The notes beneath the pieces were generated by a model. It was not told where the DNA came from, made no database searches, and worked only from the letters and a program-made list of their open reading frames with translations. A stretch of DNA of 40,229 nucleotides from Sideroxydans sp. (GTDB lineage Bacteria > Pseudomonadota > Gammaproteobacteria > Burkholderiales > Gallionellaceae), in the NCBI GenBank assembly GCA_011620315.1, contig WOZO01000157.1, positions 1 to 40,229 of the forward strand, read 5' to 3'. Below, piece after piece: positions 1-40,229 of this stretch. Positions within the stretch are counted from its first letter, which is position 1, and every line of letters starts with the position of its first letter. Position numbers and translations under genes: made by a program.

Positions 1-14
1 CCCCCCCCCCCCCC
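1..14. repeat. Poly-C tract of 14 bases
   Basis: The window opens with 14 consecutive C residues, about 50 bases before the first start codon. It may be a contig end or assembly artefact. A homopolymeric tract this close upstream of a gene could alternatively cause length-variable expression. The sequence alone cannot separate the two. Confidence 0.6.
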
Positions 15-63
15 TGAATTAGAGTGCTTTGCGGTTTGCAAAACTCACTATGCGTAAGGCGAT

Positions 64-552
64 ATGTCTACATCGGAATTCTTAAACAAAGCCATTTCGG
101 AAACAGCCTCTTACTACAGAGAAAATGACAGGAAAGCTCGCTTTCAGGATGGGGTCATGGAACTTAGGGGCGACGACGAGCATTTCAAGTCAATCTGCAA
201 TATGGATATAGATTTGGAAGAGAAATTAAATCATAAGTTGCAAGCGACACTTGTGATTCCTTCCGCAAAAAATCAGCAACCCATGGCAGCTGTCGATCTT
301 TCGTTGCTTTGTTTAGAAGGTCATATTGCCAAGTTGGAGCATCGGCGCTCTTATCTCACCATCGGCTTAGCGATGGTTGCGCTTACCTTGCCAGTATGGG
401 CTAAGCGGGATTTGCCAGTCAGTCTATTACTCATCGGTTTGACCGTCCTCTGTGCATTGGCAATGTGGGTGTTGATATCTAGTATCGACAAGAGAGTATT
501 CGTTCTCAAGCGAACAGCAGCGCACCTCAAATATTACTCAGATCACGCGTAA
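64..552 (+). CDS. Unknown two-TM membrane protein
   Basis: I do not recognise this 162-residue protein. The first ~90 residues are charged and probably cytoplasmic. Two hydrophobic segments follow at about 97-111 and 118-140, separated by a short KRD-containing loop, and a basic tail closes the protein, so it should be an inner-membrane hairpin protein with a soluble N-terminal domain. The ATG has a weak AAGG ribosome site in front of it. Base composition is visibly AT-richer than the MoxR gene next door, as in the following gene, which suggests both were acquired by transfer. It lies 31 bases upstream of the next gene and may be cotranscribed with it. Confidence 0.6.
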   Translation: MSTSEFLNKAISETASYYRENDRKARFQDGVMELRGDDEHFKSICNMDIDLEEKLNHKLQATLVIPSAKNQQPMAAVDLSLLCLEGHIAKLEHRRSYLTIGLAMVALTLPVWAKRDLPVSLLLIGLTVLCALAMWVLISSIDKRVFVLKRTAAHLKYYSDHA

Positions 553-583
553 TCCTATTTATACCAAACCAGAAAGGATGTTT

Positions 584-1075
584 ATGAAAAAAATGATTGG
601 TGTTTTTGCGTTATGTTTGGCTTCGTCACTTGCATTTGCAGAAGAAGCAAGTGTGCAAAAAGTGCTTGATAGTGTGCATGGAATAGGTTTTGTCGGTTGC
701 GATGAGGAGCTTCGAAAAGAATTTAGTGGTAGCGGAATTACTCACGTTGAAACACATTTCCTTTTTCCTTCCGCGCAAATTAAGGATGAAGTGTTCATTG
801 CTATGAATAATGAAATGGCTTATGACTATGGATGGGAAAGTAGAATCTCATTACATATGGTTCGAAAAGTTGCAAAGCAATGCGTAATTAGTCAAATTGA
901 CACAGTATCCAATACCAACTTTGATTGTGCTCAATTAGCAAAAAACCAAATGTACTCAAACGTGGTCGCGGAGACGTATGGTGCGACTTGGATGAACTAC
1001 GGTAGGGGAAATGAGGCTAGGGGGATATTGATTTCGAGTAATCGAGGAGGATGCAGGGTGCTTCGTTTACCTTGA
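584..1075 (+). CDS. Unknown secreted protein
   Basis: A protein of 163 residues with a clear Sec signal peptide (MKKMIGVFALCLASSLAFA, cleavage expected after residue 19). The mature part is about 144 residues with several cysteines (including C in VGCDEEL, QCVIS, FDCAQ and GGCRV), which could form periplasmic disulfides. I recognise no family. An upstream in-frame ATG at 578 overlaps the AAAGGA ribosome site, so the ATG at 584, with about 6 bases of spacing, is the better start. Composition is AT-rich like the preceding gene. It ends shortly before a hairpin terminator shared with the convergent MoxR gene. Confidence 0.65.
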   Translation: MKKMIGVFALCLASSLAFAEEASVQKVLDSVHGIGFVGCDEELRKEFSGSGITHVETHFLFPSAQIKDEVFIAMNNEMAYDYGWESRISLHMVRKVAKQCVISQIDTVSNTNFDCAQLAKNQMYSNVVAETYGATWMNYGRGNEARGILISSNRGGCRVLRLP

Positions 1076-1104
1076 AGTTGCTGAAATTCTTTGAAACTAT
1101 GAAT

Positions 1105-1131
1105 AAAGCCCATCCTAGTGACGGGCTTTTT
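1105..1131. terminator. Rho-independent terminator between convergent genes
   Basis: A 7-bp stem AAAGCCC/GGGCTTT with an 11-base loop is followed by a T run (1127-1131). It serves the plus-strand gene ending at 1075. On the other strand it has an A-rich upstream arm and could also stop transcripts from the MoxR gene that ends at 1135. Confidence 0.8.
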
Positions 1132-1134
1132 CAT

Positions 1135-2052
1135 TTACGGAATCGCAACCGCCTCGATCAGCTCCCGCGCCAGTTTTTCGCCGTCCGAGGCTTGCGTGTC
1201 ATGCACGCTCTGCAGACGGTGGCTGGCGACGCCGGGCAGCACGGCTTGCACATCCTCGGGGATGACGGCATCACGTCCGGCGAGCAAGGCCCAGGCACGT
1301 GCGGCAGCCAGCAGCGACAATCCGGCACGCGGTGACAGGCCGTGCACGAAGCGCGCGGATTCGCGCGTGTGGCGCAGGATGGCTTGCACGTAGTCGAGCA
1401 GGGCGGGTGAGACGAATACCTTGCGCACTTGTGCCTGTAGCTCGAACAGTTCGCTGGTTTGCATCTGCGGCTTGAGTTCGGCGATCAGATCGCGCCTGTC
1501 CACGCCGGACAGCAAGCCACGTTCGGCGGTGGCGTCCGGGTAGCCGAGCTGGATGCGCATCATGAAGCGGTCGAGCTGCGACTCCGGCAGCGGGAAGGTG
1601 CCGATCTGGTTGGTCGGGTTCTGCGTGGCGATGACGAAGAAGGGCGAGGGCAGCGGGCGTGTCTCACCTTCGCTGGTGACTTGGTGTTCTTCCATGGCTT
1701 CCAGCAGGGCGCTCTGTGTCTTGGGCGTGGCGCGGTTCACTTCGTCGGCGAGGATCATCTGCGAGAAGATCGGACCTGCGTGGAACTTGAAGTCGCCGCT
1801 CTCGCGCTGATAGATGGAAACACCGAGGATGTCGGCGGGCAGCATGTCGCTGGTGAACTGGATACGCTGGAACTGCAGCCCCAGCGTGGCTGACAGCACG
1901 TGCGCCAAGGTGGTCTTGCCCACGCCCGGCATGTCTTCGATCAATAGGTGGCCGCGTGCCAGCAGACAGGTCAGCGCAAGGCGGATCTGTTGCGGTTTGC
2001 CGAGGATGACTTGTTCGGTCTGGGCGATGACGGCGTTCAGGGATGGGTTCAT
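1135..2052 (-). CDS. MoxR family AAA+ ATPase
   Basis: A 305-residue AAA+ ATPase of the MoxR family, the usual full length. Walker A is PGVGKTT at about residues 42-48, Walker B is ILADE at 100-104, and sensor-1 ATQNP lies near residue 147. MoxR ATPases act as chaperones that help mature or activate partner protein complexes, usually together with VWA-domain or DUF58 proteins encoded just downstream. Here nothing of that kind follows: the gene ends against convergent, AT-rich, unrelated genes. Either the partner genes were displaced by that insertion or this copy works with partners encoded elsewhere. The ribosome site before the ATG is weak (GGTA). Confidence 0.93.
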   Translation of the reverse strand: MNPSLNAVIAQTEQVILGKPQQIRLALTCLLARGHLLIEDMPGVGKTTLAHVLSATLGLQFQRIQFTSDMLPADILGVSIYQRESGDFKFHAGPIFSQMILADEVNRATPKTQSALLEAMEEHQVTSEGETRPLPSPFFVIATQNPTNQIGTFPLPESQLDRFMMRIQLGYPDATAERGLLSGVDRRDLIAELKPQMQTSELFELQAQVRKVFVSPALLDYVQAILRHTRESARFVHGLSPRAGLSLLAAARAWALLAGRDAVIPEDVQAVLPGVASHRLQSVHDTQASDGEKLARELIEAVAIP

Positions 2053-2071
2053 GGATGTACCGTTGCATTAA

Positions 2072-2118
2072 GCCCGTTCGTCCTGAGTAGGCGCGTAGCG
2101 CCGTATCGAAGGATGGGC
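2072..2118 (+). repeat. Palindromic repeat family 1, copy A
   Basis: Imperfect palindrome with arms GCCCGTTCGTCCTGAGTAG and CGTATCGAAGGATGGGC around a GCGCGTAGCGC centre. Related copies in this window are at 2434-2473 (inverted), 18013-18054 and 18073-18118 (inverted). This copy and the one at 2434 bracket the GIY-YIG gene in opposite orientation. Confidence 0.8.
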
Positions 2119-2131
2119 GGGCGGGTTGATC

Positions 2132-2422
2132 TCATTTGCGGAAGTTCTTCTTCTTCGCTAGAAGTGATACTGCCGACCAGTCACTTCGCATCATGGCTTC
2201 TTTTTTCTTGCGACTCCAGCCCTTGATCTGTAATTCAGCAGCCAAGGCTTCGTCGCGTGTCGTGCATTCCTGTGACCATGCAAGCTCAACAGGCAGACGG
2301 GTGGAAGTATATCCGCCGATGGCTCCGGTGTGATGTTCACCGATTCGCTTCTCCAGGTCATCAGTATGGCCGGTGTAATAGCTGCCGTCGGCACATCGTA
2401 GAAGATAGACCCAGAAAGTCAT
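2132..2422 (-). CDS. Small GIY-YIG nuclease-domain protein (UPF0213 type)
   Basis: A 96-residue stand-alone GIY-YIG domain. The N-terminus VYLLRCADGSYYTGHTDDL carries the two motif tyrosine/glycine strands, followed by KRIGEH with the conserved arginine and an alpha-helical basic C-terminus (KKKEAMM, AKKKNFRK). The fold is that of single-strand-cleaving GIY-YIG nucleases (UvrC N-domain, homing endonucleases); small single-domain members are widespread but poorly characterised. It is preceded and followed by inverted copies of palindrome family 1 at 2072-2118 and 2434-2473, leaving almost no other intergenic sequence. This suggests that gene and repeats form one unit. Confidence 0.9.
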   Translation of the reverse strand: MTFWVYLLRCADGSYYTGHTDDLEKRIGEHHTGAIGGYTSTRLPVELAWSQECTTRDEALAAELQIKGWSRKKKEAMMRSDWSAVSLLAKKKNFRK

Positions 2423-2433
2423 TCTGACGGCTG

Positions 2434-2473
2434 GCCTTCGATACGCGCCTTCGTCGCTACTCAGGACGAACGG
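2434..2473 (-). repeat. Palindromic repeat family 1, copy B (inverted)
   Basis: GCCTTCGATACGCGCCTTCG, then TCGCTACTCAGGACGAACGG, is the reverse-complement version of copy A at 2072-2118. It sits just upstream of the GIY-YIG start codon and 12 bases from the stop codon of the Mth938-domain gene. Confidence 0.8.
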
Positions 2474-2485
2474 TTTGGTTGGGGC

Positions 2486-2854
2486 TCATGGCAGCACTGC
2501 CGCCACGACCTTGCGATCCTCGGCGACGAGAATGTTGTAGGTACGGCAGGCAGCGGGGGTGTCCATGAATTCGACGGCGATACCGGCCTGCATCAGGTTC
2601 TGGTACAGCTGGGGATGGGCGAACTGCTGCTGTTTACCGGTGCCCAGCAGCAGTACTTCCGGCTGCATTTCGATGAAATAGTCGAAATGTTCGGCCGTCA
2701 GGCTGGCGAAGTCGGTGGCGGGCCAGTCGGTCTGTACGGTACGGGCGGTGACGACCACCGCCTGCTCGTAGCGTCGGTCGTTGACGGTGACGCAGCCGTC
2801 GCCGTGTCCGGTGAAGGTCTTCAGGTGCGAGACTTTCTCTAGGTGCAGGGCCAA
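2486..2854 (-). CDS. Mth938-like domain (DUF498) protein
   Basis: A 122-residue single-domain protein of the Mth938/DUF498 type. Hallmarks are YFIEMQPEVLLLGTGKQQQF in the middle and GIAVEFMDTPAACRTYNILV near the C-terminus; human NDUFAF3 belongs to the same fold. Biochemical function in bacteria is not established. I place the start at the TTG at 2854 because GGAGA stands about 6 bases upstream and the resulting N-terminus, MALHLEKV, fits the family. The frame stays open far upstream, but that stretch is antisense to alaA and is not coding. The gene is divergent from alaA with a ~125-base shared upstream region. Confidence 0.85.
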   Translation of the reverse strand: MALHLEKVSHLKTFTGHGDGCVTVNDRRYEQAVVVTARTVQTDWPATDFASLTAEHFDYFIEMQPEVLLLGTGKQQQFAHPQLYQNLMQAGIAVEFMDTPAACRTYNILVAEDRKVVAAVLP

Positions 2855-2870
2855 TCTTCTCTCCAATCGT

Positions 2871-2900
2871 TTGCCGCGGCAGGGCTGGCACAGGTAAAAT
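2871..2900 (+). promoter_or_regulatory. Possible sigma-70 promoter for alaA-hom-thrC
   Basis: TTGCCG (2871-2876) and TAAAAT (2895-2900) are separated by 18 bases, about 80 bases before the alaA start. The -10 is good and the -35 is partial. It would drive the alaA-hom-(restriction-modification)-thrC operon. Confidence 0.4.
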
Positions 2901-2980
2901 CGCGTCCTTTGCGGAAATAGCGGGTACGCGCCGGATTCTACCATCGGCTGCCGTTCCCGTTTCCGGGCCAATTCGAGTGA

Positions 2981-4216
2981 GTGACCGTGAAACCCATATT
3001 GAAATCTTCCAAGCTTGCCAACGTCTGCTACGACATTCGCGGCCCCGTGATGGAGCGCGCCAAGCTGATGGAAGAAGAAGGACAGCGCATCATCAAGCTG
3101 AACATCGGCAATCTCGCGCCGTTCGGCTTCGAGGTGCCGGAAGAGATCCAGCAGGACGTGATCCTCAATCTGCCGAATTCGTCGGGCTATTCCGATTCGA
3201 AAGGCATGTTCGCCGCGCGCAAGGCGATCATGCACTACTGCCAGTCGAAGAAGATCAAGGGCGTGGGGCTGGACGACATCTACATCGGCAACGGTGCGTC
3301 CGAACTGATCGTGATGGCGATGCAGGGACTGCTGAATACCGGCGACGAAGTGCTGGTGCCCGCGCCCGACTATCCGCTGTGGACGGCGGCGGTGACGCTG
3401 GCTGGCGGCACGCCGCGCCATTACCTGTGCGACGAGGCCAAGGAGTGGAATCCCGACCTGAACGACATGCGCAGCAAGATCGCCGAAAACACGCGCGCCA
3501 TCGTCATCATCAATCCGAACAACCCGACCGGCGCGCTGTATTCGGACGACATCCTGAAAGAGATCATCCAGATCGCGCGCGAGCACCAGTTGGTGATCTT
3601 CGCCGACGAGATCTACGACAAGATGCTGTACGACGGAGCCAAGCACACCTCCATCGCCTCGATGGCCGACGACGTGCTGTTCGTGACGCTGAACGGTCTG
3701 TCCAAGAACTACCGCGCCTGCGGTTACCGTTCCGGCTGGATGGTGATCTCGGGCGAGAAGAAGCACGCACAGGATTACATCAACGGTCTGACCATCCTCG
3801 CCTCGATGCGTTTGTGTTCCAACGTGCCGGGCCAGTTCGCCATCCAGACTGCACTGGGCGGTTACCAGAGCATCGACGATCTGGTGGCACCGGAAGGCAG
3901 GCTGACCAAGCAGCGCGATATGGCGTACCAGATGCTGACCGCCATCCCGGGCGTGAGCTGTGTCAAACCCAAGGCCGGTCTGTATCTGTTCCCGCGTTTC
4001 GACCCCAAGATTTACCCGATCAAGAACGACCAGCAATTCATCCTCGAATTGCTGGAAGAAGAGCGCGTGCTGGTGGTGCAGCGCACCGGTTTCAACTGGC
4101 CGACCCCGGATCACATGCGCATCGTCTTCCTGCCCAATGCGGACGACCTGCGCGACGCTTTCAATCGTCTGGCGCGCTTCCTTGAGAATTACCGCAAACG
4201 TCACGGCACCAACTAA
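2981..4216 (+). CDS. alaA: Alanine-synthesizing aminotransferase (AlaA type)
   Basis: A 411-residue class I/II PLP aminotransferase closely resembling E. coli AlaA (glutamate-pyruvate transaminase). Family landmarks are SSKLANVCYDIRGPV at the N-terminus, GNGASELI, PAPDYPLWTAAV, INPNNPTGA and NGLSKNYRACGYRSGW. The Schiff-base lysine is K242. It transfers an amino group from glutamate to pyruvate in the cytoplasm to make L-alanine. Start is GTG at 2981 or a second GTG at 2987; neither has a strong ribosome site (GAGTGA precedes the latter). hom follows after 13 bases, the usual betaproteobacterial arrangement, so the two are cotranscribed. Confidence 0.93.
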   Translation: MTVKPILKSSKLANVCYDIRGPVMERAKLMEEEGQRIIKLNIGNLAPFGFEVPEEIQQDVILNLPNSSGYSDSKGMFAARKAIMHYCQSKKIKGVGLDDIYIGNGASELIVMAMQGLLNTGDEVLVPAPDYPLWTAAVTLAGGTPRHYLCDEAKEWNPDLNDMRSKIAENTRAIVIINPNNPTGALYSDDILKEIIQIAREHQLVIFADEIYDKMLYDGAKHTSIASMADDVLFVTLNGLSKNYRACGYRSGWMVISGEKKHAQDYINGLTILASMRLCSNVPGQFAIQTALGGYQSIDDLVAPEGRLTKQRDMAYQMLTAIPGVSCVKPKAGLYLFPRFDPKIYPIKNDQQFILELLEEERVLVVQRTGFNWPTPDHMRIVFLPNADDLRDAFNRLARFLENYRKRHGTN

Positions 4217-4229
4217 AAGAAAGAGAACC

Positions 4230-5549
4230 ATGAGCATCAAGCCAATCAATGTAGGTCTTCTGGGTATCGGTACGGTCGGCGGCGGCACCTTCACCGTGCT
4301 GCAGCGCAACGCGGAAGAGATCACCCGCCGCGCCGGCCGTCCCATCCGCATCACTATGGTGGCGGACCGCAATCTGGATCTGGCACGCAAGATCACTGAA
4401 GGCAGCTGCCGCGTGACGGACGATGCGTTCGCGGTGGTGAGCGATCCGGATGTGGATATCGTGGTCGAGCTGATCGGCGGTTACGGTGTTGCGAAAGAGC
4501 TGGTGATGAAGGCCATCGCCAACGGCAAGCACGTGGTCACCGCCAACAAGGCGCTGCTGGCGACGCACGGCAACGAGATCTTCGAAGCGGCGCAGGACAA
4601 GGGCGTGATGGTCGCGTTCGAAGCCGCCATCGCCGGCGGTATCCCCATCGTCAAGGCGGTCCGCGAAGGTCTGACCGCGAACCGTATCGAATGGGTGGCC
4701 GGCATCATCAACGGCACCACCAACTTCATCCTGTCAGAGATGCGCGACAAGGGATTGGCTTTCGATGTCGTGCTGAAGGAAGCGCAACGTCTGGGTTACG
4801 CCGAAGCCGATCCGACCTTCGACATCGAAGGCGTGGACGCGGCACACAAGATCACTTTGTTGGCCTCACTGGCGTTCGGCATCCCGGTGCAGTTCGACAA
4901 GGCGCACATCGAGGGCATCTCCAAGCTGGATGCCATCGACATCAAGTACGCCGAACAACTCGGTTACCGCATCAAGCTGCTGGGCATCAGCAAGCGCACG
5001 GAAGAGGGTGTCGAGTTGCGCGTGCATCCGACCCTGATCCCGAGCAAGCGCCTGATCGCCAACGTGGAAGGCGCAATGAACGCAGTGCTGGTACAGGGCG
5101 ATGCCGTCGGCCCCACGCTGTATTACGGCAAGGGCGCGGGTGCGGAACCGACCGCCAGCGCGGTGATCGCAGATCTGGTGGACGTGACGCGTATGCATAC
5201 CGCCGATCCGGAGAATCGTGTGCCGCATCTGGCCTTCCAGCCCGACGCGATGTCCGACCTGAAGATATTGCCGATGGACGATGTCATCACCAGCTACTAC
5301 CTGCGCCTGCGCGTGCAGGACAAGCCGGGCGTGCTGGCCGACATCACGCGCATCCTCGCCGACGAGCAGATATCCATCGGCGCCGTGATCCAGAAAGAAC
5401 CGGGCGAAGGCGAAGCACAAGCCGACCTGATCATGTTGACCCACCAGACGCGTGAGAGGCGTATCAACGCCGCGATCATGAAGATCGAAGCGTTGGGCGT
5501 GGTGGCCGGCAAGGTGACGAAGCTGCGTATGGAAGAGCTCGGAAAATAA
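4230..5549 (+). CDS. hom: Homoserine dehydrogenase
   Basis: A 439-residue monofunctional homoserine dehydrogenase, which reduces aspartate semialdehyde to homoserine with NAD(P)H on the route to threonine and methionine. The N-terminal Rossmann domain shows GLLGIGTVGGGT (residues 8-19). The catalytic domain has VTANKALLA, AAIAGGIPIVK and GIINGTTNFIL. The C-terminal ~85 residues form an ACT domain (YYLRLRVQDKPGVLADIT), which in this family mediates feedback inhibition by threonine. The open frame extends upstream inside alaA, but the ATG at 4230 with AAGAGA in front gives the normal family length. Downstream, thrC would normally follow; here two restriction-modification genes intervene. The gene contains two GATATC hexamers (4455-4460 and 5369-5374). 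Confidence 0.96.
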   Translation: MSIKPINVGLLGIGTVGGGTFTVLQRNAEEITRRAGRPIRITMVADRNLDLARKITEGSCRVTDDAFAVVSDPDVDIVVELIGGYGVAKELVMKAIANGKHVVTANKALLATHGNEIFEAAQDKGVMVAFEAAIAGGIPIVKAVREGLTANRIEWVAGIINGTTNFILSEMRDKGLAFDVVLKEAQRLGYAEADPTFDIEGVDAAHKITLLASLAFGIPVQFDKAHIEGISKLDAIDIKYAEQLGYRIKLLGISKRTEEGVELRVHPTLIPSKRLIANVEGAMNAVLVQGDAVGPTLYYGKGAGAEPTASAVIADLVDVTRMHTADPENRVPHLAFQPDAMSDLKILPMDDVITSYYLRLRVQDKPGVLADITRILADEQISIGAVIQKEPGEGEAQADLIMLTHQTRERRINAAIMKIEALGVVAGKVTKLRMEELGK

Positions 5550-5552
5550 AAG

Positions 5553-6428
5553 ATGAAAAAGCAAGAAGGCATGTCTTCGGAGCAATTCCTAAAGCATCTG
5601 CAATCTCATGCCGAGTCTTTTTCCGCTGCTGTTGCGACCAATGAGGGCGATTGGATCATCAAGGGTTTTATCGACGTTTATCAGCGTATCTATACTATCT
5701 CAGTAGATACAAAGATCGTTTCTAAGGTTCTTGAATTATTGCTTTTCCCAATGTTTGTCGAATTTGGAAAGCAGCACGGATTGAAAGTCGAATTGTCACC
5801 ACATCAGAACTTTTACCCAGACCTGACATTTGTTGATGAGAAGACGGGAAATAAATTCGCTGTCGATATAAAAAGTACCTACCGAGTGGATGATGCGAAT
5901 GTAAATGGCATGACACTGGGTGCATTCACTGGATATTTCCGCAATCGGAAAAGCAAAAAAAATACGCTGTATCCTTATGGCGAGTATCAGGGGCATTTTG
6001 TTCTTGGTGTGATTTATTCAAAACCCTTGAATGCGATTGATGAAAGAAAGCAATATGAACTGAAAGACATCAAGAAAATCCCCTCTGTTATTAAAGATTT
6101 CCAGTTCTTCGCCCAGCCAAAATATCGAATTGCAGCGTCGAGACATGGAAGCGGGAACACCAAGAATATTGGCTCTACCGCTAAGATTGATCAGCTATTG
6201 AATGGCACGGGGGCTTTTGCAAAACTTGGTGAAGAGGTATATGACGACTACTGGATGTTCTATTTGACAAAGGATATGGCTAATGCATTGGATATTGAGC
6301 GTCCCTACACTAACTTGAAGACATACCTCGAATACAAGCAAAGAGGCGTGGATTCTTTACGGAAGTATGAAAAAGACATTGCGTCTCTTGGGGATGATGA
6401 ATTGAGTGGTGAGGAAGACGCGCAATGA
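5553..6428 (+). CDS. EcoRV-like type II restriction endonuclease
   Basis: A 291-residue protein that aligns with EcoRV by eye over most of its length. The catalytic PD...DxK centre is YPDLTF plus AVDIKSTY: D90, D105 and K107 match EcoRV D74, D90 and K92, and E61 matches E45. The segment HGSGNTKNIGS (199-208) matches the EcoRV recognition loop GSGNTTNIGS, which contacts GATATC in the major groove. The predicted activity is therefore double-strand cleavage at GATATC, or a close relative, unless methylated. It starts 3 bases after the hom stop codon (a later ATG at 5571 is possible) and its stop overlaps the next start (ATGA, 6425-6428), coupling it to the methyltransferase. It is AT-rich compared with hom and thrC, a sign of transfer. 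Confidence 0.9.
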   Translation: MKKQEGMSSEQFLKHLQSHAESFSAAVATNEGDWIIKGFIDVYQRIYTISVDTKIVSKVLELLLFPMFVEFGKQHGLKVELSPHQNFYPDLTFVDEKTGNKFAVDIKSTYRVDDANVNGMTLGAFTGYFRNRKSKKNTLYPYGEYQGHFVLGVIYSKPLNAIDERKQYELKDIKKIPSVIKDFQFFAQPKYRIAASRHGSGNTKNIGSTAKIDQLLNGTGAFAKLGEEVYDDYWMFYLTKDMANALDIERPYTNLKTYLEYKQRGVDSLRKYEKDIASLGDDELSGEEDAQ

Positions 6429-7351
6429 GTTCTCCTCCGTTGGTGCCACCCATTAAATGCCAAGGGATAAAAACCAAACTGGTAAGTGAGGTTGCTAATT
6501 TGGTTGGCGAGATGCCTAGTGGTCGATGGATTGAACCATTTTGTGGGTCTGCAGTGGTTGCATTGAATCTCCAGCCGAAAAAGGCATTGCTCTGTGATTC
6601 AAACATTCACATCATTCAATTCTACAAAGATATTCAATCGGGTCGTTTAGCCTCGCTTGGTGTAAGAGAGTTCTTGAGTGAAGAGGGGGCGAAATTACTT
6701 TCAGTTGGAGAGGATTATTTTTACGAGGTGCGTGAACGTTTTAATAATGCGCCCAACTCTTTGGATTTCCTGTTTCTAAATCGTTCTTGCTTCAATGGTG
6801 TAATGCGTTTCAACCGCGCTGGTAGGTTCAATGTCCCGTTTTGTCGCAAGCCAGAAAGATTCGCACCTGCCTACATCACAAAAATTGTGAATCAGGTACA
6901 AACCATTTCTCGTGTGGTATCGGTTTCCGACTGGGAATTCAGGGTTGCCGATTTTAGAGAGTCTCTAGCAACCGCTGAGGCTGGTGATCTTGTATATGCA
7001 GACCCGCCATATGCAGGGCGCCATACAGATTATTTCAATGGTTGGTCTGAGCAAGACGAGGATGACTTGGCAGTGTTGCTGGCCAATTTACCTTGCAAAT
7101 TCATACTTTCAACTTGGCACAGCAACGAGTTCAGAACAAATTTACAAGTTGAAAAGAATTGGGCATCTGACAATTTTCATGTGTTTACAAAGGCGCATTA
7201 CTATCACGTTGGTGCGGCAGAAGAATTGCGGCATCCAATGCTGGAGGCTTTGATAACGAACTTTGTTTATAGCAAGGCTGTTGGTAGTCATGAAATGAGT
7301 CAGCAGTCATTATTCGTTGAGCAACAGCGCGCGCGCTATCTCTCTGTATAA
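6425..7351 (+). CDS. D12-class (Dam-like) adenine DNA methyltransferase
   Basis: A 308-residue N6-adenine methyltransferase of the Dam/M.EcoRV (D12, alpha) class. Motif X IKCQGIKTKLV lies at residues 10-20, the SAM-binding motif EPFCGSA at 37-43 and the catalytic DPPY at 193-196; YADPPYAGRHTDYF and a C-terminal FILSTWHS segment are typical. It is the protecting partner of the upstream EcoRV-like nuclease and should methylate adenine in the same site. The ATGA overlap implies translational coupling, with the nuclease read first. It ends 18 bases before thrC, so both genes of the pair sit inside the threonine operon and share its transcript. AT-rich codon use supports acquisition by transfer. 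Confidence 0.92.
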   Translation: MSSPPLVPPIKCQGIKTKLVSEVANLVGEMPSGRWIEPFCGSAVVALNLQPKKALLCDSNIHIIQFYKDIQSGRLASLGVREFLSEEGAKLLSVGEDYFYEVRERFNNAPNSLDFLFLNRSCFNGVMRFNRAGRFNVPFCRKPERFAPAYITKIVNQVQTISRVVSVSDWEFRVADFRESLATAEAGDLVYADPPYAGRHTDYFNGWSEQDEDDLAVLLANLPCKFILSTWHSNEFRTNLQVEKNWASDNFHVFTKAHYYHVGAAEELRHPMLEALITNFVYSKAVGSHEMSQQSLFVEQQRARYLSV

Positions 7352-7369
7352 AGCAAGGAAGAAATAGGA

Positions 7370-8815
7370 ATGAAATACATCTCCACCCGCGGCAATGCGC
7401 CCGCGAAGACATTCACCGAGATTCTGCTGGGCGGCCTCGCGCCGGACGGCGGCCTGTATCTGCCGGAAGAATATCCTCAGGTGACGCGCGCTGAACTGGA
7501 CGCATGGCGCAAGCTGTCGTACGCCGATCTCGCGTATGCGGTGCTATCGAAGTTCGCCACCGACATCCCCGCGGACGACCTGAAGGCCATCGTCAGCAAG
7601 ACCTACACCGCCGAGGTGTATTGCAACGGCCGTGCCGACAGCAATGCGGCGGACATCACGCCGCTGCGCAAGGTGAGCGACGGCGTGTACATCATCGAAC
7701 TGTCCAACGGTCCGACGCTGGCGTTCAAGGACATGGCGATGCAGTTGCTGGGCAACCTATTCGAGTATGCGCTGGCGAAGCAGAACGAGGAACTGAACAT
7801 CCTCGGCGCGACCTCGGGCGACACCGGCTCCGCGGCCGAATACGCGATGCGCGGCAAGCGCGGCATCCGCGTGTTCATGCTGTCGCCGAACGGCAAGATG
7901 AGTGCCTTCCAGCGTGCGCAGATGTATTCGCTGCAGGACCCGAATATCTACAACATCGCCATCAACGGCATGTTCGACGATGCGCAGGATATGGTGAAGG
8001 CGGTGTCCAACGATCACGCCTACAAGGCTGCGCACAAGATCGGTACGGTCAACTCCATCAACTGGGGACGCGTGTCGGCACAGATCGTGTATTACTTCAA
8101 GGGCTACTTCGCGGCGACCAAGAACAACGACGAGCAGGTCGCGTTCTCGGTGCCGTCCGGTAACTTCGGCAACATCTGCGCAGGACACATCGCACGCATG
8201 ATGGGCCTGCCCATCGGTCAGCTCATCCTGGCGACCAACGAGAACGACGTGCTGGACGAGTTTTTCCGCACCGGCATCTACCGTCCGCGCGGCACGGCGC
8301 ATACCTACGAGACCAGCAGCCCGTCCATGGACATATCCAAAGCGTCCAACTTCGAGCGCTTCGTGTTCGATCTGGTTGGTCGCGACGGTGCCAAGGTGCG
8401 CGAGTTCTGGAGCAAGGTGGATGCGGGGGGCGCGCCCGATGCGCCGGCCTTCGACATCAAGCACACACCGTACTGGAATGCGCTGCCCAAATTCCATTTC
8501 TCATCCGGCAAGAGTACGCATCAGGACCGCCTGAAGACTATCCGCGAGATTTGGGAAGAATACGGCGTGATGATCGACACGCACACTGCCGACGGCCTCA
8601 AGGTTGGTCTGGAGCAGCGTCGTCCCAGCCTGCCGCTGATCTGTCTGGAGACCGCCTTGCCCGCCAAGTTCGCCGAGACCATCCGGGAAGCGCTGGGTCG
8701 TGAGCCCGAGCGTCCGGAATCCATGATCGGCATCGAAAACTTGCCGCAACGCGTGGAAGTGATGGATGCGGATGTGGTGAAGCTGAAGGCTTTCATCAGC
8801 GCGAACGTGCAGTAA
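7370..8815 (+). CDS. thrC: Threonine synthase
   Basis: A 481-residue PLP-dependent threonine synthase of the long (fungal/proteobacterial) type, which converts O-phosphohomoserine to L-threonine. The N-terminus MKYISTRGNAPAKTFTEILL is characteristic. The Schiff-base lysine is K120 in LSNGPTLAFKDMA, and LGATSGDTGSAAEYAMRGK plus VPSGNFGNI form the phosphate/PLP pocket. A GGAAG ribosome site precedes the ATG. High-GC codon use resumes here after the AT-rich pair upstream, and the gene pairs functionally with hom at 4230. The thrB kinase for the intermediate step is not in the window. Confidence 0.96.
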   Translation: MKYISTRGNAPAKTFTEILLGGLAPDGGLYLPEEYPQVTRAELDAWRKLSYADLAYAVLSKFATDIPADDLKAIVSKTYTAEVYCNGRADSNAADITPLRKVSDGVYIIELSNGPTLAFKDMAMQLLGNLFEYALAKQNEELNILGATSGDTGSAAEYAMRGKRGIRVFMLSPNGKMSAFQRAQMYSLQDPNIYNIAINGMFDDAQDMVKAVSNDHAYKAAHKIGTVNSINWGRVSAQIVYYFKGYFAATKNNDEQVAFSVPSGNFGNICAGHIARMMGLPIGQLILATNENDVLDEFFRTGIYRPRGTAHTYETSSPSMDISKASNFERFVFDLVGRDGAKVREFWSKVDAGGAPDAPAFDIKHTPYWNALPKFHFSSGKSTHQDRLKTIREIWEEYGVMIDTHTADGLKVGLEQRRPSLPLICLETALPAKFAETIREALGREPERPESMIGIENLPQRVEVMDADVVKLKAFISANVQ

Positions 8816-8825
8816 TAGTTTTGTT

Positions 8826-8851
8826 GTCATTCCCGCTTTCGCGGGAATGAC
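8826..8851 (+). repeat. Palindromic repeat family 2 (ATTCCCGC type)
   Basis: A perfect hairpin: GTCATTCCCGC, loop TTTC, GCGGGAATGAC, 10 bases after the thrC stop. Related copies are at 9191-9227, 9280-9306 and 23614-23639; variants with GG in place of CG are at 15488, 15586 and 27400. It resembles the short ATTCCC/GGGAAT palindromes abundant in many betaproteobacteria. It may also attenuate transcription after thrC, though no T run follows. Confidence 0.85.
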
Positions 8852-8887
8852 GGGGACTTCTCGTGTGGCATGTGATCGAGGAATGTT

Positions 8888-9178
8888 ATGTCCAAACAGC
8901 CTTGCGTCTATATCCTCTCCAGCCAATGTAACGGCACGTTGTATATCGGTGTGACCAGCGATCTGGTGAAGCGGGTTTGGGAACACAAGTATGATCTGAC
9001 CGATAGCTTCACCAAGAAATACGGCATCCATACTCCGGTTTATTTTGAACAATGCGGTGACATGGTCGCCGCTATCGCTCGCGAGAAACAGCTGAAAAAA
9101 TGGAATCGCGTCTGGAAGGTTGAATTGATCGAATCAATGAATCCGGAATGGAATGATCTGTGGGAAGAGATTCAATGA
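8888..9178 (+). CDS. Small GIY-YIG nuclease-domain protein, second subtype
   Basis: A 96-residue stand-alone GIY-YIG domain: VYILSSQCNGTLYIGVTSDL holds the motif strands, then KRVWEHK with the conserved arginine, YFEQ, and AIAREKQLKKWNR before a tryptophan-rich acidic C-terminus. It is clearly a different subtype from the GIY-YIG protein at 2132-2422. Nuclease activity is expected from the family but unproven for such single-domain members. Family 2 palindromes stand on both sides (8826-8851 upstream, 9191-9227 and 9280-9306 downstream), just as family 1 brackets the other gene. Confidence 0.9.
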   Translation: MSKQPCVYILSSQCNGTLYIGVTSDLVKRVWEHKYDLTDSFTKKYGIHTPVYFEQCGDMVAAIAREKQLKKWNRVWKVELIESMNPEWNDLWEEIQ

Positions 9179-9190
9179 ACTTCACTATTG

Positions 9191-9227
9191 AGCGCTGTCA
9201 TTCCCGCGTACGCGGGAATCCAGCGCT
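9191..9227 (+). repeat. Palindromic repeat family 2, copy downstream of GIY-YIG gene
   Basis: The core ATTCCCGCGTACGCGGGAAT (9200-9219) is a perfect palindrome. It is embedded in a longer imperfect inverted repeat with outer arms AGCGCTG and CAGCGCT. It begins 12 bases after the GIY-YIG stop codon. Confidence 0.85.
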
Positions 9228-9279
9228 GTTAAAGAACATGCTGTTGGTTTTGTCGGCTGCGCCGGTGTGGTTGTATTAC

Positions 9280-9306
9280 TGGATTCCCGCTTGCGCGGTA
9301 ATGACG
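9280..9306 (-). repeat. Palindromic repeat family 2, degenerate copy
   Basis: CTGGATTCCCGCTTGCGCGG followed by TAATGACGG has one mismatch in the stem and the opposite orientation to the copy at 9191. It lies immediately before the start of the AEC permease gene. Confidence 0.75.
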
Positions 9307-9311
9307 GCCAA

Positions 9312-10217
9312 GTGAACAACCTCATCCTGCTCATCCTCTGCTTCGTTGCGGGCATGTTGCTGCGTCGTTTCCGGCGCATGCCGGACAATGCGCCGGCCAC
9401 ACTCAACAGTTTCATCATCCACGTCTCGCTGCCCGCGCTGACGCTGCTCTACATCCGCGAGATACATCTTTCCGGCGACATCGTGCTGACCGCGCTGATG
9501 GCGTGGATCGTGTTTGGTCTTTCGGCCGGATTCTTTGTGCTGATGGGGCGCTGGCTGAAGCTGCCGCGCAAGACGACCGGCGCGCTGATCGTGGTCGGCG
9601 GTTTGGGCAATACTTCGTTCTTCGGCCTGCCCATGGTCGATGCATTCTACGGCAAGGAAGGGCTGGCGACCGCCATCGTCGCCGACCAGTTGGGTTCTTT
9701 CTTTGTGTTGTCGGTATTGGGCATCACGGTTGCCGGCATCTATTCTTCCGGCCACCCCACTGCGGCGCAGATCGTCAAGCGTATCGCGATGTTTCCGCCG
9801 TTCATCTCGTTGGTGATTGCCTTCCTGCTGATCCCGGTGGAGTACGCGGACTGGTTCACGGTGTTGTTGAAACGCTTGGGCGACACGCTGGCCCCGCTGG
9901 CGCTGCTGTCGGTCGGCCTGCAATTGCGTCTGGGACATATCGCGGAACACAAACGCAATCTGGCATTTGGGCTGGGTTTCAAGCTGATCCTCGCGCCGCT
10001 GGCGATCTATCTTTTGTATGTGCAATTGCTCGGTGCGCACGGTCAGGCGATGCAGGTGACGCTATTTGAAGCGGCCATGCCGTCCATGATCACGGCGGCC
10101 ATCGTGGCGAGCGAGCATGATCTCGATCCGCCGCTGGCGAATCTGATGGTGGCGGTGGGGCTCATTCTGTCGTTCTTCACGCTGAGCGGGTGGTGGTATC
10201 TGTGGAGCGGCGTATGA
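9312..10217 (+). CDS. AEC family permease
   Basis: A 301-residue integral membrane protein of the auxin efflux carrier (AEC) family, with about ten hydrophobic segments in the typical two-bundle layout. Recognisable stretches are FIIHVSLPALTLLYI near the N-terminus, GGLGNTSFFGLPMVDAFYG in the middle and AMPSMITAAIVASEHDLDP near the C-terminus. Bacterial members export or import small carboxylates; the substrate cannot be told here. I choose the GTG at 9312: the frame runs further upstream, but that part is translated from the repeat at 9280-9306. The ribosome site is poor. The stop overlaps the start of a broken methyltransferase (ATGA at 10214-10217), so the two once formed an operon. Confidence 0.88.
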   Translation: MNNLILLILCFVAGMLLRRFRRMPDNAPATLNSFIIHVSLPALTLLYIREIHLSGDIVLTALMAWIVFGLSAGFFVLMGRWLKLPRKTTGALIVVGGLGNTSFFGLPMVDAFYGKEGLATAIVADQLGSFFVLSVLGITVAGIYSSGHPTAAQIVKRIAMFPPFISLVIAFLLIPVEYADWFTVLLKRLGDTLAPLALLSVGLQLRLGHIAEHKRNLAFGLGFKLILAPLAIYLLYVQLLGAHGQAMQVTLFEAAMPSMITAAIVASEHDLDPPLANLMVAVGLILSFFTLSGWWYLWSGV

Positions 10218-10377
10218 GTATCTGGGACCAACGCTATGCCGGGGAGGATTATTTCTACGGCACTGAGCCGTCGATATGGAGATTTCGCATCTGCGTGCAC
10301 ACGGCAGTGTCATCCATGAAGGCACGGGCCATAGCGGGATGTCTGCTTTGATCGATCTGGTGGCGCGCGCCAGGTAA
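10214..10377 (+). pseudogene. Remnant of a class I SAM methyltransferase (internal deletion)
   Basis: The first 20 codons read MSIWDQRYAGEDYFYGTEPS, the usual N-terminus of a small SAM-dependent methyltransferase. The frame is then lost. From 10273, in another frame, the sequence reads IHEGTGHSGMSALIDLVARA and stops at 10375-10377, which looks like the C-terminus of the same family. About 140 codons, including the SAM-binding core, are missing between 10273 and the preceding codons. The ATG overlaps the permease stop, as expected of an intact ancestral gene pair. As it stands, translation from 10214 yields only a 45-residue peptide. Confidence 0.75.
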
Positions 10378-10388
10378 AGGCGCGAACG

Positions 10389-11414
10389 CTAATCGTGGAT
10401 GGTGATGCGGTTGCGGCCTTCCTTCTTCGAGGTGTAGAGCGCCTTGTCCGCGCGTTCGATCAGGCTCTCAAGCTTCTCATTCTTCTTCCTGGATGCGATA
10501 CCGATGGAGATGGTGATGCCCTCGATGTCGGCATTCGAATCCAGCCGTCGGATCTTGCCGCGCTCAATGGCTTGGCGGATATGTTCAGCCACCGCAAAAG
10601 CCCCGTCCAGATTGGTATTCGGCAACAGGATGGCGAACTCTTCGCCGCCCAGCCGGCCGACGATGTCCTGTCCCTGCACCTTGATCTTTAGCGTGTTGGC
10701 GATGGCCGCCAGCACCTTGTCACCCAGCAGGTGACCATAGGTATCGTTGATGTGTTTGAAATGGTCCACGTCCAGCATCAGCAGGCAGTGGCCCTTGCCG
10801 TTCGACAGCTCCGTGTTGGAGAAAAGGTCTTCGGCATTGCTCTCGAAACCGCGCCGGTTCAGCACGCCGGTCAGCGGGTCGGTCATCGCCGCTCCCTTGA
10901 GTATCTCCATCTCTTTGTTCAGACGCCCCACTTCCTGCTGGCTGGCTTCCAATTCATCATGCATCTCTTGCATCGATACATGCATCTTGTCCGTATCTTT
11001 GGAAATATCCTTTACCAGCATGTCGAGCTCGGATGCGCTGACGTCATCTTTCAGGCGCTCGCCGAAATCGTGCAGGGTGTTGCCGTATTCCGTGGTCTGC
11101 CTGTCAGCGTTCGAAGTGAGCTGGTTGAGTTTGCCAAGCAATTGCTTGAGATCCTCACGCAATGACATCTGTACTTTTGACCCGCATTCTGAGACGTGTT
11201 CGGTGTACAACTGTTCGATCTGCTCGTCGTTCAACTTCGGATGCGCGCGCAGAAGATTTTCCATCGCACCGGAGAGTACCGGGTTAATGCCGGACACATG
11301 CTCGTACCAGACCGCAAAACTCATGGGGTTGAGAGAGGCCGAGTGGGGCGCTAATTTTTGCAGCGCGATACGTGCGATCTCGGCGCTGGCATCCCGCTCT
11401 TGCGGATACTTCAT
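10389..11414 (-). CDS. Cytoplasmic diguanylate cyclase (GGDEF)
   Basis: A 341-residue soluble protein. Residues ~1-170 are an all-helical region with a coiled coil (~85-175, rich in E/D/K/Q) and no membrane segment. Residues ~175-341 are a GGDEF domain with TDPLTGVLNRRGF, DVDHFKHINDTYGH and the active-site motif GGEEF (256-260). It should condense two GTP into cyclic di-GMP. The inhibitory RxxD site five residues before GGEEF is absent (QGQD there), so product inhibition through that site is unlikely. AGGAGAG precedes the ATG. It is transcribed alone, towards the methyltransferase remnant. Confidence 0.93.
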   Translation of the reverse strand: MKYPQERDASAEIARIALQKLAPHSASLNPMSFAVWYEHVSGINPVLSGAMENLLRAHPKLNDEQIEQLYTEHVSECGSKVQMSLREDLKQLLGKLNQLTSNADRQTTEYGNTLHDFGERLKDDVSASELDMLVKDISKDTDKMHVSMQEMHDELEASQQEVGRLNKEMEILKGAAMTDPLTGVLNRRGFESNAEDLFSNTELSNGKGHCLLMLDVDHFKHINDTYGHLLGDKVLAAIANTLKIKVQGQDIVGRLGGEEFAILLPNTNLDGAFAVAEHIRQAIERGKIRRLDSNADIEGITISIGIASRKKNEKLESLIERADKALYTSKKEGRNRITIHD

Positions 11415-11653
11415 GAAGCTCTCCTGGTGTTTGGGCTGGTGCCGAAGGTAAAACGAGCAACGGCAATTGTCGTGGTGATTATATGTTAGTGCGGCGGGTA
11501 TATGGAATTTACGAAATTACCGTTGCAAACCAGATAGCGATTCTTCAACCCAGATTGTCCGTTAGAAAAATCACGTCATACCGAATTTATTGAGACGGCC
11601 TTGCATCGGTGATACGATTCAGAAAAGCCGATGTTAAATTGTGGGTACCCGAT

Positions 11654-12040
11654 ATGTATCAGACCAGCCGCACCAGAATCACTTTCGCAGCAATGTTGCT
11701 TACGCTTTTGGCGGCATGCGCTTCCCGCGCAACGGTATCTCCGCCCCCCGCACAGAACCCGCCTCAACCGGTCGCCAAGACTATTCCGCAAATACCTTTG
11801 CGCGTCATTATCAACTTCCGCCAACCGACTTCGGACAGTCCGCAGATTCGCAGTGCTATCGCGCGCAGTTGCCATTGCGAACCACTCTTCCTTCGTATGG
11901 ATCGCGCGAATGTCCTGATCTACCAGATCACGCTGCTGCCCAGTCAGACCTTTGCCGACTTTGAAAGAGCCATGCGTCAGCAAGTTGCTTCGCTCGAGAT
12001 CGAATTCATCGAGCAAGATCGCCTCATGCAGCACCAGTAG
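11654..12040 (+). CDS. Lipoprotein resembling a subtilisin propeptide (I9-like)
   Basis: A 128-residue predicted lipoprotein: hydrophobic N-terminus, lipobox LAAC with the acylated cysteine at C22, then a proline-rich linker (VSPPPAQNPPQP). The remaining ~80 residues resemble in pattern the prodomain of the S8 protease encoded next: LRVIINF versus RLIVKF, ANVLIYQI versus AHVLAVAG, and the ending EIEFIEQDRLMQHQ versus NVAYVEEDRILTAQ. Subtilisin propeptides act as chaperones and inhibitors, so this may be a membrane-tethered inhibitor or foldase for that protease. This is inference from by-eye similarity. The ATG at 11654 is chosen because it places the signal peptide correctly; an in-frame ATG exists upstream at 11609. 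Confidence 0.65.
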   Translation: MYQTSRTRITFAAMLLTLLAACASRATVSPPPAQNPPQPVAKTIPQIPLRVIINFRQPTSDSPQIRSAIARSCHCEPLFLRMDRANVLIYQITLLPSQTFADFERAMRQQVASLEIEFIEQDRLMQHQ

Positions 12041-12158
12041 TTGTCGGACACAAATCCTTGGGAATTTCCCTTGAAAAAAATAAGCATTGCCCATGAGGCA
12101 GTGCAGGAGGAAATACAGTGACTTTTTTCCACAATCGAGGATTCAAGGGGAAGTAATC

Positions 12159-14543
12159 ATGAAGCGAAACATGCGCCGTACTGTTGCAGCTACACTCGCC
12201 ATCGCATTGATGGGCAGTTCCATATCCGTTCTTGCCGCTGGTGGCGGAAGGACTAATTATGTCGCACCGAACACGCCGACACTTGTCAGCGATCGACTGA
12301 TCGTTAAATTCAAAGCCAACAATTTGCCCAGAGGTTTGAGCGTGGCTCAAATTCATGCGCAATTGAGTCAGCCGCTGACGGCACAGACCGTGGCCCAACT
12401 GCAAGCTGTTGCTGGCGCGGGCTTGTCCGAGCTGCACGTGATTCATAATGGTGCCCACGTGCTGGCCGTAGCGGGACAGCCTAACCGGCAGACGCTGGAC
12501 GCGGCAATCGCAGGCATCCGTAGCCTCCCCAATGTGGCTTATGTGGAAGAAGACCGCATCCTGACCGCTCAAGCGATTCCGAACGACACTTACTACACTA
12601 CCGGGCCGACCGCCAATCCTGGATTGTGGGGTATGTGGCCAGTGACCCTGCAAACCGCCACAGTATCCAGCAGTTACGGTGCTGATTTTGAAACAGCGTG
12701 GGACAGCGCCACCGGAACTGGTGTGGTGGTGGCTGTGGTCGATACCGGCATCACCCCCAATGTGGATATTGTGGGATCGGGTGCGACTGTCGCAGCAGGA
12801 GCAGGCAGCAATCTGGTTTCGGCCGGATACGACTTCACGAGCGACTGCCGGATGCGCGGCACATGCCTTGCAACAACTGCAGCAGGCTCTGCGGTTGTTG
12901 CACCATCACCTGATGCAACCGATTTGGGGGATTTCATCACTTCACTCGAGAGCACAACGCCAGGCTCGCTATTCTTCGGCCTGACTGTGAAAAATAGTTC
13001 ATGGCACGGTACCCATGTAGCTGGCACTATCGCGGCGCTGGGCAACAACTCGGTAGGCGTAATTGGTGGCGCCTACGATGCCAAGATATTGCCGGTTCGG
13101 GTATTGGGCAAGGGCGGCGGATATTTGACCGACATCGCGAACGGCGTTTTGTGGGCGGCGGGCGTGCATCCGACTATCAGGAATGACAATCCGGCTACGG
13201 TCATTAATCTGAGTTTAGGGGGAGCTGGTGCCTGTTCGGTTACTGAGCAAGATGCTATCAATGCTGTCGTTGCGGCAGGCGCTGTAGTGGTTGTGGCCGC
13301 CGGTAATTCCAACCTGGATGTCGCCGATACATCACCGGCAAATTGCACGAATGTGATAACTGTTGCGGCAATCGCAAGGGATGGTGGCCGTGCGAGCTAT
13401 AGTAACTTCAGCTCCCCTGCAAGCAATACTACTAATCCCGTCAACGTTACGCTGGCTGCTCAAGGCGGCGATCAGTCTCTGGCTCCTAGCTATGATCCGG
13501 GTATTCTGTCTACCCTTGATTCTGGGCCGGGCGTATCGGCAGGTACCTTGTATCAATATTATCAAGGTACCAGCATGGCCACGCCGCATGTGGCAGCAGC
13601 GGCGGCACTGATGCTGTCGAAGAACCCGGATCTGACACCCGCGCAGATCAAGGCTATTTTGTCGTCGACTTCTTCGTTAACGGCCTTCAGTACGCTCTCT
13701 GCTGCCTTTGCTGCTTATGATTGCTCGCTGAATCAGAATTGCGGCGCTGGCATCCTGAATGCCAATCTTGCGGTGCAAAACAGTACGCCTGTCGTGACGG
13801 CTGCGGCTGCCACATCCGACTTCGGTTCGATAATGGTCAACGGGAACGCCAGCCAGACGATAACCCTGACCAACGACTGGATGCTTCCAGCCCAGGCGGG
13901 GACGGCATCGATCACCGGAACGAATGCTTCTCTATTCACCATTAGTACCGATACCTGTAGCGGCTTCTCCATTGCCGCCGGAGGCACCTGCCAAATCAGC
14001 GTCAGCTATGCCCCAACGGCCAAGGGGGTGCATGTGGCTAGTTTATCCGTGCCGTTTACCGGAGCGACATCTCCTACTTTGGTCAGTTTGACCGGTACAT
14101 CATTGGTGACGCTGACGACATCGAATGTGACAGCCCCTTCCGTCACCGTTGGTAGCTCGACTACAGTCAATATTGTTTACACCAATCCCAATGTGGCTAC
14201 AGTCGGGATCAGCGCGATCAGCCTGTCTCAGCCGTCCATCATGGTGGCTTCGGTCGACAATTGCAGTAACAAGACCTTGGCTGCAGGGGTTAGCTGTATG
14301 GTAACGGTGACGATCACACCAAGTGCCGCAGGCACCTACAGCGGGACGGCATCGCTTTCCTTAAGTGCCGGTGGTGCGCCTACCGTGGCAACGATTTCGG
14401 GGACGGCTAATGCGCCGAGTTCCGGCGGCGGCGGTGGCTGTTCGGTCATGCCGTTCGGCGCGCAACCTGATATGTCGTTGCTGTTTGCGCTGTTGGCGCT
14501 GGCTGTCTACGGACTGGGTCGCAGGGTCACTCGTAAGCAGTGA
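12159..14543 (+). CDS. Secreted S8 (subtilisin) protease with C-terminal sorting tail
   Basis: A 794-residue exported serine protease. Order of parts: Sec signal peptide (1-~27); I9-type prodomain (~45-137, ending YVEEDRIL); S8 catalytic domain with D195 (VVDTG), H283 (HGTHVAGT), oxyanion N383 (AAGNSN) and S472 (GTSMATPH); two Ig-like ASH/choice-of-anchor type domains (~545-645 and ~650-750); and a sorting tail. The tail is SSGGGGGCS (C761), PDMS, a hydrophobic segment (~773-787) and RRVTRKQ. This matches the class of C-terminal signals processed by dedicated intramembrane proteases, most like the JDVT-CTERM type. GGGGAAG precedes the ATG at 12159. The stop overlaps the next gene's GTG. Confidence 0.92.
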   Translation: MKRNMRRTVAATLAIALMGSSISVLAAGGGRTNYVAPNTPTLVSDRLIVKFKANNLPRGLSVAQIHAQLSQPLTAQTVAQLQAVAGAGLSELHVIHNGAHVLAVAGQPNRQTLDAAIAGIRSLPNVAYVEEDRILTAQAIPNDTYYTTGPTANPGLWGMWPVTLQTATVSSSYGADFETAWDSATGTGVVVAVVDTGITPNVDIVGSGATVAAGAGSNLVSAGYDFTSDCRMRGTCLATTAAGSAVVAPSPDATDLGDFITSLESTTPGSLFFGLTVKNSSWHGTHVAGTIAALGNNSVGVIGGAYDAKILPVRVLGKGGGYLTDIANGVLWAAGVHPTIRNDNPATVINLSLGGAGACSVTEQDAINAVVAAGAVVVVAAGNSNLDVADTSPANCTNVITVAAIARDGGRASYSNFSSPASNTTNPVNVTLAAQGGDQSLAPSYDPGILSTLDSGPGVSAGTLYQYYQGTSMATPHVAAAAALMLSKNPDLTPAQIKAILSSTSSLTAFSTLSAAFAAYDCSLNQNCGAGILNANLAVQNSTPVVTAAAATSDFGSIMVNGNASQTITLTNDWMLPAQAGTASITGTNASLFTISTDTCSGFSIAAGGTCQISVSYAPTAKGVHVASLSVPFTGATSPTLVSLTGTSLVTLTTSNVTAPSVTVGSSTTVNIVYTNPNVATVGISAISLSQPSIMVASVDNCSNKTLAAGVSCMVTVTITPSAAGTYSGTASLSLSAGGAPTVATISGTANAPSSGGGGGCSVMPFGAQPDMSLLFALLALAVYGLGRRVTRKQ

Positions 14544-14965
14544 GGCTAGATTTTCGTTTGCTGGCAGCGGCCATCGCGCCGTTGCTGGTGGTGTGGTGGG
14601 TTCCTCCCTGGGCTGAAGTCGTGCTTGGGGAGGGGCTGGCCGCAGCAGCGCTTTTCGTCAGTTCAGTCGCTATTCTGGAAGAAGTGATCTTCCGGGGGAC
14701 GATCCAATCCTGGCTGCTCGCCAGAACCAGATTCCAGATAAAGCTATCAGGACTGAGTCGCGCTAACTGGCTGACCAGCGCACTGTTCGTTGCTGCACAT
14801 CTTTGGCAGCATCCGGTGCTGCTTGCACCGGGCTATCTTGCCGTATCACTGCTGCTGGGATATTTCCGCGAGCGTTACCGCGGTATCGCTGTTCCGCTCA
14901 TTCTGCATATCCACTACAACCTGACGCTGCTGTTGCTGCCTGTTCTCAGCCAATCGCTCGGCTGA
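14540..14965 (+). CDS. mrtJ: Short CPBP (glutamic-type) intramembrane protease, MrtJ-like
   Basis: A 141-residue membrane protein with the CPBP/CAAX-protease core: EEVIFRG (E47, E48, R52), AAHLWQHP (H87) and LHIHYN (H123, H125, N127), spread over four hydrophobic segments. It is shorter than most CPBP proteases and keeps only the catalytic bundle. The GTG start overlaps the stop codon of the S8 protease gene (GTGA, 14540-14543), which has a Gly-rich/Cys/TM/Arg tail. Pairing of one target with one small CPBP protease is the arrangement known for the JDVT-CTERM/MrtJ system, where the protease is thought to cleave the sorting tail. Assignment to MrtJ specifically is from recall of that family, not a search. 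Confidence 0.75.
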   Translation: MRLDFRLLAAAIAPLLVVWWVPPWAEVVLGEGLAAAALFVSSVAILEEVIFRGTIQSWLLARTRFQIKLSGLSRANWLTSALFVAAHLWQHPVLLAPGYLAVSLLLGYFRERYRGIAVPLILHIHYNLTLLLLPVLSQSLG

Positions 14966-14966
14966 G
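14945..14966. terminator. Possible hairpin between convergent genes
   Basis: A perfect 7-bp inverted repeat CTCAGCC/GGCTGAG with an 8-base loop overlaps the stop codon of the CPBP protease gene, facing trxC. No T run follows, so it is only a weak terminator candidate. Confidence 0.3.
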
Positions 14967-14984
14967 CGGCTGGCTTGCGAAGCA

Positions 14985-15419
14985 TCAGGCATGCGCGCGC
15001 ACCCAAGCCACAATGCTGTTCGCGTCCATCGCACCCGCCTGACGCGCCACCTCGCGGCCGCTTTTGAACACGGCCAGCGTGGGGATGCTGCGGATGTTGA
15101 ATTGGGCGGCGAGGTGCTGCGCCTGTTCGGTATCCAGCTTCACCACGCGCATCTTCGGTTCCAGCATCTGCGCGGCCTGCGCGTAGGCCGGGGCCATCAT
15201 CTTGCACGGTCCGCACCAGGGGGCCCAGAAATCCACCAGCACCGGCACGTCGCTGTTTGAGATATGGCGCATGAAGTTGGCCTCGTTGAGCTCGACCGGA
15301 TGCGCGTCGAACAAGGCTTGTTTGCATTTGCCGCAGGTCGGGTTCGCCGCCAGTTTGTCGGCGGGTACGCGGTTCACCGCATCGCAATGCGGGCAGACGA
15401 TGTGTTTCGGGTCGGACAT
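14985..15419 (-). CDS. trxC: Thioredoxin 2 (zinc-binding thioredoxin)
   Basis: A 144-residue TrxC: an N-terminal zinc finger with CPHC (C9, C12) and CGKC (C29, C32), followed by a thioredoxin domain with active site WCGPC (C69, C72) and the cis-proline segment SIPTL. It reduces protein disulfides in the cytoplasm; in E. coli it is induced by oxidative stress through OxyR. I see no recognisable OxyR site here. The length is standard. Confidence 0.95.
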   Translation of the reverse strand: MSDPKHIVCPHCDAVNRVPADKLAANPTCGKCKQALFDAHPVELNEANFMRHISNSDVPVLVDFWAPWCGPCKMMAPAYAQAAQMLEPKMRVVKLDTEQAQHLAAQFNIRSIPTLAVFKSGREVARQAGAMDANSIVAWVRAHA

Positions 15420-15487
15420 GATTGCTCCTTTGTTGATCAGCGATTACTTATATATGGGTGGTGCTCAGGAAATCAAGCTCATCTGCA

Positions 15488-15612
15488 CGTCATTCCGGCG
15501 AAGGCCGGAATCCAGCCAAAGAAAACACGCTGCGAAGCAGACAACATCAGGTTTTGTCCCACTGCGTGGGAATTATCTCGATCATCTGGATTCCGGCCTT
15601 CGCCGGAACGAC
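15488..15612. repeat. Inverted pair of GGCC-type palindromes, MITE-like
   Basis: CATTCCGGCGAAGGCCGGAA at 15490-15509, extended by TCCAG to 15514, and CTGGATTCCGGCCTTCGCCG at 15586-15605 are near-perfect inverted copies, each itself a hairpin, with ~70 bases between. The unit fills the space between nadC and the trxC upstream region. No protein is encoded inside. It looks like a small non-autonomous element related to palindrome family 2. Confidence 0.75.
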
Positions 15613-15615
15613 TGC

Positions 15616-16452
15616 TCAGGGGAGCAGCACGCGCATCGACAGGTCGATGGCCTTCACATCCTTGGTCAGCGCGCCGATGGAGATGCGATCCACGCCGGTG
15701 GCAGCGATCAGCGGGATGTTCTCCAGCGTGATGCCGCCCGAGGCTTCCAGCTCGGCCCGTCCTGCCGCATGCTCAACGGCCAACTTCATATTGGCCACCG
15801 AGAAATTATCCAGCAGTATCAGTTTTGCGCCGGCCAGCAGTGCCTCATCCAGTTCCGCCATGCTCTCCACTTCGATCTGGACGGGGATGTGCGGCGGTGT
15901 GAGACGGAAGGATAGCTCCATCACCTTGCCGATGCCGCCCGCCGCAGCGATGTGGTTCTCCTTGATCAGCACGCCGTCGAACAGGCCGACGCGCTGGTTG
16001 TATCCTCCGCCCACCGTCACCGCGTACTTCTGTGCGTGGCGCAGGCCGGGCAGCGTCTTGCGCGTGTCCATGATCTTCGCCTTGTGGCCGCTTGCGGCGT
16101 CCACATAACGGCGGGTCAGCGTGGCGACAGCGGACAGCGTCTGCAAAAAGTTAAGCGCCGGGCGCTCGGCAGAAAGCATGGCACGCGCATCACCGTGTAT
16201 CTCGCACAGCGTCTGGCCCGCTGCGGCACGCTCGCCTTCTTTCAGCTTCCAGTCGATGCGGCAGGATGGATTGAGCGTCAGGAAACACTCCTCGAACCAC
16301 AGCGTGCCGCACAGCACCGCATCCTCGCGGGTGATCACGGTGGCTTTGGCTTTGCTGCCCTCGGGAATCAGTTGCGCGGTCAGGTCGCCAGAACCGATGT
16401 CTTCTTCCAGCGCGGCTTTAACGTTGGTGCGGATATGCGGTGTGAGATTCAT
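15616..16452 (-). CDS. nadC: Quinolinate phosphoribosyltransferase
   Basis: A 278-residue NadC, which converts quinolinate and PRPP to nicotinate mononucleotide, CO2 and pyrophosphate in de novo NAD synthesis. Landmarks are ALEEDIGSGDLTAQLIP near the N-terminus, SAERPALNFLQTLS, MDTRKTLPGLRHAQKYAVTVG with the catalytic and substrate-binding arginines and lysines, GLFDGVLIKENHI, and ASGGITLENI near the C-terminus. Its start lies 3 bases from the stop codon of the upstream BASS transporter gene, so the two are cotranscribed. Confidence 0.96.
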   Translation of the reverse strand: MNLTPHIRTNVKAALEEDIGSGDLTAQLIPEGSKAKATVITREDAVLCGTLWFEECFLTLNPSCRIDWKLKEGERAAAGQTLCEIHGDARAMLSAERPALNFLQTLSAVATLTRRYVDAASGHKAKIMDTRKTLPGLRHAQKYAVTVGGGYNQRVGLFDGVLIKENHIAAAGGIGKVMELSFRLTPPHIPVQIEVESMAELDEALLAGAKLILLDNFSVANMKLAVEHAAGRAELEASGGITLENIPLIAATGVDRISIGALTKDVKAIDLSMRVLLP

Positions 16453-16455
16453 GCT

Positions 16456-17406
16456 TTACTCCTTGTGTGTCGGACGTGACCGCCACCAGGCGGCCAGTAT
16501 GCTGCCGATGATGGAATGGAAACTGGCCGAGATGGCGGAAGGCACCGGTGCCAGCGCCATCTGCGGGAAGCTGCTGCGCGCCAACACCGCGCCCAGTCCG
16601 GAATTCCGCATGCCCACCTCGATGGAGATGGTGCGCGCCGACAGTTCGTTCAGGCGCAACACGCGCGCCAGTGCATAGCCCAAGCCGAAGCCGCCCGCAT
16701 GCAGCAAGGCTACCGCCGAGAACAGCACGTCCGCCGAGTGTTTCACCGTCTCGGCATTGTTGCCGATGATGCTGGCGCAGATCAGCGCGATGAAGATCAC
16801 TGACACCAGCGGCGCGACCGGCAGGATGAACTGCACGCTGCGGTGCGCATAGCGGTTGAGCAGCATGCCGATCACTACCGGCAACAGCACCACTTTCACC
16901 GTGCTGGCGAACAGGCTCCACGCATCTACCGGCACATAGGCACCGGTCAGCCATTGGGTCAGCAGCGGCGTCATCGCCACCGCCGCGAAAGTGGAGCACA
17001 TCGTCATCAACACCGACAGCGCCACGTCGGCCTTGGCGATGTAACTCACCACGTTGGACGCCGTGCCACCGGGGCAGCAGGCGACGAGGATCAGACCCGC
17101 CGCCAGTTGCGGCTCAAGGTTCAGCGACAGCGCGATGAACCAGCCTAGGAAAGGCATGATGGCGAACTGCGCGAACACGCCGACCATCACCTGTTTCGGC
17201 ATCTGCACCACGCGGCGGAAATCGTCGAGGCTCAGCGTGATGCCCATGCCGATCATGATCATGATCATGGCCAGACCGAACACGATCATCTGGCCGTTGA
17301 ACCAGTTGAACCAGTGCGGGAAGAACAGCGCGAGGCCGCTGCAGGACAGCACCCACAGCGGAAAAAGATTGGCGAGCAGATTGAACAGGCGTGCCACAGG
17401 GGTCAA
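16456..17406 (-). CDS. BASS family sodium symporter
   Basis: A 316-residue membrane protein of the bile acid:sodium symporter (BASS) family, with nine to ten hydrophobic segments. The two crossover motifs are present: ACCPGGTASNVVSYIAKADV in the first half and ISIEVGMRNSGLGAVLA in the second. Bacterial members carry organic acids such as pantoate or keto acids rather than bile acids. The linked nadC hints at a precursor or carboxylate related to NAD synthesis, but that is guesswork. It sits between an unknown membrane protein gene and nadC in one likely operon. Confidence 0.93.
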   Translation of the reverse strand: MTPVARLFNLLANLFPLWVLSCSGLALFFPHWFNWFNGQMIVFGLAMIMIMIGMGITLSLDDFRRVVQMPKQVMVGVFAQFAIMPFLGWFIALSLNLEPQLAAGLILVACCPGGTASNVVSYIAKADVALSVLMTMCSTFAAVAMTPLLTQWLTGAYVPVDAWSLFASTVKVVLLPVVIGMLLNRYAHRSVQFILPVAPLVSVIFIALICASIIGNNAETVKHSADVLFSAVALLHAGGFGLGYALARVLRLNELSARTISIEVGMRNSGLGAVLARSSFPQMALAPVPSAISASFHSIIGSILAAWWRSRPTHKE

Positions 17407-17458
17407 GGGATGCGAATCAACAAGGGCCCGAAGGCTATCACAGCAGGCAAACTCTGGC

Positions 17459-17929
17459 TCATGAAGGCGCGCGCTCCTCGGCCAGTCCCTTCAGATACTT
17501 CACGAAATCCGGATCCTCGCCGCCCAGTTGGTCGGCCAGCGCGGTGCGGAAATCCTCGCGCTGGCACCACTCGCGCATGTAGTCCTCCCACGAGCGCCAG
17601 CGCCGCCATTGCTTGGGTGACATGTCGTCCTCGTACAGTAACAGATAGGCGCGCTCGAACAGCGAGATCAGCATGCTGAACACGATATACATGCGCTCAC
17701 GCTGGATGTCATCCAGATCGCCGGTCTTCTCGGTCGAGAACAGGCGCAGGTCGGAATGCTCCAGCGCCACCTTGAGGAAATCCTGGTAGTTGTCCGACAG
17801 CAGTTGATAGACTGCCTCGTCCTCGTTGTCGCGTTCCTTGCGCTGTTCGAAGATGAACACGAAGATAGCCAGCGGCAAGCCGATCACGGTGACGACATAA
17901 CTCAGCAATTCCCAAGTTTCGAGGTTCAT
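17459..17929 (-). CDS. Unknown single-TM protein with acidic/helical cytoplasmic part
   Basis: A 156-residue protein. One hydrophobic segment (residues ~8-28, YVVTVIGLPLAIFVFIFEQ) is followed by a charged helical region (KERDNEDEAVYQLLSDNYQDF) and a Trp-rich stretch, KQWRRWRSWEDYMREW. I do not recognise a named family. The ATG at 17929 begins MNLETWELL right before the membrane segment; the frame is open upstream but that part runs through the sigma-32 promoter and the repeat. It probably forms an operon with the BASS transporter (52 bases downstream) and nadC. Confidence 0.7.
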   Translation of the reverse strand: MNLETWELLSYVVTVIGLPLAIFVFIFEQRKERDNEDEAVYQLLSDNYQDFLKVALEHSDLRLFSTEKTGDLDDIQRERMYIVFSMLISLFERAYLLLYEDDMSPKQWRRWRSWEDYMREWCQREDFRTALADQLGGEDPDFVKYLKGLAEERAPS

Positions 17930-17970
17930 AATGGGAACGTACCCCGCCGCCTGTGCCCGGTCAATAGGCA

Positions 17971-17998
17971 CTTGAATTCTGATTATGCCTCCCCATCT
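17971..17998 (+). promoter_or_regulatory. Sigma-32 (heat-shock) promoter of clpB
   Basis: CTTGAA (17971-17976), a 14-base spacer, then CCCCATCT (17991-17998) match the sigma-32 consensus CTTGAA-N(11-16)-CCCCATNT exactly. Transcription would start near 18005, leaving a ~140-base leader before the clpB ATG. It is divergent from the small membrane protein gene starting at 17929. Confidence 0.88.
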
Positions 17999-18012
17999 AC
18001 GTGCAGACTTGA

Positions 18013-18118
18013 ACCGTTCGTGGTGAGTAGGCCGTAGGCCGTATCGAACCATCCGTCGCATCAGCGGCGGGGCGTCCTTCGATACACCGCACATTGCGCG
18101 GCACTCAGGACGAACGGG
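18013..18118. repeat. Inverted pair of palindrome family 1 in the clpB leader
   Basis: ACCGTTCGTGGTGAGTAGGC... at 18013-18054 and the opposite-strand copy GTCCTTCGATACACCGC...CTCAGGACGAACGGG at 18074-18118 face each other ~20 bases apart. Both copies are the same family as 2072-2118 and 2434-2473. The pair lies between the sigma-32 promoter and the clpB ribosome site, so the whole unit is transcribed as leader RNA and can pair into a long imperfect hairpin. Confidence 0.8.
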
Positions 18119-18144
18119 CAAATTAATCGATTTAAGGAGCCACC

Positions 18145-20727
<2,583 letters not shown>

Positions 20728-20736
20728 GCCATGCGC

Positions 20737-20780
20737 TTGCGCGGCCTCCCCGATAGATGGGGAGGCCGCGCAAGTTTTTT
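20737..20780 (+). terminator. Strong rho-independent terminator of clpB
   Basis: A perfect 15-bp stem (TTGCGCGGCCTCCCC with GGGGAGGCCGCGCAA), a 7-base loop GATAGAT, then G and six T (20775-20780), 9 bases after the clpB stop codon. Confidence 0.95.
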
Positions 20781-20861
20781 CATTGCATACGGGGCAGGGT
20801 GGACTTGATCAGTTTTTCGCAAACCAACACGCTGCTTTATTGCTGCAACTCAGGAACACCC

Positions 20862-21170
20862 ATGCAAATAAAATTCGTAATGCCGCCTCCCGTCAAGCCA
20901 TCCAGTCCTTTGCGCAAGATCGCGGGGGTGATCGTCACCGTGGCGGTCGCCATTGTCGTCCTGATGTTCTCCGCAGTGTTCTTTGCAGTCATCGCCGTAG
21001 CCGGCTTGATCGCCTGGGGCTATCTATGGTGGAAGACGCGCGAGGTGCGCAAACAGATGCGCGCATTCGCCGAGCAGAACCAGTCCGTGATGCGCGAACA
21101 GCGTGCCAGCAACGACGAGGTGTTCGAAGGTGAAGTGATACGCGTGGTCGACCCCAAAGAAGTGAAATGA
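20862..21170 (+). CDS. Unknown small membrane protein
   Basis: A 102-residue protein. Residues ~22-55 are one long or two closely spaced hydrophobic segments (GVIVTVAVAIVVLMF, FAVIAVAGLIAWGYLWW). A basic/helical stretch (KTREVRKQMRAFAEQNQ) and an acidic tail ending DEVFEGEVIRVVDPK follow. I recognise no family with a known role. The ATG at 20862 has AGGA at about 8 bases; an earlier in-frame start would run through the clpB terminator. It is a single-gene unit between two terminators. Confidence 0.7.
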   Translation: MQIKFVMPPPVKPSSPLRKIAGVIVTVAVAIVVLMFSAVFFAVIAVAGLIAWGYLWWKTREVRKQMRAFAEQNQSVMREQRASNDEVFEGEVIRVVDPKEVK

Positions 21171-21171
21171 C

Positions 21172-21200
21172 AGAAGCCCGGCATGCCGGGCTTCTTGTTT
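21172..21200 (+). terminator. Rho-independent terminator
   Basis: A perfect 24-base palindrome at 21172-21195, whose arms AGAAGCCCGG and CCGGGCTTCT flank the central CATG, followed by TGTTTGTT, directly after the TGA of the small membrane protein gene. Confidence 0.85.
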
Positions 21201-21336
21201 GTTGGAAAATAACAAAATACCAGATCAATATCAATATGTTAGCGTAGAATGCGACCGCGTCCTAACGATGCAAGGCACTTGGTCTGGGTGACGCGTTCCT
21301 TTTGCGCAGTCAAATCACAACACGGTATGGCGGTCG

Positions 21337-21912
21337 ATGAAAAAGCTCTCGTTCATTATCAACGTAGTCATCGTATTCGGTATCAGTGTCGAACTGGTGT
21401 TGATCCTGTTCGGCAAACTCGGCGCCGATCAATTGCTGATCTCCAGTGCGGTATCGGGTCTGGTGATCCTGGTCTCGGTCAAGCTGCTGCAAGACACACT
21501 GATCAAACTTTTCGGTCTGACGGAGAACCAGAAAGAAGTGATCAAGAACGAGATCAACATCATGGACGAGATTGAGGCGCACGTCGCCTGGAAACTCGCG
21601 CTGCAAAACTATCTGGATGGAAAATTAAAAGGCGAAATGAGCCTGGACCAAATCATGCGCGACGACCAGTGCAGTTTGGGAAAATGGCTCAACGGCCCGG
21701 CACAAGCCTATTTCTGCGCAAACAACAAAGGCATCGAAGCGTTGCGGGAACAGCACTCGCACCTGCATACGGCGGCAGGTTTCGTGGTGAAGAAGATTCG
21801 GGAAAACGACCTTGATGCGGCGAAAAAAATCATGGACGGAGAATTGAGAAGAACCTTCCACGAAGTCATGCGGACGCTGAATGTTTTGAACACGGTACTC
21901 ACCACAAAATGA
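21337..21912 (+). CDS. Membrane-anchored CZB (zinc-binding) domain protein
   Basis: A 191-residue protein with two hydrophobic segments (~5-27 and ~34-55), a helical linker, and a C-terminal CZB domain. Zinc-ligand candidates are H82 (AHVAWK), C112 (QCSLGKW), H140 and H144 (QHSHLH), the 3-His/1-Cys pattern of chemoreceptor zinc-binding domains. CZB domains usually sit at the end of chemoreceptors or in front of GGDEF domains and sense zinc or hypochlorous acid through the ligand cysteine. Here there is no signalling output domain, so it must act through a partner. The two diguanylate cyclases and the Aer-like receptor in this window are possible partners, without direct evidence. Confidence 0.88.
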   Translation: MKKLSFIINVVIVFGISVELVLILFGKLGADQLLISSAVSGLVILVSVKLLQDTLIKLFGLTENQKEVIKNEINIMDEIEAHVAWKLALQNYLDGKLKGEMSLDQIMRDDQCSLGKWLNGPAQAYFCANNKGIEALREQHSHLHTAAGFVVKKIRENDLDAAKKIMDGELRRTFHEVMRTLNVLNTVLTTK

Positions 21913-21935
21913 TCGAGACCCGAGCGGGTTGCCGG

Positions 21936-23033
21936 TCACGAACCCTGTAACGGCATCTTCCCCCGTGTTTCCTGCTGTATGACTTTCCGCCCGGCCTCCG
22001 CATGCCGCGCCCGCAACTGACCGCAAGCACCCTCCACATCCTGCCCCGCCGAATCGCGCAACTGCGTCACGATGCCGTTCTGCTTGAGTGTGCCTACCAT
22101 GCGCGCCATGCGTTCCGCCGAAGGGCGGCGGTAGGGCAGACCGTCCACATCGTTGAACGGGATGAAGTTCATGATCGCGTATTTGCCGCTGAGCAGTTCG
22201 ACGATACGCGCCAGTTCCGCATCGCTGTCGTTCACGCCCTCGATTAGCGTCCACTGGTATTGTGTCGGATAGCCGGTCGCCCGCGCATAGTCCTCGCAAC
22301 GTTGCACCAGTTCGGCCACCGTGATCTGCGGCGCAAACGGCAACAGCTTGGCGCGCAGTGCATCGTCGGTGGCATGCAGCGACAGCGCGAGGGCGGGCTT
22401 GACGGTTTCCATCGGCAATCGCTCGAACACACGCAAGTCACCCACCGTCGATAACACCAGATTCTTGTGCGGGATGTTGCCCTGCATGCCCAGCACCTCG
22501 ATGGCTTCCAGCACGTTGTCCAGATTGTGTGTCGGCTCGCCCATGCCCATGAACACCACCTTGCCCACCGCGCGTCGTCTGCGCGCCAGCACCACTTGCG
22601 CCACGATCTCCGCGCTGCCGAGCTGGCGGATCAAACCGGCGCGGCCGCTCATGCAGAACACACACCCCACCGCGCAACCCACCTGCGTCGAGATGCACAG
22701 CCCGCCGCGCGGCAACAGCACACTCTCCACCATCTGCCCGTCGTTAAGTTCCACCAGCAATCGTGCCACTTCGTCGTTGATTCCCTCTCCCGCATCGCGG
22801 GGGAGGGCTGGGGAGGGGGTGGCAGGATATTCACCATGCAACCGCGCCAACCCCGCCAGCTCCGCCTCAATGGTCGGCAAGGTTGCACGCATCGCGGCAG
22901 GGAAGAAAGTCGCGGCCGGACTGCCCTTGATGTCGTAAGACCGCGCCTGGCTCCATCCGCGCAGCAGACGGTCAACATGGCACGGCTTCGCGCCGAGGTC
23001 GTACAAGCGTTGACGGAGGAGGGAGAGGCGCAT
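21936..23033 (-). CDS. rlmN: RlmN-family radical SAM RNA methyltransferase
   Basis: A 365-residue member of the RlmN/Cfr family, which methylates C2 of adenine in 23S rRNA and tRNA. The radical SAM cluster motif is CAVGCVFC (C120, C124, C127). The two mechanistic cysteines are C113 (GLCISTQ) and C337 (GACGQL). Also visible are VVFMGMGEPTHN and LALSLHATDDALR. The N-terminal part is divergent from standard RlmN, so this may be a second paralogue. Residues ~70-85 (PATPSPALPRDAGEGI) are an insertion coded by a palindromic repeat (22783-22820) that keeps the frame. Confidence 0.88.
   Translation of the reverse strand: MRLSLLRQRLYDLGAKPCHVDRLLRGWSQARSYDIKGSPAATFFPAAMRATLPTIEAELAGLARLHGEYPATPSPALPRDAGEGINDEVARLLVELNDGQMVESVLLPRGGLCISTQVGCAVGCVFCMSGRAGLIRQLGSAEIVAQVVLARRRRAVGKVVFMGMGEPTHNLDNVLEAIEVLGMQGNIPHKNLVLSTVGDLRVFERLPMETVKPALALSLHATDDALRAKLLPFAPQITVAELVQRCEDYARATGYPTQYQWTLIEGVNDSDAELARIVELLSGKYAIMNFIPFNDVDGLPYRRPSAERMARMVGTLKQNGIVTQLRDSAGQDVEGACGQLRARHAEAGRKVIQQETRGKMPLQGS
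22783..22820. repeat. CCCTCTCCC-type palindrome inside rlmN
   Basis: CCCTCTCCCGCATCGCGGGG followed by GAGGGCTGGGGAGGGGG (plus strand) is a hairpin element of a type that recurs, in variant form, at 27321-27360. It is read through in frame in the rlmN-family gene on the minus strand. Confidence 0.7.
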
Positions 23034-23284
23034 GGAAAGGAATTGATTGGGGCGAAAAGGCGGGGTGGATTCTAGCTCAAGCCGTAAGCGCTATCGGGAA
23101 GTGGCAGGTGGAAAGTGGCGCTCGTGCAGCATCGAGCATTGCCTGCCGGCAGCCATCGGCGGATATTGTTACAACCACAAAGCCTCATGTATGGTAAGGT
23201 TAACGTGCGTCCGATCATAACGGCAGCCTGAGAATTGGAAAAATATGATCGCCGCGAAAGTTGAAGAACTTGACGGGGAGAGAC

Positions 23285-23530
23285 ATGCATAAATTCATTT
23301 TTTCCATAAAGACTCGCGACGGCCTGCCTATCTCGCGCCTGAATATCACGGGCAGGGATCGGGCAGAAGCAGAGCGCAAACTGAAGCAGATGTACCATCA
23401 CTGCGAGATCATCAGTTGTGAATCCGGCAATCAATCAGCAAGCACGCATCGCGTGAACCATCTCGCAGAAGGTCTTGGCGCATTGTTCGCCAAAAAAGAA
23501 AGTCCCTCCGGGAAATACCCCTCCCTCTAG
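23285..23530 (+). CDS. Unknown small cytoplasmic protein
   Basis: An 81-residue protein, MHKFIFSIKTRDGLPISRLN onwards, mixed alpha/beta in appearance with a basic, Gly/Ser-rich tail and no signal or membrane segment. I do not recognise it. The ATG at 23285 is preceded by GGGGAGAG at good spacing, which argues for real translation; a TTG 24 bases upstream is in frame but poorer. It is alone in its orientation, with ~250 bases of non-coding sequence on the rlmN side and ~215 bases, including one repeat, on the other. Confidence 0.6.
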   Translation: MHKFIFSIKTRDGLPISRLNITGRDRAEAERKLKQMYHHCEIISCESGNQSASTHRVNHLAEGLGALFAKKESPSGKYPSL

Positions 23531-23613
23531 CGGCGCTGCATCACCGTTGGCAACAACGGAAGTCGCAAACACAATGGGTCTCTATCGTCCCGTTGATCTG
23601 CAAGTATGGTTTT

Positions 23614-23639
23614 GTCGTTCCCGCTTTCGCGGAAATGAC
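23614..23639 (+). repeat. Palindromic repeat family 2, degenerate copy
   Basis: GTCGTTCCCGC, loop TTTC, GCGGAAATGAC, the same design as 8826-8851 with mismatches in the stem. The rest of the 23531-23747 interval shows nothing else I can name. Confidence 0.7.
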
Positions 23640-23747
23640 AACTTGGTCGGTGCTTCTATAGTGAGATGAGCCGCAGCCCCCTGACGGGTCATTTAACCGC
23701 CGCCGGATAGACGCTATCATCCGCCCAATCCAGACAGAGAGATTCCC

Positions 23748-24146
23748 ATGCAAACGCGCAAATTCATAGACATCCCCGTCATCTCCGCCGACACACCAAC
23801 AGGCGAACCCGCCGGCAGCAACTGCGACGGCAAAGAGATCGTCGCGCTCATGGTGCTGGGCGACAGCATGGCACCCGAATTCACCGAAGGCGAGATCCTC
23901 GTCATCCAGATGGGCGCACCCGCCACCGAAGGCGCATACGTCATCGCCGAAGTCGCAAAGGACGACTTCATCTTCCGCCAGCTCAGGCGCGACGAGAGCG
24001 GCGGCTGGCGACTCGCCGCCCTCAACTGGCTCTACCCTGACACCCCGCTCACCGGGCTGGAATCGATCAAGGGCGTGGTCACGCACAAGCGCAACGCAAG
24101 GTCGCGGAAGTCGGTGAGGAGTTACGTGCCGCAGGCGGAATGGTGA
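23748..24146 (+). CDS. S24 (LexA-type) peptidase-like protein without DNA-binding domain
   Basis: A 132-residue protein consisting only of the S24/LexA C-terminal fold. The nucleophile motif is intact, LGDSMAPEF with S40. The general-base lysine expected in the following strand (VIAxxxxDxxxxKxL pattern) appears to be replaced by arginine, R77 in DDFIFRQL. There is no helix-turn-helix in front. Self-cleavage as in LexA is therefore doubtful and the protein may be a binding or sensor version of the fold. AGAGAG precedes the ATG and a hairpin terminator follows. Confidence 0.8.
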   Translation: MQTRKFIDIPVISADTPTGEPAGSNCDGKEIVALMVLGDSMAPEFTEGEILVIQMGAPATEGAYVIAEVAKDDFIFRQLRRDESGGWRLAALNWLYPDTPLTGLESIKGVVTHKRNARSRKSVRSYVPQAEW

Positions 24147-24174
24147 GGTTGGATATTGCTTTGCAGATAATTGA

Positions 24175-24198
24175 AAAGCCCGGCGATGCCGGGTTTTT
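24175..24198 (+). terminator. Rho-independent terminator
   Basis: Stem GCCCGGC/GCCGGGT (24178-24194) with a GAT loop, flanked by AAAA and five T (24194-24198), about 30 bases after the S24-like gene. Confidence 0.85.
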
Positions 24199-24223
24199 GT
24201 TCGTGAGGGGTAATGTCCCAACC

Positions 24224-24544
24224 TCAGCGACGATGGTTGTCGTCATTTTTTCGATAGCGGGAATACTGATATTGGGTAAGTCTGTTGCCAGCAGCCTGTC
24301 TGGCTTCCCGTTCAAGTGATATGGGGTCAAGTGATATGGGGTCAAGTGATATGGGGTCAGCATCGCAATAGTGCAGCGCGATATTGTGGTGTCCAGCCTG
24401 TTCGATCTTTTTCCTGAAGAGGGCAAGCATGGCTTCGTCGGCGAATTGCTCGAACACGCGCATGGTGGTCTCGGTGTAGCCATCGGCGACGAGGTTCCAG
24501 GGGTCACTGGCGGAGAGCGGATTGCTGGCTTGCTGCTGCGACAA
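24224..24544 (-). pseudogene. Remnant of a class I SAM methyltransferase (internal deletion plus truncation)
   Basis: The 106-codon frame starts at a TTG with GGGGA upstream. It reads DPWNLVADGYTETTMRVFEQ, the N-terminus of a UbiE-type methyltransferase, then jumps to FRKKIEQAGHHNIALHYCDA, a segment normally found after the SAM-binding loop. The glycine-rich SAM loop is missing, and the C-terminal half is replaced by a repeat-coded DPISL triplet and an unrelated basic tail. The functional protein would be over 200 residues. Family assignment is by eye. Confidence 0.65.
24312..24356. repeat. Three tandem copies of a 15-bp unit
   Basis: TCAAGTGATATGGGG occurs three times head to tail without mismatch, followed by a partial TCA. 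On the minus strand it codes for a repeated DPISL. It marks the breakpoint of the methyltransferase remnant. Confidence 0.95.
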
Positions 24545-24780
24545 GTGTTTCCCCTTTTCAGTGGTGTGGCGGCTTCGCCCGCTGTGCGGGTTCTTGTCTT
24601 GCGCTGCCTCCTGAACGGGGTTGCTGCCTTGTGCCTCGCGCCGTACATGCGGCGCGATGTGCGTGAGTCAGCCCTGCAAGTGGCCGGACTTTATGTGAGC
24701 GGGGCGGGGCATGTCAATGCTGATGACAGGGGAATGCGGATATCCCCCGCTTAGTGCGAGGGGATAGGGGCAATACTAGG

Positions 24781-25059
24781 CTAATGTTTGGCAGGCTTGA
24801 TGAGACTGATGATCTGCGCGCTGGGCGGCTCGCTGCCGTCGTTGTAGTATGGCTTGGCTTCGTCGAAGCCGAGTTGCGCGGCCAGTTCCCGTTCGCGTTC
24901 AGAGATGAGCGCGAAGCATTCTTTGATCTCTTCGATGGTGGTGTCGGCGAGCGGGTTGGGGCGTCCGCCGAGTGGGGTCGCGTCGCGCACGACGCTGCCC
25001 AGTGTTTTGCGCATCGCGCGCAGGATGCGTTGTTCTTTGCTCAACTCTGCTGTGTCCAT
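24781..25059 (-). CDS. Conserved small protein of unknown function
   Basis: A 92-residue protein with no signal or membrane segment. The core KEQRILRAMRKTLGSVVRD, then PNPLADTTIEEIKECFALIS and EREREL, looks like a small conserved betaproteobacterial family whose members I recall being labelled inconsistently, including as segregation/condensation-related; I do not trust that function. The gene stands alone between the methyltransferase remnant and the radical SAM gene. The 237 bases towards 24545 hold no recognisable gene. Confidence 0.75.
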   Translation of the reverse strand: MDTAELSKEQRILRAMRKTLGSVVRDATPLGGRPNPLADTTIEEIKECFALISERERELAAQLGFDEAKPYYNDGSEPPSAQIISLIKPAKH

Positions 25060-25149
25060 GGCTGCGTCCTCGTGAAGCGTCGGGGGCAGACTTTAACCGG
25101 AATCAGCGTGAAGAGGCCATCCTCCTGGCGGGGTGTATGCCGAGCGGCT

Positions 25150-26031
25150 TTACAGCCCGCGCATGAACAGCGGCCGCAGCGGGCGGTGGCCGGCTATCGC
25201 TTCTTGCAGTTGTTGCAGCAGCTTGTCTTTGTCCCTGGGCAGGTTGCCCGCCAGTGCCAGTGCGTTGGAGGCGTGGTTGGAACGGAAGATGACGGGCTGC
25301 GGCGGGTTGAGGCCGCTGATGAGTCGTTGCTGTTCTTTCAATATCGCGAGGTCGTCCGGCATCTGGAACGGTTCGCCGAACTTGCGCCGGAATTCTTCGG
25401 CCACGCTGTCGTCCAGATACAGTTGCAACGTGGAGAGGTAGGTGACGGGCGCGCGGTTGAGCAGGTCTATGGTGCCGTCTATGTGCGCGTCGCTGTGCTG
25501 CGTGACGCCGAGGCCAAGGATGACGGTGGCGGAGACTTTCATGCCGCTGTCTTTCGCTTTGTGCAGCACTTCGGCCATGCGCTGTTGCGTCGCGCCCTTG
25601 GTGACCTTCTTCAGGATGAGGTCGGAACCGGATTCGATGCCGAAGTAGAGCAGGTTCAGTTTGTGCTCGCGCAACTGCACCAGCTCTGCGCTGCTCTTGC
25701 GTGCGAGGTTGCCGGGTGTGGCATAGCAGGAGACGCGCGTCAGGCGCGGCAATGCCGTAGCAAGTTCGCGCAGGATGGCGAGCAAGTGTTCCGTGGGCAG
25801 CGCCAGCGCATCGCCATCGGCGAGGAACACGCGCTGTGCATCGGGCCATTCAGCAGCGGCTTGGCGAATATCGGCGAAGACTTCATGCAATGGACGTTCG
25901 ACATAGTCCTTGCTGCGATACATGGCGCAGAAGCTGCACTGGTTGAAGCTGCATCCCAGCGTAGCCTGGATGATCAGGTTGTCACCCTCGGAGGGCGGAC
26001 GGAACAGCGGCATGTGGTAGTGCAGGCTCAT
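25150..26031 (-). CDS. Radical SAM protein
   Basis: A 293-residue radical SAM protein. The cluster motif is GCSFNQCSFCAMY: cysteines in CX4CX2C spacing, which I believe is normal for this subfamily (GCSxNxCxFCxMY) though not the standard CX3CX2C. ERVFLADGDALALP-like and YFGIESGSDLILKKVTKG segments follow the usual barrel order, and VSATVILGLG fits the SAM-binding strand. The reaction is unknown; related proteins are often annotated loosely as coproporphyrinogen oxidase-like or Elp3-like. Its start overlaps the stop of the upstream gene (ATGA 26028-26031), so the two are coupled. Confidence 0.88.
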   Translation of the reverse strand: MSLHYHMPLFRPPSEGDNLIIQATLGCSFNQCSFCAMYRSKDYVERPLHEVFADIRQAAAEWPDAQRVFLADGDALALPTEHLLAILRELATALPRLTRVSCYATPGNLARKSSAELVQLREHKLNLLYFGIESGSDLILKKVTKGATQQRMAEVLHKAKDSGMKVSATVILGLGVTQHSDAHIDGTIDLLNRAPVTYLSTLQLYLDDSVAEEFRRKFGEPFQMPDDLAILKEQQRLISGLNPPQPVIFRSNHASNALALAGNLPRDKDKLLQQLQEAIAGHRPLRPLFMRGL

Positions 26032-26420
26032 GCCGCATGCTCCGGAGGGTGTTCATCCAGCATGCGTTCGCACTCGACCATGATGGCCTGGCCGATCTCC
26101 GATTCGTAGCGTGTGTCCAGTGATTCCTGCATCTCGTGGCTGATGATGAGCCCAGTCTTGCGGCTGGTGGTGGTGACGATCTGTTTCGCCACCTGATCGC
26201 TCAGCGCGGAAAGGTGTTTGCGCAGTTTCAGCGGCAGGCTGCGTTTGGAGCGGGCGAGCCAGTCGGTGGCGAGCGTGGCACCCTGAGCTTCGGTCAGCCA
26301 TGCGCCATGTTCATAGTGGATGGCGAGGCGTTCGGATACGAGTGCGAAGATCAGGGCAATGTGGGTGCCGCGTTCGGTGGAGGGCAGGGTGGGCGCGTTC
26401 AATGGGGGCTTTCTTGTCAC
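26028..26420 (-). CDS. Unknown protein coupled to the radical SAM gene
   Basis: A 130-residue mainly helical protein without signal or membrane segment; HYEHGAWLTEAQGATLATDW and LPLKLRKHLSALSDQVAKQI are its most distinctive stretches. I recognise no family. The only plausible start is the GTG at 26420, with a weak ribosome site. The 4-base overlap with the radical SAM gene suggests a partner, substrate-binding or accessory role for that enzyme. Confidence 0.65.
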   Translation of the reverse strand: MTRKPPLNAPTLPSTERGTHIALIFALVSERLAIHYEHGAWLTEAQGATLATDWLARSKRSLPLKLRKHLSALSDQVAKQIVTTTSRKTGLIISHEMQESLDTRYESEIGQAIMVECERMLDEHPPEHAA

Positions 26421-26515
26421 AGCGGATTCATGCTTGGGGGGGTAAGCGCAATCTTACGCTAGCGCACCGGTTGCCGCAGCAGTGAGGTGCCGACATGGAT
26501 GCGACCGAGTGGCAC

Positions 26516-26591
26516 CCGCTACACAAAACTTTACCTTGTCCACACATCCGGGCAACGCCCCGCTCATAAAGTGACGCCCAGCCGCTACACA
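26516..26591 (+). promoter_or_regulatory. Pair of direct repeats upstream of the CpxP-like gene
   Basis: CCGCTACACA occurs at 26516-26525 and again at 26582-26591, 66 bases apart, the second ending 32 bases before the CpxP-like start codon. They could be operator half-sites for the response regulator encoded downstream; no functional evidence. No convincing promoter hexamers were identified. Confidence 0.25.
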
Positions 26592-26623
26592 TGGTGCGGT
26601 AACCCACGATCAAGGAGACAGAC

Positions 26624-27205
26624 ATGAGCGAGCAAACCACTACAGATAGCAACAGGGAAATCGGGGGGCGCTGCCACGGCAAGCACGACCATCGCTGCAA
26701 CGGTCGTCGCGGTCATTGTTTGGCGCGGGTGATCGGCGTGCTGGCGGTATTCGGCATCGGTTTCTTCTCGGCCAAGGTGATGGCCTGCGAACACGGCATG
26801 GGCCACGGCGGACCGCAGGCGTTTATGTCCGGCGGGCAGATGGATACTGAGCGCATGGGCAAGTTCGCGGACAAGCGTATCGAACGCATGCTGGACGATG
26901 TGAAAGCGAGCGATGCGCAGAAGGAGAAGGCTTCCGCAATCGTGAAGGCATCGCTGGAGAAAGGCGCACCGCTGGCCAAGCAGATGCGCGACAAGCATAT
27001 CCAGATGCGCAAGCTGATGTCGGCCGCCACGCTGGACAAGGCCGCCATCGAAGCGATGCGCGCGGAGCAGATAAAGTTGGCGGACGAGGCGAGCAGGCGC
27101 ATGACATCGACCATGCTGGCGGTGGCGGAGGTGCTGACACCCGAGCAGCGCGCGCAGTTGGCAGAGAAGATGGAGAAGCGCCGCGGCTGGATGCATCGCG
27201 AGTAA
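26624..27205 (+). CDS. CpxP/Spy-like periplasmic protein with His/Cys-rich N-terminus
   Basis: A 193-residue protein. Residues 1-33 are cytoplasmic-looking and rich in possible metal ligands (C17, H18, H21, H23, C25, H31, C32). A membrane segment follows at ~35-52, then CEHGMGHGG (C55, H57, H61) and a helical periplasmic domain ending LTPEQRAQLAEKMEKRR, the LTxxQ motif of the Spy/CpxP/CnrX fold. Such proteins are ATP-independent chaperones or metal-dependent negative regulators of envelope-stress kinases. The two-component genes downstream in the same direction support a Cpx-like feedback circuit, possibly metal-responsive. AAGGAGA precedes the ATG. Confidence 0.85.
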   Translation: MSEQTTTDSNREIGGRCHGKHDHRCNGRRGHCLARVIGVLAVFGIGFFSAKVMACEHGMGHGGPQAFMSGGQMDTERMGKFADKRIERMLDDVKASDAQKEKASAIVKASLEKGAPLAKQMRDKHIQMRKLMSAATLDKAAIEAMRAEQIKLADEASRRMTSTMLAVAEVLTPEQRAQLAEKMEKRRGWMHRE

Positions 27206-27320
27206 ATCGTACCCTCTTCCGGCCTTCGGCCACACTCTGATGGAACTACTAGCCATCGACTAGGCCCGCAAGCGGACAAGTCGCTGGTTATCCCGCCAGC
27301 GGGCGAGGGGTGTGCGTAGA

Positions 27321-27360
27321 ACCCCTCGCCCACTTGTGGGAGAGAGGCTGGGGAGAGGGC
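27321..27360. repeat. CCCTCGCCC/GGGGAGAGG-type palindrome
   Basis: ACCCCTCGCCCACTTGTGGG followed by AGAGAGGCTGGGGAGAGGGC forms an imperfect hairpin related to the element at 22783-22820. It is one of two repeats between the CpxP-like gene and the response regulator gene. Confidence 0.65.
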
Positions 27361-27399
27361 GGCGAGAAGATGCGCCGCGAGTAATGTAATTCCCTCGCA

Positions 27400-27427
27400 C
27401 GTCATACCGGCCTGCGCCGGTATGACG
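27400..27427. repeat. Palindromic repeat (ATACCGG variant)
   Basis: CGTCATACCGGC, loop CTGC, GCCGGTATGACG is a near-perfect hairpin, a variant of family 2, about 60 bases before the response regulator start. Confidence 0.8.
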
Positions 27428-27484
27428 GCGTTTTGAAGTCCGCATCGCTTGGTATGATGCGGGGCAGGTTTTTTGGGACGACAC

Positions 27485-28186
27485 ATGAACCATCACATCC
27501 TCATCATCGACGACGACGAACGCCTGTGCGGCATGTTGCAACAATACTTGGGCGATGCCGGTTATCGCGTGGATGCGCGCCATGCTATCGCACCCGGCCT
27601 GCAAGCCTTGAAGCAGACGGACTATGACGCGCTGGTGCTGGACCTGATGCTGCCGGACGGAGACGGGCTGGATGCCTGCCGCCAGTTGCGCGCGTTCTCC
27701 GACATTCCGGTGCTGATGCTGACCGCGCGCGGCGAGGCGATGGATCGCATCCTCGGCCTGGAGATGGGCGCGGATGATTACCTGCCCAAGCCGTTCGAGC
27801 CGCGCGAATTGCTGGCGCGCTTGAAAGCTATCCTGCGGCGCGGCAAGGCGGCCAACGGCGATGTGTTGCGCTTCGGCCGACTGGAGATCGACCGCGCCGC
27901 GCGCTTGGTGCGCGTGGACGGCAAGCCGTGCGAGATGACTTCTTATCAGTTCGATCTGTTGCAGGCGCTGGCCGACAGGCCGGGGCGGGTGATGAGCCGC
28001 GAGCAGTTGCTGGATGCGGTGAAGGGAGCGCCGCTGGAAGCCTTCGACCGTTCCATCGACGTGCATATCTCGCGCATCCGCGCCGCCATCGAGGACGACC
28101 CCAAGCATCCGCGCCGCATCATCACGCTGCGCGGCGCGGGTTATGTGTTCGCGCGCAGTCAGGATGGCGAGGAAGGCACACCATGA
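27485..28186 (+). CDS. OmpR-family response regulator (CpxR/RstA-like)
   Basis: A 233-residue response regulator. The receiver domain has acidic pocket IIDDDE (8-12), phospho-acceptor D53 (LVLDLMLPDGDG), T in MLTARGE and K in LPKPFEPREL. The C-terminal winged-helix domain (~130-225) shows FGRLEIDRAARLV, SREQLLDAVKG and IDVHISRIRAAIEDDPKHPR, typical of OmpR/PhoB DNA binding. An in-frame ATG lies 12 bases upstream, but the ATG at 27485, giving MNHHILIIDDD, is better. It is coupled to the kinase by ATGA overlap. It probably regulates the CpxP-like gene upstream. Confidence 0.95.
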   Translation: MNHHILIIDDDERLCGMLQQYLGDAGYRVDARHAIAPGLQALKQTDYDALVLDLMLPDGDGLDACRQLRAFSDIPVLMLTARGEAMDRILGLEMGADDYLPKPFEPRELLARLKAILRRGKAANGDVLRFGRLEIDRAARLVRVDGKPCEMTSYQFDLLQALADRPGRVMSREQLLDAVKGAPLEAFDRSIDVHISRIRAAIEDDPKHPRRIITLRGAGYVFARSQDGEEGTP

Positions 28187-29436
28187 GGAAGCTCTATTTC
28201 CGGATCTACATGGGCGTGGTCGCCAGCCTGGTGCTGCTGGCGGTGCTGGCGGCGACGTTCTGGCATTTTCAGGGCAAGAACTCGCCGCAGAACCAGATAT
28301 TCCAGACCGTGCGCGATGTGATCGTGATGGCGTTGCCGCCGGCGGATGCGCCGCCAGAATTGCAGCAGGAAGTGCTGGAGCGGCTGGCGCGCCCCGCCTT
28401 GCCGCGTCTGACTTTGTATTCCGCCAACTATCGTTTGCTGGCGCATACCGGTCGCCGTTTGCTGCCGCCGGAGCCGGGCGTGCAGGAGAATGAATGGTTG
28501 CACAGGCCGGGCCATCAATCGGCCTGGGTGATGCAGTTGCCGGACGGCCGCTGGCTGCTGGCGCAGCCGCCGCACGAACGCCCGCGTCCGCCGCTGCCCA
28601 TCTTCATGACGCTGTTGCTGATCGGTCTGGTGGTGGCGGTGGTGGCGTATCCGATGACGCGGCGCATGACCAAGCGGCTGGAAAGTTTGAAGCAGGCGGT
28701 GGAAGCGCTGGGCGATGGTGACTTCCGGACGCGCGTGGAGGCCAAGGGTTGCGACGAGGTGGCTTCGCTCGCCGCCAGTTTCAATCACGCGGCGGAACGC
28801 ATCGAGTCGCTGTTGCAGGCGCACAAGCAATTGCTGGCGAACGCCTCGCACGAACTGCGCTCGCCGCTGACGCGCATCCGCCTCGCGCTGGAGATGCAGG
28901 CCGAGCGCCCCGTGCCCGAGTTGCAAGCCGAGATGAAGCACAACATCGCCGAGCTGGATCAGCTGATCGAAGAGATCTTGCTGGCCAGCCGACTGGATGC
29001 CTCGCACGAGCCGCTGCACGCCGACGACATCGATCTGGCCGCGCTGCTGGCCGAGGAATGCGCGCGCAGCGGGGTGCAATGCGAAGCGCTGCCGCTGAAC
29101 ATCAAAGGCGACGAACGCCTGCTGCGCCGCCTGCTGCGCAACCTGCTGGAGAACGCGAAGCGGCACGGCGGCGACGCGGTGCAAGTCAGTCTGACGCGGG
29201 ACAAGGGACAGGCGCTGGTCAGCGTGTGCGACAACGGCAAGGGCATCGCGCCGGAAGAACGCGAGCGCATCTTCGAACCGTTCTATCGCCCGGCGGGCAG
29301 TCGCGAGAAGGAAGGCAGCTACGGTCTGGGATTGTCGCTGGTGCGGCAGATCGCCGAGCGTCACGGTGCCAGTGTGTGCTGTGTGCAGGGGGCGACGGGC
29401 GGGGCGTGTTTCGAGGTGAGACTGAAGCTGGACTGA
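28183..29436 (+). CDS. Sensor histidine kinase (CpxA/RstB-like)
   Basis: A 417-residue membrane histidine kinase. TM1 is ~8-28, a periplasmic sensor domain of ~110 residues follows, TM2 is ~140-157, then HAMP (~158-212), the dimerization helix with H223 in NASHELRSPLTRIR, and the ATPase domain with N-box RNLLENAKRHGG, G1 VCDNGKGIAP and G2 GSYGLGLSLV. The short sensor domain carries a few His/Arg/Pro-rich stretches (QPPHERPRPPLP) near TM2. Its start overlaps the regulator stop (28183-28186). Together with the upstream CpxP-like protein it forms a likely envelope-stress circuit. Confidence 0.95.
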   Translation: MRKLYFRIYMGVVASLVLLAVLAATFWHFQGKNSPQNQIFQTVRDVIVMALPPADAPPELQQEVLERLARPALPRLTLYSANYRLLAHTGRRLLPPEPGVQENEWLHRPGHQSAWVMQLPDGRWLLAQPPHERPRPPLPIFMTLLLIGLVVAVVAYPMTRRMTKRLESLKQAVEALGDGDFRTRVEAKGCDEVASLAASFNHAAERIESLLQAHKQLLANASHELRSPLTRIRLALEMQAERPVPELQAEMKHNIAELDQLIEEILLASRLDASHEPLHADDIDLAALLAEECARSGVQCEALPLNIKGDERLLRRLLRNLLENAKRHGGDAVQVSLTRDKGQALVSVCDNGKGIAPEERERIFEPFYRPAGSREKEGSYGLGLSLVRQIAERHGASVCCVQGATGGACFEVRLKLD

Positions 29437-29439
29437 GAT

Positions 29440-29769
29440 TCAGGCGGCGGTGAGTTTGAGTAACCAGTACATCAACGCGCCGCCGATGATGACGCCCGCA
29501 ATAAACAATTGGATGCCCATCGTGTCGCGCGGTGACGGCGTGCGCGGCGCGTCCGGCGGCTGCAGTGCTTCCCATTCTCGGATGATCTGTCTGGCCTGCC
29601 CGTAATCTTCTTCCGCCACCATCACGCGCACGAATCCCAGCGCTTGCAGTTCACCCATGCCGCCTTGCAGGTGCTCGCCTTCGATGCGTCCGCTGATGCG
29701 CTACTGTTCGAGCAGGTTGAAGACCATGTGGCCGTCCAGTCCGCTGGCGGTTTCGTAGACGACTTTCAT
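29440..29769 (-). pseudogene. DUF2007-type gene interrupted by an in-frame amber codon
   Basis: Reading from the ATG at 29769 gives MKVVYETASGLDGHMVFNLL and EQ, then TAG at 29701-29703 (codon 23), then in the same frame RISGRIEGEHLQGGMGELQA and onward to a C-terminal membrane segment (FIAGVIIGGALMYWLL), stop at 29440. The parts on both sides of the TAG together make one continuous DUF2007 domain (GRIEGEHLQGG is typical), so a single base change has broken the gene. A shorter protein of 72 residues could still start at the ATG at 29658, but would lack the first half of the domain. A sequencing error is the other explanation. Confidence 0.8.
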
Positions 29770-29777
29770 CTTCCTTT

Positions 29778-29919
29778 GTTGCACCACAGAGACACAGGGA
29801 ACACCAAGGAAGAAAAACCGGATTCCCCGCTTTGCATATGCACCGCTCTGGTGAACCACGCATTTGTCCCAGTTTGTGGATGAGCTGTTTTTCTCTGTGC
29901 CTCTGTGTCTATGTGGTGA
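29778..29919. repeat. Inverted ACCACAGAGACACAG-type repeat pair
   Basis: GTTGCACCACAGAGACACAGGG (29778-29799) and TTTCTCTGTGCCTCTGTGTC through TATGTGGTG (to 29919) are inverted relatives ~90 bases apart. The unit fills the gap between the broken DUF2007 gene and the small coiled-coil protein gene. This motif is a common dispersed repeat in several proteobacteria; nothing is coded inside. Confidence 0.65.
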
Positions 29920-29949
29920 GTATTTCGGTTCATTCCCATATCACCTTGT

Positions 29950-30264
29950 TCAGTTGGTCAGCACTAAAGTCAACGCGGAGAGTGAAATGATGAACGAGGC
30001 GATGCCGAGCAGCATGGCGTGTCGATAGCCTTTCTCGGCGAGCTGTGTGCCTTTCTCCAGCGCTTCGATGGCGAGCTGCATCTGCTCGGCGAGGTCTTTG
30101 ATGTGCGCGTCGTTGGCCGATGCTGCGCTCTGCAGTTCGGTGATCTGTTGCTGCAAGGTGGCGGTATCGCCGCTCTTGCGCGTGAACACCGGGGCGGCGG
30201 CGGAGATGATGGTGCCGATATGCGGCAGTACGGATTTGATAACGGGTATGAGCCAGACGGCCAT
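29950..30264 (-). CDS. Unknown small membrane protein with coiled coil
   Basis: A 104-residue protein. An N-terminal hydrophobic stretch (AVWLIPVIKSVLPHIGTIIS) is followed by a Gln/Glu/Ala-rich coiled coil (~35-75) and a C-terminal membrane segment (~85-103). AGGAG lies about 7 bases before the ATG. I recognise no family. It follows the membrane-bound diguanylate cyclase gene by 47 bases in the same direction and may be cotranscribed. Confidence 0.65.
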   Translation of the reverse strand: MAVWLIPVIKSVLPHIGTIISAAAPVFTRKSGDTATLQQQITELQSAASANDAHIKDLAEQMQLAIEALEKGTQLAEKGYRHAMLLGIASFIISLSALTLVLTN

Positions 30265-30311
30265 GTGAGACTCCTGAAGAGGTGTGGGTGGAACGCTACC
30301 GTTGTCGAGTG

Positions 30312-31619
30312 CTAGGCGGCAGTGGCCGGTGCGAGTCCGGATTGCATAGCGCTGCCCGAGGCGGAGACAAAGCGGTCGCGTCCTGCGTGTTTGGCTTGAT
30401 AAAGCATCTGGTCGGCGGCTTCCCTGAGTATCGCGTCGTTGTCTGGCTCGTCCGGGACCATGCAGGCGATGCCTATGCTCACCGTGACGTGGCCGGTCAC
30501 GGTCGAACCGCTATGCGGGATATGCAATAGCGCCAGATCGTGGATGATGGAAGCGGCGATCTTTTCCGCGTCGTGCCGGCCTGTCTCGGGCAGGATCAGG
30601 GCGAACTCCTCGCCGCCGAAACGCGCCGCCATGTCGCTGGACCGCAGCGCATGGTTGTGCAGCAATTTGGCGATCCTGCCCAGACACTGGTCGCCCGCTT
30701 CGTGGCCGTAGGTGTCGTTGTACTGCTTGAAGCAATCCAGATCGATATACAGCAGCGAGAACTTGGTCTGGCTGCGGAAGTGGCGGTTCCATTCGCTGCG
30801 CAGGCGGTTGAACATCGAGCGGCGGTTGAACAGTCCGGTCAGTTCGTCGGTGTCTGCCAGCGAGCCGAGTCGCAGGTTGGAGGTGGAGAGTTCGTCCACG
30901 AGGCGCTTGTTCTCGAAATGCGTTTCCAGCAGACGTGCGACGCTGCGATGGTATCTCAATGCGGAAAAGTACATCACCGCGATATAGATGGCGACCAGCG
31001 CGGTGAGTGTGCGAAATCCTTCCGCATGCTGTTGCAGCAGGGTGTATGCGAGGAAACCGGCCGGGGGAATGTAGAACGATAGATAGGCGACGAAATAAGG
31101 GCTGTGCGTGCTGTACGAAGCGGAAATGATGCCGGTGTAGATGGCGAACAGGATGAGCTGGTAGGACGCGGGCCATGTGGCAGCGTAGAACAGGCACAGG
31201 CAGGCCCAGATCAGGCCCGCGATGAACGTGCCGGCCACGTAAAGCTTGGCCCATTTTTGCATCGCTCTGGCACTGGAGGGGCGTCGGCGCGCGAACTGCG
31301 CATTGAGTCCGAGGCGCAGCGCGGAAACGACGATATGCGCGGATAACCACAGCAACAGCATGCCGTGATCGCACAGGTCCCAGAACATGATGACCGCGAG
31401 GATGCCGGTGAGGATGCCCAGCAACTGGATGGTGTTGCCTTGTTCGTAGAGCATGCGTATCTGCGCGGCGCGCACTTGCATGTTCGGCTTGGCTGGAAAA
31501 AGACTGATCATCATGCGGTTATTGATCCGGTGTTTTGCGTTGTAATAGACGCCGGGAAGGGATAGCCTTTTCATCATACGGCTGGCTTCTGTCATGCGGA
31601 TATTACAGGAAGCAGCCAT
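30312..31619 (-). CDS. Membrane-bound diguanylate cyclase (GGDEF)
   Basis: Up to 435 residues: six or so hydrophobic segments between ~65 and ~220 (a MASE-like sensor region), a short helical linker, and a GGDEF domain from ~257 with DTDELTGLFNRR, DLDCFKQYNDTYGHE and GGEEF (335-339). The inhibitory site RSSD (326-329) stands exactly five residues before it, so product feedback should work, unlike in the cyclase at 10389. It makes cyclic di-GMP in response to an unknown membrane or redox signal. The start is uncertain: ATGs at 31619, 31595, 31577 and 31514 are all in frame and none has a good ribosome site; the membrane region begins after all of them. It is divergent from yjbQ. Confidence 0.9.
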   Translation of the reverse strand: MAASCNIRMTEASRMMKRLSLPGVYYNAKHRINNRMMISLFPAKPNMQVRAAQIRMLYEQGNTIQLLGILTGILAVIMFWDLCDHGMLLLWLSAHIVVSALRLGLNAQFARRRPSSARAMQKWAKLYVAGTFIAGLIWACLCLFYAATWPASYQLILFAIYTGIISASYSTHSPYFVAYLSFYIPPAGFLAYTLLQQHAEGFRTLTALVAIYIAVMYFSALRYHRSVARLLETHFENKRLVDELSTSNLRLGSLADTDELTGLFNRRSMFNRLRSEWNRHFRSQTKFSLLYIDLDCFKQYNDTYGHEAGDQCLGRIAKLLHNHALRSSDMAARFGGEEFALILPETGRHDAEKIAASIIHDLALLHIPHSGSTVTGHVTVSIGIACMVPDEPDNDAILREAADQMLYQAKHAGRDRFVSASGSAMQSGLAPATAA

Positions 31620-31645
31620 CCGATTGTTATTTTAGGTTTATTACC

Positions 31646-32065
31646 ATGTGGTTACAGAAAGAGATACGACTGCGATCACGCCCGCGCGGTTTCCATCTGG
31701 TGACCGATGAGCTGCTGCGTGCGCTGCCGGAACTGCGCGAATTCAGGGTGGGCATGATAAATGTTTTCATCCGCCACACTTCGGCTTCGCTGACGCTGAA
31801 CGAGAATGCCGACCCGAGCGTGCGGGGGGATTTCGAGAACTGGTTCAACCGTTCCGTGCAGGAAGACGAATCCTGCTATCAGCATCGGGACGAAGGTGCG
31901 GACGATATGCCAGCGCATATAAAATCCAGTCTGCTGGGGGCGAGCCTGAACATCCCGGTGGCGAACGGACGCCCGGCATTGGGCACCTGGCAGGGCATCT
32001 GGCTGTGCGAGCATCGCAACCACGGCGGCAGTCGCAGCATCGTGGTGACGGTGCAGGGGGAATGA
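31646..32065 (+). CDS. yjbQ: YjbQ (UPF0047) family protein
   Basis: A 139-residue single-domain protein of the YjbQ/UPF0047 family: [53 protein letters not shown] and [13 protein letters not shown] are all characteristic, with conserved His and Asp residues in a metal-binding site. E. coli YjbQ has weak thiamin phosphate synthase activity; the true role is not settled. The ATG at 31646 gives the standard length. It begins a tight four-gene operon with acylphosphatase (1 base away), SDR and thioredoxin-HEAT genes. Confidence 0.95.
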
Positions 32066-32066
32066 G

Positions 32067-32345
32067 ATGAGCGGTGAAATAAAGACATTGCATCTGGTGA
32101 TGCATGGCCGTGTGCAGGGCGTGTGGTATCGCGATGCGATGCGGCGCGAAGCGGAGAAGCTGGGTGTGCACGGCTGGTGCCGCAATCGCGCTGACGGCAC
32201 GGTGGAAGCGGTGCTGCAGGGCGATAGTGCTGCCGTGGATGCGCTACTGGCATGGGCGCGGCGCGGGCCGGAGCTGGCGCAGGTGTCGCGTGTGGATGTC
32301 GAGCCGGGCAGCGGCAGCTTTGCGGATTTTGAAATACGGGGGTGA
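32067..32345 (+). CDS. acyP: Acylphosphatase
   Basis: A 92-residue acylphosphatase, which hydrolyses carboxyl-phosphate bonds such as that of acetyl phosphate or 1,3-bisphosphoglycerate. The signature is [20 protein letters not shown], with catalytic R22 and N40 ([17 protein letters not shown]). GVWYR replaces the commoner GVFFR, a conservative change. It is packed between yjbQ and an SDR gene, within 1-3 bases of each. Confidence 0.94.
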
Positions 32346-32348
32346 TGC

Positions 32349-33152
32349 ATGAGCACGATATTGGTCACCGGTGCGACGGACGGCATCGGTCTGGAAGCCG
32401 CCAAGGAACTGGCGCGGCTCGGGCACGAGGTGGTGCTGCATAGCCGTGATGCGGAGAAGGCGCTGCAAGCCGCGGACAAGGTCAGGCAGTCGGTGCCGGG
32501 GGCGAGGTTGCAGACCACGTGTGCCGATCTGTCCGATCTCGGCCGGGTGGTGCAGATGGCGCATGAACTGAATGCGCGACTGCACGGCCTGGATGTGCTG
32601 TTGCACAACGCCGGGGTGTACATGCCGGCACGGCAGCTGTCGGCGAACGGTTTCGAAATGACGCTGGCGGTGAATTATTGCGCGCCCTTCGTGCTGACGC
32701 GCTGGCTGCTGCCGTTGCTCAAACAGTCCGCCGATCCGCGCGTGGTGACGGTGAGTTCGGTGGTGCACCGGAGCGGCCGCATCGCGTTCGACAACATGAA
32801 CGGCGAGCGCGAGTTTGATGCCTATCACGCCTACGCCAATTCCAAACTGGCCGACACCCTGTTCGCCAACGCGCTGGCGCACCGCGAAGCCTGGTTGTGT
32901 TCGAACAGTCTGCATCCGGGCGTGATCGACACCAAGTTGCTGCACGCCGGTTACAATATGAAAGGCGATACGCTGCAGCATGGTGCGCGCACGTCAATCT
33001 ATCTGGCGACATCGCGCGAAGTGAAGGGCGTGACGGGATGCTATTTCGACGATTGCAAAGTGGCGCAGTGTTCCGCGCTCGCTTTGGATCATGAGTTGGA
33101 CGATGCGCTGTGGCGCTGGACGGAACACACCTTGCGCGACTGGCTGCCATGA
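32349..33152 (+). CDS. Short-chain dehydrogenase/reductase
   Basis: A 267-residue classical SDR, retinol-dehydrogenase-like in layout. Cofactor motif TGATDGIG is at 7-14, then HNAG (86-89), catalytic S137 (VTVSSVVHRSG) and the pair Y162/K166 (YANSK), with HPGVIDT after it. It should oxidise or reduce an alcohol/carbonyl with NAD(P); the substrate cannot be inferred. It is third in the yjbQ operon and overlaps the next gene (ATGA, 33149-33152). Confidence 0.93.
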   Translation: MSTILVTGATDGIGLEAAKELARLGHEVVLHSRDAEKALQAADKVRQSVPGARLQTTCADLSDLGRVVQMAHELNARLHGLDVLLHNAGVYMPARQLSANGFEMTLAVNYCAPFVLTRWLLPLLKQSADPRVVTVSSVVHRSGRIAFDNMNGEREFDAYHAYANSKLADTLFANALAHREAWLCSNSLHPGVIDTKLLHAGYNMKGDTLQHGARTSIYLATSREVKGVTGCYFDDCKVAQCSALALDHELDDALWRWTEHTLRDWLP

Positions 33153-33802
33153 CCAACTATCCGCCCGATGCATTGCTGTTCGTGACGCCCAACTGTCCGT
33201 ATTGCGCGACGGTGAAACATGCCCTGGGCGAGTTGCTCAAAGAAGGGCAGGTGGGCCAGGTGCGGGTGGTGGATGCTTCGGAGAACACCGAGCTGGCCCG
33301 CGAATACGAGGTGCGCAGCGCCCCCTGGTTGAAGCTGGGCATATTCACTTTGACCGGCGCGCACACGCTGGGCGAGTTGCGGCAATGGGTGGACTGGGCG
33401 CATGGCGAGGAAGGCAAGGTGCACTATGTCGCGCATCTGCTCTCCGAAGGCGGCTATGTGCAAGCCAGCGCATTCATCCATGCCGACACGCGCCGCCTTA
33501 AACCGCTGCTGGCTGTCGTGGCCGATCCGGCGGCCGATCTGGAAGTGCGTCTGGGCGTCAGTGCCCTGCTGGAATCCTATGCCTACTCATCCGCATTGCG
33601 GGACCTGCTGCCCGAGCTGGCCGAACTGAGTCGCCACGCCGACCACCGCGTGCGCGCCGACGCCTGCTATCTGCTTGGACTGACCGGCAGCGCAGCGGCG
33701 AAAGCGTATGTGGAAGCATGTCTGCACGATGTGCACGAGGAAGTGCGCGAGATCGCCGGCGACGCGGTGCGCAACCTTAAACAGAAGCGCGGCAAAGTCT
33801 GA
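33149..33802 (+). CDS. Thioredoxin-fold protein fused to HEAT-like repeats
   Basis: A 217-residue two-part protein. Residues ~1-85 are a glutaredoxin/thioredoxin-like fold with CPYC (C16, C19) in FVTPNCPYCATVKHAL and the cis-Pro segment SAPWLKLG. Residues ~110-215 are helical repeats of the HEAT type (LEVRLGVSALLES, HRVRADACYLLGLTGSAAAK, EVREIAGDAVRNL). It is probably a cytoplasmic thiol redox protein with a protein-binding scaffold. Its ATG overlaps the SDR stop, so it is the last gene of the yjbQ operon; convergent with the aer-like gene 11 bases on. Confidence 0.85.
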   Translation: MTNYPPDALLFVTPNCPYCATVKHALGELLKEGQVGQVRVVDASENTELAREYEVRSAPWLKLGIFTLTGAHTLGELRQWVDWAHGEEGKVHYVAHLLSEGGYVQASAFIHADTRRLKPLLAVVADPAADLEVRLGVSALLESYAYSSALRDLLPELAELSRHADHRVRADACYLLGLTGSAAAKAYVEACLHDVHEEVREIAGDAVRNLKQKRGKV

Positions 33803-33813
33803 ACAGCGTCTGT

Positions 33814-35418
33814 TCAGGCGTATTCCGCTGCAGTGCGCAGGGCAGTTTTGTGCTGCACTGACTCGACTGCCGGTGCCGCTGCGCCCATCCTGAAGAATTC
33901 CACCAGTTGTTGCAGGTTCTCCGCTTGGGCGTGCAGCGTCTGCGAGGTGGCGGCCAATTCTTCGCTGTCGGCGGCGTTGTGCTGCGTGTTACGGCTAATC
34001 TGCATCATTGCCGTGTTGATCTGCGATACGCCGCTGTATTGCTCTGTGCTGGATTCTGCAATTTCCTGCACCAGTCCCGAAGTCTTGTTGATCGCGGGCA
34101 GCAACTGTTCCAGAAGTTTTCCGGCACGCTCGGCCAACTCGACGCTGCTGCCCGCGACATTGCCGATCTCCTGCGCCGCCATTTGGCTGCGTTCGGCAAG
34201 CGCGCGCACTTCGGTGGCGACCACGGCGAAACCGTGTCCTGCCGCACCGGCGCGGGCGGCTTCGATGGCGGCGTTCAGTGCCAGCAGATTGGTCTGGTAG
34301 GCGATGTCGTCGATGATGCCGATCTTGGCCGAGATCTGTTTCATCGCCGTCACGGTCTGCCCCACCGCTTCGCTGCCTTCGCTCGCCTGCGCGGCGGCGC
34401 GGGTGGCGATCTCGTCGGCCAGTTTGGTGTTCCCGGCGTTGTTCTGGATCGCGCTGCTCATCTGTTCGATGGAGGCGCTGATCTCTTCCGCGTTGGCGGC
34501 TTGTTTGCCAGCCGAGTCGCTCAGGTGCTGCACGGTGCCGTTGATCTCTTCCGACGCGGTCGCCAGCCCGTTGGCTGCGCTGCGCACGTCGCCGACGATG
34601 CTGGCGATGTTGCCGGCCATGGTGTTGATGCCGTGCATCAGTTGCCCGATCTCATCCTTGAAGTCGGCGGGTTTGAGCAGTCTCACGTCGCCGGCGGCGA
34701 TGACCTGGCAGGCTTGCACCGCCTGATTGAGCGGGCGCAATACCTTGTAGTTCAAGTACCACCACAACCAGGCAACTGCCGCTATCGCGGCGGTGGCCAG
34801 CGCGCCGAGGAGCGCGTCATTGCTATCGACGCCGGTGCCACGGACGAGCGCAAGCAGGTGATCGCCGCCCAGGGCGAGGATGATGCCGCCGATGAAACTG
34901 CAGGTGATAGATAAACGCGCAGCGATGCTCGGGTCGAGCAATGCGGATATTTTTCCGCGCAAGCCGCTGGGCACCACGCGGCCGTCCTTGATGGTGAGTC
35001 CTCTGGCCGTGCCGTTGCGGAACTTGGCGTAAATCTGTTCGGCCGCTCTGACCTGTTCGGCGTTGGGCTTGGTGCGCAGTGACATGTAGCCGGTGATCTT
35101 GCCGTCTTCCCAGATCGGGTTGGCGTTCGCCTCGACCCAATAATAATCGCCGTTCTTGCAGCGGTTTTTCACCAGGCCGCGCCAGGCCTTGCCGCGCTGC
35201 AGGGTGCGCCACAGGTCCTTGTACGCCTCGGGCGGCATGTCGGGGTGACGCACGATATTGTGCGGGGCCCCCAGCAATTCCTGCTCGGTAAAGCCGCTGA
35301 TGTCGAGGAAGGGGCGGTTGATGTAGGTGATCTGCCCCTTCAAATTGGTCTTGGAGACGATGTATTCATCTTCACCGAAACGACGTTCGACGTTGGTGAC
35401 GGGCGTATTGATCTTCAT
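33814..35418 (-). CDS. aer: Aer-type chemoreceptor (PAS-MCP)
   Basis: A 534-residue energy/redox-taxis receptor. The N-terminal PAS domain (~15-125) has the Aer pattern ([55 protein letters not shown]). Two hydrophobic segments (~170-190 and ~205-223) form a membrane anchor with no large periplasmic domain, then HAMP and the MCP signalling domain with the hairpin tip [20 protein letters not shown]. It should sense the redox state of a PAS-bound FAD and control CheA. AGGGAG precedes the ATG. No C-terminal pentapeptide for CheR binding is visible. No che genes are in the window. Confidence 0.94.
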
Positions 35419-35689
35419 GTCTGCGCTCCCTGTTCTCAGGCTCTGTTGTGCGACTTTGCTGCGCTACGAGCAGAGTCCGGCTGTTGGCATGCGGGGTATG
35501 GCCAAATCGGCTGTACCGGGAGCCAAAGATACGCGGGTGACGCATGTATGACAGTCAGCACTTCTTGATTCGTGTGTAGTCTTGCGGGTAATTCGTGTAA
35601 GGAAAGTCCTAACCGGAATTCCCGGTGCGACGGCGGGTTATCGGCGACGCCCGCCCGTATTCAGAGGGCGGGGGAGGGCTGACGCCTGG
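35419..35689. other. Intergenic region between aer and the exonuclease gene
   Basis: 271 bases between the start of aer and the stop of the exonuclease gene. It holds the leader of aer and one hairpin, CCCGCCC (35650-35656) with GGGCGGG (35666-35672), which has no T run and may or may not stop exonuclease-gene readthrough. I see no RNA gene, riboswitch consensus or convincing promoter. Confidence 0.5.
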
Positions 35690-36337
35690 CTAGTCGCTCT
35701 GGCTTGCGGCGGCGGTTTCCGGCCGGCCCATGACAGGCAACTGCTGCTGCGGGATGGCGAGTGCTTCCAGCACTTTCAGCGCGGCATAGGCGTCATTCGC
35801 GGCGTACAGCATCTGCTGTGCGGAGAGTTCGGGCAGCGCCCAGTTGGAGGTGGTGACCTTGCGCGATTTGATGAAACGTTTGCCGAACATCAGCGCGACG
35901 GCGTTGCGCACGCCCATCTCTTTCTGATAGCCGTCCTTGCTGAACACCTGATTCAGGTCGACCAGTCCGCCGGGACGGATGTCCAGTTTGTTGCGGATGT
36001 GTTTGCCGTCCGAGCGCAGCCCGAAACCGATCTTGAGCAATTCGGGTGACTGCAGCAACTCGATCAGGAAGGGATGACTGTCCTGACGGTGTATCTGGAA
36101 CAGATAGGCTTTGTCGTGCAGGGCGAACTGCAGCACGTGCGGCCCTTCGCTCACCTCGCCGACCGCGAAGGTGGGTTTGGATTCGGTATCGAAACCGACC
36201 ACGCCCGCAGCCGTAATCTGTGCCGTGGCGGCGGCATAGGCTTGTTGTGTGGTCGGAACATGGATGTGTTCCAGTGCCAATCCGACGAAGGGCTCCATCA
36301 GGGAGATGTCGGTCTTGCTGGGGGCTATTCGTTTCAT
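35690..36337 (-). CDS. DEDDy-type 3'-5' exonuclease (WRN/RNase D family)
   Basis: A 215-residue exonuclease domain. The catalytic set is complete: D50 and E52 (GFDTESKP), D110 (GLRSDGKHI), Y178 and D182 (YAANDAYAAL), the DEDDy arrangement of WRN exonuclease and RNase D. No HRDC or helicase domain is attached, so it is a stand-alone nuclease acting on single-strand or structured DNA/RNA ends; substrate unknown. AGAGG stands about 8 bases before the ATG. Confidence 0.92.
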   Translation of the reverse strand: MKRIAPSKTDISLMEPFVGLALEHIHVPTTQQAYAAATAQITAAGVVGFDTESKPTFAVGEVSEGPHVLQFALHDKAYLFQIHRQDSHPFLIELLQSPELLKIGFGLRSDGKHIRNKLDIRPGGLVDLNQVFSKDGYQKEMGVRNAVALMFGKRFIKSRKVTTSNWALPELSAQQMLYAANDAYAALKVLEALAIPQQQLPVMGRPETAAASQSD

Positions 36338-36354
36338 ACTTAAAACCTCTTTTT

Positions 36355-36474
36355 GTCCACGAAAAACACGAAAATCACGAAATAGAGCATTGAGTTATAC
36401 GGGATCTGCGAATCACCCGCCGGTGACTAGATTCACCAAGACATGCATTTGAATTCGTTCGTGCCTTTCGTGGA
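36355..36474. repeat. Inverted CACGAAAA-type repeat pair
   Basis: GTCCACGAAAAACACGAAAA (36355-36374), continuing TCACGAAAT, and TTCGTTCGTGCCTTTCGTGG (36454-36473) are inverted relatives ~75 bases apart. The right half lies inside the end of the LRR-kinase gene and codes for its tail (HERHERIQ). Confidence 0.65.
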
Positions 36475-37813
36475 TGACTGCTTTTCCTGGTTCATCGCAG
36501 GGGGGGGCGGTCAATTCGGTGAGTTCGCGATGGATGTCGGCGAACAAGGGTCTGCTGTGCACATCTGCAGCCTGGCAACGTTGCTGCAACGCGCGCAGCG
36601 TTTGCACAAGCGCCGCATCTGTCGTCTCGCAACGGTCCAGCAATTCTTCCAGCAGGCAGGCGAAGGCGCGCACCTCGATGCGCTGCATGGCCTCGGCCTG
36701 CAGCGCATGCCGTGGCAGGAAAGAGGCCGCGCCGAAATCGCCCAGCAGGCAGTCGCCGTCGTCGTCCCGCAGGATGTTATGCGCGTACAGGTCGCCGTGC
36801 AGGATGCCTTGCGCGTGCAAGTGTTCGGCCACGGCGGCGATGCCGCGCGCGATGTTGAACGCGACGGGCGGGGGGAAGCGCAGTTCGTCGGTATAGATGT
36901 CGCGCGTGCAGGAAGCGAGGCTGGGCGGCCCAGCCAGGTTGCGGAAGGCGGGGCCGATCAGCGACATCACCAGTCCCGGGGGCTGCTCGGGATGCTCGCT
37001 GATCTTGCCGAGGACGGGGATCAATCCGGGATGGCTACCGGCGGCGATGCTGGCCGCTTTCTCGCTGCGCGGCAGGCCGTCGCTGGTGAGCGCGCCCTTG
37101 AACATCTTCACCGCGACCGTTTCGTTTCGCTGGCGGTGATGCGCGCGATGGATCACGCCGGAGGCGCCTTCACCAAGTTGGTGATGCAGCTCCAGCTGAT
37201 GCCACTCGACCGGTGTGATGTGCAGATTCTCCAGCACGGCGGCTTCGTTTCGGTCGCTGCACGGATTGCCGGCGCAGGCCAGCCAGGCCAGGTGCGGCAT
37301 GTCGAACAGCCACGCCGGCAGGTGTTCGAAACGGTTGACGGCGATGCGCAGCAGTTCCAGATTGCGACATGCGGCCAATTCATCTGGCAACTGTTGCAAC
37401 TGATTACCGGACAGCATGAGTTTTTGCATGCCTGTGCAGCGCCCGATCTCCGGCGGCAGTTCGCGCAGTCGGTTGTCGGTGAGGATGAGCCAGCGCAATT
37501 TCGGCGGCAGCGCGGCGGCGGACAGCGTCTCGATGCGGTTGGCCTTGAAACCGATCATCTCCAGCGCGGTGCAGCGGCCCAGCACTTGCGGCACCTGCGT
37601 AAATTGATTGTCCGAGCAGAAGATGACGCGCAGCTTGTGCAGGCGCGGCAGATCGTCCGGCAGCTCGCGCAGTGCGTTGCCGGACAGGTTGAGGATCTCC
37701 AGCGAGTCGGCCAGATCGAATATCTCGCGCGGGAATTCGCGCAGGCCGCAACTCAGGTCGAGACGTTGTACGCCGGCCAGTTCGCCGGCGCGCAGGGCTG
37801 CAAGTGTGTGCAT
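36413..37813 (-). CDS. Leucine-rich-repeat protein kinase
   Basis: A 466-residue fusion with no signal or membrane segment. Residues ~15-185 are seven or so leucine-rich repeats of the LxxLxLxxNxLxxLPxx type. Residues ~205-440 are a eukaryotic-type Ser/Thr/Tyr kinase: glycine loop GEGASG (214-219), K236 (VAVKMFKG), E251, catalytic HGD with D341 and N346 (LHGDLYAHNIL), and DFG (359-361). All key residues are present, so it should be active; R of HRD is replaced by G, as in many non-RD kinases. The last ~25 residues come from a dispersed repeat. It follows an NfeD-like gene by 19 bases. No ribosome site is evident before the ATG. Confidence 0.9.
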   Translation of the reverse strand: MHTLAALRAGELAGVQRLDLSCGLREFPREIFDLADSLEILNLSGNALRELPDDLPRLHKLRVIFCSDNQFTQVPQVLGRCTALEMIGFKANRIETLSAAALPPKLRWLILTDNRLRELPPEIGRCTGMQKLMLSGNQLQQLPDELAACRNLELLRIAVNRFEHLPAWLFDMPHLAWLACAGNPCSDRNEAAVLENLHITPVEWHQLELHHQLGEGASGVIHRAHHRQRNETVAVKMFKGALTSDGLPRSEKAASIAAGSHPGLIPVLGKISEHPEQPPGLVMSLIGPAFRNLAGPPSLASCTRDIYTDELRFPPPVAFNIARGIAAVAEHLHAQGILHGDLYAHNILRDDDGDCLLGDFGAASFLPRHALQAEAMQRIEVRAFACLLEELLDRCETTDAALVQTLRALQQRCQAADVHSRPLFADIHRELTELTAPPCDEPGKAVIHERHERIQMHVLVNLVTGG

Positions 37814-37832
37814 TAAAAAGAGCGCTTGCTGA

Positions 37833-38258
37833 TCAAGCTTCAGCAGCTTGTTCGGTGGTGATGATCAGACGGCTGCCTTGCACGGAGTGGATGGTGCCGT
37901 GCATGGCATCTGGCATGTGGCTGTCGAATTTGTCGGCTTGCCATTCTTTACCGCGACAGGTCACGCGCGCGCTGCATTCGTCCAGCCATTCGATGATTTC
38001 CACGCGTTCGCCCACTTCCGGACGGGCGGGCTTGCTGCTCGTGCCTTTTTTGGTGGAGCGGATGCCGAACACGATCAGCGAGTGGACGGCTGCACCGGCA
38101 GCGAGCGCGGCCAGTTGCATGCTCATGCCGGCACCGTTGTATTCGGCGAGCGCGGGGTAGGCGAAAGCCAGGCCGATCGCGAACAGATACATGGAGCCGT
38201 ACAGGAACTCCGCGAGCATGCACAACACGCCGTACACCAGCCAGGAAACAAGACCCAT
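37833..38258 (-). CDS. NfeD-like membrane protein
   Basis: A 141-residue protein. Two to three hydrophobic segments fill the first ~70 residues, followed by a basic linker (RSTKKGTSSKPARPE) and a small beta-rich domain (VGERVEIIEWLDECSARVTC, MHGTIHSVQGSRLIITT) of the NfeD C-terminal OB-fold type. NfeD proteins usually partner stomatin/SPFH proteins in membrane microdomains; no stomatin gene is adjacent. The neighbour downstream is the LRR-kinase gene in the same direction. Confidence 0.8.
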   Translation of the reverse strand: MGLVSWLVYGVLCMLAEFLYGSMYLFAIGLAFAYPALAEYNGAGMSMQLAALAAGAAVHSLIVFGIRSTKKGTSSKPARPEVGERVEIIEWLDECSARVTCRGKEWQADKFDSHMPDAMHGTIHSVQGSRLIITTEQAAEA

Positions 38259-38305
38259 CTAAAACCTCCGGAATTTATTTGCGCGTGCGTTCGGCACGCC
38301 GGGCG

Positions 38306-39778
38306 TCATTTTACGCGAGACACGGACACGCGGGTCTTGGGCAAGCCGTATTCCGCGAAGAAACTTTCTGCCGCATCCACCGCCTCTGCCGGGCCCGCGA
38401 TGTAGATGTTGCCCTGCAGCATGCCCGCATCGGCGATCTGGATGTCTTGCAGGAGTTTGCCCAGTGTCTCCGCACGTTTGCCGCCCGGGTTGCGCAGGTC
38501 GAAACCCGCGATATGTTCGTGGTAGCTGAAATTGTCCAGCGCATCGTCCCAGGCGCGGGCGATGTTGGGCAGGTAGATGTGCTGCTTGTCGGAACCGATC
38601 CAGTGCAGATGGATGTTCTCCACTTCCAGCGACATGGCGTGCTCGATCAGGCTCTTGATCGGGGCGAAGCCGCAATCGAAAGCGAAGAAATACTGCGCGC
38701 GCGGTGATTTTTCGTGCAGGATGAATTCGCCCTGCGGGCCTTCGATCTCCACCGCTTCATGCGTTTTGAGCCGGTCGAAGGCGTAGTCCGAGAACAGATT
38801 GCCGGGCTGGCGCTGGATATGGAACAGCAGGTTGCGGTCGTCGCAGGGGCAATTGGCGATGGGCAGCACGGCGCTGAACGATCCGCCCAGACGCAGGCTG
38901 ATGTTTTGTCCGGCGAGGAAACGCAGCCGTCTGGTGCGCGGCGTCTGCAGATGCAGCAGCAGAACATCATCGTTGATGTGCCCGGTTGCTTTGACATGCG
39001 CTTCGATCTGCTGGAAGGGGATGTCCTGCACGCTGTCCGCCACCGGCGCTTCGATCACCGCATCGCTGACGGCGGTGTTGCTGCACAGCAGCACATAGCC
39101 CGCCGCTTTTTCGGCCCCGCTGATGATGTAGTCGTGGTTGCGCGTCCTGCGCACTTCGCCGTCGACCACTTTCGCCTTGCACAGGCCGCAGTTGCCGCCG
39201 CTGCAGCCGTAGCTGAGCGGGATGCCGGCACGCATGGCGGCTTCCAGCAGCGAGTCGTGGCCTTCGACCAGGAAATCGTGACGGCTGGGGAGTATCGTCA
39301 CTTGCGCCGTCATCACACTCAGAACGTTGTCTTTCACCGACAGCGGGTTGATGACGCCGGGTTCAATCGCCAATTCGACCTCCTGTTTCAGCCATTGCTT
39401 CATATCCTCTGTCGATACTGCGGGCGTGCTGTCGAGCTTGTCCCACAGTCTGCCCAATAGCGCTTTAAAAGCGTCCACCTGCGCCTGGCTGGTGGCCAGT
39501 GTCCTGCCCAGTTCGGTGATGCGCGCGGCCAGCACTTCCGGTTCCGGCAGGGCGCGTTCGAACACGCGTTTGCCGAAGGCGCGTTCCTTGATCTGCGCGA
39601 TGCGCTGCGTTTCGGCGGTGTCTTCCAGTTGCGCGGCGGGGTAGCAGGCCAGCAGGTTGCCGACCGTGACCATGCCGTCGTGCGCGACCATCTCGCCGAG
39701 CCGAATCTTGCGTTGCAATTCGGCGCGCGTCACGCCGATCAATCTGGCGGCGCGGGTCAGGCTGAGCGATGCGGTCAT
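38306..39778 (-). CDS. Ferredoxin-type oxidoreductase with N-terminal helical/HTH-like region
   Basis: A 490-residue multidomain flavoprotein. Residues 1-~50 look like a small MerR/excisionase-type helix-turn-helix (LTRAARLIGVTRAELQRKIR). A helical region runs to ~155. A plant-type [2Fe-2S] ferredoxin domain follows, with C192, C197, C200 (GCSGGNCGLCK) and C232 (LLCSN), then an FAD/NAD(P) reductase module to the end. In that module the FAD RxYS motif is altered (SFSAVLPIAN) and the NAD GTGxAP loop reads DCGFAPIKSL. It resembles CDP-6-deoxyglucoseen/methane- or phenol-type reductases; the electron acceptor is unknown. It lies 13 bases after a small lipoprotein gene. Confidence 0.85.
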   Translation of the reverse strand: MTASLSLTRAARLIGVTRAELQRKIRLGEMVAHDGMVTVGNLLACYPAAQLEDTAETQRIAQIKERAFGKRVFERALPEPEVLAARITELGRTLATSQAQVDAFKALLGRLWDKLDSTPAVSTEDMKQWLKQEVELAIEPGVINPLSVKDNVLSVMTAQVTILPSRHDFLVEGHDSLLEAAMRAGIPLSYGCSGGNCGLCKAKVVDGEVRRTRNHDYIISGAEKAAGYVLLCSNTAVSDAVIEAPVADSVQDIPFQQIEAHVKATGHINDDVLLLHLQTPRTRRLRFLAGQNISLRLGGSFSAVLPIANCPCDDRNLLFHIQRQPGNLFSDYAFDRLKTHEAVEIEGPQGEFILHEKSPRAQYFFAFDCGFAPIKSLIEHAMSLEVENIHLHWIGSDKQHIYLPNIARAWDDALDNFSYHEHIAGFDLRNPGGKRAETLGKLLQDIQIADAGMLQGNIYIAGPAEAVDAAESFFAEYGLPKTRVSVSRVK

Positions 39779-39791
39779 GATCGGATGCCGA

Positions 39792-39986
39792 TCACCGAGT
39801 CTGCTGTTCGATCACTTTGCGCTGTTGCTCGGCCGCGTCCAGTTGCATGGCGGATACGTCCTTGGCCTTGTCGAGCGCGTCGCGTTGTGCTTCGAACAGT
39901 TTGGGTACGGGCGGTTGGGGTTCGCTGCGGTTGCAGGCACACAGCAGCAGGGTGGCACCAAGGATAACGGCGATATGGGGACGCAT
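39792..39986 (-). CDS. Small lipoprotein
   Basis: A 64-residue predicted lipoprotein: MRPHIAVILGATLLLCACNR with lipobox LCAC (acylated C18), then a proline segment and a helical, Gln/Ala/Asp-rich mature part of ~45 residues. AGGAGA is 5 bases before the ATG at 39986, and an in-frame start further upstream would lack the correct signal peptide. It precedes the ferredoxin-reductase gene by 13 bases in the same orientation. Function unknown. Confidence 0.78.
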   Translation of the reverse strand: MRPHIAVILGATLLLCACNRSEPQPPVPKLFEAQRDALDKAKDVSAMQLDAAEQQRKVIEQQTR

Positions 39987-40189
39987 GAGGTTCTCCTTTT
40001 TGGGGTGGCTTGCGCGGTCATGATAATCAGTAATCGCGGCGGCGGCCATGCGATGACAGAAAGAAAGTGCGCCGGGCGGGATAAAAAATTCGGGTTCTGG
40101 AAGCGTCTGGGGTAGGATTCAGCCTGCTTTACATGTGACGCGATGATCGGGCTTTACCCGGAAGAATACAAAGAATATATGGGGGCGGT

Positions 40190-40229
40190 ATGGCAGCACG
40201 AATAATTTCCGGACAACCGGTTCTGATCG
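40190..40229 (+). CDS. Possible 5' end of a gene cut by the window edge
   Basis: An ATG at 40190 preceded by GGGGGCGG reads MAARIISGQPVLI before the window ends. The first residues resemble the usual FolD start (MxAxIIDGxxLA), so it may be the N-terminus of FolD, methylenetetrahydrofolate dehydrogenase/cyclohydrolase. Thirteen codons are too few to be confident. Confidence 0.25.
   Translation, partial: MAARIISGQPVLI

Follow-up and report, generated by a model that had tools for sequence, protein, structure and literature searches.

Site-specific GIY-YIG nucleases that act on single strands and are paired with genomic repeats, termed Ssn, have reportedly been described by the Veyrier group in Nature Communications in 2025, and the Ssn of Neisseria is said to modulate natural transformation through its repeats. 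A second point of comparison is provided by the RAYT (TnpA_REP) genes, defined by a Y1/HUH enzyme, and the REPINs that go with them (REPtrons). For CGTC-tagged REPs, including dRS3, no dedicated transposase was found according to Di Nocera et al. (PMC3733652), where the question of what moves repeats that lack an accompanying RAYT gene is also left open. Here, we analyzed a window of 40,229 nucleotides (the whole stretch of DNA presented above) from Sideroxydans sp., in which a small GIY-YIG gene lies between two inverted repeat copies (Table 1). We consider it fairly likely that the nuclease and its flanking, matched repeats form a unit of the RAYT/REPIN kind that is built on a GIY-YIG nuclease.

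Table 1 Positions in the window, strands and basis of the features discussed
Feature	Position	Strand	Basis
Downstream type A copy of the repeat, CCGTTCG facing outward, folding well as a hairpin	2074..2112	+	inverted-repeat search, motif, folding
Stand-alone GIY-YIG nuclease gene, 96 aa	2132..2422, stop codon included	-	PF01541; 12-row alignment
Upstream type A copy of the repeat, CCGTTCG facing outward, folding weakly on its own	2435..2473	-	inverted-repeat search, motif, folding
Gene-free dimer, two inverted type A copies, CCGTTCG outward	18014..18117, 104 bp	.	sequence, motif, presence/absence

The focal protein matched the GIY-YIG family PF01541 (E 1.1e-19, 71 bits, cut-off 22.6), which was its sole Pfam match at E ≤ 0.001, a Y1/HUH transposase domain being absent at this threshold. 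The active site of GIY-YIG enzymes comprises a tyrosine, a glycine, an arginine, and a glutamate, and Y6, G18, R26, H30, and E63 were all invariant in the alignment of the focal nuclease with its homologues; with the domain present and the active-site residues conserved, the protein belongs to the GIY-YIG superfamily. No match was obtained in NCBIfam (E ≤ 0.001) or PADLOC (E ≤ 0.01), and the plasmid and phage searches returned 7 and 23 records, respectively, with less than 60% identity in every one.

The two arms around the gene are inverted, 39 nt long, 82% complementary, and separated by 322 nt, and they came first when inverted pairs were listed across the whole window (among the matches listed, the best 25 of 31). 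Their pattern can be written as CCGTTCG-nnn-TGAG...TCGAA-nnn. The motif TTCGTCCTGAGTAG matched both arms exactly, and with up to two mismatches it had four matches in the window vs. 0.16 expected from shuffles. Genome-wide, 21 copies of CCGTTCGNNNTGAG and eight of TTCGTCCTGAG were counted, compared with two and none, respectively, when the patterns were read backwards. Folded as single-stranded DNA, the plus-strand copy forms a hairpin (z -2.92, with 1 of 200 shuffles as good) and the minus-strand copy a poor one (z -0.50, 56 of 200 shuffles as good), and the stem of one of the two is decayed. A previous reading of the sequence alone had placed the same palindrome in inverted orientation on either side of the gene; the inverted copies are real, but the word palindrome suits one of them better than the other. 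Among 155 distinct simple hairpins, the three variable stem pairs were complementary in 146, 146, and 152 cases, vs. means of 54, 80, and 121 in shuffles that ignore ancestry, and the repeat stem covaries. TGAG and TCGA lie within the search pattern, so their presence is no evidence of conservation. The three bases after CCGTTCG varied in these hairpins (CCC 39, TCC 35, GCC 24, TGG 18, TGC 15, GGC 15) and were stem-paired, and an unpaired GTAG or CGTC tag was absent. Longer repeat copies possess an extra inner stem between GAGTA and GTATCGA (34 seen), and positions 1900-2600 of the window had no Rfam match at the gathering score.

The genome (2.9 Mb, 233 contigs) holds six GIY-YIG matches. One of these genes lies at 8888-9178 of the window (PF01541, E 1.8e-11), with a product 31% identical to the focal protein over 77 aa, and is flanked by palindromes with ATTCCCGC...GCGGGAAT at 8824-8851, 9195-9222, and 9278-9305, which resemble the dRS3/CGTC-1 type. 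A third gene (L003; G000:C205, near 7407-7625) has pairs of inverted TACCGGC...GCCGGTA palindromes on either side, and a fourth (L002) is without such repeats.

A profile built from 12 homologues yielded 80 loci in named genomes (the best 80 of 578 relatives), the hosts being, by name, many sphingomonads as well as beta- and gammaproteobacteria. Bracketing was examined within 300 bp on either side of the gene in 78 of these loci, after L092 and L100 were dropped for their short flanks. An inverted repeat with a score of at least 20 surrounded the gene in 54 of the 78, leaving 24 without one, vs. 1 of 1349 controls placed elsewhere in these loci at equal spacing; at a score of at least 24, the counts were 45 of 78 and 0 of 1349. 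The bracketing could in principle be a coincidence in which common intergenic REP-like repeats happen to flank the gene, as the number of copies in the Sideroxydans genome might allow. The control placements refute chance bracketing, and together with the matching of types described below and a sister GIY-YIG subtype from the same order (motif within 300 bp in 1 of 19 genes, none of the 19 bracketed) they leave this explanation with a negligible probability. The sister subtype also shows that bracketing is not a general trait of small GIY-YIG genes. When paralogues were added and calls below 85 bits excluded, 141 genes minus 20 duplicates gave 121 distinct ones, with an outward-facing repeat copy at most 90 bp upstream in 83, at most 120 bp downstream in 100, and on both sides in 74. 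The motif, with one mismatch permitted, occurred within 250 bp of the gene in 114 of the 121 relatives and was missing there in seven. In L017, L023, and L024, the nuclease ORF extends into the downstream repeat, so that the repeat encodes a C-terminal peptide.

Three repeat types were distinguished around these genes, i.e., type A (CCGTTCG...TGAG), type B (CCGCTCA and near prefixes...TGAG), and type C (CCGTTCG...CGAG). Among the 80 genes that could be typed on both sides, 35 were A-A, 17 B-B, and 14 C-C, mixtures of A, B, and C did not occur, and in the remaining 14 one copy or both had another sequence. Placed on a nuclease tree of 121 rows and 91 columns with many open forks, the type labels required 12 changes, vs. 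a mean of 36.2 for shuffled labels, and none of 200 shuffles was as low (19 of the 121 genes carry no A, B, or C label and fall outside this count). The labels cluster partly by ancestry, which label shuffling leaves in, and genomes of mixed type are a better control: eight genomes hold nucleases of more than one type, and for 21 of 23 genes in them the closest relative in a different genome shared the type, as it did for 93 of all 102 labelled genes. In one genome (G238), the nucleases have flanks of types B, B, A, and C. The suggestion, made from the sequence alone, that small GIY-YIG proteins are tied to specific palindromic repeats is supported by these comparisons, in which nuclease subtype and repeat family do correlate, and a nuclease and its repeat are very probably a matched pair.

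Repeat numbers were compared with nuclease presence in 45 genomes, the source of 46 of the 80 loci, six weak nuclease matches (75-99 bits) being left out. Type A repeats had a median of 52 copies (4-211) in the 35 genomes that carry an A nuclease and of 4.5 (1-55) in the 10 without, and type B repeats a median of 35 (2-92) in 11 genomes with a B nuclease and of 2 (0-8) in the other 34. The exceptions were G239, where an A nuclease is present with just four A repeats, G231, whose B nuclease has GCGCTCA flanks that the B pattern misses, and G227 and G229, with 43 and 55 A repeats but no typed A nuclease (in G229 the contig ends within the flank of the gene). Across 200 genomes from the own order, the profile set 12 (best match at least 134 bits) apart from the others (at most 83.1 bits), and at least 10 A repeats were present in 10 of these 12 and in 20 of the 188 nuclease-negative genomes, which held up to 97 copies. 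Repeats can therefore be abundant without a nuclease of the focal subtype, and the repeat-rich negative genomes may have lost the nuclease or may have a different mover. The expectation of many repeats with the nuclease and few without it thus holds for the medians of both types, but not for these 20 genomes, nor for the two nuclease-positive ones with fewer than 10 repeats. Copies of CCGTTCGNNNTGAG number 97 in G049, 81 in G169, and 59 in G038, three genomes of the order in which the focal subtype had no match.

Alternatively, a Y1 transposase of the RAYT/IS200 type might move the repeats as ordinary REPs, with the GIY-YIG gene as a passenger caught between two of them. Y1_Tnp was found in 118 of the 200 genomes, including 17 of the 20 that are repeat-rich and nuclease-negative, and at least 10 repeats occurred in 26 of the 118 genomes with Y1_Tnp vs. 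4 of the 82 without it (odds ratio 5.5). This link is weaker than that of the nuclease to the same number of repeats (odds ratio 42); moreover, the exact motif CCGYTCRNNNYGAG was near none of 18 Y1 genes picked from 12 of these genomes (regions of 1.5-2.1 kb), four of the 18 were bracketed by inverted repeats (score at least 20) of other sequence, and a passenger would leave the matching of nuclease and repeat types unexplained. A Y1 transposase is thus not supported as the linked enzyme, and although its weaker correlation persists, we regard the passenger explanation as improbable. The four bracketed Y1 genes are those of L215, L216, L217, and L221, and their inverted repeats have a core of GGGGTCAG or GGGGACAG.

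The focal cassette, i.e., the nuclease gene with its two repeats, lies between a MoxR-like gene (PF07726) and a DUF498 gene (PF04430), and was absent from this site in all 14 relatives that were aligned. These 14 loci comprised all ten from the same genus and 4 of 19 others, the latter four selected because they have the same neighbour gene. The spacing between the aligned MoxR-like and DUF498 parts was 1-292 bp in the relatives vs. 426-476 bp in the window, and in the locus with the longest spacing (L135) the gap looks by eye like another ORF. The gene-free dimer, in which the stems of the two copies are unlike (TGG/ACCA and TCC/AGGA), was missing, as judged from BLAST coordinates and joined flanks, in four of the five relatives with both flanks aligned (G071, G270, G303, and G313), and the fifth (G305) was ambiguous. 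At other sites, four genomes of the genus held eight relatives that match the dimer over its full length (79-87%) and stop at its boundaries, except for one that continues further on one side. The protein sequences of three paralogues in G224 are 79-90% alike, and the DNA of these genes past the repeats is 50-57% alike, as in unrelated pairs. Of 24 repeats in G233, 16 were arranged as outward pairs spaced by 67-81 bp, and another outward pair, spaced by 343 bp, encloses a nuclease (both among the matches listed). No target-site duplication was seen in the insertion comparisons. With good confidence, we take the cassette to be a unit that inserts. A GIY-YIG domain of the subtype is also encoded in frame within a type I restriction-subunit-like protein (L027:562-3258, with ResIII at 152-275, GIY-YIG at 313-384, and EcoEI_R_C at 744-899); L025 has the same arrangement, with repeat-derived sequence near the domain, and the arrangement looks like a frame-keeping insertion.

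In the mechanism that we propose, a small nuclease belonging to a separate GIY-YIG subtype and inverted copies of its matched repeat would form one compact unit. The nuclease would cut the repeat as single-stranded DNA, as the Ssn enzymes are said to do, and could recognize it by the CCGTTCG and TGAG...TCGAA segments of the hairpin. Most speculatively, the unit might be freed or exposed when two inverted copies are cut while DNA is replicated or taken up, host ligation or recombination might then place copies of it elsewhere, and the cassette and the short dimers might in this way spread jointly, like RAYT genes and REPINs. In the simplest such scheme, two inverted hairpins would each receive a single-strand cut and the host would complete the move by ligation or recombination; we know of no GIY-YIG enzyme that joins DNA ends. 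That the nuclease itself mobilizes the unit is a reading we hold tentatively, at somewhat less than even confidence. The pair might instead serve as a DNA-uptake or genome-stability device, in which the nuclease cuts incoming or exposed single-stranded DNA at the repeats, the repeats are kept for this purpose, and their spread has another cause. The role reported for the Ssn of Neisseria in transformation would suit such a device, and high repeat numbers and type matching are compatible with it, but the insertions look more like self-serving spread, with gene-free dimers inserted at exact ends, the cassette sharing those ends, and another cassette located within a gene for a restriction subunit, and we consider such a device rather unlikely. 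If the nuclease does mobilize the unit, this would be a route of gene movement that is, as far as we know, not yet described. More tentatively still, there may be a class of mobile units in Proteobacteria in which a stand-alone GIY-YIG single-strand nuclease, and not an HUH, DDE, serine, or tyrosine enzyme, spreads its cassette and REPIN-like gene-free dimers, with nuclease clades and repeat types evolving in step and several pairs per genome. A widespread repeat family can now be assigned a matching enzyme, and even without mobilization, the nuclease-repeat pairing predicts the targets of many small nucleases.

Compared with solved sequences, the subtype profile is nearest to the UPF0213 GIY-YIG proteins 1zg2 and 1ywl (E 8.7e-23 and 1.5e-17), from which it differs in that the match stops at profile position 79 of 92, and the unbracketed sister subtype of the same genomes scores lower on this profile than the focal one. 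GIY-YIG enzymes tied to repeats were not found in the open-licence literature among the matches listed, and neither were an inserting unit, matched types within a genome, or REPIN-like dimers of this kind. The pairing of a nuclease with a repeat is nevertheless probably known in kind from the Ssn family, given which the sequence-only statement that no established system exists was probably too strong. The focal nuclease is itself probably of the Ssn type: like the Ssn enzymes as reported, it is small and stand-alone, has a matching genomic repeat in many copies (see the medians of types A and B above), and has many homologues with different targets. Its repeat family is a different one, and the inserting cassette, the REPIN-like dimers, and several matched types per genome are features presented here that are not known to us for Ssn. 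The CGTC-tagged REPs, as characterized in PMC3733652, are likewise short palindromes that often form inverted dimers of unlike copies, but the focal repeats have no conserved CGTC tag. With RAYT/REPIN systems, the locus shares inverted palindromic repeats flanking a gene, gene-free dimers with the same ends, and type matching, and differs in having a GIY-YIG instead of a Y1/HUH enzyme and no GTAG tag. It is not a RAYT, since the defining Y1/HUH enzyme is absent; the comparison with RAYT and REP elements drawn from the sequence alone holds for the architecture, with outward inverted ends, gene-free dimers sharing these ends, and insertion at sites that are empty in relatives.
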